Shown one piece after another: positions 1 through 64,000 of a stretch of DNA of 64,000 bases. A program made the position numbers and the translations under genes. Numbering within the stretch: the stretch's first letter is position 1; each line of letters starts with the position of its first letter. This DNA comes from Bacteroidales bacterium (GTDB lineage: Bacteria; Bacteroidota; Bacteroidia; Bacteroidales; F082), in the NCBI GenBank assembly GCA_017553625.1, contig JAFZKP010000016.1, positions 84,087 to 148,086 on the forward strand, read 5' to 3'. The notes below the pieces were generated by a model that had not been told where the DNA came from, made no database searches, and was given only the letters and a program-made list of their open reading frames with translations.

Positions 1-189
1 TACTACCAGCCTTCGGTGCTCGACATCAACGATTTCCTGATTTGCAGCGTGACAAATCTGCAGAACAGGCTATCCAAGCATTTCTTCTTCGACCTGTCGT
101 TCACCTACGAATACCGCAGCCGCATACCTTCCAAAAACTACAAGCATGAAGACATCTTGACGGTGCTTTCGATAAGGTATAAGATTTAA
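1..189 (+). CDS. Outer-membrane beta-barrel protein, C-terminal fragment (DUF481-like)
   Basis: Open from the first base of the window; 62 residues are visible before a TAA stop, so the gene is cut by the window edge. The fragment alternates aromatic/hydrophobic and polar residues (for example FFFDLSFTYEYRS) and ends in a short strand, VLSIRYKI, as expected for the closing strands of an outer-membrane barrel. The pattern resembles the C-terminus of DUF481/YdiY-type outer-membrane proteins, but too little is visible for a firm family call. A 28-nt palindromic repeat starts one base after the stop codon. Confidence 0.5.
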   Translation, partial: YYQPSVLDINDFLICSVTNLQNRLSKHFFFDLSFTYEYRSRIPSKNYKHEDILTVLSIRYKI

Positions 190-217
190 GTAGAGACGTG
201 CCATGGTGCGTCTGTAC
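190..217. repeat. 28-nt palindromic repeat, copy 1
   Basis: Imperfect palindrome with arms GTAGAGACG and CGTCTGTAC around a CCATGG centre. Its reverse complement matches the copy at 8446-8473 in 27 of 28 positions. It directly follows a stop codon and may fold as an RNA hairpin. Related copies lie at 8446-8473 and 16076-16103, with a half copy near 5454. Confidence 0.75.
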
Positions 218-241
218 AAGGTTAATTTAGTGAATGGAAAC
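210..241 (+). repeat. 32-nt composite repeat, copy 1
   Basis: Begins in the right arm of the 28-nt palindrome and ends in TTTAGTGAATGGAAAC. It aligns without gaps to 5454-5485 with 28 of 32 identities. The two copies lie beside two different DUF4143 ATPase genes. Confidence 0.65.
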
Positions 242-266
242 TTTTTCACATTTTATGTCGTAATTT

Positions 267-282
267 TGTGAAAAAAATCACA
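267..282. promoter_or_regulatory. CRP/FNR-like operator palindrome
   Basis: TGTGA, six A residues, then TCACA: exact half-sites of the classical CRP consensus with the classical 6-nt spacer. Further half-sites lie at 246-250 (TCACA) and 299-303 (TGTGA). The centre is about 61 bp before the start site predicted from the -7 box at 322-329. The half-sites are seen; binding by a CRP/FNR-family protein is inference. Confidence 0.4.
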
Positions 283-321
283 TTTTTCTTTGATAAAGTG
301 TGATTTGATTAAAATTTTTTG

Positions 322-329
322 TATTTTTG
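322..329 (+). promoter_or_regulatory. -7 promoter element of the first DUF4143 ATPase gene
   Basis: TATTTTTG fits the Bacteroidota -7 consensus TAnnTTTG and lies 13 nt before the ATG. There is no well-spaced TTG upstream, so an activator at the palindrome at 267-282 is plausible. Confidence 0.55.
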
Positions 330-342
330 CAAAAAAATATAA

Positions 343-1671
343 ATGTTTATGGAAGTTATCGAAAGAGATGTTACCCAAAAATTGCTTGAGTGGAAAAACA
401 GCGTTGACAGAAAGCCTCTTATTATCAGAGGTGCACGACAGATTGGGAAATCATGGGCGGTGGAAGATTTCGGAAACAGATACTATGAAAACCTGGCAGT
501 TTTCAATTTCGACCGTAAGAGGGAGTTGGCTGATGTGTTTCAAAAAACCAAAGACCCGAAACGCATCATCAAAGAGTTGGCGTTTTACACCGACAAGCCT
601 ATCCTACCAGAAAAAACACTTATTTTCTTCGATGAGATTCAAGAATGCAAGGAAGCGCTGAACGCATTGAAATATTTTTGCGAGGACGCTCCCGAATATC
701 ATATCATCGCGGCGGGTTCGTTGCTTGGCGTGGCTATCAATGAAGGTAATTATTCATTTCCTGTGGGCAAAGTGAATTTTCTTCAGATGTATCCGGTCAG
801 TTTTAAAGAATTTCTTCGCGCAGCTGACGGTTTGTTATTTGATCAAATTGCCGGTTTTACCGGAAAAACAGAGCCTCTTCCGTCTATCGTTTTCAATAAA
901 GCCGAAGAACTGTATCATGCCTATCAGGTTAGTGGAGGTCTGCCATTATCGGCTGCTGCCATGATTTGGAATAAGGGTTTAAATGCGGTTGAAAAAATTC
1001 TTGATGAGAATCTGACGGCATACGAAATAGATTTCAGCAAGCATACACTTCAACCTGATATTCCTAAAATCCGCGCAATCTGGAAATCGACACCCGAGCA
1101 GCTTTCGCGAGAAAACAACAAATTTGTGTATCGTGTCGTGCGTGAAGGCGCAAGGGCACGTGAATACGAGAACGCCTTGCAATGGCTTATTGCTGCAGGC
1201 ATGATATACCAGATAAAGCTTTGCGAAAAGCCCGAATTGCCTTTGAGTTTTTATGAAAACTCCTCGGCTTTTAAGGTCTATATGATTGATATTGGGCTGC
1301 TCAGGAAGTTAGCAAAACTTCCAGCTGAGATATTTGTCAGTGCCACTAACCTGTTCACGGAATTCAAGGGAGCCATAGCTGAGAATTTTGTTCTGACATC
1401 GTTGTTGGCGCAGGGTTTCGATACGCCAAACTATTGGACATTGCAGGGTAACAAGGCGGAAGTTGATTTTCTGGTTGCCGACAAGTTGTCTGTTATCCCA
1501 ATTGAAGTGAAATCAGACCGGCGCATAAGTGGAAAAAGCTTTGCCGAATACGACAAGAAATATCATCCTGACTTACGCATCCGTTTCTCAATGAACAACA
1601 TCAAAAAAGACGGCAATCTTTTGAATCTTCCGGTTTTCATGGCTGATTGGGTGAGGGAGTATTTGAATTAA
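343..1671 (+). CDS. AAA-family ATPase with C-terminal DUF4143 nuclease-like domain
   Basis: The 442-residue protein starts with an AAA_14-type P-loop ATPase: Walker A GARQIGKS around residues 30-37 and Walker B LIFFDE ending near residue 98. The C-terminal DUF4143 region carries D375, E388 and K390 (VDFLV then IEVK), the D...ExK arrangement of PD-(D/E)XK nuclease folds. Proteins of this type are abundant in Bacteroidota and archaea and their function is unknown. An in-frame ATG two codons downstream is an alternative start. It belongs to a different subfamily from the paralogs at 5590 and 14725 (GARQIGKS versus GPKWCGKT Walker A). It is monocistronic. A CRP-like palindrome and a -7 box precede it. 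Confidence 0.85.
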   Translation: MFMEVIERDVTQKLLEWKNSVDRKPLIIRGARQIGKSWAVEDFGNRYYENLAVFNFDRKRELADVFQKTKDPKRIIKELAFYTDKPILPEKTLIFFDEIQECKEALNALKYFCEDAPEYHIIAAGSLLGVAINEGNYSFPVGKVNFLQMYPVSFKEFLRAADGLLFDQIAGFTGKTEPLPSIVFNKAEELYHAYQVSGGLPLSAAAMIWNKGLNAVEKILDENLTAYEIDFSKHTLQPDIPKIRAIWKSTPEQLSRENNKFVYRVVREGARAREYENALQWLIAAGMIYQIKLCEKPELPLSFYENSSAFKVYMIDIGLLRKLAKLPAEIFVSATNLFTEFKGAIAENFVLTSLLAQGFDTPNYWTLQGNKAEVDFLVADKLSVIPIEVKSDRRISGKSFAEYDKKYHPDLRIRFSMNNIKKDGNLLNLPVFMADWVREYLN

Positions 1672-1866
1672 GCTTTTTTGTTTGCGTTTTCGGAATCGAG
1701 GTGGTGGAGATAAGATTTTTCATTGTGATATGTTTTTGCAACCACAAAATCAGTAAAAAACGTAATTAAGATAGAGATATTATCTATTTATGTTATTTAA
1801 AACGTGGTACAGTAATATAAATAATGAAAAACGAGGTGTGTGTCAAAATTTGTGACAGGGATTTAG

Positions 1867-1874
1867 TATTTTTG
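1867..1874 (+). promoter_or_regulatory. -7 promoter element of the SIMPL gene
   Basis: TATTTTTG matches TAnnTTTG, 27 nt before the ATG at 1902. It lies inside an upstream extension of the reading frame, which argues for the 1902 start over the longer frame beginning at 1824. Confidence 0.5.
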
Positions 1875-1901
1875 CATTGTAAAACAAAAAACAAGTTAAA
1901 A

Positions 1902-2561
1902 ATGGAAGAATCGACTATTAAAGTAACTGGAACAGGCAGCGTGCATGTGGTTCCTGATGTGACACGTTTGGACGTGGAAGTGCGTCGTATTTTCAAAACA
2001 TACGATGAGGCATACGAATGCGTGAAAGAAAACAGCGCATGGATGGTGAAGATTTTGGAGTATAACAAGCAGCCGGGCAAACTGGCCAAGACTATCTATC
2101 TGGACATAAGCGACAATATGGTGAGCAAGTATGATAAGGACGGAAACCATATAGGATACAAGAAAGAAGGCTATGTGCTTCGCCAGAAAATAAAAGTGGA
2201 TGTTGGAGTGGATAATGTGTTGGTAAACAATATAGTTAAAGGTGTGGGTAAATTTATTGCAGAAGCACAAATAAACATTGGATATACACAGAGAGACCCG
2301 AGGCTGACGCAGTTGAAGATGCTTGAAAAAGCTGTGACTGATGCAAAGGAAAAGGCTCAGATTATGGCTAAAGCACTGGGAAGAGAGTTGGGAGAAGTGA
2401 AGTCGATTGTTTATGGTGAGATGCACGTTGAAGTGTTTTCGGAGGCGAGAAAGATTTATAACAACGAGGAGGCGAGTGCAAGCACGCCTGGAAGCCTGGA
2501 GATTACACCAGATGATTTAGCAATATCGGACAATGTTGAAGTGGAATGGAATCTGAAGTAA
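1902..2561 (+). CDS. SIMPL domain (DUF541) protein
   Basis: The 219-residue protein opens with IKVTGTGSVHVVPDVTRLDVEV, the typical start of SIMPL/DUF541 proteins, and has the later signature of an alpha-helical segment (AVTDAKEKAQIMAKALG) followed by a beta strand. No signal peptide is visible, whereas many SIMPL proteins are exported, so this is probably a cytoplasmic version. The family is linked to periplasmic or oxidative-stress roles in some bacteria, but no reaction is known. The ATG was chosen because the -7 box lies just upstream. The end overlaps the next gene by 16 nt, implying translational coupling. Confidence 0.8.
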   Translation: MEESTIKVTGTGSVHVVPDVTRLDVEVRRIFKTYDEAYECVKENSAWMVKILEYNKQPGKLAKTIYLDISDNMVSKYDKDGNHIGYKKEGYVLRQKIKVDVGVDNVLVNNIVKGVGKFIAEAQINIGYTQRDPRLTQLKMLEKAVTDAKEKAQIMAKALGRELGEVKSIVYGEMHVEVFSEARKIYNNEEASASTPGSLEITPDDLAISDNVEVEWNLK

Positions 2562-4027
2562 AACCTACTCAAAAAGCTGACGGCAAAATAATTGCAAGCA
2601 CGTCGGTGAAACAAAGCATATATGACTTTGTAGATGGGGTTGCTATTAGATTTAACGCAAATCACAAACCAGACGAAGGCGGCTGGGGATTGGTTGATGA
2701 GCAAGAGCATGAGCTGACAGGATTTAAATACTGGTTTATTCAACGATTGGATTATGATTTGTATTTGGTTGACGTAACTCCCGGACTTAAAAAGAACGTG
2801 ATAAGGAGTGACGGGAAGCTGATATTTGCTGAAAATTTTGATAGTTTTTACGAATATAGAAACGGTTATCTGATAGTAGGAAATACAATACGCAAGACGG
2901 ATGACCATCCGACCAGATATCTTAAGGGGATGCTACATGTTGGCGGCAGGACTGGGCTGAAGATTCAGTATGATGATATAACTTGGGTTAAGGGAAGTGA
3001 CGAGCGGCTTAAAATAAAAAGAGAAGGACGTGTAGGCTATGCAATAGCCAGATTGGTTGACTTTACGAGGGTGGAATTTGATGTGACAATGGATGAATTG
3101 TGGCATGGAACAGCTTACTCGATATGTGATGGTTGCATATTCAGCAATGGAATTGACATTGAGGGGCATGGATGCGGAAAGTTGTTTATGGAATCGTTTA
3201 GAGACAGGATTTTCAGAGGTAAATGTGAATTCAAAAAGAAAAAAGCCAGCGAGCCATCAATTTATGAGCGGCAGCGAATAGAGTACTGGAGAGAGCAGAT
3301 GCGCAAGGCAAATCCGTTGAAGGAACACATGGATCTGTTGAAGAAATTTGTAATGGAGAAGTTGGATGGTGACATTGACAAACTGAAGACTTTGGATTTG
3401 CGCACTTTGAAAGATGATAAAGATTTCGACAAACTGGCGGATGCGGTGTGTGCGGTTGCGATGGGAGATGTGTTTGGAAAGCAGCTGATTGACGGACATG
3501 GCAGGATGATGGTGAGAAATATGCAAATTTTGCATGAAAGTTTTTGGGGAACGAGAATTGATGTGAAAGATGACGATTATCTGATGTTCCACAAATACCA
3601 GTTTACAGAAGAGCAGAAGCAGCAGGTGAGAGAATGCGCGAAACTGTGCAACACGATTGGAAACCTGTGGTTTGATCCAGAATACTTTATAACGTACAAG
3701 AAAAACAGATTCTATTTTGACAGGACATTAACCAATTTGTGCGATGCTCTTAGGGATTATAAATATGAGCCGAGAGATAAGGATGTTTTTCTAAAAAAAT
3801 ATATACACGGCGAGTATATGCGATTGCTAAGCGATATGATGCTTGACTATTTTGTGAGTGACGGAGAGGTGCTGCAGATATTTGAGGGTGTGCCTTTTAA
3901 TTTTAACTTGACTCCGGCATCGGTTTATTTTGAAATACTTGACAAATACATGGAGGTTTGCAAAGATTTTATAGAATGGAGGGCTGGAGAGATATTAAAG
4001 AAACTGAGTGATGGTTTGGAGATGTAG
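2546..4027 (+). CDS. Hypothetical protein with WG-repeat-like N-terminus
   Basis: The function of this 493-residue protein is not recognised. The first ~170 residues contain short strands such as GWGLVDEQ and YVYD-like motifs reminiscent of WG repeats (W-G-L-x-D). The rest is helical, charged and without obvious catalytic motifs; a CDGC pair sits near residue 195. No signal peptide or membrane segment is seen. The ATG lies within the last codons of the SIMPL gene in another frame, so the two are probably made from one transcript and may act together. Confidence 0.7.
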   Translation: MESEVKPTQKADGKIIASTSVKQSIYDFVDGVAIRFNANHKPDEGGWGLVDEQEHELTGFKYWFIQRLDYDLYLVDVTPGLKKNVIRSDGKLIFAENFDSFYEYRNGYLIVGNTIRKTDDHPTRYLKGMLHVGGRTGLKIQYDDITWVKGSDERLKIKREGRVGYAIARLVDFTRVEFDVTMDELWHGTAYSICDGCIFSNGIDIEGHGCGKLFMESFRDRIFRGKCEFKKKKASEPSIYERQRIEYWREQMRKANPLKEHMDLLKKFVMEKLDGDIDKLKTLDLRTLKDDKDFDKLADAVCAVAMGDVFGKQLIDGHGRMMVRNMQILHESFWGTRIDVKDDDYLMFHKYQFTEEQKQQVRECAKLCNTIGNLWFDPEYFITYKKNRFYFDRTLTNLCDALRDYKYEPRDKDVFLKKYIHGEYMRLLSDMMLDYFVSDGEVLQIFEGVPFNFNLTPASVYFEILDKYMEVCKDFIEWRAGEILKKLSDGLEM

Positions 4028-4070
4028 GGGATAGAAATTGTTGAAATTTTTTAAAATTGTTTGCATTTAT

Positions 4071-4102
4071 TTGCAAATCAATGCCTTTTTTATTTAATTT
4101 TG
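4071..4102 (+). promoter_or_regulatory. Promoter of the HrgA-like gene
   Basis: TTG at 4071-4073, a 21-nt spacer, then TAATTTTG at 4095-4102, a good fit to the Bacteroidota TTG/TAnnTTTG promoter. The ATG follows 23 nt after the -7 box, so the gene is transcribed separately from the SIMPL pair. Confidence 0.6.
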
Positions 4103-4125
4103 TAGTGTTAGAAATTTTATGAGCT

Positions 4126-5307
4126 ATGAAACAATATAATCGCATCATGCTGGGCAGAGGTTGCATGTATGCCAAAGAGTGCCGCACAGAAGGTTATATC
4201 GGTTGTGATTTTGAACTTAAGCATGATTTGTCTGATTATTTGTATGATAATTGGAGAGATTTTAATAAGAAATTTATTCCTCAATTGATGGCTATAGCGA
4301 CAGGCAGAACTAAAGTATCAGTAGGTTTAGAGTGCGGTTTTGTTTGGACAATTGCCAAAGGGTTACAGATAGGAGATGTAGTCCTTTGTCCTTCTGGTGA
4401 AGGCTACTATTATGTTGGCACTATCACTAGCGATTACTACTATGTTCCAGACTCTAATTTGCCTCATCGAAGAAAAGTTAAATGGATTGAGCAGGTGATA
4501 TATCGTAAGAGTATGTCAACTGGATTGAAAAATTCGTCAGGCTCAATTGGTACTTGCTGCAACATTACTCGTTATGCAGACGAAATTGAAGCTTTGATTG
4601 CTGGAAAATCATATACGGCTCCAGAACAAACGGTGGACAATGTTGTTTTACCTTCCAAGAGTTTTGATGAGCGTTCACTCCACAAATTGTTTTGCAATTT
4701 CCTGCGCAGTAGAGGCATATATGCCAAAACAATTTATCACGAGAAATCATCGAATAAGGTTGATAGCGCCCAGAAATGGGTTCATCCTGATATTATAGGT
4801 GTTCAGTTTGAGGACTTTAATAATGAAGCGACATTGTCGTTGATGATGGCAGCAGATCCTAAAAAATCGATGCACATCTATTCGTATGAGATGAAACGCC
4901 ACATCGAAAATGATAGTCAATTAAAGCAGTACTATTTCCAAGCTCTTTCAAACAGCAGCTGGGCAAACTTCGGATATTTGGTGGCTTTTGAAATTGCTGA
5001 CGGATTGGATGAAGAAATGCAGCGTTTAAACAATGCTTTTGGAATTGGCATTATTTTGATGCAGGCTACCGAAGCGACAATTCTTTATCCGGCTCGTGAA
5101 AAATCTCTCGATTATGTCACAATTGAAAAGTTAAGCACCATCAACAAACAATTTTGTGAGTTTATCAGCAAATTGGCAAAGGTGCTGCATGCTTCAAAAG
5201 ATTACACTGATGTGGCACGTGATTCGTTGATTGCAATCTGCGACAAAGTGTTTGAGACTGACGAAGAAATTGAGAAGTATTGTAAAGAACATAATATTCC
5301 GTTCTGA
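4126..5307 (+). CDS. Putative modification-dependent restriction protein (HrgA/COG2958-like)
   Basis: The 393-residue protein has two parts. The N-terminal half (about residues 1-130: YAKEC, GYIGCDF, WRDFNKKFIP, then GDVVLCPSGEGYYYVG and SDYYY) follows a PUA/EVE-like pattern seen at the front of restriction-type proteins and may read modified bases. The C-terminal half has YHEKSS, VHPDIIGV, YSYEMK and SSWANFGYLVA; P-D-I followed by E-M-K fits a PD-(D/E)XK nuclease core. It resembles COG2958/HrgA proteins, which occupy restriction loci in some bacteria. No methyltransferase is adjacent, as expected for a type IV-like enzyme. The domain reading is from motifs only; nuclease activity is inference. 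Confidence 0.6.
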   Translation: MKQYNRIMLGRGCMYAKECRTEGYIGCDFELKHDLSDYLYDNWRDFNKKFIPQLMAIATGRTKVSVGLECGFVWTIAKGLQIGDVVLCPSGEGYYYVGTITSDYYYVPDSNLPHRRKVKWIEQVIYRKSMSTGLKNSSGSIGTCCNITRYADEIEALIAGKSYTAPEQTVDNVVLPSKSFDERSLHKLFCNFLRSRGIYAKTIYHEKSSNKVDSAQKWVHPDIIGVQFEDFNNEATLSLMMAADPKKSMHIYSYEMKRHIENDSQLKQYYFQALSNSSWANFGYLVAFEIADGLDEEMQRLNNAFGIGIILMQATEATILYPAREKSLDYVTIEKLSTINKQFCEFISKLAKVLHASKDYTDVARDSLIAICDKVFETDEEIEKYCKEHNIPF

Positions 5308-5320
5308 CGGACAAAATATA

Positions 5321-5452
5321 TTGGAAAACATAAAAGATTATTATAATAGACTCATGACTGAAGATGGTGTGGCTGATGCCGACAACATTCACCTGAGCAT
5401 TGAAATGGCAGAGAATGCTCGTGACCGTTCTAAGCAGTCAGATACACTATAA
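5321..5452 (+). CDS. Possible small ORF downstream of the HrgA-like gene
   Basis: A frame open from TTG at 5321 (first ATG at 5354) encodes about 43 residues including DYYNRLMTEDGVADADN and IEMAENARDRSK, which looks like real protein sequence rather than random translation. It could be a small separate gene, or the frameshifted tail of the preceding gene, because the same frame runs open back into it. No promoter or ribosome site is seen. Its stop abuts the half copy of the 28-nt palindrome. Confidence 0.25.
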   Translation: MENIKDYYNRLMTEDGVADADNIHLSIEMAENARDRSKQSDTL

Positions 5453-5453
5453 T

Positions 5454-5485
5454 GTCTCTACAACGTCGATTTAGTGAATGGAAAC
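5454..5485 (+). repeat. 32-nt composite repeat, copy 2
   Basis: Second copy of the element at 210-241 (28 of 32 identical), starting with a half palindrome (GTCTCTAC) and ending TTTAGTGAATGGAAAC. It lies at the far edge of the DUF4143 cassette, 26 nt before the 23-nt unit array. Confidence 0.65.
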
Positions 5486-5510
5486 ATTTTTCCATTAGTC
5501 TTACTGCTTT

Positions 5511-5579
5511 ATTCGGCACTTTGGCGAAAAATCGTTCGGCGAGTTGGCGCATTTTCATTTGGGAACTTGGCAAAATTAT
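5511..5579 (+). repeat. Three tandem 23-nt units downstream of DUF4143 ATPase
   Basis: Three consecutive 23-nt units at 5511-5533, 5534-5556 and 5557-5579, each with a TTcGGc/TTgGGa...TTGGC core followed by an A/T-rich tail. The tract 5521-5571 is identical over 51 nt to 6953-7003 on the other side of the gene. The first unit here looks like a fusion of the first two units of the larger array, as after loss of one repeat. Confidence 0.85.
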
Positions 5580-5589
5580 GCCATGCAAC

Positions 5590-6876
5590 TTAATCCCTCA
5601 AGCACCCTACAGGTACCACATAAACGCCGTCCTCTCTTCTGAATGCATATGGTCCGACTGCAGTTAAAACCATCATAAATGCTGGCGATTTCATCTTCGT
5701 GGTGTCTATTTTGTTGCTAAGCTTCAAAAGACTTTGGACACCTTCGTTAATCAGTTGGTCGCCACCAAGTTTGATTTCGACAAGACCATAGGAGCCATTG
5801 CGAAGATGAACAACAGCATCGCACTCCAACTTGTCTTTGTCACGATAATGATAAACTTTGCCATCAATGGCATCAGCAAAAACACGCAAATCACGGACAC
5901 ACAGTGTCTCGAAAATCAGACCAAAGGTGTTCAAGTCATTAATCAAATCGTTCGGACCCAATCCTAAAGCAGCCGTTGCAATTGATGGGTCAACAAAATA
6001 GCGGTTGTCGGATGTCCTGATGGCCGTTTTTGAACGCAAGTTTGGGTTCCAAGCAGGCATGTCTTCGACAACATAAATTTTATTCAACGCTTTAAGATAT
6101 GTAGCTACAGAATCTTCGCTAAAAGAAGTCAATTCATTGGCTTTCATGTCATCTCTCAACGTTGTCAAGGCTGCTTGAGTGCCTTGATGACGAGCATACG
6201 AGCGCAACAGACGTCGCACTTGTTCTGGATCCTTATGAACATTATCTGCCGCTGAAATGTCGGTTTCGGCAACTATATCTACATAATCAAAAGCTTGATC
6301 TAAAGCAATGCTTTTATCCATGTCTAATGTGTCTGGCCAGCCGCCTCGGCATGTCAAATATGCGATATCTTGTAAGTTGAGTTCGCATGTTCCGGCAATG
6401 CGCTCTGGTGTTTTGAACAACTCCGCCAAACTTACCATTCCATTTGAGTCGCCCGATTCCCACAAACTCATTGGTCGCATGACGATATGTCCGATACGTC
6501 CAGCTCCTGAATGATGGATCTGTGGCTTACCATCCACGCCATCTTTTACAACAACGGAGCCTGTAAGGATGAAATGTCCGTGTCCTTTGCGGTGATCTAC
6601 TTCAAAACGCACAGCATCCCATAACACAGGAGCCTCTTGCCATTCGTCAATGAGTCGCGGTGTGGGTCCGTCGAGAATAAAATGCGGGTCAACATTCGCC
6701 AACTTGATGTTTTGTTCGCGAGTCTTTGTATCGCCCATATAAAGAACGCTTTGGGCAATTTGCTCGGCTGATGTGGTTTTTCCACACCATTTCGGACCTT
6801 TAATCAACACGGCGCCTTTGCCTGCCAGCTTCCTTTTCAGCAATTCATCGACAATTCTAGGTCTATACGTATCCAT
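5590..6876 (-). CDS. AAA-family ATPase with C-terminal DUF4143 nuclease-like domain, flanked by 23-nt arrays
   Basis: The 428-residue protein has Walker A GPKWCGKT at residues 27-34 and RLIDEWQEAP (Walker B-like DE at 75-76). A helical middle follows, then a C-terminal DUF4143 domain with CDAVV (D353) and VEIK (E367, K369) forming a D...ExK nuclease-like motif. It is clearly paralogous to the gene at 14725 (same Walker A, LTGS, MSLWES and CRGGWP motifs). The ATG at 6876 was chosen over an upstream GTG because the -7 box lies at 6896-6903. Five 23-nt units lie upstream and three downstream, so gene and arrays form a discrete cassette. Function is unknown; ATP-driven nuclease activity is inference. 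Confidence 0.85.
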   Translation of the reverse strand: MDTYRPRIVDELLKRKLAGKGAVLIKGPKWCGKTTSAEQIAQSVLYMGDTKTREQNIKLANVDPHFILDGPTPRLIDEWQEAPVLWDAVRFEVDHRKGHGHFILTGSVVVKDGVDGKPQIHHSGAGRIGHIVMRPMSLWESGDSNGMVSLAELFKTPERIAGTCELNLQDIAYLTCRGGWPDTLDMDKSIALDQAFDYVDIVAETDISAADNVHKDPEQVRRLLRSYARHQGTQAALTTLRDDMKANELTSFSEDSVATYLKALNKIYVVEDMPAWNPNLRSKTAIRTSDNRYFVDPSIATAALGLGPNDLINDLNTFGLIFETLCVRDLRVFADAIDGKVYHYRDKDKLECDAVVHLRNGSYGLVEIKLGGDQLINEGVQSLLKLSNKIDTTKMKSPAFMMVLTAVGPYAFRREDGVYVVPVGCLRD

Positions 6877-6895
6877 TGTTATAGTTTTCACGCTG

Positions 6896-6903
6896 CAAAA
6901 ATA
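6896..6903 (-). promoter_or_regulatory. -7 promoter element of the flanked DUF4143 gene
   Basis: On the minus strand the sequence reads TATTTTTG, about 20 nt before the ATG. The region where a -33 TTG and operators would sit is filled by the 23-nt array, which may itself be the regulatory site. Confidence 0.5.
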
Positions 6904-6919
6904 ACACTTTTTTTAATCC

Positions 6920-7034
6920 GTTCGGCACTTTGGCTGAATTTTGTTCGGCGAGTTGGCGAAAAATCGTTCGGCGAGTTGGCGCATTTTCATTTGGGAACTT
7001 GGCTTATTTTTGCTTGGGAACTTGGCCGGTTTTT
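6920..7034 (+). repeat. Five tandem 23-nt units upstream of DUF4143 ATPase
   Basis: Units at 6920-6942, 6943-6965, 6966-6988, 6989-7011 and 7012-7034, all exactly 23 nt. Units 2 and 3 share their first 16 bases (GTTCGGCGAGTTGGCG); units 4 and 5 share TTGGGAACTTGGC. There are no spacers, so this is a tandem array and not CRISPR. Its upper end runs into the 3' end of the permease gene and supplies that gene's stop region. Confidence 0.85.
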
Positions 7035-8152
7035 ATATCCGGTATCAACCGCTGCACAACCTTTTTATCATAAAAGAACCTTCCCGCGATGACGCGGATG
7101 ACCGTGTAGGCAGGAATCGCGGCGAGCATTCCCAAGATGCCTCCTATGGTTCCGGCTAAGAGCATCACGATGAAAATCTCAAGAGGTGTCGCCTTGATGC
7201 TCGTTGAATATATGATAGGCTGCAGGACGAAGTTGTCGACAAGCTGCACGGCCAGCATGATGGCTATGATGATGAGGGCGAAAAACCAGATGTTGACATC
7301 CAAGCCAACACCGGCACCGTAATGGATAACCATGCCAAGCAAAGCGCCCAGCACCTCTCCTATTATAGGCCCGACATAAGGAATGATATTGAGGATTCCG
7401 GCGATGAACGCGATGCCGAGAGCGTAGCTGACGCCGATTCGGGCTATGAGCCACAACCCAAGGAAATTGAGGAGAGCAACACAAAACATCTCCAAAATCA
7501 GCCCGACAAAATAACGCGAAAGCAGATGTTGGATGTCTTCAATGGAGTCAGTCACCGAGGCTTCTATACGGTCGGGAACCAGAGCGGCAACAATCTTTGA
7601 AAACAGCTTATGGTCTTTGACAAAGAAAAATGAAATGAACACCACGGCGAACAGCCCGACAGCCATGTCTATCACGACGGAACCCACCGAGCCGATGAGA
7701 CTGGTGATAGAGAAATCGGACACTATCCCTTTCAAATAGTTGATGAGTATGCTTATGGCGTCGAAATCTTCGCCCAGACTTGGAAACAGCCCGATAATCC
7801 AGTCGTTGATGGTATCGCCAATGTTTCCCATGCTTTTCGCATTACTGAAAAGCGATGCATCGTTGATGATATTTGTCACCACAGGTATCACCAGAATTAT
7901 CATCATCAGCATTACGGCGATGACGATGAAAATCGATATGATTGCCAACATCCAATTTGGTGCGCTTTTCCCTTTGACGCGTATTTTTCCCATCAGCAGG
8001 GCCAGTGGGCGGCTGATGAGCGACACCACGAACGCCAAAACAATATAAATAAGCACTGAGCTGAAATACCAGCAAATGGAGCAAATGACAGCTGCAATGC
8101 CAACAAAAATCAAATATTTTGACAATTTTTCAACGTAAGATTGTTTTTCCAT
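7004..8152 (-). CDS. AI-2E family transporter (PerM/DUF20-type permease)
   Basis: This 382-residue membrane protein has about eight hydrophobic segments in the usual 2+5+1 pattern and the family signature PYVGPIIGEVLGALLGM in its second half, with VQLVDNFVLQPIIYS after it. Members export small molecules or ions; only some act on autoinducer-2, so the substrate is unknown. The ATG at 8152 has no strong competitor. The last nine residues, ending GQVPKQK, and the stop are encoded by the 23-nt repeat array, so the natural C-terminus may have been replaced. GH97 ends 21 nt before its own start on the same strand. Confidence 0.85.
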   Translation of the reverse strand: MEKQSYVEKLSKYLIFVGIAAVICSICWYFSSVLIYIVLAFVVSLISRPLALLMGKIRVKGKSAPNWMLAIISIFIVIAVMLMMIILVIPVVTNIINDASLFSNAKSMGNIGDTINDWIIGLFPSLGEDFDAISILINYLKGIVSDFSITSLIGSVGSVVIDMAVGLFAVVFISFFFVKDHKLFSKIVAALVPDRIEASVTDSIEDIQHLLSRYFVGLILEMFCVALLNFLGLWLIARIGVSYALGIAFIAGILNIIPYVGPIIGEVLGALLGMVIHYGAGVGLDVNIWFFALIIIAIMLAVQLVDNFVLQPIIYSTSIKATPLEIFIVMLLAGTIGGILGMLAAIPAYTVIRVIAGRFFYDKKVVQRLIPDIKTGQVPKQK

Positions 8153-8173
8153 AGAATGATGTTTTTAACATTG

Positions 8174-10498
<2,325 letters not shown>

Positions 10499-10503
10499 TC
10501 ATG

Positions 10504-10511
10504 CAAATATA
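10504..10511 (-). promoter_or_regulatory. -7 promoter element of GH97
   Basis: Minus-strand TATATTTG, 20 nt before the GH97 ATG. It lies immediately after the terminator of the TlpA-like gene, so GH97 is transcribed on its own. Confidence 0.5.
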
Positions 10512-10512
10512 C

Positions 10513-10543
10513 AAAAAATGCTGTGCAGTTATTCCACACAGCA
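10513..10543 (-). terminator. Rho-independent terminator after the TlpA-like gene
   Basis: Stem TGCTGTG/CACAGCA (10519-10525 with 10537-10543), followed on the minus strand by six T residues. It lies 28 nt past the stop of the TlpA-like gene. Confidence 0.6.
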
Positions 10544-10570
10544 AATTTTGTTATTTGTATTTAAAGAAGA

Positions 10571-11659
10571 TTATTTCAGCAATTCCGCTAATTTCGCCTC
10601 CAGCTCTTCGCCTCTTAAACCTTTGGCGACCATGATGCCGTTCTGGTCGAAGAGGAAGTTGCTCGGGATGTAAATCACAGCGTAGTCGTTGCTGACATTA
10701 TGTTCAACATCGCGCACCTGGATGTATGGAAGAGCGTCTTCTTCAACAGCCTGAAGCCAAGCTGCCTCGTTTTTGTCGACACTGATGCCGATGACTTCAA
10801 AACCTTTATCGTGATATTTCTCGTATGCTGCTTTCACCACAGGATTCTCATGACGGCACGGTCCGCACCACGATGCCCAGAAGTCAATCATCGTCACCTT
10901 GTTGTTTTTGATTGTCTCTGCGAGGTTGACATCTTTGCCGTCGATGGTCTGCAAAGTGAAGTCCATGAAAGGCTGACCGAGCTCGACGCGTGTATTGCTT
11001 TCGATAAATTTCTTGATATTGTCACGATAAACAGACTCTCCAGTGAGGTTTTCTTCAAACTCTATCACCTTGGCAAGCTCAATGTCTGTCTTCAAATCAT
11101 CAAGGATATAATGAGTCACATAGCTGTCAGGGTGATTTTTGATATATTCGAACTGATAATTGTGATATTCGTCCCAAATTGCAAGCATCTGGGCGTTGAC
11201 TTCCTCATATCTCAAGCTGTCGTTATTATCGAATGCCTCATTTGCGGCAGCTTCGAGAGGAACAAATTCCATCAAATATTGAGCCAGATGTTGCTGGTAA
11301 TCGTTGTAAGCATTCATGACATCTCCGCCTGTCGCTTCGATATGGAAGAAGTCATCCATATCACCCTTCACTGTGACGTCTTGGTTGTCAGGGAAGAGTA
11401 GCATTTGGTCTCTTTTCTCTTTGAAAACCACTATATAAATCGCCTGCGGGTCGTCGTTTTCAACAGTAAACACGGATTTGTTGTCAGCCATTACCACGGT
11501 ATCCAAGATAATCGGTTTTTTGCCGTCGAGACTCTTGATGAGGACAACTGTTTCGTCGTCGGAATTGGCAAGATTCAGTTTGATTTTAAACTGGTTTGCT
11601 TTGTTGCAGCCGCTAAAGATAAGCAATGCCGCCACGATTGATAATAAAAGCTTTTTCAT
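10571..11659 (-). CDS. TlpA/AhpC-type thiol-disulfide reductase lipoprotein
   Basis: The 362-residue protein begins with a lipoprotein signal (MKKLLLSIVAALLIFSGC), so it is probably anchored in a membrane facing the periplasm. Residues ~25-220 form a DUF4369-like beta-rich and helical region. The C-terminal thioredoxin-like domain carries WCGPC with C265 and C268, and YIPSNFLFD with the cis-proline region. The likely role is reduction of periplasmic disulfides or cytochrome-maturation-like thiol chemistry; the partner is not known. It has its own -7 box and terminator, so it is monocistronic. Confidence 0.88.
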   Translation of the reverse strand: MKKLLLSIVAALLIFSGCNKANQFKIKLNLANSDDETVVLIKSLDGKKPIILDTVVMADNKSVFTVENDDPQAIYIVVFKEKRDQMLLFPDNQDVTVKGDMDDFFHIEATGGDVMNAYNDYQQHLAQYLMEFVPLEAAANEAFDNNDSLRYEEVNAQMLAIWDEYHNYQFEYIKNHPDSYVTHYILDDLKTDIELAKVIEFEENLTGESVYRDNIKKFIESNTRVELGQPFMDFTLQTIDGKDVNLAETIKNNKVTMIDFWASWCGPCRHENPVVKAAYEKYHDKGFEVIGISVDKNEAAWLQAVEEDALPYIQVRDVEHNVSNDYAVIYIPSNFLFDQNGIMVAKGLRGEELEAKLAELLK

Positions 11660-11696
11660 AGTTTATTTTAAATTTTAAAATGGTAATTTTTGAACG

Positions 11697-11704
11697 CAAA
11701 AATA
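11697..11704 (-). promoter_or_regulatory. -7 promoter element of the TlpA-like gene
   Basis: Minus-strand TATTTTTG, 37 nt before the ATG; no well-spaced TTG upstream. Confidence 0.45.
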
Positions 11705-11726
11705 TAAAAATTATTTCAATAATAAT

Positions 11727-11749
11727 AAAAAGGGGACAAATTTGTCCCC
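11727..11749 (-). terminator. Terminator after the regulator/membrane-protein pair
   Basis: Perfect palindrome GGGGACAAATTTGTCCCC at 11732-11749, followed on the minus strand by five T residues. It sits 29 nt beyond the stop of the winged-helix gene. Confidence 0.6.
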
Positions 11750-11778
11750 ATCCCCATAAAAATCACAGGTATTAAGTT

Positions 11779-12060
11779 TCAAATGAGATACTCTTTCAAT
11801 GAGTTGACGTAGTTTTCGAATGCCGTGAGTCCTGCCGGCGTTATTTTGCATGTCGTGCAAGGCACCTTCCCCTTGAAGCCTTTCTCGACAGTGATATAAC
11901 CCGCCGCACTGAGCTTTTCGAGCTGCACGCTGAGGTTGCCCGACGTGGCACCGGTCTGCTTCTTGATGTAGCTGAACTCGGCTCCGTCAACTCCAGCCAG
12001 AATTGACATTACCGCCAGCCGCAGCTCGGAATGAAGTAGTGGGTCAAGTTTCGGAAACAT
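11779..12060 (-). CDS. Small winged-helix transcriptional regulator (HTH_34/ArsR-like)
   Basis: This 93-residue protein is essentially a single winged helix. LHSELRLAVMSIL forms helix 1, FSYIKKQTGATSGNLSVQLEKLSAAGYI the helix-turn-helix, and VEKGFKGKVPCTTCKITPAG the wing. A CTTC pair in the wing could bind a metal or sense redox, but this is inference. It starts 3 nt after the stop of the membrane-protein gene and is surely co-transcribed with it. Such regulator/membrane-protein pairs are common in Bacteroidota; the ligand is unknown. Confidence 0.8.
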   Translation of the reverse strand: MFPKLDPLLHSELRLAVMSILAGVDGAEFSYIKKQTGATSGNLSVQLEKLSAAGYITVEKGFKGKVPCTTCKITPAGLTAFENYVNSLKEYLI

Positions 12061-12063
12061 GGC

Positions 12064-12657
12064 TTATTTGTATTGAGATTTAACAATCAAACCTGTTACC
12101 ATAATGACCAATCCGCCAATGGTGAACATCAACAGCTGCTCAGCTGACTGTATCAAAGTCGCGGCGAAAGCTCCACCTACACCAAGAATGAATCCGCTGA
12201 TGATTATTGTCCAGTTTTTCAGCATGATTCCAGAAATGCATTCCGTGAAACCGAGCAGTAATACAATGATGAGCGAAAGATTCATCTGCATCGGTTTTAA
12301 GAAAAATACTGACGCCACAAATACTACCATCACAAAGGCGCAATAGGCGAGCCACAGACCGCTAATCTGACGGCTGATGATGTTTTGTGGAATTTCGGTG
12401 TCTTTCTTGCTGATAATCTTCACTATAGGGAAGCCGATGATAGGCATTGCCAACCACAGCAAATTCCAGTTCGGGTTGCCTGTGGTGTGCCATAATTCAT
12501 AAATTACAAATGATACGATTGTGAGCAGCGCGCCCCAAAGAATGAAGTGCTTGCCGTTTTTGCTGAGAATTGATTTGCGACTGTTGTTCATCATTTCGCT
12601 GATGAGGTTGAGGCTCTGCTGAGCTGTCATTTCTTTGTTTTCAATGTTGTTTTCCAT
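12064..12657 (-). CDS. Six-segment membrane protein of unknown function, partner of the winged-helix regulator
   Basis: The 197-residue protein has a soluble N-terminus (about 30 residues, with SLNLISEMMNNSRKSI) followed by about six hydrophobic segments. The layout matches a widespread unnamed Bacteroidota family found next to small winged-helix regulators. It may signal membrane state to the regulator encoded 3 nt downstream, but no function is known. A -7 box at 12748-12755 gives an ~85-nt leader. Confidence 0.7.
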   Translation of the reverse strand: MENNIENKEMTAQQSLNLISEMMNNSRKSILSKNGKHFILWGALLTIVSFVIYELWHTTGNPNWNLLWLAMPIIGFPIVKIISKKDTEIPQNIISRQISGLWLAYCAFVMVVFVASVFFLKPMQMNLSLIIVLLLGFTECISGIMLKNWTIIISGFILGVGGAFAATLIQSAEQLLMFTIGGLVIMVTGLIVKSQYK

Positions 12658-12747
12658 AGTTTTAAGTTTTAAATTGTTGTTTACCTAAATTTTTAAAATA
12701 CCTTTTTTAATTAATTATAAGTGCACTTTGTGTCATAAACGACGCTG

Positions 12748-12780
12748 CAAAGATAAACAAGTTTATAATATAAACTACAA
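12748..12780 (-). promoter_or_regulatory. Promoter of the membrane-protein/regulator operon
   Basis: Minus-strand TTG (12778-12780), a 22-nt spacer and TATCTTTG (12748-12755). This fits the Bacteroidota promoter consensus. Confidence 0.55.
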
Positions 12781-12839
12781 AAAAAGTTAAAATATTTTTA
12801 AAAAAATTTTAATATTTTTCGTAAAACATTGAAAAACAA

Positions 12840-14420
12840 TTATTTACAACACTCTTTCACGAAGCTCAAAAACAGCGGATGCGGTTTTAGCACAGTGCTC
12901 GAGTACTCCGGATGGAACTGCGTGCCGATATACCAGCGTAGATTTGGTATCTCGACAATCTCAACGAGACCACTCTCCGGGTTGGTGCCGACGCACTGCA
13001 TGCCGTTTTTCTCGTATTCGTCTTTGTAGCTGTTGTTGAACTCGTAACGATGGCGGTGACGCTCGCTGATCTTCTGTTCACCGTAGATTTCAGCCACCTT
13101 GCTGCCTTTGCGCAGCTCGCAGCCGTAAGCGCCCAAGCGCATGGTACCGCCCATGTTGGTGATGTTCTTCTGGTCTTCCATCATGTCGATGACGTTGTGC
13201 GGAGTATCGGCCATCTCGCTGGAATGTGCGTCTTTGTATCCCAACACGTTGCGTGCAAACTCGATGACCATCATCTGCATGCCGAGGCAGATGCCGAATG
13301 CTGGCATGTCGTGTGTTCTCGCATATTCCAACGCAATGATTTTACCTTCAATTCCGCGTTGTCCAAAGCCCGGACAAACCAAAATTCCAGCCACTTCCGA
13401 AAGCTTCTCGGCAACATTGGCCTTTGTGATATTTTCACTGTTGATAAACTCAATTTTTACCTTCACATGGTTATAAATTCCAGCCAACGAAAGGCTCTCG
13501 CGTATGCTCTTGTATGCGTCCTGAAGGTCGTATTTGCCCACCAAGCCGATGCGCACCACTTTCTCCGCCGACTGCTGCAGCTCGAGGAAATGATGCCACG
13601 ACTCCATTTTGGGTGTCTCGCCAACAGGCACATCGAATTTTCTTAAAATAGCGGAGTCAAGACCTTGGCGCTGCATGCTGACAGGCACCTCGTAGATGCT
13701 CGGCATGTCCTCGCTTTGCACAACGCATTCCAAATCGACGTTGCAGAACGATGCAACTTTCTGGCGGATGCCGTCGGAGAGGTGTTTCTCGGTACGCAAA
13801 ACCAGCACATCTGGCTGAATACCAGCACTTTGCAGCTCTTTAACGGAGTGCTGCGTAGGCTTGGTCTTGAGTTCGTCAGCGGCTTTCAGATATGGCACAA
13901 ACGTAAGATGAACGCATACCGCGCGGTTGCCGAGCTCCCATTTCAGCTGACGGATAGCCTCCAAAAACGGTGCCGACTCGATGTCGCCGATTGTGCCGCC
14001 AATCTCCGAAATCACAAAATCAACTTCGTCGTTATGCAACATGATGCGGTGTTTGATTTCATCGGTGATATGTGGCACCACTTGGATGGTCTTGCCGAGG
14101 TAATCGCCATGGCGTTCTTTGTCGATGACGGCCTTGTAAATCTTACCTGTCGTCACCGAGTTGGCTTGCGTTGTGCGAATTCCTGTGAATCTCTCGTAGT
14201 GTCCGAGGTCGAGGTCGGTCTCGGTGCCGTCGACGGTCACATAGCACTCGCCGTGTTCGTATGGGTTGAGCGTCCCCGGGTCGATATTGATATATGGATC
14301 GAATTTCTGGATGGTGATGCTATATCCGCGAGCCTGCAAAAGCTTACCGATACTTGCTGAAATAATACCTTTACCGAGGGAGGAAACAACGCCTCCCGTC
14401 ACAAAAATATATCGTGTCAT
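12840..14420 (-). CDS. pyrG: CTP synthase
   Basis: This 526-residue enzyme converts UTP to CTP using ATP and glutamine in pyrimidine synthesis. The N-terminal synthetase domain begins RYIFVTGGVVSSLGKGI and contains DPYINIDPGTLNPYEHGE and SEIGGTIGD. The C-terminal class I glutamine amidotransferase domain has the nucleophile cysteine in FGICLGMQ and a closing histidine/glutamate in FHPEYSS. Length is normal. A -7 box lies 20-27 nt before the ATG. It is monocistronic, with A/T-rich DNA and no clear terminator downstream. Confidence 0.98.
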   Translation of the reverse strand: MTRYIFVTGGVVSSLGKGIISASIGKLLQARGYSITIQKFDPYINIDPGTLNPYEHGECYVTVDGTETDLDLGHYERFTGIRTTQANSVTTGKIYKAVIDKERHGDYLGKTIQVVPHITDEIKHRIMLHNDEVDFVISEIGGTIGDIESAPFLEAIRQLKWELGNRAVCVHLTFVPYLKAADELKTKPTQHSVKELQSAGIQPDVLVLRTEKHLSDGIRQKVASFCNVDLECVVQSEDMPSIYEVPVSMQRQGLDSAILRKFDVPVGETPKMESWHHFLELQQSAEKVVRIGLVGKYDLQDAYKSIRESLSLAGIYNHVKVKIEFINSENITKANVAEKLSEVAGILVCPGFGQRGIEGKIIALEYARTHDMPAFGICLGMQMMVIEFARNVLGYKDAHSSEMADTPHNVIDMMEDQKNITNMGGTMRLGAYGCELRKGSKVAEIYGEQKISERHRHRYEFNNSYKDEYEKNGMQCVGTNPESGLVEIVEIPNLRWYIGTQFHPEYSSTVLKPHPLFLSFVKECCK

Positions 14421-14439
14421 GGTTTAAGTTTTAAAGGCG

Positions 14440-14447
14440 CAAAAATA
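14440..14447 (-). promoter_or_regulatory. -7 promoter element of pyrG
   Basis: Minus-strand TATTTTTG just upstream of the pyrG start; no clear -33 TTG. Confidence 0.45.
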
Positions 14448-14575
14448 AAAAAAACTTTTTGTTGCGATATGCTATTTTTTAAATTTTTTGAAGCTTACTA
14501 AAACCATCGTCACCGACCCCAACTCCACTTCCGGACTCACTATCTGCTTATGGCTCATATCGGGCATTTATTTTT
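14448..14575. other. Intergenic stretch without a recognised feature
   Basis: Between the pyrG promoter and the 23-nt array. It contains a less A/T-rich patch (about 14503-14565) with a 28-codon open frame on the minus strand (14472-14558), which has no promoter and no recognisable product. It could be a gene remnant. Confidence 0.4.
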
Positions 14576-14667
14576 CGCAAAAATAGAAAACAAAATGCCA
14601 CAAAAATAGAAAGTAAAACACCGCAAAAATAGAAAACAAAATGCCACAAAAATAGAAAATAGAGTTG
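14576..14667 (+). repeat. Four tandem 23-nt units upstream of the second DUF4143 paralog
   Basis: Units at 14576-14598, 14599-14621, 14622-14644 and 14645-14667, each exactly 23 nt with the core CAAAAATAGAAA. Units 1 and 3 are identical. The last unit ends in the TTG of the promoter at 14665. The sequence is unlike the array at 6920-7034, but the period and the position before a DUF4143 gene are the same. Confidence 0.85.
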
Positions 14668-14694
14668 CGGATTTAAATTTAATTTGTATCTTTG
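14665..14694 (+). promoter_or_regulatory. Promoter of the second DUF4143 paralog
   Basis: TTG at 14665-14667, a 19-nt spacer, then TATCTTTG at 14687-14694: an excellent fit to the Bacteroidota consensus. It fixes the start at the ATG at 14725 rather than any upstream codon. Confidence 0.75.
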
Positions 14695-14724
14695 CAGCGA
14701 GAAATTTATTTAAAAATATTTGCT

Positions 14725-16017
14725 ATGAGTTATTTGAGAAGAACTGCTGATGCCGTGTTGGAATTGTACTTGGAGGCTTTCGGGGCAATATTGATTGAAG
14801 GTCCGAAGTGGTGCGGAAAGACCACCACAGCCGAACAGGTGGCCAAGAGTGTGATAAAACTGCAAGACCCGGATATGCGCAACGAATATTTGGCGACTGC
14901 TGAAACAAAGCCGTCGTTGTTGCTAAATGGTGCAAACCCTCGTTTGATTGACGAATGGCAGGATGCTCCTGTGTTGTGGGATACGGTGAGGACTACAGTT
15001 GACAACAGACGTGATCAGGGATTGTTTATACTGACCGGCTCGAACGCCGTAAAGAAAGACAAAATACGTCATTCGGGCAACAGCAGAATAGCAAAGATGG
15101 ACATGATTCCGATGAGTTTGTGGGAATCGCAGGAGTCGAACGGAAAGATTTCGTTGAAAGAGTTGTTTGACAATCCAAACATTGACATTGACGGAATAGA
15201 ATCGGATATGACGATTGAAGATTTGATTTTCAGTGCGTGCAGAGGCGGATGGCCAGGCTCGTTGAATATCAAAACAGACCGTGCCAAGTTGCTTATAGCG
15301 AAAAATTATGTAAAAACAGTATGCTCAGAAGATATAAACAGAGTTGATGGTGTGCAGCGTGATGAGTTGCTGACAAAGATGATATTGCGCTCGTATGCGA
15401 GAAATATCTCAACATTGGCAAAGAAATCGTCGCTCATCGCTGACGTGACCGCGTCGGGTGAGGTGTCGTGCACGGCACCGACGTTTGATGATTATGTTGG
15501 TGCACTTAAGAAATTGTTTGTTATTTGTGATGTTGAGGCTTGGTGTCCGGCCATCAGAAGCAAAAGTGCTATCAGAAGCGGCGTGAAGCGTGCGTTTGTT
15601 GACCCGTCGATAGCAGTGGCAGCATTGAATTTAACACCAGAGGCACTGATGGTTCAACTTAATACTTTCGGTTTTATATTTGAACAGATGTGTATTCGTG
15701 ACCTTAAGGCATATACGCTTGATGCTGATACACATGTGTCGTATTATCATGACAGATATGACTTGGAAGCTGACTGGGTGTTACATCTTGGCGATGGCCG
15801 TTATGCTTTGATAGAATGCAAACTCGGAAGCAAAGAGATTGAGGATGGTGCAAAACATCTTGTAGAGATTAAAGAGCTTATCAGGAAACACAACAAAGAA
15901 GAGAATCAGTTGCCGTTGCGAGAACCTGATTTGATGATGGTGTTGACAGGTGGAAAAATGGCATACACAAGGCCTGACGGAGTGAAGATAGTTCCGCTGG
16001 GATGCTTGAAGGAATAG
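14725..16017 (+). CDS. AAA-family ATPase with C-terminal DUF4143 nuclease-like domain
   Basis: This 430-residue protein is a paralog of the one at 5590: Walker A GPKWCGKT (residues 26-33), RLIDEWQDAP, LTGSNAVKKD, PMSLWES, CRGGWPGSL. The C-terminal DUF4143 domain carries ADWVL (D350) and IECK (E364, K366), again a D...ExK nuclease-like arrangement. The start is set by the promoter 31 nt upstream. Four 23-nt repeats lie directly before that promoter. It ends near a bidirectional terminator shared with dnaK. The cellular role is not known. Confidence 0.85.
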   Translation: MSYLRRTADAVLELYLEAFGAILIEGPKWCGKTTTAEQVAKSVIKLQDPDMRNEYLATAETKPSLLLNGANPRLIDEWQDAPVLWDTVRTTVDNRRDQGLFILTGSNAVKKDKIRHSGNSRIAKMDMIPMSLWESQESNGKISLKELFDNPNIDIDGIESDMTIEDLIFSACRGGWPGSLNIKTDRAKLLIAKNYVKTVCSEDINRVDGVQRDELLTKMILRSYARNISTLAKKSSLIADVTASGEVSCTAPTFDDYVGALKKLFVICDVEAWCPAIRSKSAIRSGVKRAFVDPSIAVAALNLTPEALMVQLNTFGFIFEQMCIRDLKAYTLDADTHVSYYHDRYDLEADWVLHLGDGRYALIECKLGSKEIEDGAKHLVEIKELIRKHNKEENQLPLREPDLMMVLTGGKMAYTRPDGVKIVPLGCLKE

Positions 16018-16032
16018 TGATATTCTGTACAC

Positions 16033-16068
16033 AAAAAAAGGATGCCGTTTTTTACGACATCCTTTTTT
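16033..16068. terminator. Bidirectional terminator between the DUF4143 gene and dnaK
   Basis: Stem AAAAAAGGATG/CATCCTTTTTT with an inner C-G pair and a T-rich loop. A and T tracts on both sides allow termination on either strand, as fits two convergent genes. Confidence 0.75.
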
Positions 16069-16075
16069 ATTTTTC

Positions 16076-16103
16076 GTAGAGACGATGTACACATCGTCTC
16101 TAC
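16076..16103. repeat. 28-nt palindromic repeat, copy 3
   Basis: Arms of 13 bases beginning GTAGAGACGATGT pair perfectly around a 2-nt centre. Its outer arms are shared with the copies at 190-217 and 8446-8473, while the centre differs. It ends two bases before the dnaK stop codon. Confidence 0.8.
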
Positions 16104-16105
16104 GA

Positions 16106-18025
16106 TTATTTTACCTCTTCAAAATCCACATCCGTCACTTCGTCATCCTTGCCACCGTTTCCTGGATTTGGATTCTGTGGACCCTGCTGGCCACCGAATG
16201 GTCCCTGCTGACCGCCTTGGGCTCCGGCGTTCTTGTACATCTCTTCCGATGCCTTCTGCCAGATGCCGTTCATCTCTGCCATGGCAGCGTCGATGCCGGC
16301 GATGTCCTGTGCCTTGTGGGCTGTCTTCAGCTTCTCGAGGGCTGCCTCAATCTCGCCCTTCTTGTCAGCCGGCAGCTTGTCGCCGTATTCCTTCAACTGT
16401 TTCTCGGTGTTGAAGATCATGGCGTCGGCAGCGTTGATCTTGTCGATACGCTCACGTTCTTTCTTATCGGCGTCGGCGTTAGCCTCGGCTTCTGCCTTCA
16501 TCCTCTTGATCTCGTCGTCGCTCAAGCCTGACGATGCCTCGATACGGATGCTCTGGCTCTTGCCTGTAGCTTTATCCTTTGCGCTCACGTTCAAGATACC
16601 GTTTGCGTCGATATCGAATGTCACCTCAATCTGCGGGACACCTCTTGGCGCTGGCGGGATGTTGTCGAGATTGAACCTGCCGATGGTCTTGTTCTGGTTA
16701 GCCATTGGACGCTCGCCCTGCAGCACATGGATCTCAACAGATGGCTGGTTGTCGACAGCTGTCGAGAACACCTCCGATTTCTTGAATGGGATGGTGGTGT
16801 TGCTCTCGATGAGCTTTGTCATGACGCCGCCGAGGGTCTCGATACCGAGTGACAATGGTGTGACATCAAGCAAAAGCACGTCTTTCACTTCGCCTGTCAA
16901 AACGCCGCCCTGGATTGAAGCGCCGATTGCGACCACCTCGTCTGGGTTCACGCCCTTTGAAGGTTCTTTCTTGAAGAAGTCGCGCACGATATTCTGGATA
17001 GCCGGGATACGTGTCGAACCACCAACCAAGATCACGTCGTCGATGTCGCTCACGCTCATGCCAGCGTCTGCCAAAGCCTTGCGGCATGGCTCGATAGTGG
17101 CCTGGATGAGGTCGTCGCACAACTGCTCGAACTTAGCTCTTGAGAGCTTGCGCACCAAGTGTTTAGGTCCGCTCTGTGTTGCTGTGATATATGGCAGGTT
17201 GATTTCTGTCTCTGTCGATGCTGACAACTCGATCTTTGCCTTTTCAGCAGCTTCCTTCAATCTCTGCAGTGACATCGGGTCCTTGCGGAGGTCGATGTTC
17301 TCGTCGTGCATGAATTCTTCTGCCAACCAGTTGATGATTCTCTCGTCGAAGTCGTCGCCGCCGAGGTGGGTGTTACCGTTTGTCGATTTAACTTCAAACA
17401 CGCCGTCGCCGAGTTCAAGGATTGAGATATCGAATGTACCACCACCAAGGTCATACACTGCAACCTTCACATCGCTCTTCTTCTTGTCCAAACCGTATGC
17501 CAAAGCTGCTGCTGTAGGCTCGTTGATGATACGACGCACGTTCAAACCTGCGATTTCGCCAGCTTCCTTAGTAGCCTGACGCTGTGAGTCGCTGAAGTAT
17601 GCAGGCACTGTGATAACGGCTTCGGTGACAGGCTGTCCGAGGTAATCTTCAGCGGTCTTCTTCATCTTCTGAAGCACCATTGCCGAGATCTCCTGTGGTG
17701 TGTAAAGTTTGCCGTCGATGTCGATACGCGGTGTGTTGTTGCCGCCCTTCACTACTTTATAAGGTACACGGCTGATTTCGCTCTGCATCTTGTCGTAAGT
17801 CTCACCCATGAAACGTTTGATTGAATAAACTGTTCTCAACGGGTTTGTTATGGCCTGACGTTTTGCAGGCTCGCCAACCTTACGCTCACCGTTGTCGGTG
17901 AATGCCACGATTGAAGGTGTCGTGCGGTGGCCTTCGCTGTTCTGAATCACTACAGGCTCATTGCCTTCCATAACTGAAACGCATGAGTTTGTTGTTCCTA
18001 AGTCTATACCAATGATTTTTGACAT
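16106..18025 (-). CDS. dnaK: Molecular chaperone DnaK (Hsp70)
   Basis: The 639-residue cytoplasmic chaperone starts [16 protein letters not shown] (phosphate loop 1) and contains [13 protein letters not shown], the [11 protein letters not shown] motif, a substrate-binding domain and the acidic C-terminus [10 protein letters not shown] that binds co-chaperones. A Gly/Gln/Pro-rich linker precedes that tail. Length is normal. The start is preceded by AGGAG, an unusually good Shine-Dalgarno for this group. Dyads containing TGTCA/TGACA lie at 18057-18075 and 18110-18122 and may mediate heat-shock control. No grpE or dnaJ is adjacent. Confidence 0.98.
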
Positions 18026-18056
18026 AATTTTAATCTCCTATATTTTATTTTACTTT

Positions 18057-18075
18057 TTTGTCATTTTCTGACAAA
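18057..18075. promoter_or_regulatory. Inverted repeat upstream of dnaK
   Basis: TTTGTCA, 5 nt, TGACAAA: a perfect 7-bp dyad about 32 bp before the dnaK ATG. With the related TGACA-AAA-TGTCA dyad at 18110-18122 it is a candidate operator pair. It is not the CIRCE sequence. Confidence 0.4.
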
Positions 18076-18126
18076 GCGGTTCTCAAAAATTATGCCAAAA
18101 GGAGAAAACTGACAAAATGTCATTTT

Positions 18127-19158
18127 TTACCTGTTCGGGTCGTAGATGAAGCCGTAATGATAGTTGTCTTGGATGTTTCTTCTTGTCACCTGGTCAATCT
18201 TGACAGAGACGATTTTTGTAATGCGTGACGACATCAGTCCTATGCCGTTGTTGATATTCGAATAGTTCTGCACGTCTTGGATGGCGCTGCTGGAGTTGTT
18301 CACGATGTTGTATCTGTAAAGCTCATCGCCTATGGCAGTGATTGAAAACTCGAAGTTCTCAAACCAGCGCTGTACTCCCGCAGGTGAGTTGTTTTTCAGA
18401 TAATCGTTGGTTTCCAAAAGTGTGTACAAAGCCATTGGCGTGTATGACTGCACATAATATGAGTCGTTGTTCTGTGTGGTGAACATGCTTTCAGCCTCTC
18501 CTTCGCCTATGCTCCATCTTATCACCTGATGTACTGTGTCGGTTGCGCCTGGCATAAGTTCTTTATAATTGAAAAATCCGTTAACCTCAAAATATGCCGC
18601 GGTAGTGTGGAACAATGTGCTGGCGTCTGTCACCCTCCATTCAACGGAGCCCTTTTTGCCACTGAAATTCAAAGTGGTGTTGTCAAAAGGTTTTTTAAAC
18701 CTGAACGTATTGATAGTCTTGGCTTTGGCTGTGATTTTCACTCCATCGGTGTTTCTTGTGATTTCAAGATTGTATTCTTGCCCTTCTTTGAGTTTTTCTG
18801 TGAAATAATAATATGTCTGCCTGCAACCGCTGTAAAATGCCGAGTTTTCATTGTATGGAATCCATTTCGAGATGGTGTCGAGATGCACTTCCTTTGTGCT
18901 GTTGCTCCCCTCAAAAACACCTGTTATCGTGGCTTCAATCTCTCCGTATTTGTAGTTGCACGCCTCGTAATTCTGCGCCAGTTCGTTGGCGTTTCCGATG
19001 AATGACTTCGTGATTTTCACAAAATTGGTGTCGGCTTCTGAATCGAGCAAAGCGTAAACAATAGTGCTGTCTCCTTCATCGCTGTAAAGGTCGACTTTAT
19101 TGCTGCAAGAGCTGAAAACCAGTGTCGCAAGGGCTATGATTGGGAATAATCTTTTCAT
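18127..19158 (-). CDS. Lipoprotein of unknown function (possibly DUF4249-like)
   Basis: The 343-residue protein starts with a lipoprotein signal (MKRLFPIIALATLVFSSCS). The mature part is beta-rich, with VKITKSFIG near the start, YNLEITRNTDG and several Tyr/Asn-rich strands, like DUF4249-type Bacteroidota surface lipoproteins. The match is loose and no function is claimed. The ATG at 19158 was chosen because the -7 box lies upstream at 19178-19185; the frame runs further upstream without support. It ends about 100 nt before the dnaK start. Confidence 0.7.
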   Translation of the reverse strand: MKRLFPIIALATLVFSSCSNKVDLYSDEGDSTIVYALLDSEADTNFVKITKSFIGNANELAQNYEACNYKYGEIEATITGVFEGSNSTKEVHLDTISKWIPYNENSAFYSGCRQTYYYFTEKLKEGQEYNLEITRNTDGVKITAKAKTINTFRFKKPFDNTTLNFSGKKGSVEWRVTDASTLFHTTAAYFEVNGFFNYKELMPGATDTVHQVIRWSIGEGEAESMFTTQNNDSYYVQSYTPMALYTLLETNDYLKNNSPAGVQRWFENFEFSITAIGDELYRYNIVNNSSSAIQDVQNYSNINNGIGLMSSRITKIVSVKIDQVTRRNIQDNYHYGFIYDPNR

Positions 19159-19177
19159 AATTAGAAAAATTAGTCTG

Positions 19178-19209
19178 CAAAGATACAATTATTTTATCTA
19201 TTTTTGCAA
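19178..19209 (-). promoter_or_regulatory. Promoter of the lipoprotein gene, overlapping the panB promoter
   Basis: Minus-strand TTG at 19207-19209, a 21-nt spacer and TATCTTTG at 19178-19185. Its -33 region overlaps the panB -7 box at 19199-19206 on the other strand, so the two promoters may exclude each other. Confidence 0.6.
19199..19206 (+). promoter_or_regulatory. -7 promoter element of panB
   Basis: TATTTTTG, 17 nt before the panB ATG; divergent from and overlapping the lipoprotein promoter. Confidence 0.55.
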
Positions 19210-19223
19210 AAAATTTTTAAGAA

Positions 19224-20039
19224 ATGTATTTGTCTCATAACGCTTCTCTGGTTACGACCCACGTCCTCCAGGAGATGAAAAACAAAGGTGAGAAAATCGC
19301 TATGCTTACCGCATACGATTACACAATGGCGAAAATCCTCGACCAGTCGAATATCGATATAATACTTGTTGGCGACAGTGCCTCCAATGTGATGGAAGGT
19401 CATCCTACCACATTGCCAATCACCCTCGACGAGATGATAATCTACGGTGCCTCGGTGGTGCGTGCCGTGTCGCATGCCATGGTGGTGGTCGACATGCCTT
19501 TCGGAACATATCAGGGCAACTCGAAGAAAGCTCTCGAGTCGGCAATCCGCATCATGAAGGAGACAGGTGCCAATGCCGTGAAGATGGAAGGCGGCCGTGA
19601 GATTCTTGAATCGGTTGAGCGTATTCTATGCGCCGGCATCCCGGTGATGGGACATCTCGGACTTACGCCTCAGAGCATCAACAAGTTCGGAACGTATGTG
19701 GTGCGCGCCAAAGACGAATACGAGGCGAACAAACTCCGTGAAGACGCTCTTCTTTTGCAGGAAAAAGGTGTTTTCAGCATCGTGCTGGAGAAGATTCCGG
19801 CAGTGTTGGCAACAGAGGTGTCGCAGTCGCTTAAGATTCCGACCATCGGCATCGGCGCCGGCAGCGGATGCGACGGACAGGTTCTCGTTTTGCAAGACAT
19901 GCTCGGACTGAGCAACGATTTCTCGCCACGATTCCTGCGCCGCTACAACAATCTCTATACCAGCATCAAAGATAGCGTCCATGCATACATCAACGACGTC
20001 AAAGAGGTGACATTCCCAAATGACAGCGAACAATACTAA
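19224..20039 (+). CDS. panB: 3-methyl-2-oxobutanoate hydroxymethyltransferase
   Basis: The 271-residue enzyme makes ketopantoate from ketoisovalerate and methylene-tetrahydrofolate, the first step of pantothenate and CoA synthesis. Family signatures are all present: [51 protein letters not shown] and the [14 protein letters not shown] loop. Length is standard. The 5' leader is very short. The gene is followed by an 8-nt-period repeat and then the pseudouridine synthase gene. Confidence 0.97.
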
Positions 20040-20043
20040 CAAT

Positions 20044-20150
20044 AGTTAGTCAGTTAGCCAGTTAATCAGTTAGTCAGTTAAAACTGAACAACTGAATAAC
20101 TGAACAACTGAATAACTGAATAACTGAACAACTGAATAACTGAATAACTT
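20044..20150 (+). repeat. 8-nt-period inverted tandem repeat, copy E1
   Basis: Left half 20044-20080: about 4.5 units of AGTTAGTC-type octamers. Right half 20082-20149: 8.5 units of AACTGAAC/AACTGAAT. The halves are roughly complementary, so the whole can fold into a long imperfect hairpin. It ends at the TTG start codon of the next gene. A related copy lies at 49590-49676. Confidence 0.85.
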
Positions 20151-20829
20151 GAAAATCAACAATAGAATATTATTCGAGGACAATCACCTCATCATCGTTA
20201 ACAAACTGCCATCCGAGATCGTCCAGGGTGACAAAACCGGCGACATCTGCCTCCTCGACGACGTGAAGGCGTATATCAAGGAGACGAAAAACAAACCGGG
20301 CGAGGTGTTCGCGGGCCTCGTTCATCGCCTCGACCGTCCTGTCAGCGGCGCTGTCATCTTCGCGCGCACCAGCAAGGCGCTCAGCCGCATGACGACGATG
20401 GTGAAAGACCGTAACTTCCACAAGACGTATCTCGCCGTGGTGAAAAACCGTCCGCCTAAAGACGCCGACGAACTCAATGATTACATGGTGAAAAACGAGG
20501 CGCAAAACAAATCGTACATCGTGAAAGAGGGTACAAGCGGAGCGAAACTGGCGACGTTAAGATACCGTGTCGTCGGGAAATCAGACAATTACTATCTCCT
20601 TGAAGTAGAGCTGATTACCGGTCGCCATCATCAGATTCGCTGCCAGCTCGCTCACATCGGCTGCCCCATCAAAGGTGACCTGAAATACGGCTACCCGCGC
20701 TCCAACCCAGATGCCTCAATCTGCTTGCACTCTTACAAAATCACGTTTGAGCATCCGACATTAAAGACTGAAATGACCGTCACCGCCCCGATGCCCAAAG
20801 GAATGCCGTGGGACGCCTTTCAGGCGTAA
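20149..20829 (+). CDS. RluA-family pseudouridine synthase
   Basis: The 226-residue enzyme isomerises uridine to pseudouridine in rRNA or tRNA. HRLDRPVSGAVIFARTSKAL holds the catalytic aspartate motif HRLD, and GRHHQIRCQLAHIGCPIKGD is the RluA-family motif III. There is no S4 domain, so it is a short family member whose target is unknown. No ATG lies near; the TTG at 20149, right at the end of repeat E1, is the best start. The stop codon overlaps the first AATGTG of hairpin block A. Confidence 0.9.
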   Translation: MKINNRILFEDNHLIIVNKLPSEIVQGDKTGDICLLDDVKAYIKETKNKPGEVFAGLVHRLDRPVSGAVIFARTSKALSRMTTMVKDRNFHKTYLAVVKNRPPKDADELNDYMVKNEAQNKSYIVKEGTSGAKLATLRYRVVGKSDNYYLLEVELITGRHHQIRCQLAHIGCPIKGDLKYGYPRSNPDASICLHSYKITFEHPTLKTEMTVTAPMPKGMPWDAFQA

Positions 20830-20984
20830 TGTGTCACTCACTTCGTTCGTGAAATGTGCTGCTTCGCAGAATGTGCCGCTTCGCGGAATGTGGAGGCTTT
20901 GCCTCATGGCCGAAGGCCACACATTGCGACCAAAGGGAGCATCACATTCAGCCGCAGCCTGCACATTTGCCGCAGGCACACATT
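20828..20984. repeat. AATGTG mini-hairpin block A
   Basis: A series of AATGTG spacers separating tiny hairpins with 3-nt loops: CTGCTTCGCAG, CCGCTTCGCGG, GAGGCTTTGCCTC, then, with spacers now reading CACATT, CAGCCGCAGCCTG and TGCCGCAGGCA. The left half points one way and the right half the other, so the block is one large cruciform of small stems. It lies between convergent genes. Confidence 0.85.
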
Positions 20985-22068
20985 AAAAAACAATCACTGT
21001 TTTTTTCGGCTGACTCAAAAACTCTATTTCCTCTTCTTTCAATTCGAACATGTTATCCCTGACAATCAGAAACTGCATTCCCGGCTTTTCAACCAGTTTC
21101 CATGGGAATTCTTCAAGCAGATTCCCCTCGCAGTTGAGCTCAATCAGCGATGTCATTTCCGACATGTCAGTCATCGAAATCAGCTTGTTGTAACCCACTC
21201 CGAGGCGCTCAAGCGAGTCCAATTCGACAATCCAATTCGGAAGCGTAACTATCTTATTATGATGAATGTAGAAATATTTCAGATTTTTCAGAGAACTCAG
21301 AGTATCTGGGATTGTTTCAATTTCATTATAAGAGAAATAAAGATATTTTAAATTCTTAAAATTACCGATAAAATCAGGGATTTTTGTAATCTTGTTCTTA
21401 TAGAAATCAAGGTGTTCCAAACTATCTAAAGTTTCTATTTCTTCAGGCACTTTCTCAAACTCATTTTCATATAAAATCAAATGTTTTAGTTGCTTTAAAT
21501 CAGCGAAAGAAGTCGGCAACGAGCTCAGCTTGTTTTTACCCAAATTCAGATTCGTACATTGTAAAATGCCAATGTTTTCAGGCAATTTCTCGATATTATT
21601 GCCCCCGATCGACAGCTTTTTAACCTTTGAAGCGTGCTTGACGTCTGACTCTGATAGTTTTAATTGATTATGATTCAAATCCAGACTCCGCAGACTGTCA
21701 AGATCGGCGATGAAACTCGGAATATGCTTTATCTGATTGTGCTCTAAATCAAGATGTTCGAGGTTTTTGCAGTGTTTGATGCTCGGCGGAACGCGCTTAA
21801 GTTTATTGTCGAACAGCTTTATCGACTCAATCTTGTTGCCCTTCGGGAACTTGATTCTTCTCAGTCCGCACTGTTCGATGATGACGTTGCGCAAGCTATC
21901 TGATGCCAGCAGCTTTTTGTCGATTTTACTGATGTTTGCTTTAGTTATCATCAGTGTGCCGTCTTCAATTTTCGCTGAAAACGAGTCACTTGTCGTGCGC
22001 TGGGTGCCACATGAATAGAGCAGCAATAAAGTCAAAAAGAGGATTGCTATTTTAATATAGAGTCTCAT
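20983..22068 (-). CDS. Leucine-rich repeat lipoprotein
   Basis: The 361-residue protein starts with a lipoprotein signal (MRLYIKIAILFLTLLLLYSC). It is then built from about eleven leucine-rich repeats of ~23 residues with the pattern LxxLxLxxNxLxxLP (for example LEHLDLEHNQIKHIPSFI). This gives a curved surface for protein binding at the cell envelope. The ligand is unknown. It lies between hairpin blocks A and B; its stop codon uses the last bases of block A. It is monocistronic. Confidence 0.9.
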   Translation of the reverse strand: MRLYIKIAILFLTLLLLYSCGTQRTTSDSFSAKIEDGTLMITKANISKIDKKLLASDSLRNVIIEQCGLRRIKFPKGNKIESIKLFDNKLKRVPPSIKHCKNLEHLDLEHNQIKHIPSFIADLDSLRSLDLNHNQLKLSESDVKHASKVKKLSIGGNNIEKLPENIGILQCTNLNLGKNKLSSLPTSFADLKQLKHLILYENEFEKVPEEIETLDSLEHLDFYKNKITKIPDFIGNFKNLKYLYFSYNEIETIPDTLSSLKNLKYFYIHHNKIVTLPNWIVELDSLERLGVGYNKLISMTDMSEMTSLIELNCEGNLLEEFPWKLVEKPGMQFLIVRDNMFELKEEEIEFLSQPKKTVIVF

Positions 22069-22080
22069 GGATTAATTTGT

Positions 22081-22224
22081 TGCTGCGCAAAATGTGTTAC
22101 TACGCATAATGTGCCGCTTCGCGGAATGTGGAGGCTTTGCCTCATGGCCGAAGGCCACACATTGCGACCAAAGGGAGCATCACATTGTTGCGAAGCGACC
22201 ACATCACGCGAAGCGTGTCACATT
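22081..22224. repeat. AATGTG mini-hairpin block B
   Basis: Same architecture as block A. From CCGCTTCGCGG through the central CACATT it matches block A exactly over about 75 nt. The outer units differ (TTGCTGCGCAA, ACGCGAAGCGT). It separates the LRR gene from the M56 gene. Confidence 0.85.
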
Positions 22225-22228
22225 ACAA

Positions 22229-24157
22229 TTATTTCTTCACAAAAGTAATCTTCTCAATTCCGCAGTCGTCCTTGAAATCGTAGAAGTTTACCGTGATTTC
22301 GTCGCCGGTTTTCACGAAGCTGTATGGCAGCTGGTCTTCACCGCCCAAAGTGCTTCCGTCGGTGTTCTTAGGCTGAATCGAGCCTGCTGACTTGCCATCG
22401 AATGAATAGGTGAAGTCGAGAGCAACATCTTTAAATACGGTTTGTTTGTTGCCGTCTTTGTCCTGTGCGGTGAGTGTCATAACAAACAATCCGTCGTTGT
22501 TGTTATAAAAATCCATATTCATGTCCATGACAAATTTCATGTCGTCTTGGACTCCGCTACCGATACCAATCCAGCGTGTTCCGGTAAGAGCAGTCATGGT
22601 GTTTTCTGTACTGTTCATTTTAAAATTGAACGGCATAACATACTGCACCTTGACAGCCTTGCCATCTTTCATTCCTGGCTTCCACTTCGGCATCATCTTC
22701 AATACTCTAATCGCTTCAGAGTCAATGTCATCGCTAACGCCGCGCAACACTTGGAATGATGACAGACTGCCGTCTTTTTCAACAACAAATTGTACATAAA
22801 CCTTGCCTTCAAGGCCTTTGTCTTTGGCTGATTCAGGATATTTCACCTTTTTCTGGATGAAATCGAACATGGCGTTCGTTCCGCCAGGATATTCTGGCAT
22901 AACATCAACTTCTCCTGAAAAAACATCCGAATCGTCCTTCATAATTCCTCCGACAAAATTGATATCAAAGTCCTTACCGTCAATTTTGACACTCAAGCTG
23001 TTTCTCTCATCATGGTTTTTAACAGCGTAAAACTCATGATTTCCAAGCATTAAGGTAGTGTCGTTCTTAATGCTGTTTAGGTCGAGATAGTATTGTGTTC
23101 CATCAACGTTTATTTCAAAAGGTTCAGGGACTGAAAGATAAGTGCCGTCACTCAATTTGAATGTAATAACGTTTTCAACTTTTGCAGGATTTTCGTTTTC
23201 TGTCGTTGTTTCGGCTTTTTCAGCTGAAGCTTTTTCCTGACCGTTTGACTTGCAGTTCGCGAACAATAACAGGGCGAACAGTGGGAGGGTAAGTAATGCC
23301 TTGATTACCACGCCCTTTGCTTTTTTGCTTTGAGTAATCATTTTGATTCTTTTTTTGGTTAATAAAAAACTGAAGTTATTGCTCATGTTGCTGAAATCGA
23401 CGGCCGTGCACTGCTGCAAAATCAACATCATGTAGTTCTGTTTGTCAATTCCTGTGGCGACCACATCGCGGTCTGCCATATACTCGTGGAGACTCTGTAA
23501 CTCTCTCTTGTACAAGTAGATAAATGGATTAAACCATTGGATAATCATCATCAGCTCCACGAAAAGGATGTCGGCTGAATGATGATGCGCAATGTGGCTC
23601 ATCTCATGCCGCACAATCTCCGGATTCACATTTTCATTCGGGAAGAAAGCATAGTTGAAAAACGAGTACGACCCATGCTCCTTGCCAGTGAAAACCGCAG
23701 TATATCCTGGCATTTTCTTCTTCGGAGATTTAATAATAATATATAAGAGCTTTCCTAATTTAATTAGAAATATTAGAGCTGCTATTATAGAACCTATCAG
23801 CCACATGAGACTTATTAGTCCTATAATATCAAATGTTCTTTGATTTTTTGCCACCACCGGCGCGGCTTCTCCATTGTCAGCTTTCACGTCGCTCGGAGTG
23901 CTTATCGTCACGCCCTCGGCGGTGATAACCACTTCGTCGAGCATGAAGCCTTGGAACAGGCTCTCACGGTAGCTGTTGACTTGCGGCATGTTTCTCCCGA
24001 TGAATACGCCTGCTGCCGGCAAAATCAACGAGAAACCCAGCGCGACAATAAGAAACGCGCGGTTGAAAACCAGCCTGTTACTATTGATAAACAACACTCT
24101 GTACGCCACCCAGAGGACCGCCACCGCTATCGCTATTGAAATAATACTTGTTGCCAT
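22229..24157 (-). CDS. BlaR1-like M56 peptidase with TonB C-terminal and lipocalin-like domains
   Basis: The 642-residue inner-membrane protein has about four hydrophobic segments in residues 1-140 and 280-305. The M56 zinc-peptidase motif HEMSH lies at residues 184-188, a TonB C-terminal-like domain at ~425-515 (YPGGTNAMFDFIQKKVKYP, KDGSLSSFQVLRG) and a beta-rich, lipocalin-like C-terminus at ~520-642. By analogy with BlaR1/MecR1 it senses an envelope signal and cuts the BlaI-type repressor encoded just upstream. Fusion to a TonB domain is common in Bacteroidota; the extra C-terminal domain is less so. The ligand is unknown. Confidence 0.88.
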   Translation of the reverse strand: MATSIISIAIAVAVLWVAYRVLFINSNRLVFNRAFLIVALGFSLILPAAGVFIGRNMPQVNSYRESLFQGFMLDEVVITAEGVTISTPSDVKADNGEAAPVVAKNQRTFDIIGLISLMWLIGSIIAALIFLIKLGKLLYIIIKSPKKKMPGYTAVFTGKEHGSYSFFNYAFFPNENVNPEIVRHEMSHIAHHHSADILFVELMMIIQWFNPFIYLYKRELQSLHEYMADRDVVATGIDKQNYMMLILQQCTAVDFSNMSNNFSFLLTKKRIKMITQSKKAKGVVIKALLTLPLFALLLFANCKSNGQEKASAEKAETTTENENPAKVENVITFKLSDGTYLSVPEPFEINVDGTQYYLDLNSIKNDTTLMLGNHEFYAVKNHDERNSLSVKIDGKDFDINFVGGIMKDDSDVFSGEVDVMPEYPGGTNAMFDFIQKKVKYPESAKDKGLEGKVYVQFVVEKDGSLSSFQVLRGVSDDIDSEAIRVLKMMPKWKPGMKDGKAVKVQYVMPFNFKMNSTENTMTALTGTRWIGIGSGVQDDMKFVMDMNMDFYNNNDGLFVMTLTAQDKDGNKQTVFKDVALDFTYSFDGKSAGSIQPKNTDGSTLGGEDQLPYSFVKTGDEITVNFYDFKDDCGIEKITFVKK

Positions 24158-24170
24158 AACAAATTATTTT

Positions 24171-24319
24171 AATGTTTCACTTCGTGAAATGTGCTGCTTC
24201 GCAGAATTTGCCGCTTCGCGGAATGTGGAGACTTCGCCTTATTGGCCGGAGACCACACATTGCGACCGTAGGGAGCACACATTCAGCTGAAGGCTGCACA
24301 TTTGCCGAAGGCACACATT
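24171..24319. repeat. AATGTG mini-hairpin block C
   Basis: A diverged copy of the block A architecture (CTGCTTCGCAG, CCGCTTCGCGG, then CAGCTGAAGGCTG, TGCCGAAGGCA), lying between the BlaI-like repressor gene and the M56 gene. If the two genes share a transcript, the block would be in its middle. Confidence 0.8.
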
Positions 24320-24323
24320 TTTA

Positions 24324-24683
24324 TTAATCAATTTTTTCAATCATTTTTTTAAGTTCCTCAATCTGCTCCATCGAGAAGTTCTCCTTCTTCGCGAACGCCG
24401 ACACCAAGTCGAGGTACGAGTTGTTGAAGTAGTTCTCAACAAGCCCCTTCAGCGAGCTTTCCGAATATTCTTCCTTGCTCACGAGAGGGTAGTAGCGGTT
24501 CGCCTTGCAGAACGTCTCGTGCCCAACGAAACCTTTCTTTTCCAGAATCCTCACCATCGTCAGCACCGTGTTATACGCCGGCTTCGGCTCTGGATACGCC
24601 GCCATTATCTCGTTGGCAAAACCACTGCCAATCTTCCAAATCACCTGCATTACCTGCTCTTCTGCTTTAGTTAACTCTTTCAT
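24324..24683 (-). CDS. BlaI/MecI-family transcriptional repressor
   Basis: The 119-residue winged-helix protein has LTKAEEQVMQVIW (helix 1), YNTVLTMVRILEKKGFVGHE (recognition helix and turn) and a C-terminal dimerisation helix. In this family the repressor is inactivated when the M56 partner cleaves it, which fits the BlaR-like gene directly downstream. A perfect dyad AACTAAA-AA-TTTAGTT at 24742-24757, upstream of the -7 box, is a candidate operator for self-control. No beta-lactamase is nearby, so the regulated genes are unknown. Confidence 0.92.
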   Translation of the reverse strand: MKELTKAEEQVMQVIWKIGSGFANEIMAAYPEPKPAYNTVLTMVRILEKKGFVGHETFCKANRYYPLVSKEEYSESSLKGLVENYFNNSYLDLVSAFAKKENFSMEQIEELKKMIEKID

Positions 24684-24712
24684 ATCACGTCTTTTTTGTG
24701 TAATTAACGCTG

Positions 24713-24720
24713 CAAATATA
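24713..24720 (-). promoter_or_regulatory. -7 promoter element of the blaI-like gene
   Basis: Minus-strand TATATTTG, 30 nt before the ATG. Confidence 0.5.
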
Positions 24721-24741
24721 CAACTTATTTTATTACTATGT

Positions 24742-24757
24742 AACTAAAAATTTAGTT
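24742..24757. promoter_or_regulatory. Candidate repressor operator upstream of the blaI-like gene
   Basis: AACTAAA, AA, TTTAGTT: a perfect 7-bp dyad located where the -33 region of the blaI-like promoter would be. It is not the TACA/TGTA consensus of staphylococcal operators. Confidence 0.4.
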
Positions 24758-24846
24758 TATTTTGATAATAATCTATAACAAAATGAATATCAATAATTTA
24801 AAAATAAAAACTAACTGATTAACTGCAAACTTCTAACTGACAACTG

Positions 24847-24878
24847 AAAAAAACCCCACCTATACACGATAGGCGGGG
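24847..24878 (-). terminator. Terminator of the DUF177-rpmF operon
   Basis: Minus-strand stem CCCCGCCTAT/ATAGGTGGGG (10 pairs including one G-U), loop CGTGT, followed by seven T residues; it lies 41 nt after the rpmF stop. Confidence 0.85.
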
Positions 24879-24919
24879 AAAAACAATATAAAGATTATGA
24901 AAAAAATTTCTTTGTTTAA

Positions 24920-25108
24920 TTATTTCTTTGCTCCTTCCATGACGAGTTTTCCTTTGTAGTAAAGGTCGCCGTCAACATAGTATGCTCTGTGATATACGTG
25001 GATCGTGCCTGTTGTTGGGCATGTTGCCAATGTTGGAACCTCAGCTTTGTAGTGAGTTCTTCTCTTAGCGCCTCTTGTATGAGACTGTCTTCGTTTAGGA
25101 TGTGCCAT
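24920..25108 (-). CDS. rpmF: 50S ribosomal protein L32
   Basis: The 62-residue ribosomal protein has the usual start AHPKRRQSHTRGAKRRTHY; the zinc-ribbon cysteines are reduced to a single one (LATCPTTG). This loss is seen in many Bacteroidota L32 proteins. It lies 20 nt after the DUF177 gene, the conserved arrangement across bacteria, and ends in a strong terminator. Confidence 0.97.
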   Translation of the reverse strand: MAHPKRRQSHTRGAKRRTHYKAEVPTLATCPTTGTIHVYHRAYYVDGDLYYKGKLVMEGAKK

Positions 25109-25128
25109 TTTACACTATTTTTTAATTA

Positions 25129-25668
25129 TTACTTATCTATTTTATCTTTCAAATCTTTCATCATTTGTTTCCAAGGATCGTCGTCTTCCTCCTCGGTATC
25201 CGCCTCGACTTGCGAGAAGCTGTGCAGTTTTTCCATTACTTCCTGGTTGCACAAGCTCTCGTCGTCGTGCGTTCTGTGAATTGGCAGCGACAGGATGATG
25301 TACTCATAAATCAAATCACTCAAGTCGAACTCGCTGTCGTTCTTTGTTATGATGATGACGTCGTCATTGTCCTCGTCGTTTTTCTCGGCACCATATTTCA
25401 GGAATATTTCTGCCGAATCCTCGATGGGCTGCTCGTAGTCATCACCGCATCTGTCGCACTGAAGAACCACTTTTCCTTCAAATTTCAACGTCAAGATGAA
25501 CATCGTCTCCATCTTTTCGATGTCTAAATGAAGGTTCACAACTCCTCTTTTCACTTCTGAATAATCCCTCTCCGCAAAGAAGCTGTCGTTTATAACATAT
25601 TGATAATCACTATGTCCAAACGGCAATCCAGCCAATGGAATTATGAAATTATGATCCTCTCTCTTCAT
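25129..25668 (-). CDS. DUF177 (YceD-like) protein
   Basis: The 179-residue protein has the DUF177 core LTLKFEGKVVLQCDRCGDDYEQPIE with a CxxC pair, and an acidic C-terminus (EADTEEEDDDPW). YceD proteins are linked to 23S rRNA and ribosome assembly and are nearly always encoded with rpmF, as here. The ATG at 25668 was chosen because the -7 box at 25687-25694 overlaps an upstream in-frame codon. Confidence 0.92.
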   Translation of the reverse strand: MKREDHNFIIPLAGLPFGHSDYQYVINDSFFAERDYSEVKRGVVNLHLDIEKMETMFILTLKFEGKVVLQCDRCGDDYEQPIEDSAEIFLKYGAEKNDEDNDDVIIITKNDSEFDLSDLIYEYIILSLPIHRTHDDESLCNQEVMEKLHSFSQVEADTEEEDDDPWKQMMKDLKDKIDK

Positions 25669-25686
25669 TTTATCCAATTCGGGGTG

Positions 25687-25694
25687 CAAAAATA
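25687..25694 (-). promoter_or_regulatory. -7 promoter element of the DUF177-rpmF operon
   Basis: Minus-strand TATTTTTG with a TTG 22 nt further upstream (25717-25719). Confidence 0.55.
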
Positions 25695-25739
25695 CACTTT
25701 TTTTTGTTACAATTTACAAAAAATTATTAATTTTCAATA

Positions 25740-25943
25740 TGTCACTCCCTTCGGTCGTGAAATGTGCTGCTTTGCAGAATATGTTGCTTCGCAAAATTTG
25801 TTGCCTTTGGCAACCACATTCAGCCGCAGGCTGCACATTGCCCGAAGGGCATCACATTGGAGCGAAGCGGCCACATTGCGAAGCATCACATTGGAGCGAA
25901 GCGACAACATTGCGAAGCATCACATTGCGCGTAGCGCCACATT
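25740..25943. repeat. AATGTG mini-hairpin block D
   Basis: Longest of the four blocks (about 200 nt): units such as CTGCTTTGCAG, TTGCTTCGCAA, TTGCCTTTGGCAA, CAGCCGCAGGCTG and several GCGAAGC hairpins between CACATT spacers. Its lower-strand end enters the S41 peptidase gene and provides its last seven codons and stop. Confidence 0.85.
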
Positions 25944-27506
25944 TAGAATCTCGTCAAGAGATTCGTAAAGCGGATAGAACGCCTCGTCTCCGAATATGTT
26001 CCTCGCCACGTATGCCTTGAATAATTGCGCCGTCATCGGTTTCGCCACAGCCTTCTGCTCGTCGGTGCCTGTGACCTTCTTTTTCTTAGCCTCGGCGAGA
26101 ATGTCGCTCCACATCTTGTCGGTGAACTTGAACTTCTTGTCGAAACTCCTTTCGTCACCGTATTTCATTATCTCGTCGCGATGCGCGTCAGAATAGTCAA
26201 AGGCGTATTGGAACACAATGCTCGCGTTCACAATCTTGTTGAAGAAATACTCCGTCGAGTCTTTTTTCAACGGCACGTACACATCTGGCATGATGCCTCC
26301 GCCGCCATATACGATTTTGCCGCCTGGCGTGGTGTATTTCAGCGAGTCGGCGAAGTGGATGCTGTCAGCGCTGAACATCTCGCCTGAGTTATATCTGTCA
26401 TATGCCTCCAAAAGGTATTTCTCCCTGTCGCCGTCGTAAGGCTTCTGTATGCAGCGTCCTGTCGGGGTGTAGTAGCGTGCCACGGTCAGACGCAGTCCTG
26501 CTCCGTCACCGAGGTCGAACTGCTCCTGCACCAGGCCCTTGCCGAACGAACGGCGTCCAACTATCGTTCCGCGGTCGTTGTCCTGAAGCGCGCCGGCCAC
26601 TATCTCAGCAGCTGACGCCGAACCCTCGTCGATGAGTATTGTCACAGGCGTGTCTTCCAACATGCCGCGCCGGCGCGCGAAGATATACTGGCGCGAGCGG
26701 TGCTCACCTTGCGTGTAAACGATAAGACTGCCCTTCGGCAAGAACTCGTCAGCGATTTCGACCGCCTCGGAAAGATAACCGCCGGCGTTGTCGCGCAAGT
26801 CGAAGATGAGCTTCTGCATGCCTTGTTTCTGCAGCTTCTTCACGGCGTTGACAAACTCCTTGTGCGTCGTCGCGATGAATTTCTCCAACTTGATGTAACC
26901 TGTCGTCTCGTCAATCATATACGCCACATCGACGCTGTACGTCGGTATCACGTCGCGCGTGATGGTGAAACCAAGCAAATCGCTCACACCACGGCGGAAG
27001 ACCCTCACGTCGACCTTGGTGCCGCGCGGTCCTTTGAGGAGCTTCATCACCTTGTTGTTGACGATGCCCACGCCAGCGATAAGGCTGTCGCCGACATAAA
27101 CAATCCTGTCGCCCGCCATGATGCCGGTCTTCTCCGACGGTCCTCCCTTGATGGTGCTGATGATGGTGACGGTGTCTTTCTCAATCCTGAACGTCACGCC
27201 GATGCCCTCGAAGCTGCCTTGAAGGTCCTCGTTGACTTCCTCAAGAACCTCTGGCTCGAAATATTCGCTGTGCGGGTCCATTTTGTCGATGACACTCGTG
27301 ACAGCCTCCACCTGCAGCTTGCTGATGTTGACGGTGTCGACGTATTCTTTTTCAATAAGATAAAACACCTTGTCCACCAGGTTCATGTCGCCTCCTTTAT
27401 TAATAAAGGTGTTGGCGTTGTTCGAACGTGATATTATTATCCCGAGCAGCACGCCGAAAGCGACTGCCAACGACAGATAGACAGGTATCAGATGGTTTCG
27501 TCTCAT
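25920..27506 (-). CDS. S41 family C-terminal processing peptidase (CtpA-like)
   Basis: The 528-residue protein has one N-terminal membrane segment (residues ~7-25). A PDZ domain follows (~90-170: GIGVTFRIE, GDRIVYVGD), then the S41 catalytic core with the serine in DEGSASAAEIVAGAL and the lysine in FGKGLVQEQ. It is a periplasm-facing tail-specific protease. The last seven residues NVALRAM and the stop come from hairpin block D. The start overlaps the fabD stop by 4 nt; it is the last gene of the porW-fabD operon. Confidence 0.95.
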   Translation of the reverse strand: MRRNHLIPVYLSLAVAFGVLLGIIISRSNNANTFINKGGDMNLVDKVFYLIEKEYVDTVNISKLQVEAVTSVIDKMDPHSEYFEPEVLEEVNEDLQGSFEGIGVTFRIEKDTVTIISTIKGGPSEKTGIMAGDRIVYVGDSLIAGVGIVNNKVMKLLKGPRGTKVDVRVFRRGVSDLLGFTITRDVIPTYSVDVAYMIDETTGYIKLEKFIATTHKEFVNAVKKLQKQGMQKLIFDLRDNAGGYLSEAVEIADEFLPKGSLIVYTQGEHRSRQYIFARRRGMLEDTPVTILIDEGSASAAEIVAGALQDNDRGTIVGRRSFGKGLVQEQFDLGDGAGLRLTVARYYTPTGRCIQKPYDGDREKYLLEAYDRYNSGEMFSADSIHFADSLKYTTPGGKIVYGGGGIMPDVYVPLKKDSTEYFFNKIVNASIVFQYAFDYSDAHRDEIMKYGDERSFDKKFKFTDKMWSDILAEAKKKKVTGTDEQKAVAKPMTAQLFKAYVARNIFGDEAFYPLYESLDEILNVALRAM

Positions 27507-28387
27507 TCTATTGTCGCGCTTGACAACTCGATGGTGCCGTTAAGTCTTCTGAACAATCCCTGAAGCACTGTGCCAGGACCGACTTCAACCACCTGGTTGA
27601 CGCCTGCTGCAATCATGTTTTCCATGGTCTGTGTCCAGCAGACTGGTGCGGTGAGCTGCTTGATGAGGTTGTTCTTGATGATTTCTGGGTCGTTCACAGC
27701 CTGACCTGTCACGTTCTGGTAGATAGGGCAGATGCCGTGACCGAATTTTGTCTTCTGGATTGCCTCTGCGAGCTCTTCGCGTGCCGGCTCCATCAGCGGG
27801 CTGTGGAAAGCGCCGCCGACCTTCAACGGCAATGCGCGTTTCGCACCGGCTTCCTTCATCTTCTCACATGCTATCTCGATGCCTTTCACGCTGCCGGAGA
27901 TGACAACCTGACCAGGGCTGTTGAAGTTGGCAGGAACCACGACCTCGTTAATTGAGTCGCAGATCTCGCGAATCTTCTCGTCGCCAAGGTTGATGATGGC
28001 AGCCATAGTGCCTGGGTTGGCGTCACATGCCTTCTGCATCGCCATGGCACGCTGCGACACGAGTTTCAGACCGTCTTCAAACGTGAGGGTGTGGTTTGCC
28101 ACCAACGCCGAGAACTCTCCCAACGAGTGTCCCGCCACCATGTCTGGCTTGAAATCATCTCCAAGCATGGCCGCCAAAATGACCGAATGCAGGAAGATGG
28201 CTGGCTGCGTCACCTTGGTCTGACGCAAATCCTCGTCAGTGCCATCAAACATTATCTCTGTGATATTGAATTTTAAAATCTCATTGGCTTTGGTAAACAT
28301 TTCCTTCGCCATCGGGAATCTCTCGTAAAGATCCTTTCCCATTCCGACAAATTGTGCTCCTTGTCCAGGAAATACGTATGCTTTCAT
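27503..28387 (-). CDS. fabD: Malonyl-CoA:ACP transacylase
   Basis: The 294-residue enzyme loads malonyl groups onto acyl carrier protein for fatty acid synthesis. It shows FPGQGAQFVGMG at the start, the catalytic serine in GHSLGEFSAL, the histidine in GGAFHSPLM and the conserved NVTG. Length is normal. It lies 9 nt after the BI-1 gene and overlaps the S41 gene by 4 nt, so it is made from the multi-gene transcript that begins at porW. Confidence 0.98.
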   Translation of the reverse strand: MKAYVFPGQGAQFVGMGKDLYERFPMAKEMFTKANEILKFNITEIMFDGTDEDLRQTKVTQPAIFLHSVILAAMLGDDFKPDMVAGHSLGEFSALVANHTLTFEDGLKLVSQRAMAMQKACDANPGTMAAIINLGDEKIREICDSINEVVVPANFNSPGQVVISGSVKGIEIACEKMKEAGAKRALPLKVGGAFHSPLMEPAREELAEAIQKTKFGHGICPIYQNVTGQAVNDPEIIKNNLIKQLTAPVCWTQTMENMIAAGVNQVVEVGPGTVLQGLFRRLNGTIELSSATIE

Positions 28388-28396
28388 ATTGTTAGT

Positions 28397-29116
28397 TTAT
28401 TTTTCTTTTCCAAAAAACTTTAATAAATAAAGGAATAAATTGATGAAATCAAGATACAGGTTCAAGGCTCCCATAAGTGAAACCTTTGTCATCGTCTCGT
28501 CATTTTCAAAACCTGCAATCCCGATGTTCTTGATTTTCTGCATGTCCCAGGCTGTCAATCCGGTGAAGACGATGACTCCGACTATGCTGATGATATAGTC
28601 GAGACGCTCGCTACCCATAAACATATTGACCAAAGAGGCGATAACAATGCCTATCAGAGCCATTATTAAAATGGAACCCATCTTTGTGAGGTCTGTTTTT
28701 GTGGTGTATCCCAAAACAGCCATGATACCGAACATTCCTGCAGTGATAACGAATGTCTTGAAGATTGATGCAAAGGTATAGACATAGAAGATGAAACTAA
28801 AACTTATGCCCATGATTACAGAGTAAACGATGAATAGTATAACCATCGCTGAGGCGCTAAGTTTTTCAATGGCAAATGACATGATTAGCACAAGGCCAAT
28901 CGGTGCTAACAATACAATCCATCCTAAGATGTTCATTGAGACGGTTCCGTCGGATTTTGTAGAGTACATCATCATGAACAGACTCTCATCCGTTCCGAAC
29001 AGATACGCTACAAGTGCTGTTATTCCCAATGCGGCGAACATCCACATGAACACATTTGCCACAAATGAGTTTGATAAGGTTCTTGTACCTTGGATTTCAT
29101 AGTTGCTGTTTTCCAT
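28397..29116 (-). CDS. Bax inhibitor-1 (YccA/TMBIM) family membrane protein
   Basis: The 239-residue protein has seven hydrophobic segments. It has the BI-1 features of an acidic pair near the last segments (TAWDMQKIKN, DFINLFLYLLKFFG) and a short N-terminal soluble stretch. Members are pH-sensitive ion leak channels or modulate membrane proteases such as FtsH. It lies 12 nt after folE in the same operon; the function in this organism is not known. Confidence 0.92.
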   Translation of the reverse strand: MENSNYEIQGTRTLSNSFVANVFMWMFAALGITALVAYLFGTDESLFMMMYSTKSDGTVSMNILGWIVLLAPIGLVLIMSFAIEKLSASAMVILFIVYSVIMGISFSFIFYVYTFASIFKTFVITAGMFGIMAVLGYTTKTDLTKMGSILIMALIGIVIASLVNMFMGSERLDYIISIVGVIVFTGLTAWDMQKIKNIGIAGFENDETMTKVSLMGALNLYLDFINLFLYLLKFFGKEK

Positions 29117-29128
29117 AATTCATATTAT

Positions 29129-29746
29129 TTAGTGTAAGTTTTTACCGATAAGATTGAAAAATTCCGCTCTCGTCTCGCCTCTCTCGAATGCTCCGACGAA
29201 ATCTGACGTCGTTGTCACGGAGTTTTGTTTCTGCACGCCTCTCATGCTCATGCAGAGATGCTTCGCCTCGATGACGACCGCCACGCCGAGAGGATGCAAC
29301 GCCTCGTTGATGGCTTCTTTAATCTGTGTCGTCAGGCGTTCCTGCACCTGAAGACGTCTCGAATAAGCCTCCACGACTCTCGCTATCTTGCTCAGTCCGG
29401 TGATGTAGCCGTTTGGAATATACGCCACATGAGCCTTGCCGATAAACGGGATGAGATGATGCTCGCACATCGAGAAAAGCTCAATGTCTTTGACAATCAC
29501 CATCTGACGGTAGTCTTCCTTGAATCTTGCGGAAAGAAGGATTTCCATCGGGTCCATGTTGTAGCCCTGCGTGAGAAACTGCATCGACTTCGCCATACGG
29601 AGCGGCGTTTTCAGCAGTCCTTCTCTGTTAGGGTCCTCGCCAAGAAGCCTGAGAATGGCTCTGTAATGCTCCATCAGCTTCTCTGTGCGTTTCGGATCGA
29701 ATCTCTCTATCTTTTCGTAACCGATAAGCTCGTTATTTGTTTCCAT
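29129..29746 (-). CDS. folE: GTP cyclohydrolase I
   Basis: The 205-residue enzyme converts GTP to dihydroneopterin triphosphate, the first step to folate. Zinc ligands are visible in [11 protein letters not shown] and CMSMRGVQ, and GKAHVAYIP and the [10 protein letters not shown] motif are conserved. The ATG at 29746 gives the normal family length; a longer frame upstream would run deeper into the preceding gene. It overlaps that gene's end by 14 nt. Confidence 0.97.
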
Positions 29747-30119
29747 CAGGATTCTTTTCTTTTTTTGCAAGTTTATAAGTCTCAAAAACGCTGTAAATCA
29801 GATAATAGGCGAGAAAAGTGATTGCGAAACGCCTGCCGTCTTCCTTGAAATTCAACATGTAAGCCATGATGATTGACAGGTAGACAATCATCTTTGCCAC
29901 TGTTGAAAGCATGTAGAAGTTCGCAAACTTGCGCATGTCTTTTTTCTTCGTTTTCTGACTGAGGAAATACATCACCATGCTGACGATGAAGAAAAACGTC
30001 ACTATCATCGGCCACCACGCCGTGAGAAGGCTGCGCAATGCTATCGACGCGGCAATCACCACGCCCGTCATAATGCACAGATGTATTATGAACTTGCTGT
30101 CTTTATTGTTCGTTCCCAT
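29733..30119 (-). CDS. Small membrane protein of unknown function
   Basis: The 128-residue protein has four hydrophobic segments (about residues 11-30, 34-53, 68-88, 98-112) and a lysine-rich tail. Its place after bactofilin resembles small AtpI-like or uncharacterised membrane proteins often found in this neighbourhood in Bacteroidota. No motif identifies a function. It lies 3 nt after the bactofilin gene and overlaps folE. Confidence 0.75.
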
Positions 30120-30122
30120 TTA

Positions 30123-30485
30123 TTACTTCTTTTGAGCCTCACCAGGTTTCTGCGACATGTCGCATCTTCCGGTGAAGATGGCACCGACCTCGATGAACAG
30201 CTGTTTTGTGAAAAGCTCAACTTCAAGGCGTGATGTCGATTTCAGCGATGTCAGCTCTTCAACTCTGATGGTACCTTTCACGCGGCCCGAGATGTCAGCG
30301 CTTTTGCAGATGATGTCGCCTTCAACGATGCCCTGCTGCCCGATGACAACTTTACCGTTTGACTTCATTGTACCGATGATAGTGCCGTCGATGCGGATGT
30401 CGCCTGATGCCATCACCTCGCCTTTAATGGTTGTTCCGTTTCCTATAAGGTTGTTTCTAACGGATGATTCTTGATTTGAACTCAT
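30123..30485 (-). CDS. Bactofilin (polymer-forming cytoskeletal protein)
   Basis: The 120-residue protein is a right-handed beta-helix of the DUF583/bactofilin type. It has repeated short strands with glycine turns (GTTIKGEVMASGDIRIDGTI, GTMKSNGKVVIGQQG, GDIICKSADISG) and a short Lys/Glu-rich tail. Bactofilins form filaments that place envelope proteins. It lies 3 nt after porW, so a shared role in arranging secretion or envelope machinery is possible but is inference. Confidence 0.93.
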   Translation of the reverse strand: MSSNQESSVRNNLIGNGTTIKGEVMASGDIRIDGTIIGTMKSNGKVVIGQQGIVEGDIICKSADISGRVKGTIRVEELTSLKSTSRLEVELFTKQLFIEVGAIFTGRCDMSQKPGEAQKK

Positions 30486-30488
30486 ATT

Positions 30489-33155
30489 TTATTTAATGTT
30501 TTGATTCCAAAATTCCAGGTATTCCTCCACGTTTTTCTGCTGATAGAAAATCGGGTAGTTCGACACTGAAACCTCTAATACTGTATAATCGTCTTTTTCA
30601 ATTCCTCCGAAAACATAGTCCGTGAGGAACAATGCTGTATGATAGTCAAGGGCTTTGTCAAGGTTCTCGAAGCTCTCGATGGTGAGCAGCGATGTCTCTT
30701 TGTCGAGCATGATGTTCTTCACCTTCAGCTGGTTCATACGGAAGTTGTTCTTGTTGAAGTCGCCGATACGGACCTTCAGCGGGTTCACGCGCACGTTCTT
30801 CTTGCATATCACCAGCACATAGTACGATTCGTTTTCGTTGAAGGTGTAAGGATATTCCTTCTCCTCGATTTTTTCCTCCTTAGGACGTGCGCTCTCGATG
30901 TTGAGTCCGAGGTTGTACATGTCGTTGGCGCTGAGCAGAACGTCCAAGGCAAACGGCTTGATGCTGCTCTCAGGATATTTCTGTATCAAGCGGTAAAGCG
31001 CATACGCCATCGAGTCGACCACCTCGACGTATCCCAATGAGATGGCGTTGAGGAACTCGAAACGTGGCATGTACAGTGTGTCGTCGGAATAAAGCTGACG
31101 CGCTTTCTTCGTGTTCATCATCACGCGCTGGTACTGCCCGTTCTCGTATGCCTCAAACGTCTTGGAGTATAACTGCTCGGCTGCAGCTCCCTTCTCATGT
31201 TCTTTGACAAAATGTTCCGGGTCGATTATTATCTTCGCCTGGTTCGAGTCCGGATATTTCGAGAGCACGAGATTCTTGTATTTGTCAGCGTCGGCGGTCT
31301 CTTTGCGGCTGCTGTGCATCCTGTAGAGATAGAACCATGCCGACACCTCGTTGTCGTTGCCTGGATAACGCTCCGACAGCTCGGTGTATGCCTCGATAGA
31401 ACGCTGGTAGTCCTGCAAATCGCTGTAGTATATGAAGCCGATGTTGTTCAATGCCTCTGCAATCTCTTTGTGTGCCTGCTCCTGGGCTTCTTTCGAGAAC
31501 GGAATCTGCTTCAGGTAATAACCCCTGTCGAGTTGCGTATACTGCGTGGTGTCGCGCTCCACATTGCGCTCCTGCATATATCTTGCGCGTTCTTCTTCGC
31601 TGAGATTTGCAAGCTCTTCCTCTGACAGCTCTTCGTCGACTTCTTGAGCCATGCTCTGTTTGTTGGAGATGAACCAGTAGTCTTCGAGGAGGCGGTTGCC
31701 CCATTTCGTGCGGAAGTCGTTGGCGCCGCGGGTTCTTGTCTGGGTGTTGTAGAAATACCAGCTGCCTTCGTTGGCTGGCACTACTTGTTCGGGCTTTTGG
31801 TTGCCGCCGTTGAGCGCCAGCTGCGCCTCAATCTCTCTCTGCTCCTCAAGGCGTTTCTGCTCAATTTTGTAGTCTTCAATAACCTTGTCGATGATGGCGT
31901 TGCGTTGCACCGAGTCCATGGCGGCAAGACGCAGGAGGCTGTCTTGTGTCTCGTAGACGGTGAGGTTGCTCACAAGGTCAGTGAGCATGACTGAGATGTT
32001 GAGCAGACTGTCGTAGCCCGGATAGGTGCGGTCCATAGTCATAACAGCGGTGTCGAAATAAGCCTGGCTCAGCACGTAGTCGCTGTTTTTGAACAAAATG
32101 TTTGCTACGTCAAGCGACGACTTCACCTTCTGACGGTTGTTGTTGGTGCTGCTTGCGACAGATTTTCTAAGATATTTCACGCCGTCGCTCTCGTTTTTGT
32201 TTTCCATAGCCACATCAGCCATGGCGTAGTAGATGCGGTCTTTGTATTCGGCGTTTTTCACGTCCTTGAGCATCCTGTTGAGCATCTTCATGATGGTGGT
32301 GGTGTCGCTGTCGTTGCATCTTGCGAGGTTCATCTGAGCCTCAAACGTCATCTCGTACGACGGGTGTTTCTTTATGACGTTTTTAAACTGTTCCGTGGCA
32401 CGTGTCTTGTCGTTCTGATGCTCGTAAATCTGACCGAGGATGAACATGGCGCGTGTCTTGTTGTACTTGCCTTTTGCAGTGAGAAGCGCGCTGCGCAGAT
32501 ATTGCACCGCCTCGTCTTCCTTGCCCATCGCGATGTAATAGTCGGCGTAAACCAAGTCGATGTTGGTGCGGACATATCTCGGAATCTTCTCGTCGCTGTC
32601 CATCGCCACTATTATAGAATGAAGCATCGCCTCGGCTTTCTCAAACTGTCTTGTGACGATGTAAGTCTTTGCCAACCATAATGTCGCGGTGAATCTGTCG
32701 GGGCTGTTGCGATATTGCGTGGCTGCATATTCGAGGGTGCGGCGTGCCGGAACGTAGTCCTGCTTGTAGAAATTCGCCTTGCCCATGTCGATGAAAGCGT
32801 CGTCGATCCATCGGGTGTACTCCTTGTTGTTGAACCTCATAGAGTGTTTCTGGATGCAGATGGCGTCTTTCTCAATGGTGCGGTCCATGCTTGAATTAAG
32901 TGCAAGAGCGTCTTCTTTTGTGCCGTAGTTGAACACAGGAAGCGTCTTCGTGTAGTCGTCTTTCGCCGATTCGCGGAGCGTTTTCTCTCCCTCTTTCATG
33001 CTCTGGTTGCCGTTCCACCACACATTATAATGACTCGTCATGTTATGCCACACACGCCTGTTCCATTTGTTTTTCTTTGTGGAACACGATGCTAACATGA
33101 TGATAGCCAATATTATAGATAATATCCCAAAAACCTTGTATGTCCGTATCTTCAT
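30489..33155 (-). CDS. porW: T9SS lipoprotein PorW/SprE, TPR-rich
   Basis: The 888-residue lipoprotein (signal MKIRTYKVFGILSIILAIIMLASC) has the PorW/SprE start CSTKKNKWNRRVWHNMTSHYNVWWNG. Many tetratricopeptide repeats fill residues ~100-420 and again ~560-720, with a low-complexity acidic stretch between. PorW/SprE is an outer-membrane-associated part of the type IX secretion system that links the PorK/N ring to the translocon. The other T9SS core genes lie about 6 kb away on the plus strand. It heads the seven-gene operon down to the S41 peptidase, with a -7 box at 33217-33224. Confidence 0.9.
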   Translation of the reverse strand: MKIRTYKVFGILSIILAIIMLASCSTKKNKWNRRVWHNMTSHYNVWWNGNQSMKEGEKTLRESAKDDYTKTLPVFNYGTKEDALALNSSMDRTIEKDAICIQKHSMRFNNKEYTRWIDDAFIDMGKANFYKQDYVPARRTLEYAATQYRNSPDRFTATLWLAKTYIVTRQFEKAEAMLHSIIVAMDSDEKIPRYVRTNIDLVYADYYIAMGKEDEAVQYLRSALLTAKGKYNKTRAMFILGQIYEHQNDKTRATEQFKNVIKKHPSYEMTFEAQMNLARCNDSDTTTIMKMLNRMLKDVKNAEYKDRIYYAMADVAMENKNESDGVKYLRKSVASSTNNNRQKVKSSLDVANILFKNSDYVLSQAYFDTAVMTMDRTYPGYDSLLNISVMLTDLVSNLTVYETQDSLLRLAAMDSVQRNAIIDKVIEDYKIEQKRLEEQREIEAQLALNGGNQKPEQVVPANEGSWYFYNTQTRTRGANDFRTKWGNRLLEDYWFISNKQSMAQEVDEELSEEELANLSEEERARYMQERNVERDTTQYTQLDRGYYLKQIPFSKEAQEQAHKEIAEALNNIGFIYYSDLQDYQRSIEAYTELSERYPGNDNEVSAWFYLYRMHSSRKETADADKYKNLVLSKYPDSNQAKIIIDPEHFVKEHEKGAAAEQLYSKTFEAYENGQYQRVMMNTKKARQLYSDDTLYMPRFEFLNAISLGYVEVVDSMAYALYRLIQKYPESSIKPFALDVLLSANDMYNLGLNIESARPKEEKIEEKEYPYTFNENESYYVLVICKKNVRVNPLKVRIGDFNKNNFRMNQLKVKNIMLDKETSLLTIESFENLDKALDYHTALFLTDYVFGGIEKDDYTVLEVSVSNYPIFYQQKNVEEYLEFWNQNIK

Positions 33156-33216
33156 TTTCCGTTTTCTTAAAATAACTTCAAAACCGTTACTTTATTTTCC
33201 ACACTAAGCGAATCTG

Positions 33217-33224
33217 CAAAAATA
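33217..33224 (-). promoter_or_regulatory. -7 promoter element of the porW operon
   Basis: Minus-strand TATTTTTG, 61 nt before the porW ATG; divergent from dnaX. Confidence 0.5.
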
Positions 33225-33330
33225 ACAAATTCGTCGTTTCGTCGGGCTTTTTTTTAAAAAAATATAAAATAAGATGGCTGTTTTAGAAATTCTTTGTAAT
33301 TTTACAAGCTGAATAAAAGGCTATTTTCAG

Positions 33331-34986
33331 ATGGAAAATTTTATTGTATCGGCACGAAAATACAGACCGGTGACGTTTGACAGCGTCGTAGGCCAACATG
33401 CTATTACATCCACTTTGCAGAACGCCATCCGCAACAACACTTTGGCGCAGGCGTTCCTTTTCTGCGGTCCGAGAGGAGTGGGCAAGACCACTTGCGCGAG
33501 AATCATGGCGAAGACAATCAACTGTCTGCATCCGACAGAAGACATGGAGGCTTGCAACGAATGCGAGTCGTGCGTGAGCTTCAACAACAACGCGTCTTTC
33601 AACATCTTTGAACTCGACGCCGCTTCCAACAGTGGTGTCGACGACATCCGCGCCCTCATCGACCAGGTCAGGATTCCTCCTCAGATAGGAAAATACAAGG
33701 TGTATATCATCGACGAGGTTCACATGCTGTCGGGCGCGGCGTTCAACGCCTTCCTCAAGACGCTCGAGGAGCCGCCGGCGTATGCCAAGTTCATCCTCGC
33801 CACCACCGAGAAACATAAAATCCTGCCTACAATCCTCTCCCGATGCCAGATTTTCGACTTCAAGCGCATCACCGTCGAGGATATTACTAACCATCTTAAG
33901 AAAATAGCCGCAAAAGAAGGCGTGACTACCGAAGAGGAAGCCCTCAACATCATCGCGCAGAAAGCCGACGGCGCACTCCGCGACGCCTTGTCGATTTTCG
34001 ACCAGATGGTGAGCTTCTCTGGAAACAACATCACTTATCAGGACGTGATAACTAATCTCAATGTCCTTGATTATGAATACTATTTCAGGATGGTGGAGAA
34101 CATCTTGGCTAACGACATCAACTCCATGCTGTTGTTGCTCAACGATGTGATAAACAAAGGCTTCGACCCGCAGAACTTCATCCAGGGCATGGCGAGCCAC
34201 ATGCGCAACCTGCTTCTCGGCAAGGACGCGCGCGTCGTCGACCTCATGGAGGTGAGCAGCCAGCTCAAGGCAAGATATGCGAAACAGGCAGAGTCGTGCA
34301 ACACCGCGTTCCTGCTCCGCGCTCTCGATATTGCCAACGAATGCGACATCAACTTCAGAAGTGCGAATAATAAGAGATTGCATCTCGAGGTGGCGCTGTT
34401 GAAAATGGTGTCGATGCAACCGATTCAAACGGTTCCTGCTATGAAGAACGAGATTCCTCGACAAACTCAGAATGACAGTCCTTCTCAAAATGTCACACCA
34501 AAAACTGCTGTCATTACCCCTGCACCTCAGCCTGTCCAGCGCGTCAGACGACCGGGGACGATTTCAATTCTTGACAGCGAACCGCAAAAGAAAGAGTCAG
34601 ACGCTCCTGTCGAGGTGAAAAACAACCCTTTTACGGAAGCGATGCTCGTTGAAGCATGGAAGAAATTCGTCGAGTCTCATAAAAACACCTCTCCGAATTT
34701 CGTGGCGGGCATCGGAAAATACCAACCAACCCTGAAAAATAATGATGAGATAAACTATCAGGTCGATAATATGCTGGTTGTCAATGATATGAACAACATG
34801 GCGCTGCTGAAGGCACATCTTGCCAACGAACTCTGCAACAACCAGTTCAAACTCGTGCATCATGTCGTCGAAAAACCTGTCGACGAGATAGCTTATACCG
34901 ACAGGAGCCGCTTTGAGAAAATGGCGGAAAGTAATCCAAATGTTTTGACTTTAAAAAAAGGTCTCGGACTTGAAATTGATATATGA
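33331..34986 (+). CDS. dnaX: DNA polymerase III subunit gamma/tau
   Basis: The 551-residue clamp-loader ATPase has Walker A GPRGVGKT at residues 46-53, a zinc site (CNECESC region), ELDAASNSGVDDIR, IIDEVHMLS (Walker B) and the sensor EEPPAYAKFILATTE. The C-terminal ~180 residues are tau-specific and variable. A long minus-strand frame across this gene is a shadow. It overlaps the acyltransferase gene by 4 nt. Confidence 0.97.
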   Translation: MENFIVSARKYRPVTFDSVVGQHAITSTLQNAIRNNTLAQAFLFCGPRGVGKTTCARIMAKTINCLHPTEDMEACNECESCVSFNNNASFNIFELDAASNSGVDDIRALIDQVRIPPQIGKYKVYIIDEVHMLSGAAFNAFLKTLEEPPAYAKFILATTEKHKILPTILSRCQIFDFKRITVEDITNHLKKIAAKEGVTTEEEALNIIAQKADGALRDALSIFDQMVSFSGNNITYQDVITNLNVLDYEYYFRMVENILANDINSMLLLLNDVINKGFDPQNFIQGMASHMRNLLLGKDARVVDLMEVSSQLKARYAKQAESCNTAFLLRALDIANECDINFRSANNKRLHLEVALLKMVSMQPIQTVPAMKNEIPRQTQNDSPSQNVTPKTAVITPAPQPVQRVRRPGTISILDSEPQKKESDAPVEVKNNPFTEAMLVEAWKKFVESHKNTSPNFVAGIGKYQPTLKNNDEINYQVDNMLVVNDMNNMALLKAHLANELCNNQFKLVHHVVEKPVDEIAYTDRSRFEKMAESNPNVLTLKKGLGLEIDI

Positions 34987-35540
34987 GCTTTAAAAAATGG
35001 TTTGGGCGTAACTACCTGAAAATGAGAGGATTCACTTTCGTGGGAAACTTCCCTGAAGGTGTGAAAAAGAGTATAATTATATGTGCTCCGCATACGAGCA
35101 TCGAGGATTTTGTGATAGGTCGCTGCTTCTTCTGGATGGAAGGCCGCTCTGTGAAATTCCTGATAAAAAAAGAGTTTTTCAAGACTCCGTTACTGAGATG
35201 GTGGCTCAAAAAAATGGGCGGCATACCCGTCGACAGAAGCAAAGGCAATAATATGGTGGTGAAGACGGCGGCGGTTTTTAGAAAATATGACGAGCTGAAC
35301 ATCGTTATAACCCCTGAAGGCACCCGCAAACGCGTCGAGAAATGGAAACGCGGGTTCTATTACATCGCCGAACTGGCGCAAGTGCCTGTGGTTCTTGGAT
35401 TTATCGACTTCAAGACAAGAAGATGCGGCTACGGTCCAGTGCTCCGTCCGTCGGGAGATTTCGATAAAGACTGGAAAATGTTGGAGGATTTTTATCGCGG
35501 AATGCAAGGGAAAGTGCCTGGAAAATTCAACTTGGAATGA
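34983..35540 (+). CDS. 1-acyl-sn-glycerol-3-phosphate acyltransferase family (PlsC-like)
   Basis: This short 185-residue acyltransferase has the HX4D motif HTSIED, the PVDRS motif and TPEGTRKR, the three signature blocks of the PlsC family. Being short and with little hydrophobic sequence, it resembles the DUF374-like or glycerol acyltransferase variants used on phospholipids or ornithine lipids; the acceptor is not certain. The ATG overlaps the dnaX stop by 4 nt, so translation is coupled. Confidence 0.88.
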   Translation: MSFKKWFGRNYLKMRGFTFVGNFPEGVKKSIIICAPHTSIEDFVIGRCFFWMEGRSVKFLIKKEFFKTPLLRWWLKKMGGIPVDRSKGNNMVVKTAAVFRKYDELNIVITPEGTRKRVEKWKRGFYYIAELAQVPVVLGFIDFKTRRCGYGPVLRPSGDFDKDWKMLEDFYRGMQGKVPGKFNLE

Positions 35541-35560
35541 TAATTTTCTGAAAAATATAT

Positions 35561-36433
35561 ATGAAAAACAATTGGTTTAAAAACTTTAAGAGCAAATTCA
35601 AAATCATCATCGTACACCCCGAAACCTACGAGGAGAAGGGTGGATTCAACATGAGTAAGATGAAGATTACGATGATGGTCGTGATATACTCGCTGGTTCT
35701 TATAGCCGGCACCACTTGTCTTATTTTCTTCACATCCCTCAGGGAGATGATTCCGGGATACACCGACGTGACGTTGGACCGTAGAATTTACAACATCGAG
35801 CGCCGCGCCGACTCCCTCGAAGAAGTGTTCCGCCAGAAAGACATGTACATCAAGAATATCAAACGCATAATCAACGACGAGATACCGGATGACAGCATTC
35901 AGGCGATGGCGCATATCAACATCAACAAGCCTAACGTGACGAAAAACAGCATGTTGAAATCTGAAAACGACAGCATTTTCCGTCTGCAGTTTGAGGCGGA
36001 GACGCAGTATAACCTCTTCGGCTCTCCTTTTTTGAACTCTACCGACAAATCCAACATGCCGACGTTTTTTGTGCCTGTCAACGGACTGGTTACCAATCAT
36101 TTCAACAGCAACAACAAGCATTTTGGCATCGATGTGGTGGCAAATGTCGATGCTGTTATCAAGTCGATAGCCGACGGCACGGTGATATTCTCTGGATGGA
36201 GCGTCGAAAGCGGCTATGTTATTGGCATTCAACATGATAAGAATCTTGTGTCTTTGTACAAACACAACTCGGCTCTGCTTTGTCAGGAAGGCGACCTCGT
36301 GAAAGCCGGCGACGCCATCGCCATCATAGGTGGCGGCGGTAGTAACTCCACTGGACAGCATCTGCATTTCGAGCTTTGGTTCCAGGGACGGGCTCTCAAC
36401 CCAGAAGATTATATTTCTTTTGAAATAAATTGA
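35561..36433 (+). CDS. M23 family metallopeptidase (LytM-type)
   Basis: The 290-residue protein has one membrane segment at about residues 40-60 after a basic N-terminus, a coiled-coil-like stalk (residues ~80-130) and a C-terminal M23 domain. Zinc-site residues are visible in KHFGIDVVA and HLHFELWFQG. It probably trims peptidoglycan, or activates other hydrolases, in the periplasm. It starts 20 nt after the acyltransferase gene and is likely co-transcribed. Confidence 0.92.
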   Translation: MKNNWFKNFKSKFKIIIVHPETYEEKGGFNMSKMKITMMVVIYSLVLIAGTTCLIFFTSLREMIPGYTDVTLDRRIYNIERRADSLEEVFRQKDMYIKNIKRIINDEIPDDSIQAMAHININKPNVTKNSMLKSENDSIFRLQFEAETQYNLFGSPFLNSTDKSNMPTFFVPVNGLVTNHFNSNNKHFGIDVVANVDAVIKSIADGTVIFSGWSVESGYVIGIQHDKNLVSLYKHNSALLCQEGDLVKAGDAIAIIGGGGSNSTGQHLHFELWFQGRALNPEDYISFEIN

Positions 36434-36453
36434 TTTCCAATCAGTTTTTTCAC

Positions 36454-36461
36454 TATCTTTG
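36454..36461 (+). promoter_or_regulatory. -7 promoter element of rseP
   Basis: TATCTTTG, 25 nt before the ATG. It suggests a second start within the dnaX gene run. Confidence 0.5.
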
Positions 36462-36486
36462 CAGGCTGAAATTATTTTAAAGGAAA

Positions 36487-37926
36487 ATGGTGGTTTTTAT
36501 CAAGATATTGCAGTTTTTATTAGCTCTCTCAATCCTTGTGATTATTCATGAATTCGGGCATTTCATAGCGTCCCGCGCCTTCGGTGTGAGGGTTGAGAAA
36601 TTCTATATGTTTTTCGACTGGAAATTCTCAATTTTCAGGTGTAAAAAAGTAAACGGAAGGTGGCATTTTAAGTTTTTCTGCAAAAACGAGCCTGAAAAAT
36701 ATATCAAAAACGGCGACAAATACGAACCGATAGACCTCAATACCTTGCCTGAAGACGACTGGCGCAGAGCAGAAGACAACACCGAGTTCGGTCTCGGTTG
36801 GGTGCCACTCGGCGGCTATTGCAAGATTGCCGGCATGATTGACGAGTCGATGGATGAGGCTCAGATGGCACAGGAGCCGCAGCCTTGGGAGTTCAGGACA
36901 AAACCGGCATGGCAACGCCTCATCATCATGATTGGCGGCGTCTGCATGAACGTGATTCTCGCTATTTTGATTTATATTGGACTCATCGCAAGCTATGGCG
37001 AGAGCTACGTTTCAACAGAGGAAGTCAACAAATATGGCATCACCGTCGACAGTATTGGCTATAACATCGGACTGCGCGACGGCGACAAGATTTTGTCAGT
37101 CGACGGCAAATATATCGAGGATTTCTACCAGATTCCGATGGCGCTCATTCTTGAAGACGTCAATTATATTGATGTAGAACGCAATGGACAGAATGTGAAA
37201 GTGGAGCTTCCGGAATCCGCTGTGAATCAGATACTTAAGAATCCATCGATGATGATTGGTGTGAGGTCTCCTTTCGTCGTGGGAGGCTTCTCTGTGGGTT
37301 CAAACGCACAGAAGGCAGGTGTGCTTCAAAACGATATGATTATCGGCATCAACGATAAGGAAACACCTTATTTCCATGAGTTCAAGAGAGTTATCGGCGA
37401 TTATCGCGACAGTGATGTCGACTTGAAGCTGGTGCGCGACAACGACACCATGACTTTGGTCGTGCATGTGGCTTCCGATGCGACAATTGGTGTTTTCCCA
37501 GCCCAGACGCTGAAGGTTTCAACAATAGAATACACTTTCTGGCAGTCGATTCCGAGAGGATTCAAGAAGACGGGCAAAGAGCTGAGCGACTACTGGAAAC
37601 AGCTGAAACTCATTTTCAAACCGAGCACCGGCGCATACGAGAGCCTCGGCGGTTTCATAACCATCGGAAGCATCTTCCCCGACAAATTCATCTGGGAACA
37701 GTTTTGGCGACTGACCGCCTTTTTGTCGATAATTCTGGCGGTTATGAACATCTTACCGATACCGGGTCTTGACGGCGGACACGTGCTGTTCCTCATCTGG
37801 GAGGTGGTGACGCGACGTAAGCCGAGCGACAAATTCCTCGAAAAAGCCACGATGATTGGGTTCATCTTCCTGCTGTTGCTGCTGATTTATGCCAACGGAA
37901 ATGATATTATCAGGCTTTTGCGGTGA
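36487..37926 (+). CDS. rseP: RIP metalloprotease RseP (site-2 protease)
   Basis: The 479-residue inner-membrane protease has HEFGHF at residues 21-26 (zinc site), a PDZ-like region at ~185-330 (GLRDGDKILSVDGKYI; KAGVLQNDMIIGIND) and the NILPIPGLDGGH motif with the third zinc ligand near the C-terminus. It cuts anti-sigma factors and signal peptide remnants within the membrane. Length is within the family range. Confidence 0.96.
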   Translation: MVVFIKILQFLLALSILVIIHEFGHFIASRAFGVRVEKFYMFFDWKFSIFRCKKVNGRWHFKFFCKNEPEKYIKNGDKYEPIDLNTLPEDDWRRAEDNTEFGLGWVPLGGYCKIAGMIDESMDEAQMAQEPQPWEFRTKPAWQRLIIMIGGVCMNVILAILIYIGLIASYGESYVSTEEVNKYGITVDSIGYNIGLRDGDKILSVDGKYIEDFYQIPMALILEDVNYIDVERNGQNVKVELPESAVNQILKNPSMMIGVRSPFVVGGFSVGSNAQKAGVLQNDMIIGINDKETPYFHEFKRVIGDYRDSDVDLKLVRDNDTMTLVVHVASDATIGVFPAQTLKVSTIEYTFWQSIPRGFKKTGKELSDYWKQLKLIFKPSTGAYESLGGFITIGSIFPDKFIWEQFWRLTAFLSIILAVMNILPIPGLDGGHVLFLIWEVVTRRKPSDKFLEKATMIGFIFLLLLLIYANGNDIIRLLR

Positions 37927-38034
37927 TGCTATTAATATTAATAAGGTGTAAATGTTGAAAAAATGTTGAAAACTTTTATTTTCAAACAATAAAACAAAAA
38001 TAGAAGCGTTACGGAAAAATATAATTGTATTTTG

Positions 38035-38994
38035 GTGAAAAAAGTTATATACATATTGCTGTTTTGTTTTGCGCTGTTGGCTTCCAATGTGCTTGAGGCT
38101 CAGCAGGTGCCGATATTCACCAATTACAGTAATTCATACGCCATCATCAATCCGGGTTATTATGGTCTCAGCGAAGGAGTTAACGCCATGGGCTTGTATA
38201 GAAACCAGTGGACTGGCTTCAAAGACAACGTCACGGGAGAGGTGGTGTCGCCGGTGACTTTCTTCGCATCTGCCGACATTCCGATAAAGGTTCTCGGCGG
38301 CGGCGTGGGAATGTCGCTAATGAAAGACCAACTCGGTTTTGAAGACAATATCGGGGTGAACCTCGGCTATTCATATCATTTTGACCTTGGCATGGGCACT
38401 TTGGGAATCGGTCTGGCATTCAGCTTCAACAACAGAAGCGTCGACTTCTCGAAAGCAAAACCCTTGAACGATGACGACCCTGTCATCCCGAAAGGCAGCC
38501 AGAGCGATATGCTTTTCGATTTTAACTTCGGTCTGTTCTACATGGTTCCGGAAACGTTTTATGTGGCGGCATCCACAACAAGTCTGCTTGAGGCAAAAGG
38601 AAAAGCGCTTGAAGGAAAGTCTTCGTCAAGCGCGAGTTTCGTGGGTGACAGAACCTTGTACCTTGCCGCAGGATATGAATACCATTTCGACAATCCGAAA
38701 TTCATGCTGAACCCCTCAATGTTGATTCTCAGCGATATCGCTTCAACGCAATTTAACATCAGTTCGAGACTGTGGTACAATAATAAGTTTAGTTTCGGCG
38801 TTAACTACAGGTATCAAGAGTCGGTAGACTTGTTGGTTGGGTTCGTTGTCAAGGGTGTTCAGGTGTCATACGCGTATGATATAAATACCATGGGACTCAA
38901 ACTTTCTGGCTCTCATGAGGTGTCAGTGAGCTATATTTTCAAGCTTGACCTTGAAAAATCGCCACGTATCTATCGGAGTATCAGATACTTATGA
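38035..38994 (+). CDS. porP: PorP/SprF family type IX secretion membrane protein
   Basis: The 319-residue outer-membrane protein has a signal peptide (to LEAQQ) followed by the PorP/SprF hallmark FTNYSNSYAIINPGYYG and the LYRNQWTGFKD motif. A beta-barrel with alternating strands follows. In T9SS, PorP/SprF proteins bind the attachment complex or serve single substrates. It begins with GTG (an adjacent TTG is possible). It precedes gldK by 143 nt, the gene order of T9SS operons. Confidence 0.93.
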   Translation: MKKVIYILLFCFALLASNVLEAQQVPIFTNYSNSYAIINPGYYGLSEGVNAMGLYRNQWTGFKDNVTGEVVSPVTFFASADIPIKVLGGGVGMSLMKDQLGFEDNIGVNLGYSYHFDLGMGTLGIGLAFSFNNRSVDFSKAKPLNDDDPVIPKGSQSDMLFDFNFGLFYMVPETFYVAASTTSLLEAKGKALEGKSSSSASFVGDRTLYLAAGYEYHFDNPKFMLNPSMLILSDIASTQFNISSRLWYNNKFSFGVNYRYQESVDLLVGFVVKGVQVSYAYDINTMGLKLSGSHEVSVSYIFKLDLEKSPRIYRSIRYL

Positions 38995-39031
38995 TGTTTG
39001 AAGAAGATTGTTGATAAAATTAAAAAATCTT

Positions 39032-39064
39032 TTGTCGGGTATAATGAAAAAATATTTAATTTTG
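39032..39064 (+). promoter_or_regulatory. Promoter of gldKLMN
   Basis: TTG at 39032-39034, a 22-nt spacer, then TAATTTTG at 39057-39064; gldK starts 73 nt downstream. It suggests that gldKLMN can be transcribed apart from porP. Confidence 0.6.
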
Positions 39065-39137
39065 AACACTTTTTTTTGATAGTATTTTTTATAAGTTTTT
39101 GAGAGGTAAAAATATATAAAATTATAACGAATATAAG

Positions 39138-40502
39138 ATGAAAAAGTTTTTGTTGATAAGCCTAATTGCAGTGTTTTTGGTTGGCTGTGGCAACAGCAAT
39201 AGCGGGGAATTGGTGGGCGTGAGGAAGAAAACGAAGCCATTCGACCAACCGGATCCATACGGCATGGTATTTGTTCCAATGGGAAGCTTTAACATGGGCG
39301 TTGGCGGTCAGGATTTTGCAGCAAGTTTCCTTACCCAGCCTAAAACTGTTTCCGTTGCTTCGTTCTATATGGATGAAACAGAGATTACCAACAACGAATA
39401 TCGTGAGTTTGTGAATTATGTTCGCGATTCTATTGCTCGTATCTTGCTTGGTGAGGTTAATCCGGACAAATATCTTATAACCAAGGACAAAAAAGGTAAT
39501 GATATTGATCCTCCAATCCTTAACTGGGACGAGAAAATCAGATGGAACAACCTTGAAGACAATGAGATTGAAGCTGTTGAGTCAATGTTCCTTCCAGAAC
39601 ATGAGCGTTATTACAGAAGAAAAGAAATCGATGCGAGAAAACTCGTCTTCCATTACAGCTGGATTGACCTTCAGGCTGCTGCAAAAAAAGAGTTTAGAGA
39701 AGGCTCGGATTATCATAATGCCTCTTTCGCCGACCGTCCTCAGGGTATGACAGACCGTTCGGTCTATATCCACAGCGACGACATCAACGTTTACCCAGAC
39801 ACTTTGTCATGGATTCACGACTACGCTTATTCTTATAACGAGCCTTTGACAAGAGCTTATTTCTGGCATCCTTCATATGACCACTATCCTGTGGTTGGCG
39901 TCAACTGGAGCCAGGCACGCGCCTTCTGTATCTGGCGTACTAACAAGCTCAACGACTATATGTACAAGCATGGCGGTCTTCCAATTGCCGAGTTCCGTCT
40001 GCCTACCGAGACAGAATGGGAATGGGCCGCACGCGGTGGTCACCAACTCAACCCATATCCTTGGGGCGGTCCTTACACACGTAATGAAAAAGGCTGTCTC
40101 AGAGCCAACTTCAAACCTCTCCGCGGTGACTATACCGGTGACGGCGGCATCACAACAATCATCGTGGCACACTTCCCGCCAAACGACTGGGGTCTCTACG
40201 ATATGTCGGGTAACGTGGCTGAATGGACTTCGTCGGCATTCGACCCTGAGTCATTCAACTTCACTTGGGATCTTAACCCTGACAACCAGTACAATGCGGC
40301 TCCAACCGACGACCCTATCATGAAGAGAAAAGTGGTTCGCGGCGGCTCATGGAAAGACATCGCTTACTATCTGCAGGTTAACACCCGTACATACGAATAC
40401 CAGGATACGGCAAAATGCTACATCGGATTCCGTTGCGTGCAGGAATACCTTGGCAGACAAAAGGGTGACAATCCAAAATATATGTCGAGAATCTATAAAT
40501 AG
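39138..40502 (+). CDS. gldK: T9SS ring lipoprotein GldK/PorK
   Basis: The 454-residue lipoprotein has a signal ending in FLVGC and a formylglycine-generating-enzyme-like (SUMF1) fold: YMDETEITNNEYREF, VGVNWSQARAFC, RLPTETEWEWAAR and RGGSWKD near the end. GldK/PorK forms the periplasmic ring with GldN/PorN under the outer membrane. The longer insert around residues 100-240 is usual for GldK. First gene of gldKLMN. Confidence 0.96.
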   Translation: MKKFLLISLIAVFLVGCGNSNSGELVGVRKKTKPFDQPDPYGMVFVPMGSFNMGVGGQDFAASFLTQPKTVSVASFYMDETEITNNEYREFVNYVRDSIARILLGEVNPDKYLITKDKKGNDIDPPILNWDEKIRWNNLEDNEIEAVESMFLPEHERYYRRKEIDARKLVFHYSWIDLQAAAKKEFREGSDYHNASFADRPQGMTDRSVYIHSDDINVYPDTLSWIHDYAYSYNEPLTRAYFWHPSYDHYPVVGVNWSQARAFCIWRTNKLNDYMYKHGGLPIAEFRLPTETEWEWAARGGHQLNPYPWGGPYTRNEKGCLRANFKPLRGDYTGDGGITTIIVAHFPPNDWGLYDMSGNVAEWTSSAFDPESFNFTWDLNPDNQYNAAPTDDPIMKRKVVRGGSWKDIAYYLQVNTRTYEYQDTAKCYIGFRCVQEYLGRQKGDNPKYMSRIYK

Positions 40503-40548
40503 AAATTTAATATAAACTAGGTTAAAAATATTTAAAAATCTTTCAAGT

Positions 40549-41301
40549 ATGAAAATTAGTGAATTAGTTGAAAGCAAGGGCTATAAGAATTTTATGGCTA
40601 AGCTTTATGGTTTTGGTGCAACAATCGTTATGATCGGTGCTTTGTTCAAATTGACACACGTCGACTTCTTCAATTTGGGACTTCCAAACATCATGTTGAC
40701 CCTCGGTTTGGTTACTGAAGCTATCATCTTCTTCTTCTCCGCATTCGAGCCGTTACATCCGGAACCGGATTGGAGTTTGGTCTATCCTGAACTTTGGGAT
40801 ATGTATCATGGTGAAGGCGATGTCAAGAAACCTGAAAAACCAGCTCCAGGTACAACATCAAGACCTGTTTCAACTAACACAGGCAGCAAAGACGCTGTTA
40901 CAGAAAAACTTGATGAGATGTTCGAGAAAGCCAACATCAACGCTTCAACATTGGAGAAACTCAGCAATGGCTTGAACAAACTCAGTGAAAACGCCGGCAA
41001 GATCGCCGATGTTAGCGAGGCTGTCAATGCTACAAGCAACTATACAAGAGCTATGAACAAGGCTTCAGAATCAGTGATGGCACTTGATATGGAAGTTGCA
41101 AAATCAACAACAAGCACATCAGCTGTTTCAGAAACAAACAAGAAGCTGAACGACACAATGGCTCTCTATATTGAGAAAGTTAACGCATCAGCAACACAAC
41201 AGGATAATTTAAATCATCAAATTACTGATTTGTCAAAACGCATGACAGCAATGAATACCGTTTACGGTAACATGCTCAATGCAATGAACATCAAGGCCTA
41301 A
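40549..41301 (+). CDS. gldL: T9SS motor protein GldL/PorL
   Basis: The 250-residue inner-membrane protein has two membrane segments in residues ~18-65 (including GATIVMIGALFKL and IMLTLGLVTEAIIFFFSAFEPLH), which contain the motif glutamate. A long cytoplasmic helical tail rich in Ser/Thr/Lys follows (~100-250). GldL with GldM forms the proton-driven rotary motor of T9SS. 46 nt after gldK. Confidence 0.96.
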   Translation: MKISELVESKGYKNFMAKLYGFGATIVMIGALFKLTHVDFFNLGLPNIMLTLGLVTEAIIFFFSAFEPLHPEPDWSLVYPELWDMYHGEGDVKKPEKPAPGTTSRPVSTNTGSKDAVTEKLDEMFEKANINASTLEKLSNGLNKLSENAGKIADVSEAVNATSNYTRAMNKASESVMALDMEVAKSTTSTSAVSETNKKLNDTMALYIEKVNASATQQDNLNHQITDLSKRMTAMNTVYGNMLNAMNIKA

Positions 41302-41351
41302 ATGTCTTTTGCCAAATAAATTTTATTAACTAACTTTAAAAAGATTTAGAT

Positions 41352-43088
41352 ATGTCAGGAGCAAAAGAAACACCAAGGCAAAAGATGATCGGTATGATGT
41401 ATTTGGTCTATACCGCATTGTTGGCCATGAACGTCTCTGCTGATATTCTTGATGCTTTCGCCAACGTGAGCGACGGTCAGCAAAGGACAAACGGTAGTAT
41501 TACCAGAAAAATCAACAACCAGTATGATATGTTCCAAGAGCAATTCGTGATGGACTCTGTAAAGACCCATCTGTATTGGGAAAAAGCTCTTGAAATTCGC
41601 GCTAAAACCGATACTTTGGTCAATTTTATCGAAAAGGAAATATTGATTCCTATGGCACTGCAAGTCGAAAAAAAGACCGAAGACGAACTTCTGAATACAA
41701 TTGATGATAAACTTGACCCGAAAGATCCGGATTACGAAAGAGACAAATATAAATATGTCAAGTTTAGAAACAGATTGGACATGAATGCCCGTCGTGTTTT
41801 TGTCAGTTTGAAGGTCTCTAATTTCGGCAACAAAGATAATTACGATGCACCTTATGATTTGATGATTAACAAAGGCAAGGGTACAGAACTTAAGAATAGA
41901 ATCGATGATTACCGTAATTGGTTGCTTGAGACAATGGAATCAGCCGGAGTAAAAGACTATGCCAGCCGCGTCAGTCTTATGACTGATAAGAGAAGAGACG
42001 GAACTCCGATAGTTTTCAAAAACGCCAACGGTGAACAAATACCTTGGGAAGAGAAGAATTTCGCTCATATCGTGTTTGCTGCTCAGGTGGCTATCATCAA
42101 CCAATTTGTGGGTGATATCCAGACAGCCGAGTTTGACGCTGTCGCCGCTTTGATGGGTAGTATCGGTGCTGGCGATTATAAATTCAACAGCCTTGAGGCA
42201 AAATGCTTCCCGAAGAGCGACTATATCACACAAGGTCAGGATTTCGAGGCTGAAGTGTTCATCGCTGCTTTGGATACCGAAAGAGAGTTTGATGTCCAAT
42301 ATGGTATGGGCATTGAAGATTTCGATAATTACAAAGGCACACCTGTTAGAGTGAACAGCGAAAAAGGTATCGTAAAACTCAAGATTCCGGGAAGAAATGT
42401 CGGTGAACAGAAAGTTGCTGGTGTTATTGAAATGAAGAACCCTGAGACAGGTGCTGTGGAATACCATCCATTCCATACATCATACATGGTGGCACCTCCG
42501 TCAGCAACTATCGCTCCAACCAAGATGATGGTTATGTACTCAGGTCTTGAAAACCCTGTAGCAGTATCAGCCCCAGGTTACAAGCCAAGCGAGATCAAAG
42601 TTGATGTGACAGGCGGTACAGTTGTGAGATATGACAAGGCAACAGGTGAATACATGATTAAGACCAACGCTGACGTTAAGGAAGTTCATGTGAAGGCAAC
42701 AGCAACAAAGGATGGCAAGAGCGTTCTTTTACGTGATGAACCTTTCCGCGTGAAACCTCTTCCAAAACCGGAAGCCACTGTCGGTGGTATTTCTGATGGT
42801 AAGCTTACAAAAGGTAAGATGTATTCAGCAGGTAAGGTTGTTGCTGAAATGAAGGACTTTGACTTTGGCGACTATGCTTATGAGATTGTATCATACGACG
42901 TGTTTACTGTTATCAATAAGGAAAGAAAGACTATCGGTACTGTAAGAGGTGCTGAATTTAACAGTGAAACAAGCAAGTATATTAGTAACGCTGTAAAAGG
43001 TCAAGAGTTTAACTTTACCAGTATTATGGCTAAAGGTCCGGATGGTAAGACAAGACCATTGGCTCCTATCAGAATTGTAATTGAATAA
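41352..43088 (+). CDS. gldM: T9SS motor/shaft protein GldM/PorM
   Basis: The 578-residue protein starts SGAKETPRQKMIGMMYLVYTALLAMNVSADILDAF: a single membrane helix typical of GldM. A large periplasmic part of helical then immunoglobulin-like domains follows. It spans the periplasm and transmits torque from the GldL motor to the GldK/N ring. Length is slightly above the common ~515 residues. Preceded by an A/T-rich 50-nt gap after gldL. Confidence 0.97.
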   Translation: MSGAKETPRQKMIGMMYLVYTALLAMNVSADILDAFANVSDGQQRTNGSITRKINNQYDMFQEQFVMDSVKTHLYWEKALEIRAKTDTLVNFIEKEILIPMALQVEKKTEDELLNTIDDKLDPKDPDYERDKYKYVKFRNRLDMNARRVFVSLKVSNFGNKDNYDAPYDLMINKGKGTELKNRIDDYRNWLLETMESAGVKDYASRVSLMTDKRRDGTPIVFKNANGEQIPWEEKNFAHIVFAAQVAIINQFVGDIQTAEFDAVAALMGSIGAGDYKFNSLEAKCFPKSDYITQGQDFEAEVFIAALDTEREFDVQYGMGIEDFDNYKGTPVRVNSEKGIVKLKIPGRNVGEQKVAGVIEMKNPETGAVEYHPFHTSYMVAPPSATIAPTKMMVMYSGLENPVAVSAPGYKPSEIKVDVTGGTVVRYDKATGEYMIKTNADVKEVHVKATATKDGKSVLLRDEPFRVKPLPKPEATVGGISDGKLTKGKMYSAGKVVAEMKDFDFGDYAYEIVSYDVFTVINKERKTIGTVRGAEFNSETSKYISNAVKGQEFNFTSIMAKGPDGKTRPLAPIRIVIE

Positions 43089-43093
43089 ATAAT

Positions 43094-43939
43094 ATGAAAA
43101 AGACTATTGCCATTATCGTTTTTGCAATTGTGGCTTTCGGGTTTACCACACAATTATCAGCCCAAGCTGCTTTGGACAAAAATCCAAACGAGGGATTGTA
43201 TGAACAAAATGCTACCGGTTTCCAAAGACCTATGGCATATACTTCAATCAGGGAAGCTGATGTGATGTGGAGAAAAAGAATCTGGCGTGAAATTGATTTC
43301 AGGCAGAAGATGAACCAGGTGTTCTTCTACCCGACAGAAACCCATTATAATTGGACAAATTTCATCACTATCCTTATGGAAGCCATGAAATCAGGAGAGA
43401 TTCAGGCTTATCAGGTTGATCCTCAAAAAGACCAATTGGATACTCCATACAGATATGATGCTATTAAAGATCAGTATTTTGAGAAGCCAGAAGTTGATGA
43501 TGATGGTAATCCCGTTCTTGATAAGGAAACAGGTGAGCCTCTTATTAAAAAGACATACGATGTTGTAAAGAAACTTCGTATTATGGAGGACTGGTATTTT
43601 GACAAACAAAGAAGTGAATTGAAAGTTCAGATTCTTGCAATTTGTCCTACAATGGTGGACGAAGGTGGAAACTCTGAAGGTCTGTTCTGGGTGTCATATA
43701 ACCACAACACCCGTGAGATTTTGGCAAAGTCCAATTTCTTCAACAGTGCCAACCCTGGAGCTCCAAAGAATTACGATGAGATTTTCATGAAACGTATGTT
43801 TGACAGTTACATCTATAAAGAGGAGAATCCTTACGATCGTAAGATTAACCATTATGCACAAGGTGAAGCTGCATTGTGGGAGTCAGAACGCATCAAACAG
43901 GAAATCATTGATTTCGAACAGAATCTTTGGGAGTACTAA
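43094..43939 (+). CDS. gldN: T9SS ring protein GldN/PorN
   Basis: The 281-residue periplasmic protein has a signal peptide (to LSAQ), then the GldN core: READVMWRKRIWREIDFRQK, LRIMEDWYFDKQRSEL and NPGAPKNYDEIF. With GldK it makes the ring. It starts 5 nt after gldM and ends just before a strong terminator, closing the operon. Confidence 0.96.
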   Translation: MKKTIAIIVFAIVAFGFTTQLSAQAALDKNPNEGLYEQNATGFQRPMAYTSIREADVMWRKRIWREIDFRQKMNQVFFYPTETHYNWTNFITILMEAMKSGEIQAYQVDPQKDQLDTPYRYDAIKDQYFEKPEVDDDGNPVLDKETGEPLIKKTYDVVKKLRIMEDWYFDKQRSELKVQILAICPTMVDEGGNSEGLFWVSYNHNTREILAKSNFFNSANPGAPKNYDEIFMKRMFDSYIYKEENPYDRKINHYAQGEAALWESERIKQEIIDFEQNLWEY

Positions 43940-43962
43940 TAGAAATAGTCCAGATTTCAAAC

Positions 43963-43992
43963 AAAAAGGACGCATGAAAATGCGTCCTTTTT
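43963..43992. terminator. Strong bidirectional terminator after gldN
   Basis: Perfect 13-bp stem AAAAAGGACGCAT/ATGCGTCCTTTTT with a GAAA tetraloop. A and T tails on both sides let it serve gldN (plus) and the convergent helicase gene (minus). Confidence 0.93.
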
Positions 43993-43998
43993 TTGTGT

Positions 43999-45837
43999 TT
44001 AGTATCTCGCTCTTTTGCCGTATTTCTTTTCGGGGCGTTCTTTTTCTTTGGACTTGCGCTTTTTGTCTTTCTTGTCTTTTTTGTCGCGTTTATCCTTTTT
44101 ATCTTTTTTGCTTGAGGTTCTGCTCTCTTTTCTGCTTCTTCTCGAGTGCTGCTCCTCTTCGCGGTCACGGCGGCGGCGGTCTTCATGGAAGTTGTCGCGA
44201 GAACGCTCTTTGTTTTCGGTCTTAGGCTCGCCAGTGGTTATCTCGACACGTATGCCCTCCTTGTTTTTTTGCGGGTCGGCGAAACAGTCGACGATAAACT
44301 GTGCTTTGTCGCCATCAACCGCCACGAAAGAAAAGTTCTCTTTGAGGTCGATATGCCCGATTTCTATGTCTTTTGTGCCAGTCACATCGTTGATTCTGCC
44401 AATGAGTGAGTTCGGTTTGATATGGTCGCGCTTGCCCAATCCGAAGAAGAGACGTACTTTGTTGCTGTCGTCGTGCGGTTTCTTTTCCTTTTTCTCCTTT
44501 TTGTTGTCTTTGGTGTCGTCGACGTTGAGGTCGCGGGCATCTTTGTAATAGTCGAGAAAACGGTTGAAGTTCAAGGCGACGATACGTGTGATGAGTTCTT
44601 CGCGCGTGAGCCAGCTGAGTTTGCGGAACACTATCGGCAGGTAGTCGTCGATGTCGTCGCGCATGATGTCGACTTTCTCGATATTGTCGATATGGCGGAA
44701 GAGCTGTTTCTCGCACACCTGGCGTCCTGTCGGGATGAGCGCTCTTTCAAGAGGCTGCCCGAGTTGTTTCTCAATGGCTTTAATCTTATGTTTCTCCTTC
44801 ACGTGCACAAGGCTGATGCAGATGCCGGTCTTGTCGGCGCGTCCTGTTCTGCCGCTGCGGTGCACGTAAGTGTCGATGTCGTCAGGGAGGTTGTAGTTGA
44901 TGATGTGTGTCAAGTTGTTGACGTCAAGACCGCGTGCCGCCACGTCGGTGGCGACGAGAATCTGTGTGAATCCTTGGCGGAAATGTGTCATCACGAGGTC
45001 GCGCTGTGCCTGTGAGAGGTCGCCGTGAAGCGAGGCGGCGTTATATCCGTCGTGGATGAGATTGTCGGCAACTTCCTGTGTTTCAAGCTTGGTGCGACAG
45101 AAAACGATACCGTAAATGGAAGGGTAGTAGTCGATGAGTCGTTTCAGTGCCATATATCTCTCGCTTGCGCGAATGAGATAATAGTTGTGACGCACGTTGG
45201 CGGTGCCTGAGTTACGTTGTCCGATGCTGATGCGGACAGGGTCTTTCATGTAGTGGTTGAGGATTTTTTCCACCTCGACAGGCATGGTCGCTGAGAAAAG
45301 AAGTATGTTCTTGTTTTTCGGCATGTACTCGAGGATGGCGTCAACGTCTTCCTGGAAACCCATGTCAAGCATCTCGTCGGCTTCGTCGAGAACCATCCAC
45401 TGCACGTTGCTGAAATCGATGCGGTTTCGGCGTATCATATCCTGCAAACGACCAGGTGTCGCCACTATTATCTGAGGTTTCTTGGCGAGACTCTTGAACT
45501 GCAGCTCGATGCTGGCGCCGCCATAAACCGGCACAATCATCATTTCAGGAATGTATTTGGCGTAGCTGAGCAAGTCTTTGGTTATCTGCATGCAAAGCTC
45601 GCGTGTCGGACACAAAACCAAAGCCTGAACGCTGCGGTTTTTCGGGTCGATGTTCTGAAGAAGCGGAAGACCGAACGCTGCCGTCTTTCCAGTGCCGGTC
45701 TGCGCAAGACCGACCAAATCAGTGCGTTGTGACAACAAAACTGGAAGAACCTCTGCCTGTATCGGCATGGGTTCCTTGAATCCTAATTCATCTATCGCTT
45801 TTAGGATTGCCGGGTTTAAATTGAAATCTTGAAACAT
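43999..45837 (-). CDS. DEAD-box ATP-dependent RNA helicase with DbpA-like RNA-binding domain
   Basis: The 612-residue helicase has the Q motif (PMPIQAEVLPVLL), AQTGTGKTAAF, DEADEMLDMGF, SAT and HRSGRTGRADKTG. A DbpA-type RNA-binding domain spans ~455-530 (RLFFGLGKRDHIKPNSLIGRI, FSFVAVDG), with a very basic, Arg/Lys/Ser-rich tail at ~545-612. The form matches CsdA/DbpA-like helicases acting in ribosome assembly or cold adaptation. The tail, made of KKDKKDKR-type repeats, likely binds RNA. The start lies about 65 nt from the divergent serine hydrolase start. Confidence 0.95.
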   Translation of the reverse strand: MFQDFNLNPAILKAIDELGFKEPMPIQAEVLPVLLSQRTDLVGLAQTGTGKTAAFGLPLLQNIDPKNRSVQALVLCPTRELCMQITKDLLSYAKYIPEMMIVPVYGGASIELQFKSLAKKPQIIVATPGRLQDMIRRNRIDFSNVQWMVLDEADEMLDMGFQEDVDAILEYMPKNKNILLFSATMPVEVEKILNHYMKDPVRISIGQRNSGTANVRHNYYLIRASERYMALKRLIDYYPSIYGIVFCRTKLETQEVADNLIHDGYNAASLHGDLSQAQRDLVMTHFRQGFTQILVATDVAARGLDVNNLTHIINYNLPDDIDTYVHRSGRTGRADKTGICISLVHVKEKHKIKAIEKQLGQPLERALIPTGRQVCEKQLFRHIDNIEKVDIMRDDIDDYLPIVFRKLSWLTREELITRIVALNFNRFLDYYKDARDLNVDDTKDNKKEKKEKKPHDDSNKVRLFFGLGKRDHIKPNSLIGRINDVTGTKDIEIGHIDLKENFSFVAVDGDKAQFIVDCFADPQKNKEGIRVEITTGEPKTENKERSRDNFHEDRRRRDREEEQHSRRSRKESRTSSKKDKKDKRDKKDKKDKKRKSKEKERPEKKYGKRARY

Positions 45838-45875
45838 AGATTATTTTTGAGGGTGCAAAATTACAAAAAATATAG

Positions 45876-45883
45876 TATATTTG
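45876..45883 (+). promoter_or_regulatory. -7 promoter element of the serine hydrolase gene
   Basis: TATATTTG, 17 nt before the first ATG of the pair at 45901. It excludes the longer frame that starts at 45829. Confidence 0.5.
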
Positions 45884-45900
45884 CGCAATATTTTTTGAAT

Positions 45901-47160
45901 ATGATGAAAACGAGGTTTTTAGCAGTTATTCTTTCAATATTTTTTGTTTCATGTTCGTCGAATACCGACAAACTGCCGTCGACAGTGGAGGTGGAGAAGT
46001 GGCCTGTTGTCAATGTTGACTCGATTTTTCGTGATTTGGGAAAACCCACTTTAGACAGGAAGGCGGCGTATTTGGACAAGACTTTCACCAATTTGAAGAA
46101 AAAGACGACATTCAACGGCACGGTTCTTTTTGCGGAGAAGGGCAGGATTGTTCTTGAAAAGTCGTATGGGGTGAAGGATTTGAGCAAGCGCAAAGGTGAG
46201 ATAAAAACCGATGATGTTTTCCAATTGAGTTCTGTTTCTAAGATGTTTACCGCCGAAGCTGTTATGATACTTTACAGCCGCGGTCTTTTGGATTATGATG
46301 TGGATATTAAGGAATATATTCCCGAGTTTCCGTATGAAGGCATCACCACGCGAATGCTGCTGACACATCGCTCAGGATTGTCGAGATATGAGTCGTTGGC
46401 TGATAGGAACTGGTCGAACAAGAAGATTCCTTTTACGAACGACGACATGATAAAATGTTATATAAAATACAAGCCAGACCCGTATTTCAAGCCTGACAAC
46501 GGTTTCCATTACTGCAATGTGAACTACGCCTTGCTTGCGAGCATAGTTGAGCGCGTGTCTGGCAAGTCGTTCGTTGATTTCATGCGCGAGGAGCTTTTTG
46601 ATGTTGTCGGCATGGATGACTCATACATTTACGATATGCCGACCGACACCATGGTGTCGTTGTATCTCCCCAACTGTATTCAGGGTTATTATGTCGGACG
46701 CAAACGTCCTCGTAGGGCTCAAAACGAATATCTCAACGGCGTGAAGGGCGACAAGATAATGTTTTCCAATGTTGAGGACATGTATCGGTTTAGGGTTGCA
46801 ATTGATTACGGGTTGCTAATGCCGGATTCTGTTCAGGCGGAGGCTTTCAAGCCGGGAAGCCCGAAATATTCAAAGCGCAAGGACAATTACGGTTTCGGAT
46901 GGCGTATCTCACGCAAACATCAGAACTGTTTCTATCATTTCGGATGGTGGAAAGGCTATCGCTCGTTCTTTTTCAGAGACGACACCAACGACCGCACATT
47001 GATAGTTTTGACGAACACTGACAAAGGACCGAACTCCGATGTTTTTTGGAAGGTTTTGAGAGACAATACAATAACATTGTCGCCGTCGTCAATCAACATC
47101 CCACTGATTGAAGTCGAGCGTAACAGGAAGTTTCCACATTCATCATACAAATACAGGTAG
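45901..47160 (+). CDS. Serine hydrolase lipoprotein (beta-lactamase/class C PBP family)
   Basis: The 419-residue lipoprotein (signal ends FFVSCSS) has the SxxK motif SVSK in QLSSVSKMFTAEAV, the YxN motif YCNVNYAL and a C-terminal HFGWWKGYRSFF block that replaces the KTG box. Such proteins are esterases or D-aminopeptidases and penicillin-binding relatives; the substrate is not predictable. Two adjacent ATGs (45901, 45904) are possible starts. It is convergent with the response regulator gene. Confidence 0.9.
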   Translation: MMKTRFLAVILSIFFVSCSSNTDKLPSTVEVEKWPVVNVDSIFRDLGKPTLDRKAAYLDKTFTNLKKKTTFNGTVLFAEKGRIVLEKSYGVKDLSKRKGEIKTDDVFQLSSVSKMFTAEAVMILYSRGLLDYDVDIKEYIPEFPYEGITTRMLLTHRSGLSRYESLADRNWSNKKIPFTNDDMIKCYIKYKPDPYFKPDNGFHYCNVNYALLASIVERVSGKSFVDFMREELFDVVGMDDSYIYDMPTDTMVSLYLPNCIQGYYVGRKRPRRAQNEYLNGVKGDKIMFSNVEDMYRFRVAIDYGLLMPDSVQAEAFKPGSPKYSKRKDNYGFGWRISRKHQNCFYHFGWWKGYRSFFFRDDTNDRTLIVLTNTDKGPNSDVFWKVLRDNTITLSPSSINIPLIEVERNRKFPHSSYKYR

Positions 47161-47163
47161 TAT

Positions 47164-47856
47164 TTATGGATAGTTAACCACCAGACGGTATCCGACGCCG
47201 TGGACGTTTTCCAGTTTGACGTTCGGGTCTTCGCATAGCATGTTGCGTAGCCGCCCGATGTAAACGTCCATGTTTCGCGCGCTGAAATAATTGTCCTCTT
47301 TCCAGACGCGTTTTAATGCCACGGACCGTTCAACGACGCGGTTCATATATTCACAAAACAGAAATAACAAATCCAACTCCTTGGTTGTCAGGCGTTTTTC
47401 TCTTCCTTTGTAAATCAAGACATGATGAACCGTGTCGAAAACATAATTGCCAAGTTTGTATATATGCCTGTTAGCCGCCATGATTTTTGCTCTTTTTTTG
47501 ATTGCCTCGATGCGCAGTCCTATCTCCTCAATGCTGAAAGGACTGATAATGAAGTCGTCAGCGCCGTTTTTAAAACCTTTGATGATTTCCGACTGGTGAG
47601 TGTTGCTTCCCATAAGAATTATTGGAATTTCGGTGTCTTTTTTCCTTATTTCCTCGACCAATTCAATACCACCTTTGTTTGGAAGTCTCACGTCGAGAAG
47701 CAGGAAATCAAGACAATCATTCTGGTAATGGTTTATCGCCTCAAGTCCGTCGTGGCAAAGAATAACTGTGTAACCGAGTTCAGCGAGATAGTTTTTTGTG
47801 ATGAGGGAAAAGTCTTTGTTTACTCCTGCCAAAAGAATTTTAAAAGGTTTTAACAT
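47164..47856 (-). CDS. Orphan OmpR-family response regulator with degenerate receiver
   Basis: The 230-residue protein has a receiver domain (1-120) and a winged-helix DNA-binding domain (~133-228, ENVHGVGYRLV). The phospho-acceptor aspartate is kept in LLLDVRLPN. The usual acidic pair is replaced (ILLAGVNKDF where ILLVEDD is expected), the conserved Thr is lost (ILMGSN) and the conserved Lys is Ser (ISPFS). It may therefore act without phosphorylation. It loosely resembles Bacteroides RprY. The ATG at 47856 excludes a longer A/T-rich frame. No histidine kinase is adjacent. Confidence 0.9.
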   Translation of the reverse strand: MLKPFKILLAGVNKDFSLITKNYLAELGYTVILCHDGLEAINHYQNDCLDFLLLDVRLPNKGGIELVEEIRKKDTEIPIILMGSNTHQSEIIKGFKNGADDFIISPFSIEEIGLRIEAIKKRAKIMAANRHIYKLGNYVFDTVHHVLIYKGREKRLTTKELDLLFLFCEYMNRVVERSVALKRVWKEDNYFSARNMDVYIGRLRNMLCEDPNVKLENVHGVGYRLVVNYP

Positions 47857-48053
47857 AACTAACAGTTTTAGTATTAAATAATAGCACCACAAACAACGGA
47901 TTTTTAGTTTTTTTCCATAGGCAAAGTTAGAAAACGGAAAAAATTTTAAAAATTTTTGCATCGTAAATGATTCATTATTAAGGATTTTTAACATAATTTT
48001 CAAAAATTTGAAATAAATCTTAAAAAATTTTCACCTATGTTAAAAAAAATATG

Positions 48054-48061
48054 TATTTTTG
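48054..48061 (+). promoter_or_regulatory. -7 promoter element of the candidate small RNA
   Basis: TATTTTTG with no coding frame behind it; no well-spaced TTG upstream. Its only downstream product before a terminator is the RNA at about 48068-48188. Confidence 0.5.
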
Positions 48062-48067
48062 CAATGC

Positions 48068-48188
48068 GTAACGATGTACATCCATAGTTACCCAATCGGG
48101 TAATTTACATTGTTCGTAAAAGGTTTCATAAATTTTGGTTTTTGGTTCTGGAGACCGTCTCCGCTCAAGAGACGGTCTCTTTTTTTTG
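48068..48188 (+). ncRNA. Candidate structured small RNA or leader upstream of pgi
   Basis: From the -7 box at 48054-48061 to a perfect terminator there are about 120 nt without a sensible reading frame. It can form a 9-bp stem (48070-48078 with 48106-48114, one G-U pair) enclosing a 6-bp hairpin TTACCC-AATC-GGGTAA (48088-48103). A single-stranded linker follows, then the terminator stem. pgi appears to have its own promoter-like box afterwards. It matches no RNA family I recognise; the 5' end is estimated from the -7 box. It could instead be an attenuator for pgi. Confidence 0.5.
48151..48187 (+). terminator. Strong rho-independent terminator of the small RNA
   Basis: Perfect 11-bp stem GAGACCGTCTC/GAGACGGTCTC with a 7-nt loop, followed by eight T residues. 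Confidence 0.92.
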
Positions 48189-48219
48189 TGTTTTTTCTGA
48201 TATGTTGTCAAAAAATTCG

Positions 48220-48227
48220 TATCTTCG
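48220..48227 (+). promoter_or_regulatory. Possible -7 element of pgi
   Basis: TATCTTCG, one mismatch to TAnnTTTG, 16 nt before the pgi ATG. Confidence 0.35.
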
Positions 48228-48243
48228 CAAAAAATTAAAAATT

Positions 48244-49584
48244 ATGGCTATGACGGATATTAAAGTTGAACTGGAACATATCAAGAGGTTTGTTCCTGAA
48301 AATCAGACTGATAAGTTTAATGCGAAGATAGCTTCGACATTCAAAACCATTTATTCGCGCACTGGAGCTGGTAATGATTTCCTCGGCTGGGTGGATCTCC
48401 CATCGAGCATCACGGCAGAATTCATCAAAGACATAAAGGAGAAGGCCGAGGAATTGCGTAAAAAATCAGAGATTTTCGTGGTGGTTGGCATCGGTGGCTC
48501 ATATCTTGGCGCCCGTGCTGTGATTGAAGCCCTAACAAATCATTTCTCGCAGATGGTGGAGACGGGAAGCCCGAAAATCATATATGCAGGCCATAACATG
48601 AGCGAGGATTATATGTCGGACCTCATCAGTCTTTTGGATAAAAAAGAATATTCGATGACCGTCATTTCAAAGTCTGGAACGACGACGGAACCTGCTGTGG
48701 CGTTCAGGATTTTGAAAAACCATATTGAGAAGAAATACGGCAAGGAGGAGGCGAGAAAGCGTATCGTTGCCATCACCGACAAGGTAAAAGGCGCGTTGAA
48801 AGTGTTGTCTGACAGCGAGGGCTACAAGACATACGTGGTGCCTGACGACGTCGGCGGACGTTATTCAGTTTTGACTCCTGTGGGCTTGCTTCCTATCGCG
48901 GTGGCAGGTGTCGACATCGAGAAATTAGTCGCAGGCGCACAGCTCATGGAGAAGTATTGCATTGACAATCAGAATGAAAACAACGAGGCTGCGAAATATG
49001 CCGTGGCACGTCAGACGTTGTATCATGCTGGCAAGACAAACGAAATCCTTGTCAACTACGAGCCACGTCTCTGCTACTTCAGCGAGTGGTGGAAACAGCT
49101 CTATGGCGAGAGCGAGGGCAAGGACGGAAAAGGCATCTTCCCGGCAAGCGTCACGTTCACGACAGACTTGCATTCCATGGGACAATACATCCAGGAAGGA
49201 CTGCGCAACCTTATGGAAACCGTGATAAGCGTTGAGAATCCTGCCAACGAGGTGCGCATTCCTGAAGACAGCGTCAATCTCGACCAGATGAACTACATCG
49301 CAGGACGCAGACTCAACGAGGTGAACCAGACGGCGGAGAAAGCCACCATTTTGGCTCACGTCGACGGTGGCGTGCCTAACATCCGCATCGTGGTGCCGAG
49401 AATCGACGCATGCGTCATGGGACAGCTGATTTATTTCTTTGAGATCGGATGCGCGCTGAGCGGATACATGCTCGAAGTGAACCCGTTCAACCAGCCAGGA
49501 GTGGAGGCGTATAAAAAGAATATGTTCGCTCTTCTCGGTAAACCGGGATATGAAGAATTACGCAGTAAACTTGAAAAACGATAA
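48244..49584 (+). CDS. pgi: Glucose-6-phosphate isomerase
   Basis: The 446-residue enzyme interconverts glucose-6-phosphate and fructose-6-phosphate in glycolysis. It has GIGGSYLGARAVIEAL, SKSGTTTEPAVAFR and GGRYSVLTPVGLLP, and the C-terminal NPFNQPGVEAYKKNMF. It is the short bacterial form (~450 residues) common in Firmicutes and Bacteroidota. The ATG at 48244 gives the family length; the longer upstream frame would run through the terminator stem. A second ATG two codons on is possible. Confidence 0.97.
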   Translation: MAMTDIKVELEHIKRFVPENQTDKFNAKIASTFKTIYSRTGAGNDFLGWVDLPSSITAEFIKDIKEKAEELRKKSEIFVVVGIGGSYLGARAVIEALTNHFSQMVETGSPKIIYAGHNMSEDYMSDLISLLDKKEYSMTVISKSGTTTEPAVAFRILKNHIEKKYGKEEARKRIVAITDKVKGALKVLSDSEGYKTYVVPDDVGGRYSVLTPVGLLPIAVAGVDIEKLVAGAQLMEKYCIDNQNENNEAAKYAVARQTLYHAGKTNEILVNYEPRLCYFSEWWKQLYGESEGKDGKGIFPASVTFTTDLHSMGQYIQEGLRNLMETVISVENPANEVRIPEDSVNLDQMNYIAGRRLNEVNQTAEKATILAHVDGGVPNIRIVVPRIDACVMGQLIYFFEIGCALSGYMLEVNPFNQPGVEAYKKNMFALLGKPGYEELRSKLEKR

Positions 49585-49589
49585 TTTTT

Positions 49590-49676
49590 AGTTAGTCAGT
49601 TAGTCAGTTGATCAGTTAGTCAGTTAAAGGACGGCTGAATAACTGCACAACTGAATAACTGCACAACTGAACAACT
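49590..49676 (+). repeat. 8-nt-period inverted tandem repeat, copy E2
   Basis: Left half 49590-49626 of AGTTAGTC-type octamers, right half 49635-49676 of AACTGCAC/AACTGAAT octamers. It has the same design as E1 at 20044-20150. It ends one base before the ATG of the U32 peptidase gene. Confidence 0.85.
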
Positions 49677-49677
49677 A

Positions 49678-50934
49678 ATGTATAGCGATATTGAAATAAT
49701 GGCGCCGGTGGGCTCGTATGAGGCTCTGGCAGCGGCGATACAGGCGGGTGCAGGAAGCGTGTACTTCGGCATCGGCAAGCTCAACATGCGCTCGAAGTCG
49801 ACGAAAAACTTCACCCTTGACGACCTGCACACCATCTCGGAGACATGCCATCAGCATGGGGTGAAGAGCTACGTCACGGTGAACACCGTTGTCTTCGACG
49901 AGGAGATGGACGAGATGCACGCGCTGCTTGATGCCATAAAAGCCAACAACATCTCTGCTATTATCGCTTCCGACCAGAGCGTGATACAATACGCGCGCAA
50001 AATCGGAGTGGAGGTTCACATGTCGACGCAGTGTAACATCACCAACATCGAGGCGGTGAAGTATTACTCGCAGTTTGCCGATGTGATGGTGACGGCGCGT
50101 GAGCTCAACATCAACCAGGTGAAGCACATCACCGAGGAGATTGAACGTCAGCGTATTACAGGACCGGGTGGCGAGCTGGTGAGAATCGAGGTGTTTTGCC
50201 ATGGTGCGTTGTGCATGGCGGTGTCGGGAAAGTGTTATCTCAGCCTCGACAACTTCGGTACGAGCGCGAACCGTGGTGCGTGTGTGCAGCCGTGCAGGCG
50301 TGGCTACGAGGTGACAGACCGCGACAAAGAGATAACGTTAGCCATTGAAAACGAGTATATCATGTCGCCGAAAGACCTCTGCACGTTGCCGTTTCTCGAC
50401 AAAGTGCTGGCAGCAGGCGTGAAGGTTTTGAAGATTGAAGGCAGAGGACGCTCGCCGGAATACACAAAATTGACCGTGGGCGTGTATCGAGAAGCCGTCG
50501 ACGCGATAAACGAAGGCACGTTTACAGAAGAAAAAATTGCCGCATGGACGGAACGCCTGAGGAGCGTCTACAACCGCGACTTCTGGGACGGCTACTATCT
50601 CGGCAGGAAAATGGGCGAGTGGACGAAGAAATACGGCTCGCAAGCCACGAAGACGAAGCTTTTCATCGGCACGATAACAAATTTCTTCGCAAAGATTAAT
50701 GTGGCTGAAATCAGGATGGAAACGCATGAGCTCAACGTCGGCGACGAAATCATGATAATCGGTCCGACGACGGGTGTTTACGAAGACAAGGTGAAAGAGA
50801 TTCGCGTTGACTTGCTGCCTGTAAAACAGACGGTTAAAGGCGAGTTGTGCTCCATTCCGGCACATGACATAGTGCGCAGAGGCGACAAGGTTTATAAAAT
50901 TATTGAAGCGACAGAAGACGATGCAACACTTTAA
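49678..50934 (+). CDS. U32 family peptidase / collagenase-like protein
   Basis: The 418-residue protein opens APVGSYEALAAAIQAGAGSVYFG and carries the U32 signature EVFCHGALCMAVSGKCYLS, followed by NRGACVQPCRR with iron-sulfur-like cysteines. YegQ/RlhA-type members hydroxylate a cytidine in 23S rRNA, while others were described as collagenases; either could apply. The C-terminal ~80 residues form a beta-barrel extension. Its ATG lies directly after repeat E2, and its end overlaps the PHP gene by 14 nt. First gene of a five-gene run. Confidence 0.92.
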   Translation: MYSDIEIMAPVGSYEALAAAIQAGAGSVYFGIGKLNMRSKSTKNFTLDDLHTISETCHQHGVKSYVTVNTVVFDEEMDEMHALLDAIKANNISAIIASDQSVIQYARKIGVEVHMSTQCNITNIEAVKYYSQFADVMVTARELNINQVKHITEEIERQRITGPGGELVRIEVFCHGALCMAVSGKCYLSLDNFGTSANRGACVQPCRRGYEVTDRDKEITLAIENEYIMSPKDLCTLPFLDKVLAAGVKVLKIEGRGRSPEYTKLTVGVYREAVDAINEGTFTEEKIAAWTERLRSVYNRDFWDGYYLGRKMGEWTKKYGSQATKTKLFIGTITNFFAKINVAEIRMETHELNVGDEIMIIGPTTGVYEDKVKEIRVDLLPVKQTVKGELCSIPAHDIVRRGDKVYKIIEATEDDATL

Positions 50935-51763
50935 TTTACATACACATAGCACTTATTCCGACGGAAAGTCGCTGATGGAGGAAACTATTGAGGAAGCCAT
51001 TAAACAGGGCATGCACACACTCGGTTTCTCCGACCATTCCAGCGTGCCTTTCGAGAGTCGCGTTTCGATTCCGGAAGACAAAAACGACGAATATGTCGCA
51101 CATCTTAAGGAATTGAAAACCAAATACTCTGGTAAAATTGACATTCTTGCTTCGATGGAGATGGAGTTCATTCCCGGCATCGTCGTTGATTTTGAAAAGA
51201 CAAAAAAAGATTATAATCTCGATTATCTTATCGGGTCGGTGCATCTGGTGGGCAAAAGCCCTGATACTCTTTGGTTTATCGACGGAAAAAGCATTGAGCC
51301 ATATGACGAGGGACTGAAAAAATATTTTGGCGGCGACATCAAGAAAGGTGTCAGAGCCTATTTCGACCAGGAAAACGAGATGATTGAGACCGAGAAATTC
51401 GACATCATCGGGCATTTCGACAAGGTGAAGATGAACGCCCGTGGACGTTATTTCCATGAGGATGAAAAATGGTATCGCGACATGGTTCTTGAGACCCTTG
51501 ATTTGATAAAACAGCATGATTTGATTGTGGAAATCAACACCAGAGGACTTTACAAGCAGCGTTACAATGGTTTTTACCCTTCGGAATGGCTGTTGCCGCG
51601 GATGAAAGAGTTAAATATACCGGTGCTTATCAGCTCCGACGCACATCAATATTGGGAGTTGACGTATTTCTTCAAGGAAGCGGAAGAGGCGTTGAAAAAT
51701 GTGGGCTATAAAGAGACGATGTGCTTCAAAAACGGCCGTTGGGAGGCGGAAGAATTGTTATGA
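50921..51763 (+). CDS. PHP-domain phosphatase (HisK-like histidinol-phosphatase)
   Basis: The 280-residue protein has the PHP metal-binding start FNLHTHSTYSDG, HTLGFSDHSSVPF, the MEMEFIPG glutamate, DIIGHFDKVKMN and the C-terminal ISSDAHQ. This matches class III histidinol-phosphate phosphatases, the HisK type. No other his genes are near, so another phosphoester is possible. The ATG at 50921 lies within the U32 gene; the stop overlaps the next start. Confidence 0.88.
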   Translation: MQHFNLHTHSTYSDGKSLMEETIEEAIKQGMHTLGFSDHSSVPFESRVSIPEDKNDEYVAHLKELKTKYSGKIDILASMEMEFIPGIVVDFEKTKKDYNLDYLIGSVHLVGKSPDTLWFIDGKSIEPYDEGLKKYFGGDIKKGVRAYFDQENEMIETEKFDIIGHFDKVKMNARGRYFHEDEKWYRDMVLETLDLIKQHDLIVEINTRGLYKQRYNGFYPSEWLLPRMKELNIPVLISSDAHQYWELTYFFKEAEEALKNVGYKETMCFKNGRWEAEELL

Positions 51764-52500
51764 ATATAATTATCTTGGCTTTAGCGGTCTTGCCCGTCAT
51801 AGTTTTGGCGTGGTATGTCTACAAAAAAGACAAGTACGAGAAGGAGCCGTTTTCGATGCTGCTTTTTGCTTTTTTCCTTGGAATACTTGCAATTCCGATG
51901 GATTTGGTGGTTGTCGGAATAATAAATTCTTTATGGAAAGGAAGCACGGTGTTTTACAGTGCCTTTTGGGAAGCGGGAATACCGGAAGAGCTATGCAAAT
52001 GGGCACTTTTCATGATTGTGATTTGGAAAAACAAGAATTTCAACGAGTATTTCGACGGAATTGTATACGCCTGTTTCATCGGACTTGGCTTTGCATGTGT
52101 CGAGAATATCATGTATGTGTTTAACAGTGAATCGTTTGGCTCCGCAATTGGCGTTGGCGTGATGAGAGCCTTGCTTTCGGTTCCGGGTCATTTCTTGTTC
52201 GCAGTGATAATGGGATATTTTCTCGGAATGGCGAAATTTAAACCGATGTATCGCAGTAAATATTTGATTTACAGCATAGTATTCCCAGTTGTTGCACATG
52301 GTTTGTTTGACTATCTGCTGATGTTATCTTCAGCATTGTCGGAAAGTGAAATGGAATGGGTTGGCGTAGTTTTGTTGCTGGGTTTCATCTATTTTGACAT
52401 AAGAATGTGGAAATTTGGCGTTAAACGTATTGCAAAAATGCAGGAACGCTCAAGAATTGAGCATAACAATGAAATTTTCAGAAGAATATTTAAATCTTAA
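51760..52500 (+). CDS. PrsW-family intramembrane glutamic protease
   Basis: The 246-residue membrane protein has about seven hydrophobic segments and the PrsW motifs: the EE pair in EAGIPEELCKW, FDGIVYACFIGLGFACVEN, HFLFAVIMGYFLG and VVAHGLFDYLL. PrsW cuts anti-sigma factors in Bacillus, and related proteins process membrane proteins. The ATG overlaps the PHP stop (ATGA). The target here is unknown. Confidence 0.9.
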   Translation: MNIIILALAVLPVIVLAWYVYKKDKYEKEPFSMLLFAFFLGILAIPMDLVVVGIINSLWKGSTVFYSAFWEAGIPEELCKWALFMIVIWKNKNFNEYFDGIVYACFIGLGFACVENIMYVFNSESFGSAIGVGVMRALLSVPGHFLFAVIMGYFLGMAKFKPMYRSKYLIYSIVFPVVAHGLFDYLLMLSSALSESEMEWVGVVLLLGFIYFDIRMWKFGVKRIAKMQERSRIEHNNEIFRRIFKS

Positions 52501-52504
52501 TAAA

Positions 52505-54637
52505 ATGAAAAGAGTTTTTTTAGTTATCACATTGATTGTTAGTGCTTTATGTGCTAAAGCGGACGAGGGAATGTGGCTTCCTTACAGCCTCAGCAACCAG
52601 AGTCTTTACGAGATGCAGAAACTTGGATGCAAGCTCACTGCCGAACAGATTTTCAACCTCAACCAACCGAGTCTGAAAGACGCCATCGTTCAGTTTGGCG
52701 GCGGCTGCACTGGTGAACTCATCTCTCCGGAAGGACTTTTGCTCACCAATCATCACTGTGGTTTGAGCTACGTTCAAAAACACGCAACAGTTGAGCATGA
52801 CTACCTTACCGATGGTTTCTGGGCCTACAGCAAAGAAGAGGAATTGCCGAATCCTGGACTGACAGTGTCGTTTCTTACGATGGTGGAAGACGTGACAGAC
52901 GCTGTGCTCGAAGGGGTTACAGACGAAGAGACACGCAGCAAAGTCATTTCTGAAAATATCAAAAAAATAACAAAGGAGCGTAAAGGTGAGCGTGATGTGG
53001 AAATCGAAATCGTGGAGTTCTACTCTGGTAATCAGTACATTTTGTTTGAATACGATGTGTATAAAGACGTGCGTCTCGTTTGCTGCCCGCCATGGGGAAT
53101 CGGAAAATACGGTGCCGACACCGACAACTGGACATGGCCACGCCATAAAGGCGACTTCAACGTTTTCAGAGTGTATACTGACAAAGACGGAAAGCCAGCC
53201 GAATACAGCAAGGACAACATCCCGATGAAATCGAAACACTACCTGCCGATCAATATAAAAGGTGTGAAACAAGGCGACTATGCCATGATTTTGGGCTATC
53301 CTGGCTCAACCGACAGATATTCAACATCATACACCGTTAAAAATTTGATTGAATCGGATTGCCCGTCAATCATTAACTGCAGAACAACAAAACTCAATGA
53401 GTACCGCAAGCACATGGATGCCGACCAGGAAGTGTTCATCAAATACGCTTCAAAACAGGCTGGAGTGTCAAATTACTGGAAATATGCCATCGGACAAAAG
53501 AAACAGTTGGTGCGTAACCACGTGTACGACAAGCGTTTAGCTCAGGAAGAGGCGTTTGTGGAATGGGTTAATGCCGACCCTGCACGTCAGGCTGAATATG
53601 GCAATATCTTTGAGGGAATTCAAGAGAAATGGGAAATCCTTGACGACATCATGATGCCTATGACATATCTTCGCGAGGCTGGCTGGAACGGCGGCGAGGC
53701 TGTGGCATTGTCTCGCAGATTTATGAAAATCAATAATTTATTAAACAATAAGGGTTCAAAAGAAGACATCGCAAAGATGGCAGAAGGTCTGAAAGGTCAG
53801 GTCGCGACATTCTTCAAAGACTACGACAAAGACCTTGACAAAGACGTGACCATCGCTTTGCTCAACCTTTTCTATAAAGATATCGACAGATATGTCCCTT
53901 CGATGATTGCCGAAATCGGTGAGAAAAACGGCGGCGACTTCACTGCTTGGGTCGAGAAGGCCTTTGAGAAATCTATCTTCGTCAACCAGGCGAAACTTGA
54001 GAAATGGCTTGCAAAACCCAAGAAACTCGACAAAGACCCGATTTTTGCTTTGGCAATGAACATCATCGATGAATACAACACTGTTGTTATACCGCTGTAT
54101 GCTAAAGCGGCTCTTGCCGGTAATGCGGGCGAGCGTCTTTACATGAAAGGACTTATGGAGATGCAGACCGAGCGCAACTTCTACCCGGATGCCAACTTCA
54201 CCATGCGTCTCACATACGGCACCGTGGAGCCTTACAAAGGCGCTGACGCTGTCAACTACAACTACTACACCACTATGGACGGCGTGATGGCTAAATACAT
54301 CCCTGGCAACTGGGAGTTCGACATCCCGCAGGATGTCCGCGACCTTGCTGAGGCACGCGACTATGGACGTTACGCTGACGAAAACGGTAACCTCATTGTA
54401 AACTTCATCACCACCAATGACATCACTGGCGGAAACTCTGGAAGCCCTGTAATCAATGGTGAAGGCGAGCTTATCGGACTTGCTTTTGACGGCAACTGGG
54501 AAGCCATGAGCGGCGATATCATGTTCGAACAGAAAGTGCAGCGCACCATCTGCATGGATGCCCGTTATCTCCTCTGGTGCTTCGAAAAAGTGGGTAAAGT
54601 GAACAACATTATCAAGGAATTGACCATCATAGAATGA
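52505..54637 (+). CDS. S46 family dipeptidyl peptidase, DPP7-type
   Basis: The 710-residue secreted or periplasmic peptidase has a signal peptide (to CAKA). The chymotrypsin-like domain is split by a helical domain: catalytic His84 in TNHHCGL, an acidic residue in the KGDFNVFRVYTD segment and Ser645 in GGNSGSPV. The residue 18 positions after the serine, which sets the S1 pocket, is Gly663 (AFDGNW). DPP7 has Gly here and DPP11 has Arg, so removal of dipeptides ending in hydrophobic residues is predicted. It starts 4 nt after prsW and overlaps the next gene by 4 nt. Confidence 0.95.
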   Translation: MKRVFLVITLIVSALCAKADEGMWLPYSLSNQSLYEMQKLGCKLTAEQIFNLNQPSLKDAIVQFGGGCTGELISPEGLLLTNHHCGLSYVQKHATVEHDYLTDGFWAYSKEEELPNPGLTVSFLTMVEDVTDAVLEGVTDEETRSKVISENIKKITKERKGERDVEIEIVEFYSGNQYILFEYDVYKDVRLVCCPPWGIGKYGADTDNWTWPRHKGDFNVFRVYTDKDGKPAEYSKDNIPMKSKHYLPINIKGVKQGDYAMILGYPGSTDRYSTSYTVKNLIESDCPSIINCRTTKLNEYRKHMDADQEVFIKYASKQAGVSNYWKYAIGQKKQLVRNHVYDKRLAQEEAFVEWVNADPARQAEYGNIFEGIQEKWEILDDIMMPMTYLREAGWNGGEAVALSRRFMKINNLLNNKGSKEDIAKMAEGLKGQVATFFKDYDKDLDKDVTIALLNLFYKDIDRYVPSMIAEIGEKNGGDFTAWVEKAFEKSIFVNQAKLEKWLAKPKKLDKDPIFALAMNIIDEYNTVVIPLYAKAALAGNAGERLYMKGLMEMQTERNFYPDANFTMRLTYGTVEPYKGADAVNYNYYTTMDGVMAKYIPGNWEFDIPQDVRDLAEARDYGRYADENGNLIVNFITTNDITGGNSGSPVINGEGELIGLAFDGNWEAMSGDIMFEQKVQRTICMDARYLLWCFEKVGKVNNIIKELTIIE

Positions 54638-56007
54638 AAAAACTGTCATTTTTAATATTATTAATGAGTTTGTGCTTCTTTCTTAGCGCCCAAAAACCTA
54701 AGAAAGAAACACAGACCGACTCGCTCGGTCGTCCGGTAAAGACCGGCTGGAACTTCGGTGCCATCCCAGGTCTGACTTACGATAACGACAAAGGTTTAAC
54801 ATACGGCATCACCGCCAATATTTTCGACTACGGTGATGGCAAAAACTATCCGAACTACCGCCATTTCATCTATGCGGAAGGCTCTTATTCCACTAAACAA
54901 GTAGGTACGATACGTCTGTTTTACGAGTCGGATTATGTGATAAAAAGGCATAAGCTGTTAATCGATTTCTCGTATCTTCCCGATGCGATGAACGATTTCT
55001 ACGGATTCAACGGCGATTTTAGCGTTTTTAACCATAATTTGGAGGATAAAAATGCCACTGATTACCTGAATCATGCGTTTTATCGCCATAAATCGAATCT
55101 TTTCCGCACGACGTTTGATATAAGAGGAAAAATTCACGGTGGATTTTACTATTATGCGGGCATCGGAGTGCTTGGTTATGAGGAAGGTCGTGTCAGTCTT
55201 GCAAAATCAGAAATGACCGACAATCAGATGGAGCTGTTTGAACTGTATCGTCGTTGGGATTTGATAAGTGACGTGGAGGAAAAAGGCGGCTGGCATCCCT
55301 ACGTGCGCGGTGGTATCTCTTATGACACTCGTAATCAAAGGGTTAACACTGTCACGGGCTGGTATTTCGACCTTTTCCTGACGTATAACTCTGCTTTCGG
55401 CGAACTGAAGGATTTCAACAACCTGAAGCTCAACTTCGACTTCATGCATTTCATCCCGGTTATCGGCGACAGACTTGTCTTTGCCTACCGTGTGGCGACA
55501 CAGAACACCATCGCGGGCAAGTCGCCGTATTACCTCGACACTTACAAAAACGAGCTTTACATTGACCACAACAGATATTATGCGCTTGGTGGCGTCACTT
55601 CTGTAAGAGGCTTGATGCGCGACAGGATTTGGGTGCCGGGATTCGCTTACGGAACTGCTGAATTACGCTCTCGAATCTTGAATTTCGACATGTTCAACCA
55701 GCATTTTTACCTTGGAATGAACCTCTTCCTTGATGCAGGAATAGTGACGCAGAAATACGAAATTGACGAGGCTGCAATACGCGAAAAAGTTGATTCCGAT
55801 GCTTGGGTGGCAGCCAATAATCTTACTTTCGACGATTTCTTTGATACAAAGGCCAATATCCACAACCCGCATTTCGGATTGGGCGCAGGTCTGAAACTCG
55901 CCATGAACGAGAATTTCGTGCTTTCCTGTGAGTGGGGTATGCCTTTCAGCAAACAGGACAACTACACCAATTCCAATTTCTACATCGGAATGGGATATAT
56001 GTTCTAA
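54634..56007 (+). CDS. Omp85-family outer-membrane protein (BamA/TamA-like barrel, DUF5982)
   Basis: The 457-residue protein has a signal peptide (to LSAQ) and a short N-terminus without POTRA domains. Residues ~30-457 form a beta-barrel with the Omp85 motif VRG in GGVTSVRGLMRDRIW and a final strand ending in tyrosine, methionine and phenylalanine (FYIGMGYMF). Such POTRA-free Omp85 barrels are often attached to patatin-like lipases or phosphatases; here the partner may be the S46 peptidase encoded 4 nt before (overlap). It is last in the operon; its stop touches the stop of the convergent LytTR gene. Confidence 0.85.
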   Translation: MKKLSFLILLMSLCFFLSAQKPKKETQTDSLGRPVKTGWNFGAIPGLTYDNDKGLTYGITANIFDYGDGKNYPNYRHFIYAEGSYSTKQVGTIRLFYESDYVIKRHKLLIDFSYLPDAMNDFYGFNGDFSVFNHNLEDKNATDYLNHAFYRHKSNLFRTTFDIRGKIHGGFYYYAGIGVLGYEEGRVSLAKSEMTDNQMELFELYRRWDLISDVEEKGGWHPYVRGGISYDTRNQRVNTVTGWYFDLFLTYNSAFGELKDFNNLKLNFDFMHFIPVIGDRLVFAYRVATQNTIAGKSPYYLDTYKNELYIDHNRYYALGGVTSVRGLMRDRIWVPGFAYGTAELRSRILNFDMFNQHFYLGMNLFLDAGIVTQKYEIDEAAIREKVDSDAWVAANNLTFDDFFDTKANIHNPHFGLGAGLKLAMNENFVLSCEWGMPFSKQDNYTNSNFYIGMGYMF

Positions 56008-56766
56008 CTATTTCGAAAACCAGGTCTTGAACTCGGCAACCTTAGCCTTGCTGATGATGATTTCTTCTGGAATCTTTACTAACAGATTGATTGACAATTT
56101 GTTGCCAAACCATATCGTCATGTCTTTTATCGCTTTGCGCGAAACGATGAACTGACGGTTGGCGCGGAAAAAGTCATCGGGATTGAGCTGTGTCATTATC
56201 TCGTCCAAAGTCTGGCTCATGTAATAGGTGTGCCCGTCCAAGGAAATAGCTTTTACCATCTTTGTGTCGATGTAAAAATAGGCTATGTTGTCTGTTGGCA
56301 ACGGGACGAGCTTGTCGCGTTCCGGCACGAGGAAGCACGATTTGTATTTTTTCGATGCTCCAAAATTTTGCACAAGTTGGACAAGCGCTTGAGTGTCAAT
56401 GGTTTTATCGCCGACAAAACTATTGTATTTGTTCATCGCGCGTGTCAGGTCGTTGCGGTTTATCGGCTTCAAAAGATAGTCGATGCTGCTGACTTCGAAG
56501 GCTTTGAGCGCATATTCGTCGTATGCTGTGGTGAAGATGATTGGGCAGGTTATCTGCGTCTGCTCGAAGATGGCAAATGAAGAGCCGTCGGCGAGGTGGA
56601 TGTCCATGAAAACCAAGTCGGGCATGGGATTCTCGTCGAACCATGCCACACTTTCCTCTATCGTCTGCAAAATGGCGATGATTTCTGTGTCGGGTGACAC
56701 TTCTGAAACCAATTTCTTCAGCGATTGAGCCGCTAAAACCTCATCTTCGATTATTAAAGCCTTCAT
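56008..56766 (-). CDS. LytTR-family response regulator
   Basis: The 252-residue protein has an N-terminal receiver (IIEDEVLAAQSL with the acidic pair; phospho-aspartate in LVFMDIHLADGS) and a C-terminal LytTR DNA-binding domain at ~150-250 (FLVPERDKLVPLPTDNIAYF, FFRANRQFIVS). It is encoded 2 nt after the kinase gene. It probably controls this exporter operon in response to the kinase's signal. The ATG at 56766 is preferred over an upstream TTG. Confidence 0.95.
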   Translation of the reverse strand: MKALIIEDEVLAAQSLKKLVSEVSPDTEIIAILQTIEESVAWFDENPMPDLVFMDIHLADGSSFAIFEQTQITCPIIFTTAYDEYALKAFEVSSIDYLLKPINRNDLTRAMNKYNSFVGDKTIDTQALVQLVQNFGASKKYKSCFLVPERDKLVPLPTDNIAYFYIDTKMVKAISLDGHTYYMSQTLDEIMTQLNPDDFFRANRQFIVSRKAIKDMTIWFGNKLSINLLVKIPEEIIISKAKVAEFKTWFSK

Positions 56767-56768
56767 TT

Positions 56769-57836
56769 TCAATCATTTTCTAACAATGGCAGTTTTACCA
56801 TAAAGGTGTTGCCGTCGTTGGTGATTTCAACATTTTTATTCCATTTCAAGCGATAGCGCTCCGAAAGATTTGCCAGTCCGATGCCGTTGCTTGTCTCGGG
56901 CTTGGTCTTCATCTGAATCGGATTCGACACCGAGACGCAGTCGTCGCCTGTCGCCAAAGTCACCACAAGCGGCTGCTTCGATGAAATGACGTTGTGTTTC
57001 ACCGAATTTTCTATCAGCGACTGCAAAGATAACGGCAAAACATAGAAATTGTTATATTTTGAATCTATTTTAAACTCGAATCTCAGGTTGTCGCCATAGC
57101 GAATCTGCATCATATCGCAAAATGCATGCACACATTTGAGCTCATCTTCAAGGCTTGTAATCTCCTTGTTTTGTAAGGTATGGCGAAGAACCGACGACAG
57201 CTGTTGAAGATAATTCTCAGCTTTTTCCGTATCCAAAGATATGAGTGACTGCAGGGTGTTGAGCGAGTTGAAAAGGAAATGCGGGTCAAGTTGGTTTTTC
57301 AAAGCCTCATAACGTGTGAGAATATTTTCGCTGCGTAAAGCTTCATTCTCGACGGCTATTGTTTTTTGATAATATTGCGACCTAAGTAATTGAACCACAA
57401 GGAGAACTGCTGAGGTCAGGGTTAAATTCCTAACCAGGCTGTCTCTCATGATGAAATACATTGACGCACCCTCGGGATATTGGAATAATGCCGCTCTGGT
57501 ATAAACAAAGCCGATACCTAAAACACCACCGATAATCAACGAGCCTATCACTATGATTAACAAATCGATATACTTTCTTTTAAACGAAAAACTCAAAATT
57601 TTCCGGTTGTAGACAAGAATAATGAAAACCAAGATAAAACTTGCTGAGATGTGAAACAGGAATCTTTCAAAGCTGAAATGCGGTGGATTCACGGCTTTTA
57701 CTAACTCGCTGGAAAACAATGTATTGCCAAAGAAAAGCGACATCATCATAATCACATGGAAACTGAGACTGATAACTATCGCGACGGAAGCGATTGTTTT
57801 ATATGAAAGATATTCCGGTACTGTTGTTTTATTCAT
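56769..57836 (-). CDS. LytS-like sensor histidine kinase
   Basis: The 355-residue membrane kinase has four hydrophobic segments (about residues 15-140), a His_kinase domain with the phospho-histidine in LDPHFLFNSLNTLQSL and an ATP-binding domain (IENSVKHNV; GIGLANLSERY). It partners the LytTR regulator. It overlaps the ABC permease gene by 8 nt; a two-component pair at the end of an exporter operon suggests that it senses a substrate or envelope stress linked to the exporter. Confidence 0.94.
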   Translation of the reverse strand: MNKTTVPEYLSYKTIASVAIVISLSFHVIMMMSLFFGNTLFSSELVKAVNPPHFSFERFLFHISASFILVFIILVYNRKILSFSFKRKYIDLLIIVIGSLIIGGVLGIGFVYTRAALFQYPEGASMYFIMRDSLVRNLTLTSAVLLVVQLLRSQYYQKTIAVENEALRSENILTRYEALKNQLDPHFLFNSLNTLQSLISLDTEKAENYLQQLSSVLRHTLQNKEITSLEDELKCVHAFCDMMQIRYGDNLRFEFKIDSKYNNFYVLPLSLQSLIENSVKHNVISSKQPLVVTLATGDDCVSVSNPIQMKTKPETSNGIGLANLSERYRLKWNKNVEITNDGNTFMVKLPLLEND

Positions 57837-59049
57837 AACGTAAAGCGTTTATCGGGTCGGTACGGGAGGCTTTCAATGCTGGGAAGAAACCGGCGATGAG
57901 ACCGAGAACCGCACATGAAACAAATGATATTACCATCCATAACACATTGACAATGAATGGTAAAGACATAATCAAATCGACAAAATACGACAACACGACG
58001 CCAAGCACGAGACCTAAAATGCCGCCTATCAAGCTTAAGATGATACTCTCGGTCAGGAACTGCATCAAAATGGCTGCGTTTTTAGCTCCTATTGACATTC
58101 TCAATCCGATTTCTTTCGTGCGTTCTGTCACGGTGACGTACATGATATTCATGATGCCGATGCAGCCCACGAGCAAGGAAATCAATGCGATAGCGATAAG
58201 CACGGTGGTAATCATACCAGTCATAGAGGTCATCATTTCAAGAAGCTCCTGCTGTGTGCGCACCTCGAAATCGTCGGTGCCGCCTGTTGGGATCTTATGC
58301 GAGATGCGGAGCAGGTTTTCAATCTCCTCGACTGCTGCCTCTGCCACGTCTTCCGATGCTGCCGAGCATACGATTTGATGGATGAAATCGACGCCGAGCA
58401 TACGTTTCTGCACTGTTGAATATGGCATGATGATGATGTCGTCCTGGTCCATACCCATGGCGTTCTCGCCTTTTTCCTTCAGCGTTCCGATGACTTTAAA
58501 CGGCATGTTGCCCACGCGGATTGTCTTGCCAATCGGGTCTTCGTTCTCGCCAAAAAGATTCTCGACGATAGTCTGGCCGATGAGACCCACTTTAGCGTAT
58601 TTTTTCACGTCTTCTTCAGTGAAATTGATACCTGTTGCGATCTCGTATTTTCTGATTTGGAGATAATCTGTGGAGCCGCCATAAACCGTTCCCGACCAGT
58701 TTTTCGAGCCGTTGACGACCTGTCCGCCACTGTTCACCACAGGGCTTACCATAGTGATGTTTTTCGCGTTTTTCGCAATCATCTCGCAGTCTTTCACCTT
58801 GAGTGACTGCACGTTGGAAGAGCCCATGCTCACGCCGCCGCGTCGCTGGTTGGCGCGCATCACCATGATGAGGTTGGTGCCCATGTCCGACAGCTGGTTG
58901 GCGGTGCTTTGTTTCAAGCCCTCGCCGAGGTTCACCACCGCTATGACGGCAGCGATGCCAATCACGATGCCGAGCATGGATAACGCCGAGCGTGTCTTGT
59001 TGCGCAACAGCGCCTTCACCGATATTCTGATTAAATTTAAAATATCCAT
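57829..59049 (-). CDS. MacB-type ABC transporter permease (FtsX family)
   Basis: The 406-residue permease has one N-terminal membrane segment (~22-42), a large periplasmic MacB_PCD domain and three C-terminal segments (ISLLVGCIGIMNIMYVT; the conserved TERTKEIGLRMSIGAK loop between). MacB-type transporters act as mechanotransmitters that pump peptides or drugs through TolC. It is encoded 1 nt after the ATPase gene. Confidence 0.95.
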   Translation of the reverse strand: MDILNLIRISVKALLRNKTRSALSMLGIVIGIAAVIAVVNLGEGLKQSTANQLSDMGTNLIMVMRANQRRGGVSMGSSNVQSLKVKDCEMIAKNAKNITMVSPVVNSGGQVVNGSKNWSGTVYGGSTDYLQIRKYEIATGINFTEEDVKKYAKVGLIGQTIVENLFGENEDPIGKTIRVGNMPFKVIGTLKEKGENAMGMDQDDIIIMPYSTVQKRMLGVDFIHQIVCSAASEDVAEAAVEEIENLLRISHKIPTGGTDDFEVRTQQELLEMMTSMTGMITTVLIAIALISLLVGCIGIMNIMYVTVTERTKEIGLRMSIGAKNAAILMQFLTESIILSLIGGILGLVLGVVLSYFVDLIMSLPFIVNVLWMVISFVSCAVLGLIAGFFPALKASRTDPINALRYE

Positions 59050-59050
59050 A

Positions 59051-59797
59051 TCAATAATCGTTTTCTACAGGTAAGTTTTTAAGTGCCTCAACTGCCGACT
59101 TCGTCGCCACGGGTTCGTCACGAAGGATGTGACCGTCGCGCAAAAATATCGTTCTGTTTGTGAAGATGGCGATGTCCGACTCATGAGTGACAAACGCGAT
59201 GGTCTTGCCTTGCTCATGAAGACTCTGGAAGAGGCTCATAATCTCGTATGATGTGCGGGTGTCGAGGTTGCCTGTCGCTTCGTCGGCAAGCACTATCACC
59301 GGGTCGTTGACCAATGCGCGCGCTATGGCAACACGCTGTTGCTGACCGCCCGACAACTGGTTTGGCATATGCGACATGCGGTCTTTCAAGCCCACCATCT
59401 CAAGGGCGTGCTCAGCCTTCTCACGACGCTCACGATGTGACACCGAAGGGTTGTAAATCAGAGGAAGCTCCACGTTTTCGAGTGCCGAAGTACGAGGAAG
59501 CAGGTTGTACGACTGGAAAACGAACCCGATTTTGCGGTTTCTTATCTCCGAAAGCTCGTTTTTAGTCCTTTCCTTGACGGAAATGCCGTCGATGAGATAC
59601 TCTCCGGCGGTGGGCTGGTCAAGACATCCGAGTATGTTGAGCAGGGTTGACTTGCCGCTGCCCGACGAGCCCATGATGCTCACAAACTCGCCCTGGAAAA
59701 TCTCGAAAGAGACGCCTTTGAGAGCATGCACCTCCTCGCTTCCGACGATGAAAGTACGCTTCAGATTCTCAACTTTTATGATAGAATTGTTACTCAT
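59051..59797 (-). CDS. MacB/LolD-type ABC transporter ATP-binding protein
   Basis: The 248-residue ATPase has Walker A GSSGSGKSTLLN, the signature LSGGQQQRVAIARAL, Walker B VLADEAT and the H-loop THESD. It forms the cytoplasmic part of the exporter with the following FtsX-type permease. Confidence 0.97.
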   Translation of the reverse strand: MSNNSIIKVENLKRTFIVGSEEVHALKGVSFEIFQGEFVSIMGSSGSGKSTLLNILGCLDQPTAGEYLIDGISVKERTKNELSEIRNRKIGFVFQSYNLLPRTSALENVELPLIYNPSVSHRERREKAEHALEMVGLKDRMSHMPNQLSGGQQQRVAIARALVNDPVIVLADEATGNLDTRTSYEIMSLFQSLHEQGKTIAFVTHESDIAIFTNRTIFLRDGHILRDEPVATKSAVEALKNLPVENDY

Positions 59798-59807
59798 ATC
59801 TCAAAGA

Positions 59808-61097
59808 TTATCTTGGACCCGGACCGCCTTGTGGTGCTCCGCCACGGTTATTGTTCTTGTTGTTTCTGTTACGGCCTGGAGGTCCTGGCATGAACGGGTT
59901 CTCACCGGTCTTTTTGGCTGCTTCCTTCACCACATATTGTGCCGACAACACCACTGAATCGCCTTCATTTACTCCGTTTTCAATGATTTTGTATGCGCCG
60001 TCGCTCATGCCTGTCTTGACCGGTCGCGGCATGATGTTTGAGCCTTTTTTAATCCAAATCATAGTTGGACGCTCACCTTGTCTCATTTCTGGTTTTCCGC
60101 CAAATGGTGGCTCTGGTCTTCCCATGTTGTTATCCGAAGGTCTCTCTGCGTTTTTCATCATCTCTTTCATGATTTGCTCCGATGGTGTGAAGCTGAAAGC
60201 CTCAGCAGGTGCTGCCAATCCCGTCTCTTCTTCTGTCACGATGGTGACGCTGGCTGTCATGCCTGGGAACAGCTTCAGGTCTGGGTTCGGGGCGTCGATG
60301 ATGACGGTGTATGTCACCACGTTGCTTGTGGTGGTCGGCTTCATGCGAATCTGGTTCACAGTGCCGTTGAACACGTCTTCTGGATATGCGTCGACGGTGA
60401 ACGTGACTCTTTGGTTGAGTTTCACTTGTCCGATATCAGCCTCGTCGACGTTGGCTTCAACCTGCATTCTTGTCAAGTCGTTTGCCAAGGTGAAAAGGGT
60501 AGGGGTGCTGAATGATGCGGCGACGGTCTGTCCAACTTCGACAGCTCTGTCCAAAACCACACCGTCGATAGGCGAGAAGATGTCGGCGTATCCGAGGTCT
60601 ACCTTTGCTTGATCGTACTGAGCTTTCGCGTTTTTCATGCTCATTTGTGCCTGTGTGTATGTGTTTTGTGCCGCTTCGTAGTCAGCAAGAGTGGCTGCGT
60701 TTGCCTCATAAAGCTGCTTGGTGCGCTCGTAAGTCAGCTTGGCATATTTCAACTGGCTCTCTGAAGAAGTCAGGTTTGCCTGTGCGCGGCTGACACTCTC
60801 ATTCAACGTAAGTTTGTCGAGTTCGGCAAGAAGGTCACCTTTTTTCACCACGGAGTTGTAATCAACATAAATTGTCTCCACCTTACCGGAAACCTGCGTT
60901 CCGACTTCCACTGTCTCAACAGGTTCGATGGTTCCCGTTGCCGTCACGGTGTTCTCCACGGTGTAGCTGCCCACAACATGCGTGCGAATCACAAGTTCCT
61001 TGTTTGCCGATTTTGCGCCTTTAATGAAGAAAACAACGCCTAAAACAACGGCGATTATTATCAAAGCGACAATCCATTTTATGGTTTTCTTTTTCAT
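59808..61097 (-). CDS. MacA/HlyD-type periplasmic adaptor
   Basis: The 429-residue protein has an N-terminal membrane anchor (residues ~8-25), a biotinyl-lipoyl-like domain (GTIEPVETVEVGTQVSGKVE), an alpha-helical hairpin (ESQLKYAKLTYERTKQLYEAN) and a beta-barrel. The C-terminus has low-complexity Gly/Asn/Pro sequence (PGRNRNNKNNNRGG). It bridges the inner-membrane transporter to the TolC-like protein. Confidence 0.95.
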   Translation of the reverse strand: MKKKTIKWIVALIIIAVVLGVVFFIKGAKSANKELVIRTHVVGSYTVENTVTATGTIEPVETVEVGTQVSGKVETIYVDYNSVVKKGDLLAELDKLTLNESVSRAQANLTSSESQLKYAKLTYERTKQLYEANAATLADYEAAQNTYTQAQMSMKNAKAQYDQAKVDLGYADIFSPIDGVVLDRAVEVGQTVAASFSTPTLFTLANDLTRMQVEANVDEADIGQVKLNQRVTFTVDAYPEDVFNGTVNQIRMKPTTTSNVVTYTVIIDAPNPDLKLFPGMTASVTIVTEEETGLAAPAEAFSFTPSEQIMKEMMKNAERPSDNNMGRPEPPFGGKPEMRQGERPTMIWIKKGSNIMPRPVKTGMSDGAYKIIENGVNEGDSVVLSAQYVVKEAAKKTGENPFMPGPPGRNRNNKNNNRGGAPQGGPGPR

Positions 61098-61118
61098 ATC
61101 TTATTGAAATTTAATTAT

Positions 61119-62429
61119 TTACAAAGTTATTTCTTTTCCCATATAAACATCCAGAATTTTGCGCTGCAAAACGAGAGTGTATTTGTTCCTGATGAATGTG
61201 TTCAGCACGTTGAGGTAGTTGTTTTGCTGCTGCAGAAGCTCAACAGTGGTGATTTTGCCGTATTGGAACTGCACTTCATAGGCGTTGTAGCTCTTGCTGT
61301 AGGCGTTTTCCTTCATCTCCGATGACTTGAAAGAATTGTAAGCCGAGACCACATTGCGGTATGCCAACGAAACTGTCTGACGCACACTGAGTTGCGTCTG
61401 CTCATAGTTGAGTTGCGCCTGTTCGAGTGCTATCTTGCTTTTCTGCACGTTGGCTTTGTTCTGACCTCTGCTGTAAATCGGGATGTTGAGCGAGATGCCT
61501 GCCGACTGGCTGAAACGGTCGCCGAGCTGCTGACCGACGTTGTCGAAATCGATGTGCCCGGTGCCGACACTTGCGCTTGCGGTGAGCGAAGGTCTGCTGC
61601 CGCTTTTTGCCATCGAAATGTTGTTTTCGGCAAGCAAAATGTCGTATTCGCTGAGTTTCAGGTTAGGATATGCCTCCATAGCTCTCTCCAAAGCCTCTTC
61701 CTCTGTCGGAAGCGATTCCGCCAAATCGTCGAGACGGTCAGTGTTTGGCTGGATTATTTGCAGGTTGTCCATCGGATCCATTGAGAGAAGCACCTTCAGC
61801 GACATGATGCTGTTGTCGCGACTGATACGTGTCTCAATGACGTTGCTTGAGTCGCTAATATATTGAGCTTCAAGGAGAAGCATGTCGCTTTCGAGTATTG
61901 AGCCCACTTTGTAACGCTCACGACCTTGCTTCATCTGGGCGCGACTTGAATTGAGCATGACTTCCTGGTATTCAAGAAGCTCATTGTTGCTCAAAACTGT
62001 AAGAAACGCTTGAAGAATCTGCACCGACAGTTGGTTGTCGTACTGTTGAAGCTGCATGTCGGAACGCTCGACGTTCAAACGGTTCTGCTCGATAGTCTTG
62101 TTGATGTTTCCTCCTTGGTAGATTACCACCGAGGCGCCGAGATTGGCGTTGCCGCTAAAACTGCCTCCGTTGGTGTTGTGGGAGTAATTCTCTGATGCTG
62201 AAGCGCTTACGTTTGGTAGCCGTGACTGTCTCGATTGGTCGTACGACACCTGTTGCGACTCAGCGCTGAGTTCCATGCTTTTTCTGTCGTAGCTGTTGGC
62301 GAAAGCGAAACGCAGGCATTCCTCCAGTGTGAACTGGTAGTTTTTCCCAGAATCCTGTGCAAAAACAGGCTGCATCGTCGCGAGCATCGCCACTGCTATC
62401 AGAAAAACCGATTTTAATAGTGTTTTCAT
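61119..62429 (-). CDS. TolC family outer-membrane efflux protein
   Basis: The 436-residue protein has a signal peptide (to VFAQ) and two OEP repeats of long coiled helices with beta strands (SYDQSRQSRLPNVSASAS; YEQTQLSVRQTVSLAYRN). It forms the outer-membrane channel of the exporter. The ATG at 62429 is chosen because the -7 box lies at 62451-62458, about 22 nt upstream; a closer ATG at 62441 is too near the predicted start of transcription. Confidence 0.95.
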   Translation of the reverse strand: MKTLLKSVFLIAVAMLATMQPVFAQDSGKNYQFTLEECLRFAFANSYDRKSMELSAESQQVSYDQSRQSRLPNVSASASENYSHNTNGGSFSGNANLGASVVIYQGGNINKTIEQNRLNVERSDMQLQQYDNQLSVQILQAFLTVLSNNELLEYQEVMLNSSRAQMKQGRERYKVGSILESDMLLLEAQYISDSSNVIETRISRDNSIMSLKVLLSMDPMDNLQIIQPNTDRLDDLAESLPTEEEALERAMEAYPNLKLSEYDILLAENNISMAKSGSRPSLTASASVGTGHIDFDNVGQQLGDRFSQSAGISLNIPIYSRGQNKANVQKSKIALEQAQLNYEQTQLSVRQTVSLAYRNVVSAYNSFKSSEMKENAYSKSYNAYEVQFQYGKITTVELLQQQNNYLNVLNTFIRNKYTLVLQRKILDVYMGKEITL

Positions 62430-62450
62430 AAAAAAATTCATTATCGAGCG

Positions 62451-62458
62451 CAAAAATA
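62451..62458 (-). promoter_or_regulatory. -7 promoter element of the exporter operon
   Basis: Minus-strand TATTTTTG heading the six-gene tolC-to-LytTR operon. Confidence 0.5.
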
Positions 62459-62521
62459 ACATTTACTGCTCAATAATGAAATTTTTTTTGTCGAAACGGC
62501 AAATTTCAGTGTTGAAATGCC

Positions 62522-63463
62522 TTATCTGTTTTCCATGAGGAAGCGTTCCACTTCGATTCCTGCCATTGCGCCTGAGCCTGCTGCCACGATAGCTTGGCGG
62601 TAGGTGCGGTCTTGGCAGTCGCCGGCGGCGAAGATGCCTTCCACGTTGGTTGCCGTTGATTTCGGCTTGGTGATGATATAGCCCGTTTCGTCCATGTCGA
62701 GGATGCCTTTGAACACGTCGGTGTTCGGGATGTGACCGATTGCTTCGAAGAATCCCTCGACGTTCAGCGTGCGTTCCTCGCCAGTCTTGTTGTTGACCAC
62801 GATGGCACCCTGAAGCGAGCTCATGAATCCTTTCACTTCGCCGAACAGCTCTTTGGTGTTGGTGTTCCAGAGAATCTCAATGTTTGGGGTGTTCATCACG
62901 CGGTGTTGCATTGCTTTTGAGGCGCGAAGCACGTCACGGCGCACGATGAGGTACACCTTATTACATAAGTTGGCGAGATAAGTGGCGTCTTCGCAAGCTG
63001 TGTCGCCGCCGCCTACCACTGCCACGTCCTTGCCGCGGTAGAAGTAGCCGTCGCATGTGGCACATGCCGACACGCCGCCGCCCTTGAATTGTTCTTCTGT
63101 GGGGAGACCGAGGTAACGCGCCGAGGCACCTGTGGCGACAACGATAGTGTCAGCCAAAATCTCGTCGCCGAAATCCGACTTGCAGAGGAACGGGCGTTTC
63201 GAGGCATCCACTTCGATTATCGAGCCCATTCGGAACTCGGTGCCGAAGCGTTCCGCCTGACGGCGAATATCGTTCATCATCTGACCACCTTGCACTCCCT
63301 CGGGATAGCCCGGGAAATTCTCAATTTCTGTTGTCTGCATGAGCTGACCGCCTGTGAGCGGACCTTCGTAAATAACGGTTTTTATATCGGCGCGGCCAGT
63401 GTAAATCGCCGTGGTATAGCCGGCAGGGCCTGAGCCGAGGATTAAACATTGAATGTGTTCCAT
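62522..63463 (-). CDS. trxB: Thioredoxin reductase
   Basis: The 313-residue flavoenzyme reduces thioredoxin with NADPH. It has an FAD motif (GSGPAGYT, residues 10-17), the redox pair CATC at 134-137, an NADPH motif (GGGDTACEDA) and a closing GDCQDRTYRQA that binds FAD. The ATG at 63463 gives the family length; upstream frame extension would cross the tRNA gene. Confidence 0.97.
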   Translation of the reverse strand: MEHIQCLILGSGPAGYTTAIYTGRADIKTVIYEGPLTGGQLMQTTEIENFPGYPEGVQGGQMMNDIRRQAERFGTEFRMGSIIEVDASKRPFLCKSDFGDEILADTIVVATGASARYLGLPTEEQFKGGGVSACATCDGYFYRGKDVAVVGGGDTACEDATYLANLCNKVYLIVRRDVLRASKAMQHRVMNTPNIEILWNTNTKELFGEVKGFMSSLQGAIVVNNKTGEERTLNVEGFFEAIGHIPNTDVFKGILDMDETGYIITKPKSTATNVEGIFAAGDCQDRTYRQAIVAAGSGAMAGIEVERFLMENR

Positions 63464-63482
63464 ATATATTAATAAGGTATTG

Positions 63483-63556
63483 TCGGAGTGGCCCGACTCG
63501 AACGGGCGACCGCTTGCACCCCATGCAAGAATGCTAGCCAACTGCACCACACCCCG
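63483..63556 (-). tRNA. tRNA-Pro, anticodon GGG
   Basis: A 74-nt minus-strand cloverleaf: acceptor CGGGGTG/CACTCCG with the C1-G72 pair typical of bacterial tRNA-Pro, a 4-bp D stem, anticodon stem CTTGC/GCAAG with U33-GGG, and T arm GCCCG-TTCGAGT-CGGGC. A73 is followed by CAA, so CCA is not encoded. It lies 19 nt upstream of trxB. Confidence 0.9.
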
Positions 63557-63709
63557 ATTGCATTTCGCGCTGCAAAGATACTAAAAATATTATGTGAAAT
63601 GATAATGATAAAAAAATATTTAAAGAAGTTAAGCTTAGAAACAGATAATATGTTTAAAAAACTTTCAAAAATTAATCACTTTTTTCGGTTTTATCACCAC
63701 ATTGGCGTA

Positions 63710-63789
63710 GAAATTTTTCCGGGAGGGGCAAAAAACAGTCTGGAAGCGAGCTTCAAAGGCCTGTTTTTTGCCCCTCCCGGAAAAATTTC
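63710..63789. repeat. Perfect 29-bp inverted repeat (long hairpin)
   Basis: Arms at 63710-63738 and 63761-63789 are perfectly complementary over 29 bases (GAAATTTTTCCGGGAGGGGC... and its complement). The 22-nt loop holds its own hairpin GAAGC-GA-GCTTC. It encodes no sensible protein and has no T tract of its own beyond the arms. It lies between the tRNA-Pro gene and the strong promoter at 63852; its nature (foldback element, terminator or structured RNA) is open. Confidence 0.8.
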
Positions 63790-63851
63790 CTTCTGCAATC
63801 CGTTGATTTTCAGCGTGCAAAAAATATTTTAAATTTTTTTTAAAAAAAGTG

Positions 63852-63881
63852 TTGCGCGAAAGGAAAAAGTGTGTACTTTTG
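63852..63881 (+). promoter_or_regulatory. Strong promoter, probably of an rRNA operon
   Basis: TTG at 63852-63854, a 19-nt spacer and TACTTTTG at 63874-63881: a near-ideal Bacteroidota promoter. The downstream leader is not coding, which suggests a stable RNA operon. Confidence 0.6.
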
Positions 63882-63887
63882 CATCCG

Positions 63888-64000
63888 CAATCGACAGAAA
63901 TGGGGATTGCAGAGTTCTTTGAAAGCAATGAGCCAACAAAAAGTAGTCTGAAAGGTAAGGAACCTTTCAATTCCAAGAGACAAGGAACAGGTGAATCCGC
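63888..64000 (+). other. Untranslated leader, probably of a 16S rRNA operon (cut by window end)
   Basis: No reading frame. It contains the stems GCAATC/GATTGC (63887-63892 with 63905-63910) and GAAAGGT/ACCTTTC (63950-63956 with 63962-63968), plus AGTTCTTTGAAA, like the boxA-type leaders found before 16S rRNA genes in Bacteroidota. The rRNA itself would start beyond the window, so this is inference; another highly expressed stable RNA is possible. Confidence 0.45.

Follow-up and report, generated by a model that had tools for sequence, protein, structure and literature searches.

The gene at the centre of this analysis, a DUF4143 / AAA_14 ATPase-nuclease gene in a 64,000-nucleotide stretch of Bacteroidales DNA (the window), is preceded by a direct array of exactly 23-nt units, and of 183 distinct genes of its kind, the focal one counted, 175 have a best upstream period of exactly 23 when periods of 15-40 nt are compared. 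The letters of the unit vary from gene to gene and track residues 347 and 255 of the encoded protein, which argues that the array is very probably a binding target of the ATPase-nuclease encoded beside it. Judging from sequence, we read the upstream array as a cluster of sites bound by the gene's own product that would set expression of the gene and hold the nuclease, and we give this reading a probability of about 0.6.

The focal gene occupies positions 5590..6876 on the minus strand and was identified by its Pfam and PADLOC matches, its invariant residues and its start and stop codons. Its product, with the Walker A motif GPKWCGKT, carries an AAA_14 domain (Pfam E 5e-12, 46.4 bits against a curated cut-off of 27) followed by a DUF4143 domain (E 2e-32, 112.5 bits against a cut-off of 28.1). 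Residues 1-426 match the PADLOC PDC-S01 profile PDLC04790 (E 8e-60), and the gene is thereby matched to the phage-defence candidate family PDC-S01. Alignment with relatives places the start codon at the ATG at 6876, the ORF listing having begun at a GTG at 6891. E323, D353, E367 and K369 were invariant in alignments of 16 and 61 family sequences, and we read them as putative PD-(D/E)XK-type catalytic residues, the fold being taken from the available part of PMC12988326. According to the same part, PDC-S01 joins an ATPase to a PD-(D/E)-X-K member and ranks fourth by frequency among prokaryotic defences, and most such candidates still await experimental validation (PMC12988326); in a rumen survey, as far as its text was available, PDC-S01 was the most frequent individual locus (PMC13356809). 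The open-access literature that was found, available in part, reported no repeat array, self-recognition or cassette boundary for PDC-S01, and a search of that literature for DUF4143 together with a tandem repeat returned no report. The family profile matched no solved structure at E<=0.01; PHROG gave no match at E<=0.01 and NCBIfam none above its cut-off.

The upstream array lies at 6920..7034 on the promoter side of the gene and consists of five units of exactly 23 nt on the plus strand, each made of a core of the type TTCGGCGAGTTGGC and an AT-rich linker, the fifth unit being clear in its core only. Three further 23-nt units in the order A-B-C lie beyond the stop codon at 5511..5579, also on the plus strand, and both arrays are direct with their cores on the strand opposite the gene. 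The lag-23 self-match score of the upstream array was 42, compared with at most 11 at any lag of 15-40 in 30 dinucleotide shuffles, which excludes chance for this array; the downstream array scored 13. The layout given by the original prediction, five units on one side and three on the other in direct orientation, was re-derived in full. The 51-nt identity that it had seen between the two arrays is real, and its view of the first downstream unit as the core of upstream unit 1 joined to the linker of upstream unit 2 was borne out. A −7-like promoter box, TATTTTTG at 6896..6903 on the minus strand, matches TAnnTTTG and sits between the upstream array and the start codon.

Two other DUF4143 genes are present in the window, and all three proteins match PADLOC PDC-S01. 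The second, at 14725..16017 on the plus strand, shares the GPKWCGKT motif, is 47% identical to the focal protein and has its own 23-nt array of other letters (CTATTTTTG type) at 14578..14659 on the minus strand. The third, at 343..1671 on the plus strand, is of a GARQIGKS branch. In the source genome (2.47 Mb, 52 contigs) there are 22 DUF4143 matches, 21 of them above cut-off. Five of its genes are of the GPKxCGKT type, two of these within the window, and all five have a 23-nt repetition just upstream, with differing letters. One of the five repetitions is weak (L004), with a score of 13 where its shuffles reach 12 and with no row in Tandem Repeats Finder; at another (L003) a separate 33-nt repeat outscores the 23-nt array. 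This 33-nt array (TTGGTTACAGACAACAC type), seen from -238 to -144 of the C43 gene (L003/L016), lies outside the 23-nt array and is perhaps that of another gene.

Several side observations concern the surroundings of these genes. The gene at 4126-5307, a neighbour of the focal gene, matches another PADLOC phage-defence candidate, PDC-S02, and this part of the window may therefore form a small cluster of defence genes. Two arrays at 20044-20149 and 49590-49676, built of 8-nt units (AGTTAGTC and AACTGAAT), are far apart and mutually alike, and a similar repeat lies upstream of a DUF4143 gene in the source genome (L032). Repeats of 17 and 34 nt around GCGAAGC / AATGTG occur at 25849-25943, 24180-24320, 20853-20892 and 22074-22113.

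Relatives were drawn from 149 genomes of the family, 56 of them with a match at E<=1e-60, as well as from named genomes (80 of at least 589) and viral contigs (7); 30 loci, then 80 regions and then 20 more were taken in, among the matches listed. Many of the sampled genomes are metagenome assemblies. Genes entered the survey with at least 150 nt of upstream sequence, and the final 183 exclude loci L006-L035 (repeats of the same genes, pattern matches and other DUF4143 genes), 7 duplicate proteins, 3 loci lacking a recognised gene, 2 N-masked loci and 6 with short upstream sequence. A lag-23 score of 14 or more was reached upstream in 174/183 genes, compared with 2/179 downstream and 0/183 in shuffled sequence (best of five shuffles each), and the mean upstream score was 47.6 at lag 23 versus 5.3-6.2 at the remaining lags from 18 to 28. 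Five of the eight genes with another best period still scored 25-51 at lag 23, beside a stronger, unlike repeat; the nine genes below the cut-off of 14 had lag-23 scores of 3-13. Homologs without a nearby array had been named in the original prediction as the finding that would speak against it, and the survey came out the other way.

The period also held beyond this set, being the best one in 32/33 further loci. The records of the relatives name Bacteroidales, Clostridia, Treponema, Gardnerella, Fibrobacter and others, many of them metagenome assemblies, and 13 of 14 loci from plasmids or phage collections had a best period of 23, the phage-collection records being unverified contigs without annotation. 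These 13 include loci from Prosthecochloris (30% identity) and Lentilactobacillus (28%). The two most distant of the 14, from Actinomyces (best period 23) and Marinobacter (best period 22), did not rise above their shuffles. A homologue on a B. ovatus plasmid (NZ_CP041396.1) is 67% identical.

Read on the strand opposite the gene, the aligned unit is TTCGGTAATTTGGC followed by a 9-nt AT-rich linker, that is, a 14-nt core plus 9 nt, 23 nt in total. Most information lies at unit positions 10-12 (TTG) and 2, and the most variable core positions are 3, 4, 6, 7 and 9. The number of units has a median of 3.7 and ranges from 1.8 to 9.3. Array orientation relative to the gene was identical in 171/174 genes, as scored with a matrix built from the same loci and strand. 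A CRISPR-like array was ruled out on this anatomy. The array ends a median of 64 nt from the start codon. TAnnTTTG is the Bacteroidota −7 promoter consensus, and such a box was found between array and start codon in 133/174 genes, compared with 7% of shuffled spacers; as judged by this consensus box alone, the repeats adjoin the gene's own promoter. With the array ending a median of 34 nt upstream of the box, the gap would suit activation, looping repression or mere assembly equally well.

A second class of arrays was observed in the same superfamily, upstream of GARQ-type DUF4143 genes. With window positions 343-1668 as the query, the best upstream period of this branch (L351-L380, with the short L379 left out) was 32 or 33 in 23/29 loci scored, 17 of which exceeded all 20 shuffles. 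Mean upstream scores were 15.1 and 10.3 at lags 32/33 versus 4.3-6.1 at other lags, and the highest downstream mean was 6.5, at lag 33. The copy in the window itself has a weak array (about 246-319) that is not above its shuffles. The spacings of 23 and 32/33 differ by about one DNA turn.

The main evidence for self-recognition comes from covariation between 173 proteins and their own units (one of 174 dropped as a short protein). By background-corrected mutual information (MI), the top pairs joined residue 347 to unit positions 13/14 (z 18.3/17.3), followed by residue 255 with positions 3/4 (z 12.8/10.6) and residue 241 with position 3 (z 11.0). Residue 347 belongs to the DUF4143 nuclease part and precedes the invariant D353 by six positions, and residues 241 and 255 lie within what looks, from sequence, like a winged helix (around 238-287), a region over which Pfam names DUF4143 alone and no HTH family. 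K347 occurred with G at position 13 in 111/111 genes and with GC at 13-14 in 104/111, while serine at 347 accompanied AG, TG, TA or TT; residue 255 tracked bases 3-5 of the unit.

Among protein pairs 60-70% identical, the 13-14 dinucleotide agreed in 88% of the 4500 that share residue 347 and in 5.5% of the 3553 that differ there, indicating that relatedness does not explain the link. With the candidate columns kept out of the tree, K347 and GC changed on the same branch 19 times versus 1.96 expected, and when the 263 columns with at least 12 changes were ranked, 347 came top for positions 13-14, as did 255 for position 3. In sliding windows, partial correlation with the core peaked in residues 241-267, 277-291, 304-318 and 337-357, and over residues 1-200 it did not exceed about 0.1. 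Two results weigh against this link. Core positions were joined to the AAA part (200 residues) in 32 of the 100 strongest MI pairs, to residues 201-300 in 35 and to residues 331-428 in 10. Whole-protein identity gave Spearman coefficients of 0.33 with the core, 0.11 with the variable positions 3-9 and 0.11 with the linker; it fits positions 3-9 no better than the linker, and the case thus rests on a few residues.

A held-out set of 33 loci, with L400 excluded as already in training and 2 weak arrays not counted, was scored by the strict rule that K347 means GC at 13-14 and any other residue does not. The rule was right in 25/31 genes with clear arrays. The six misses, at 45-48% identity and with the phase well set, comprised four K347 proteins with GA and two R347 proteins with GC. 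Where the array was clear, G13 was present in all 10 held-out K347 genes, a set that includes near-copies of one another, compared with 7/21 genes having another residue at 347. That the array might be the ATPase's own binding site had been put forward in the original prediction as a guess, and this residue-base covariation strongly supports it.

On the mechanism that we propose, the two halves of each 23-bp unit would be read by different parts of the protein, the variable one by the putative winged helix and the TTGGC one by a nuclease-domain loop at residue 347. Several protomers might then oligomerise side by side on the direct units, which are spaced by two helical turns plus about 2 bp and lie next to the promoter, and this assembly would set expression of the gene by autoregulation. 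The array would at the same time be a self-address where a dangerous nuclease is parked. In defence, ATP hydrolysis in the course of phage infection would release or remodel the array-bound protein, ungating the nuclease and letting it act. The array, promoter and ORF would spread among genomes as one module, the array letters and the protein changing jointly. The likely role of the array is then that of a self-addressed operator and assembly site controlling the nuclease.

That array and gene travel together is suggested by comparison of their copies. Close copies at different sites often share only the stretch from array edge to stop codon, and array plus gene thus appears to behave as a mobile cassette. 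Among copy pairs at 75-100% DNA identity, which are non-independent, homology in 62/96 stops on one side at the outer edge of the array and on the other no more than 15 nt from the stop codon; it extends past the cassette in about 20/96, as in same-site orthologs. Between L193 and L194 identity is 98.7% over the stretch that begins at -151 and closes with the stop codon itself (stop+0), the flanks being unrelated, and in L065 (92%) the gene and array are the sole part in common with the window. The outer edge of the upstream array is the cassette edge. The original prediction had taken the gene and both arrays for a single cassette; this stands for the upstream array, which copies elsewhere share, but not for the two-sided arrangement, which is found in 2/179 genes.

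A 97% ortholog of the focal gene in genome G116 (L036) lies in the same place behind an AI-2E transporter gene, without the downstream array. Across 20 other loci with this site (L233-L252), window homology stops exactly at 7030 in nine, the cassette is present in one (L238, G116), a solo three-unit array in one (L237, G081), and no family match was found in 17, among which L245 is short of sequence to judge. Near the AI-2E gene in L251 (G127), another gene of the family, N-terminally truncated, lies in the opposite direction further downstream, so the spot may be used repeatedly. At another insertion, the best empty site (L331, located through separate flank matches) is missing not only the cassette but also some 42 and 46 nt on its two sides. 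When the flanks of eight insertion sites were joined and searched in 99 genomes, no match crossed the junction among the matches listed. No consistent or clear target duplication was found at the inspected sites, of which few offered a usable empty site. A 7-nt repeat at the G116 insert was not accepted as such a duplication, the insert being a 6-kb composite. Elsewhere (L285, L290, L292, L296 and L298), copies of the ~100-nt 3' end of one 174-aa gene (by eye YbaK-like) surround several inserted modules, and the same type of array lies next to these copies; this region looks like an integration or recombination hotspot.

Downstream arrays scored 14 or more at lag 23 in L169 and L221 only, the focal one falling just below the cut-off. 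Arrays of the gene's own type on both sides in the same direction were seen only at the focal locus (L001) and at L169/L299 in G133, and an array-gene-array arrangement as the regular form was ruled out. The array of L221, at +162 to +246 past the gene, is an orphan 23-nt array of another letter type (CTGTTTTTGA), its gene being of a different type. The A-B-C core order of the focal downstream array is that of the solo array in G081, which fits the reading of a scar, and the focal downstream array is probably what remains of a solo array and does not belong to the system as a rule. It could possibly derive from a lost neighbour gene; a gene remnant was sought between 4900 and 5520, with no match at E<=5.

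A two-unit pattern matched 34/99 genomes of the genus (reversed control, 0), and 30 array loci were examined. A family match lay beside the array in 19, including two loci with 3'-end fragments only (L275, L291), four with broken or truncated genes (L269, L274, L279, L286) and one with a gene cut by the contig end (L266); the other 11 gave none at E<=1e-4, and one of these (L288) holds a 3'-end gene remnant at E 0.003. With the remnants of L275, L291 and L288, at least some gene-less arrays appear to be scars of gene loss. Arrays that lack an intact gene, raised in the original prediction as a point against it, do occur, and 3/30 loci keep only a 3'-end remnant.

Could the array be an operator and nothing more? 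Control proteins of restriction-modification systems are precedents for operator-type autoregulation, and the promoter-proximal position of the array fits a purely transcriptional role in which contact with the nuclease loop would be incidental, as does the example of RptR at three direct repeats of a defence-island promoter (available text of PMC12255303). However, the top covarying residue is part of the nuclease domain, a contact beyond what a simple repressor would require, and the exact spacing of 23 or 32/33 in each branch suggests ordered assembly; we regard pure autoregulation as rather doubtful. That the array is instead the working end of a self-mobile element, with the ATPase-nuclease moving array and gene in a TnsA/TnsC-like or homing fashion, would account for the homology ends of those non-independent copy pairs, for AI-2E sites lacking the cassette in related genomes and for the two loci with direct arrays on both sides. 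As in a transposon, the same unit recurs at different sites with defined ends, judged by where homology stops, but matched repeats at both ends are not the rule, nearly all copies carrying repeats at one end only. The inspected sites show no consistent target duplication, the best empty site L331 lacks sequence beyond the cassette and the unit codes for no other protein. Moreover, its sharp boundaries may stem from fast-evolving intergenic flanks and shuttling by host recombination, and we consider self-mobility unlikely.

Direct 23-bp units adjoining the gene of an AAA+ protein with a putative winged helix also resemble iterons, on which an initiator-type protein would act in replication or partition. 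None of 158 intra-genome pairs (98 genome-labelled genes, 35 genomes) was at least 70% identical, which recalls incompatibility, and like copies are perhaps mutually exclusive within a genome, though this result is confounded by orthology between genomes. Single-gene chromosomal cassettes and invariant nuclease residues speak against an iteron, which we regard as very improbable. If the array were a tandem repeat varying neutrally close to a hypermutable promoter, the variation in unit number would be explained. This reading is contradicted by a period and orientation that stay constant across phyla while the letters follow the protein, in the family-wide survey and in the tree-based covariation alike, and is hardly credible.

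We return to the preferred reading, an array bound by the gene's own product. A wider picture, which we offer tentatively as one possibility, is that PDC-S01 is a self-addressed nuclease whose private address would be read by its winged helix as well as its nuclease domain, the AAA+ protein being assembled in a locked state on the phased array and unlocked when infection displaces it, with branches defined by spacing, a code that diversifies so that copies coexist without cross-talk and each copy a single-gene mobile cassette. If self-addressed, many PDC-S01 copies could share one genome in this way. A conserved, self-read array would be the first candidate ligand for PDC-S01 and offers a starting point for asking how a nuclease encoded in the chromosome may be silenced. 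Residues 347 and 255 give an explicit residue-to-base code that is open to mutation, with GC predicted for K347 and AG or TG for serine at bases 13-14, and CGG or CAC for D255 and CCG for E255 at bases 3-5; part of the DNA-binding preference becomes predictable for many genes from one or two residues, and the array period provides a way of sorting family members.

Among known systems, Tn7 has TnsA and TnsC with arrays of TnsB sites at the transposon ends. PDC-S01 resembles it in combining PD-(D/E)XK nuclease and AAA+ functions with a short-repeat array at the edge of the element, but it is one protein with a one-ended array in a unit without a DDE transposase. Iteron-Rep and Orc1/Cdc6 are winged-helix proteins, AAA+ in Orc1/Cdc6, that bind repeats beside their own gene. 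The likeness lies in a putative winged-helix AAA+ protein with repeats next to its gene; by contrast, PDC-S01 has a fused nuclease domain and several mutually different copies per genome. The nearest functional parallel that we found is RptR, which, in the available part of its description, represses a defence-island promoter via three direct repeats (PMC12255303). Both would be defence-locus proteins that bind direct repeats in the promoter of their own locus, binding in PDC-S01 being suggested by covariation. According to the same part, RptR is a regulator of its own, small in size, whose site is a 6-bp palindrome (PMC12255303), whereas in PDC-S01 it is apparently the effector nuclease that does the reading, of a 14-nt core within each 23-nt unit.
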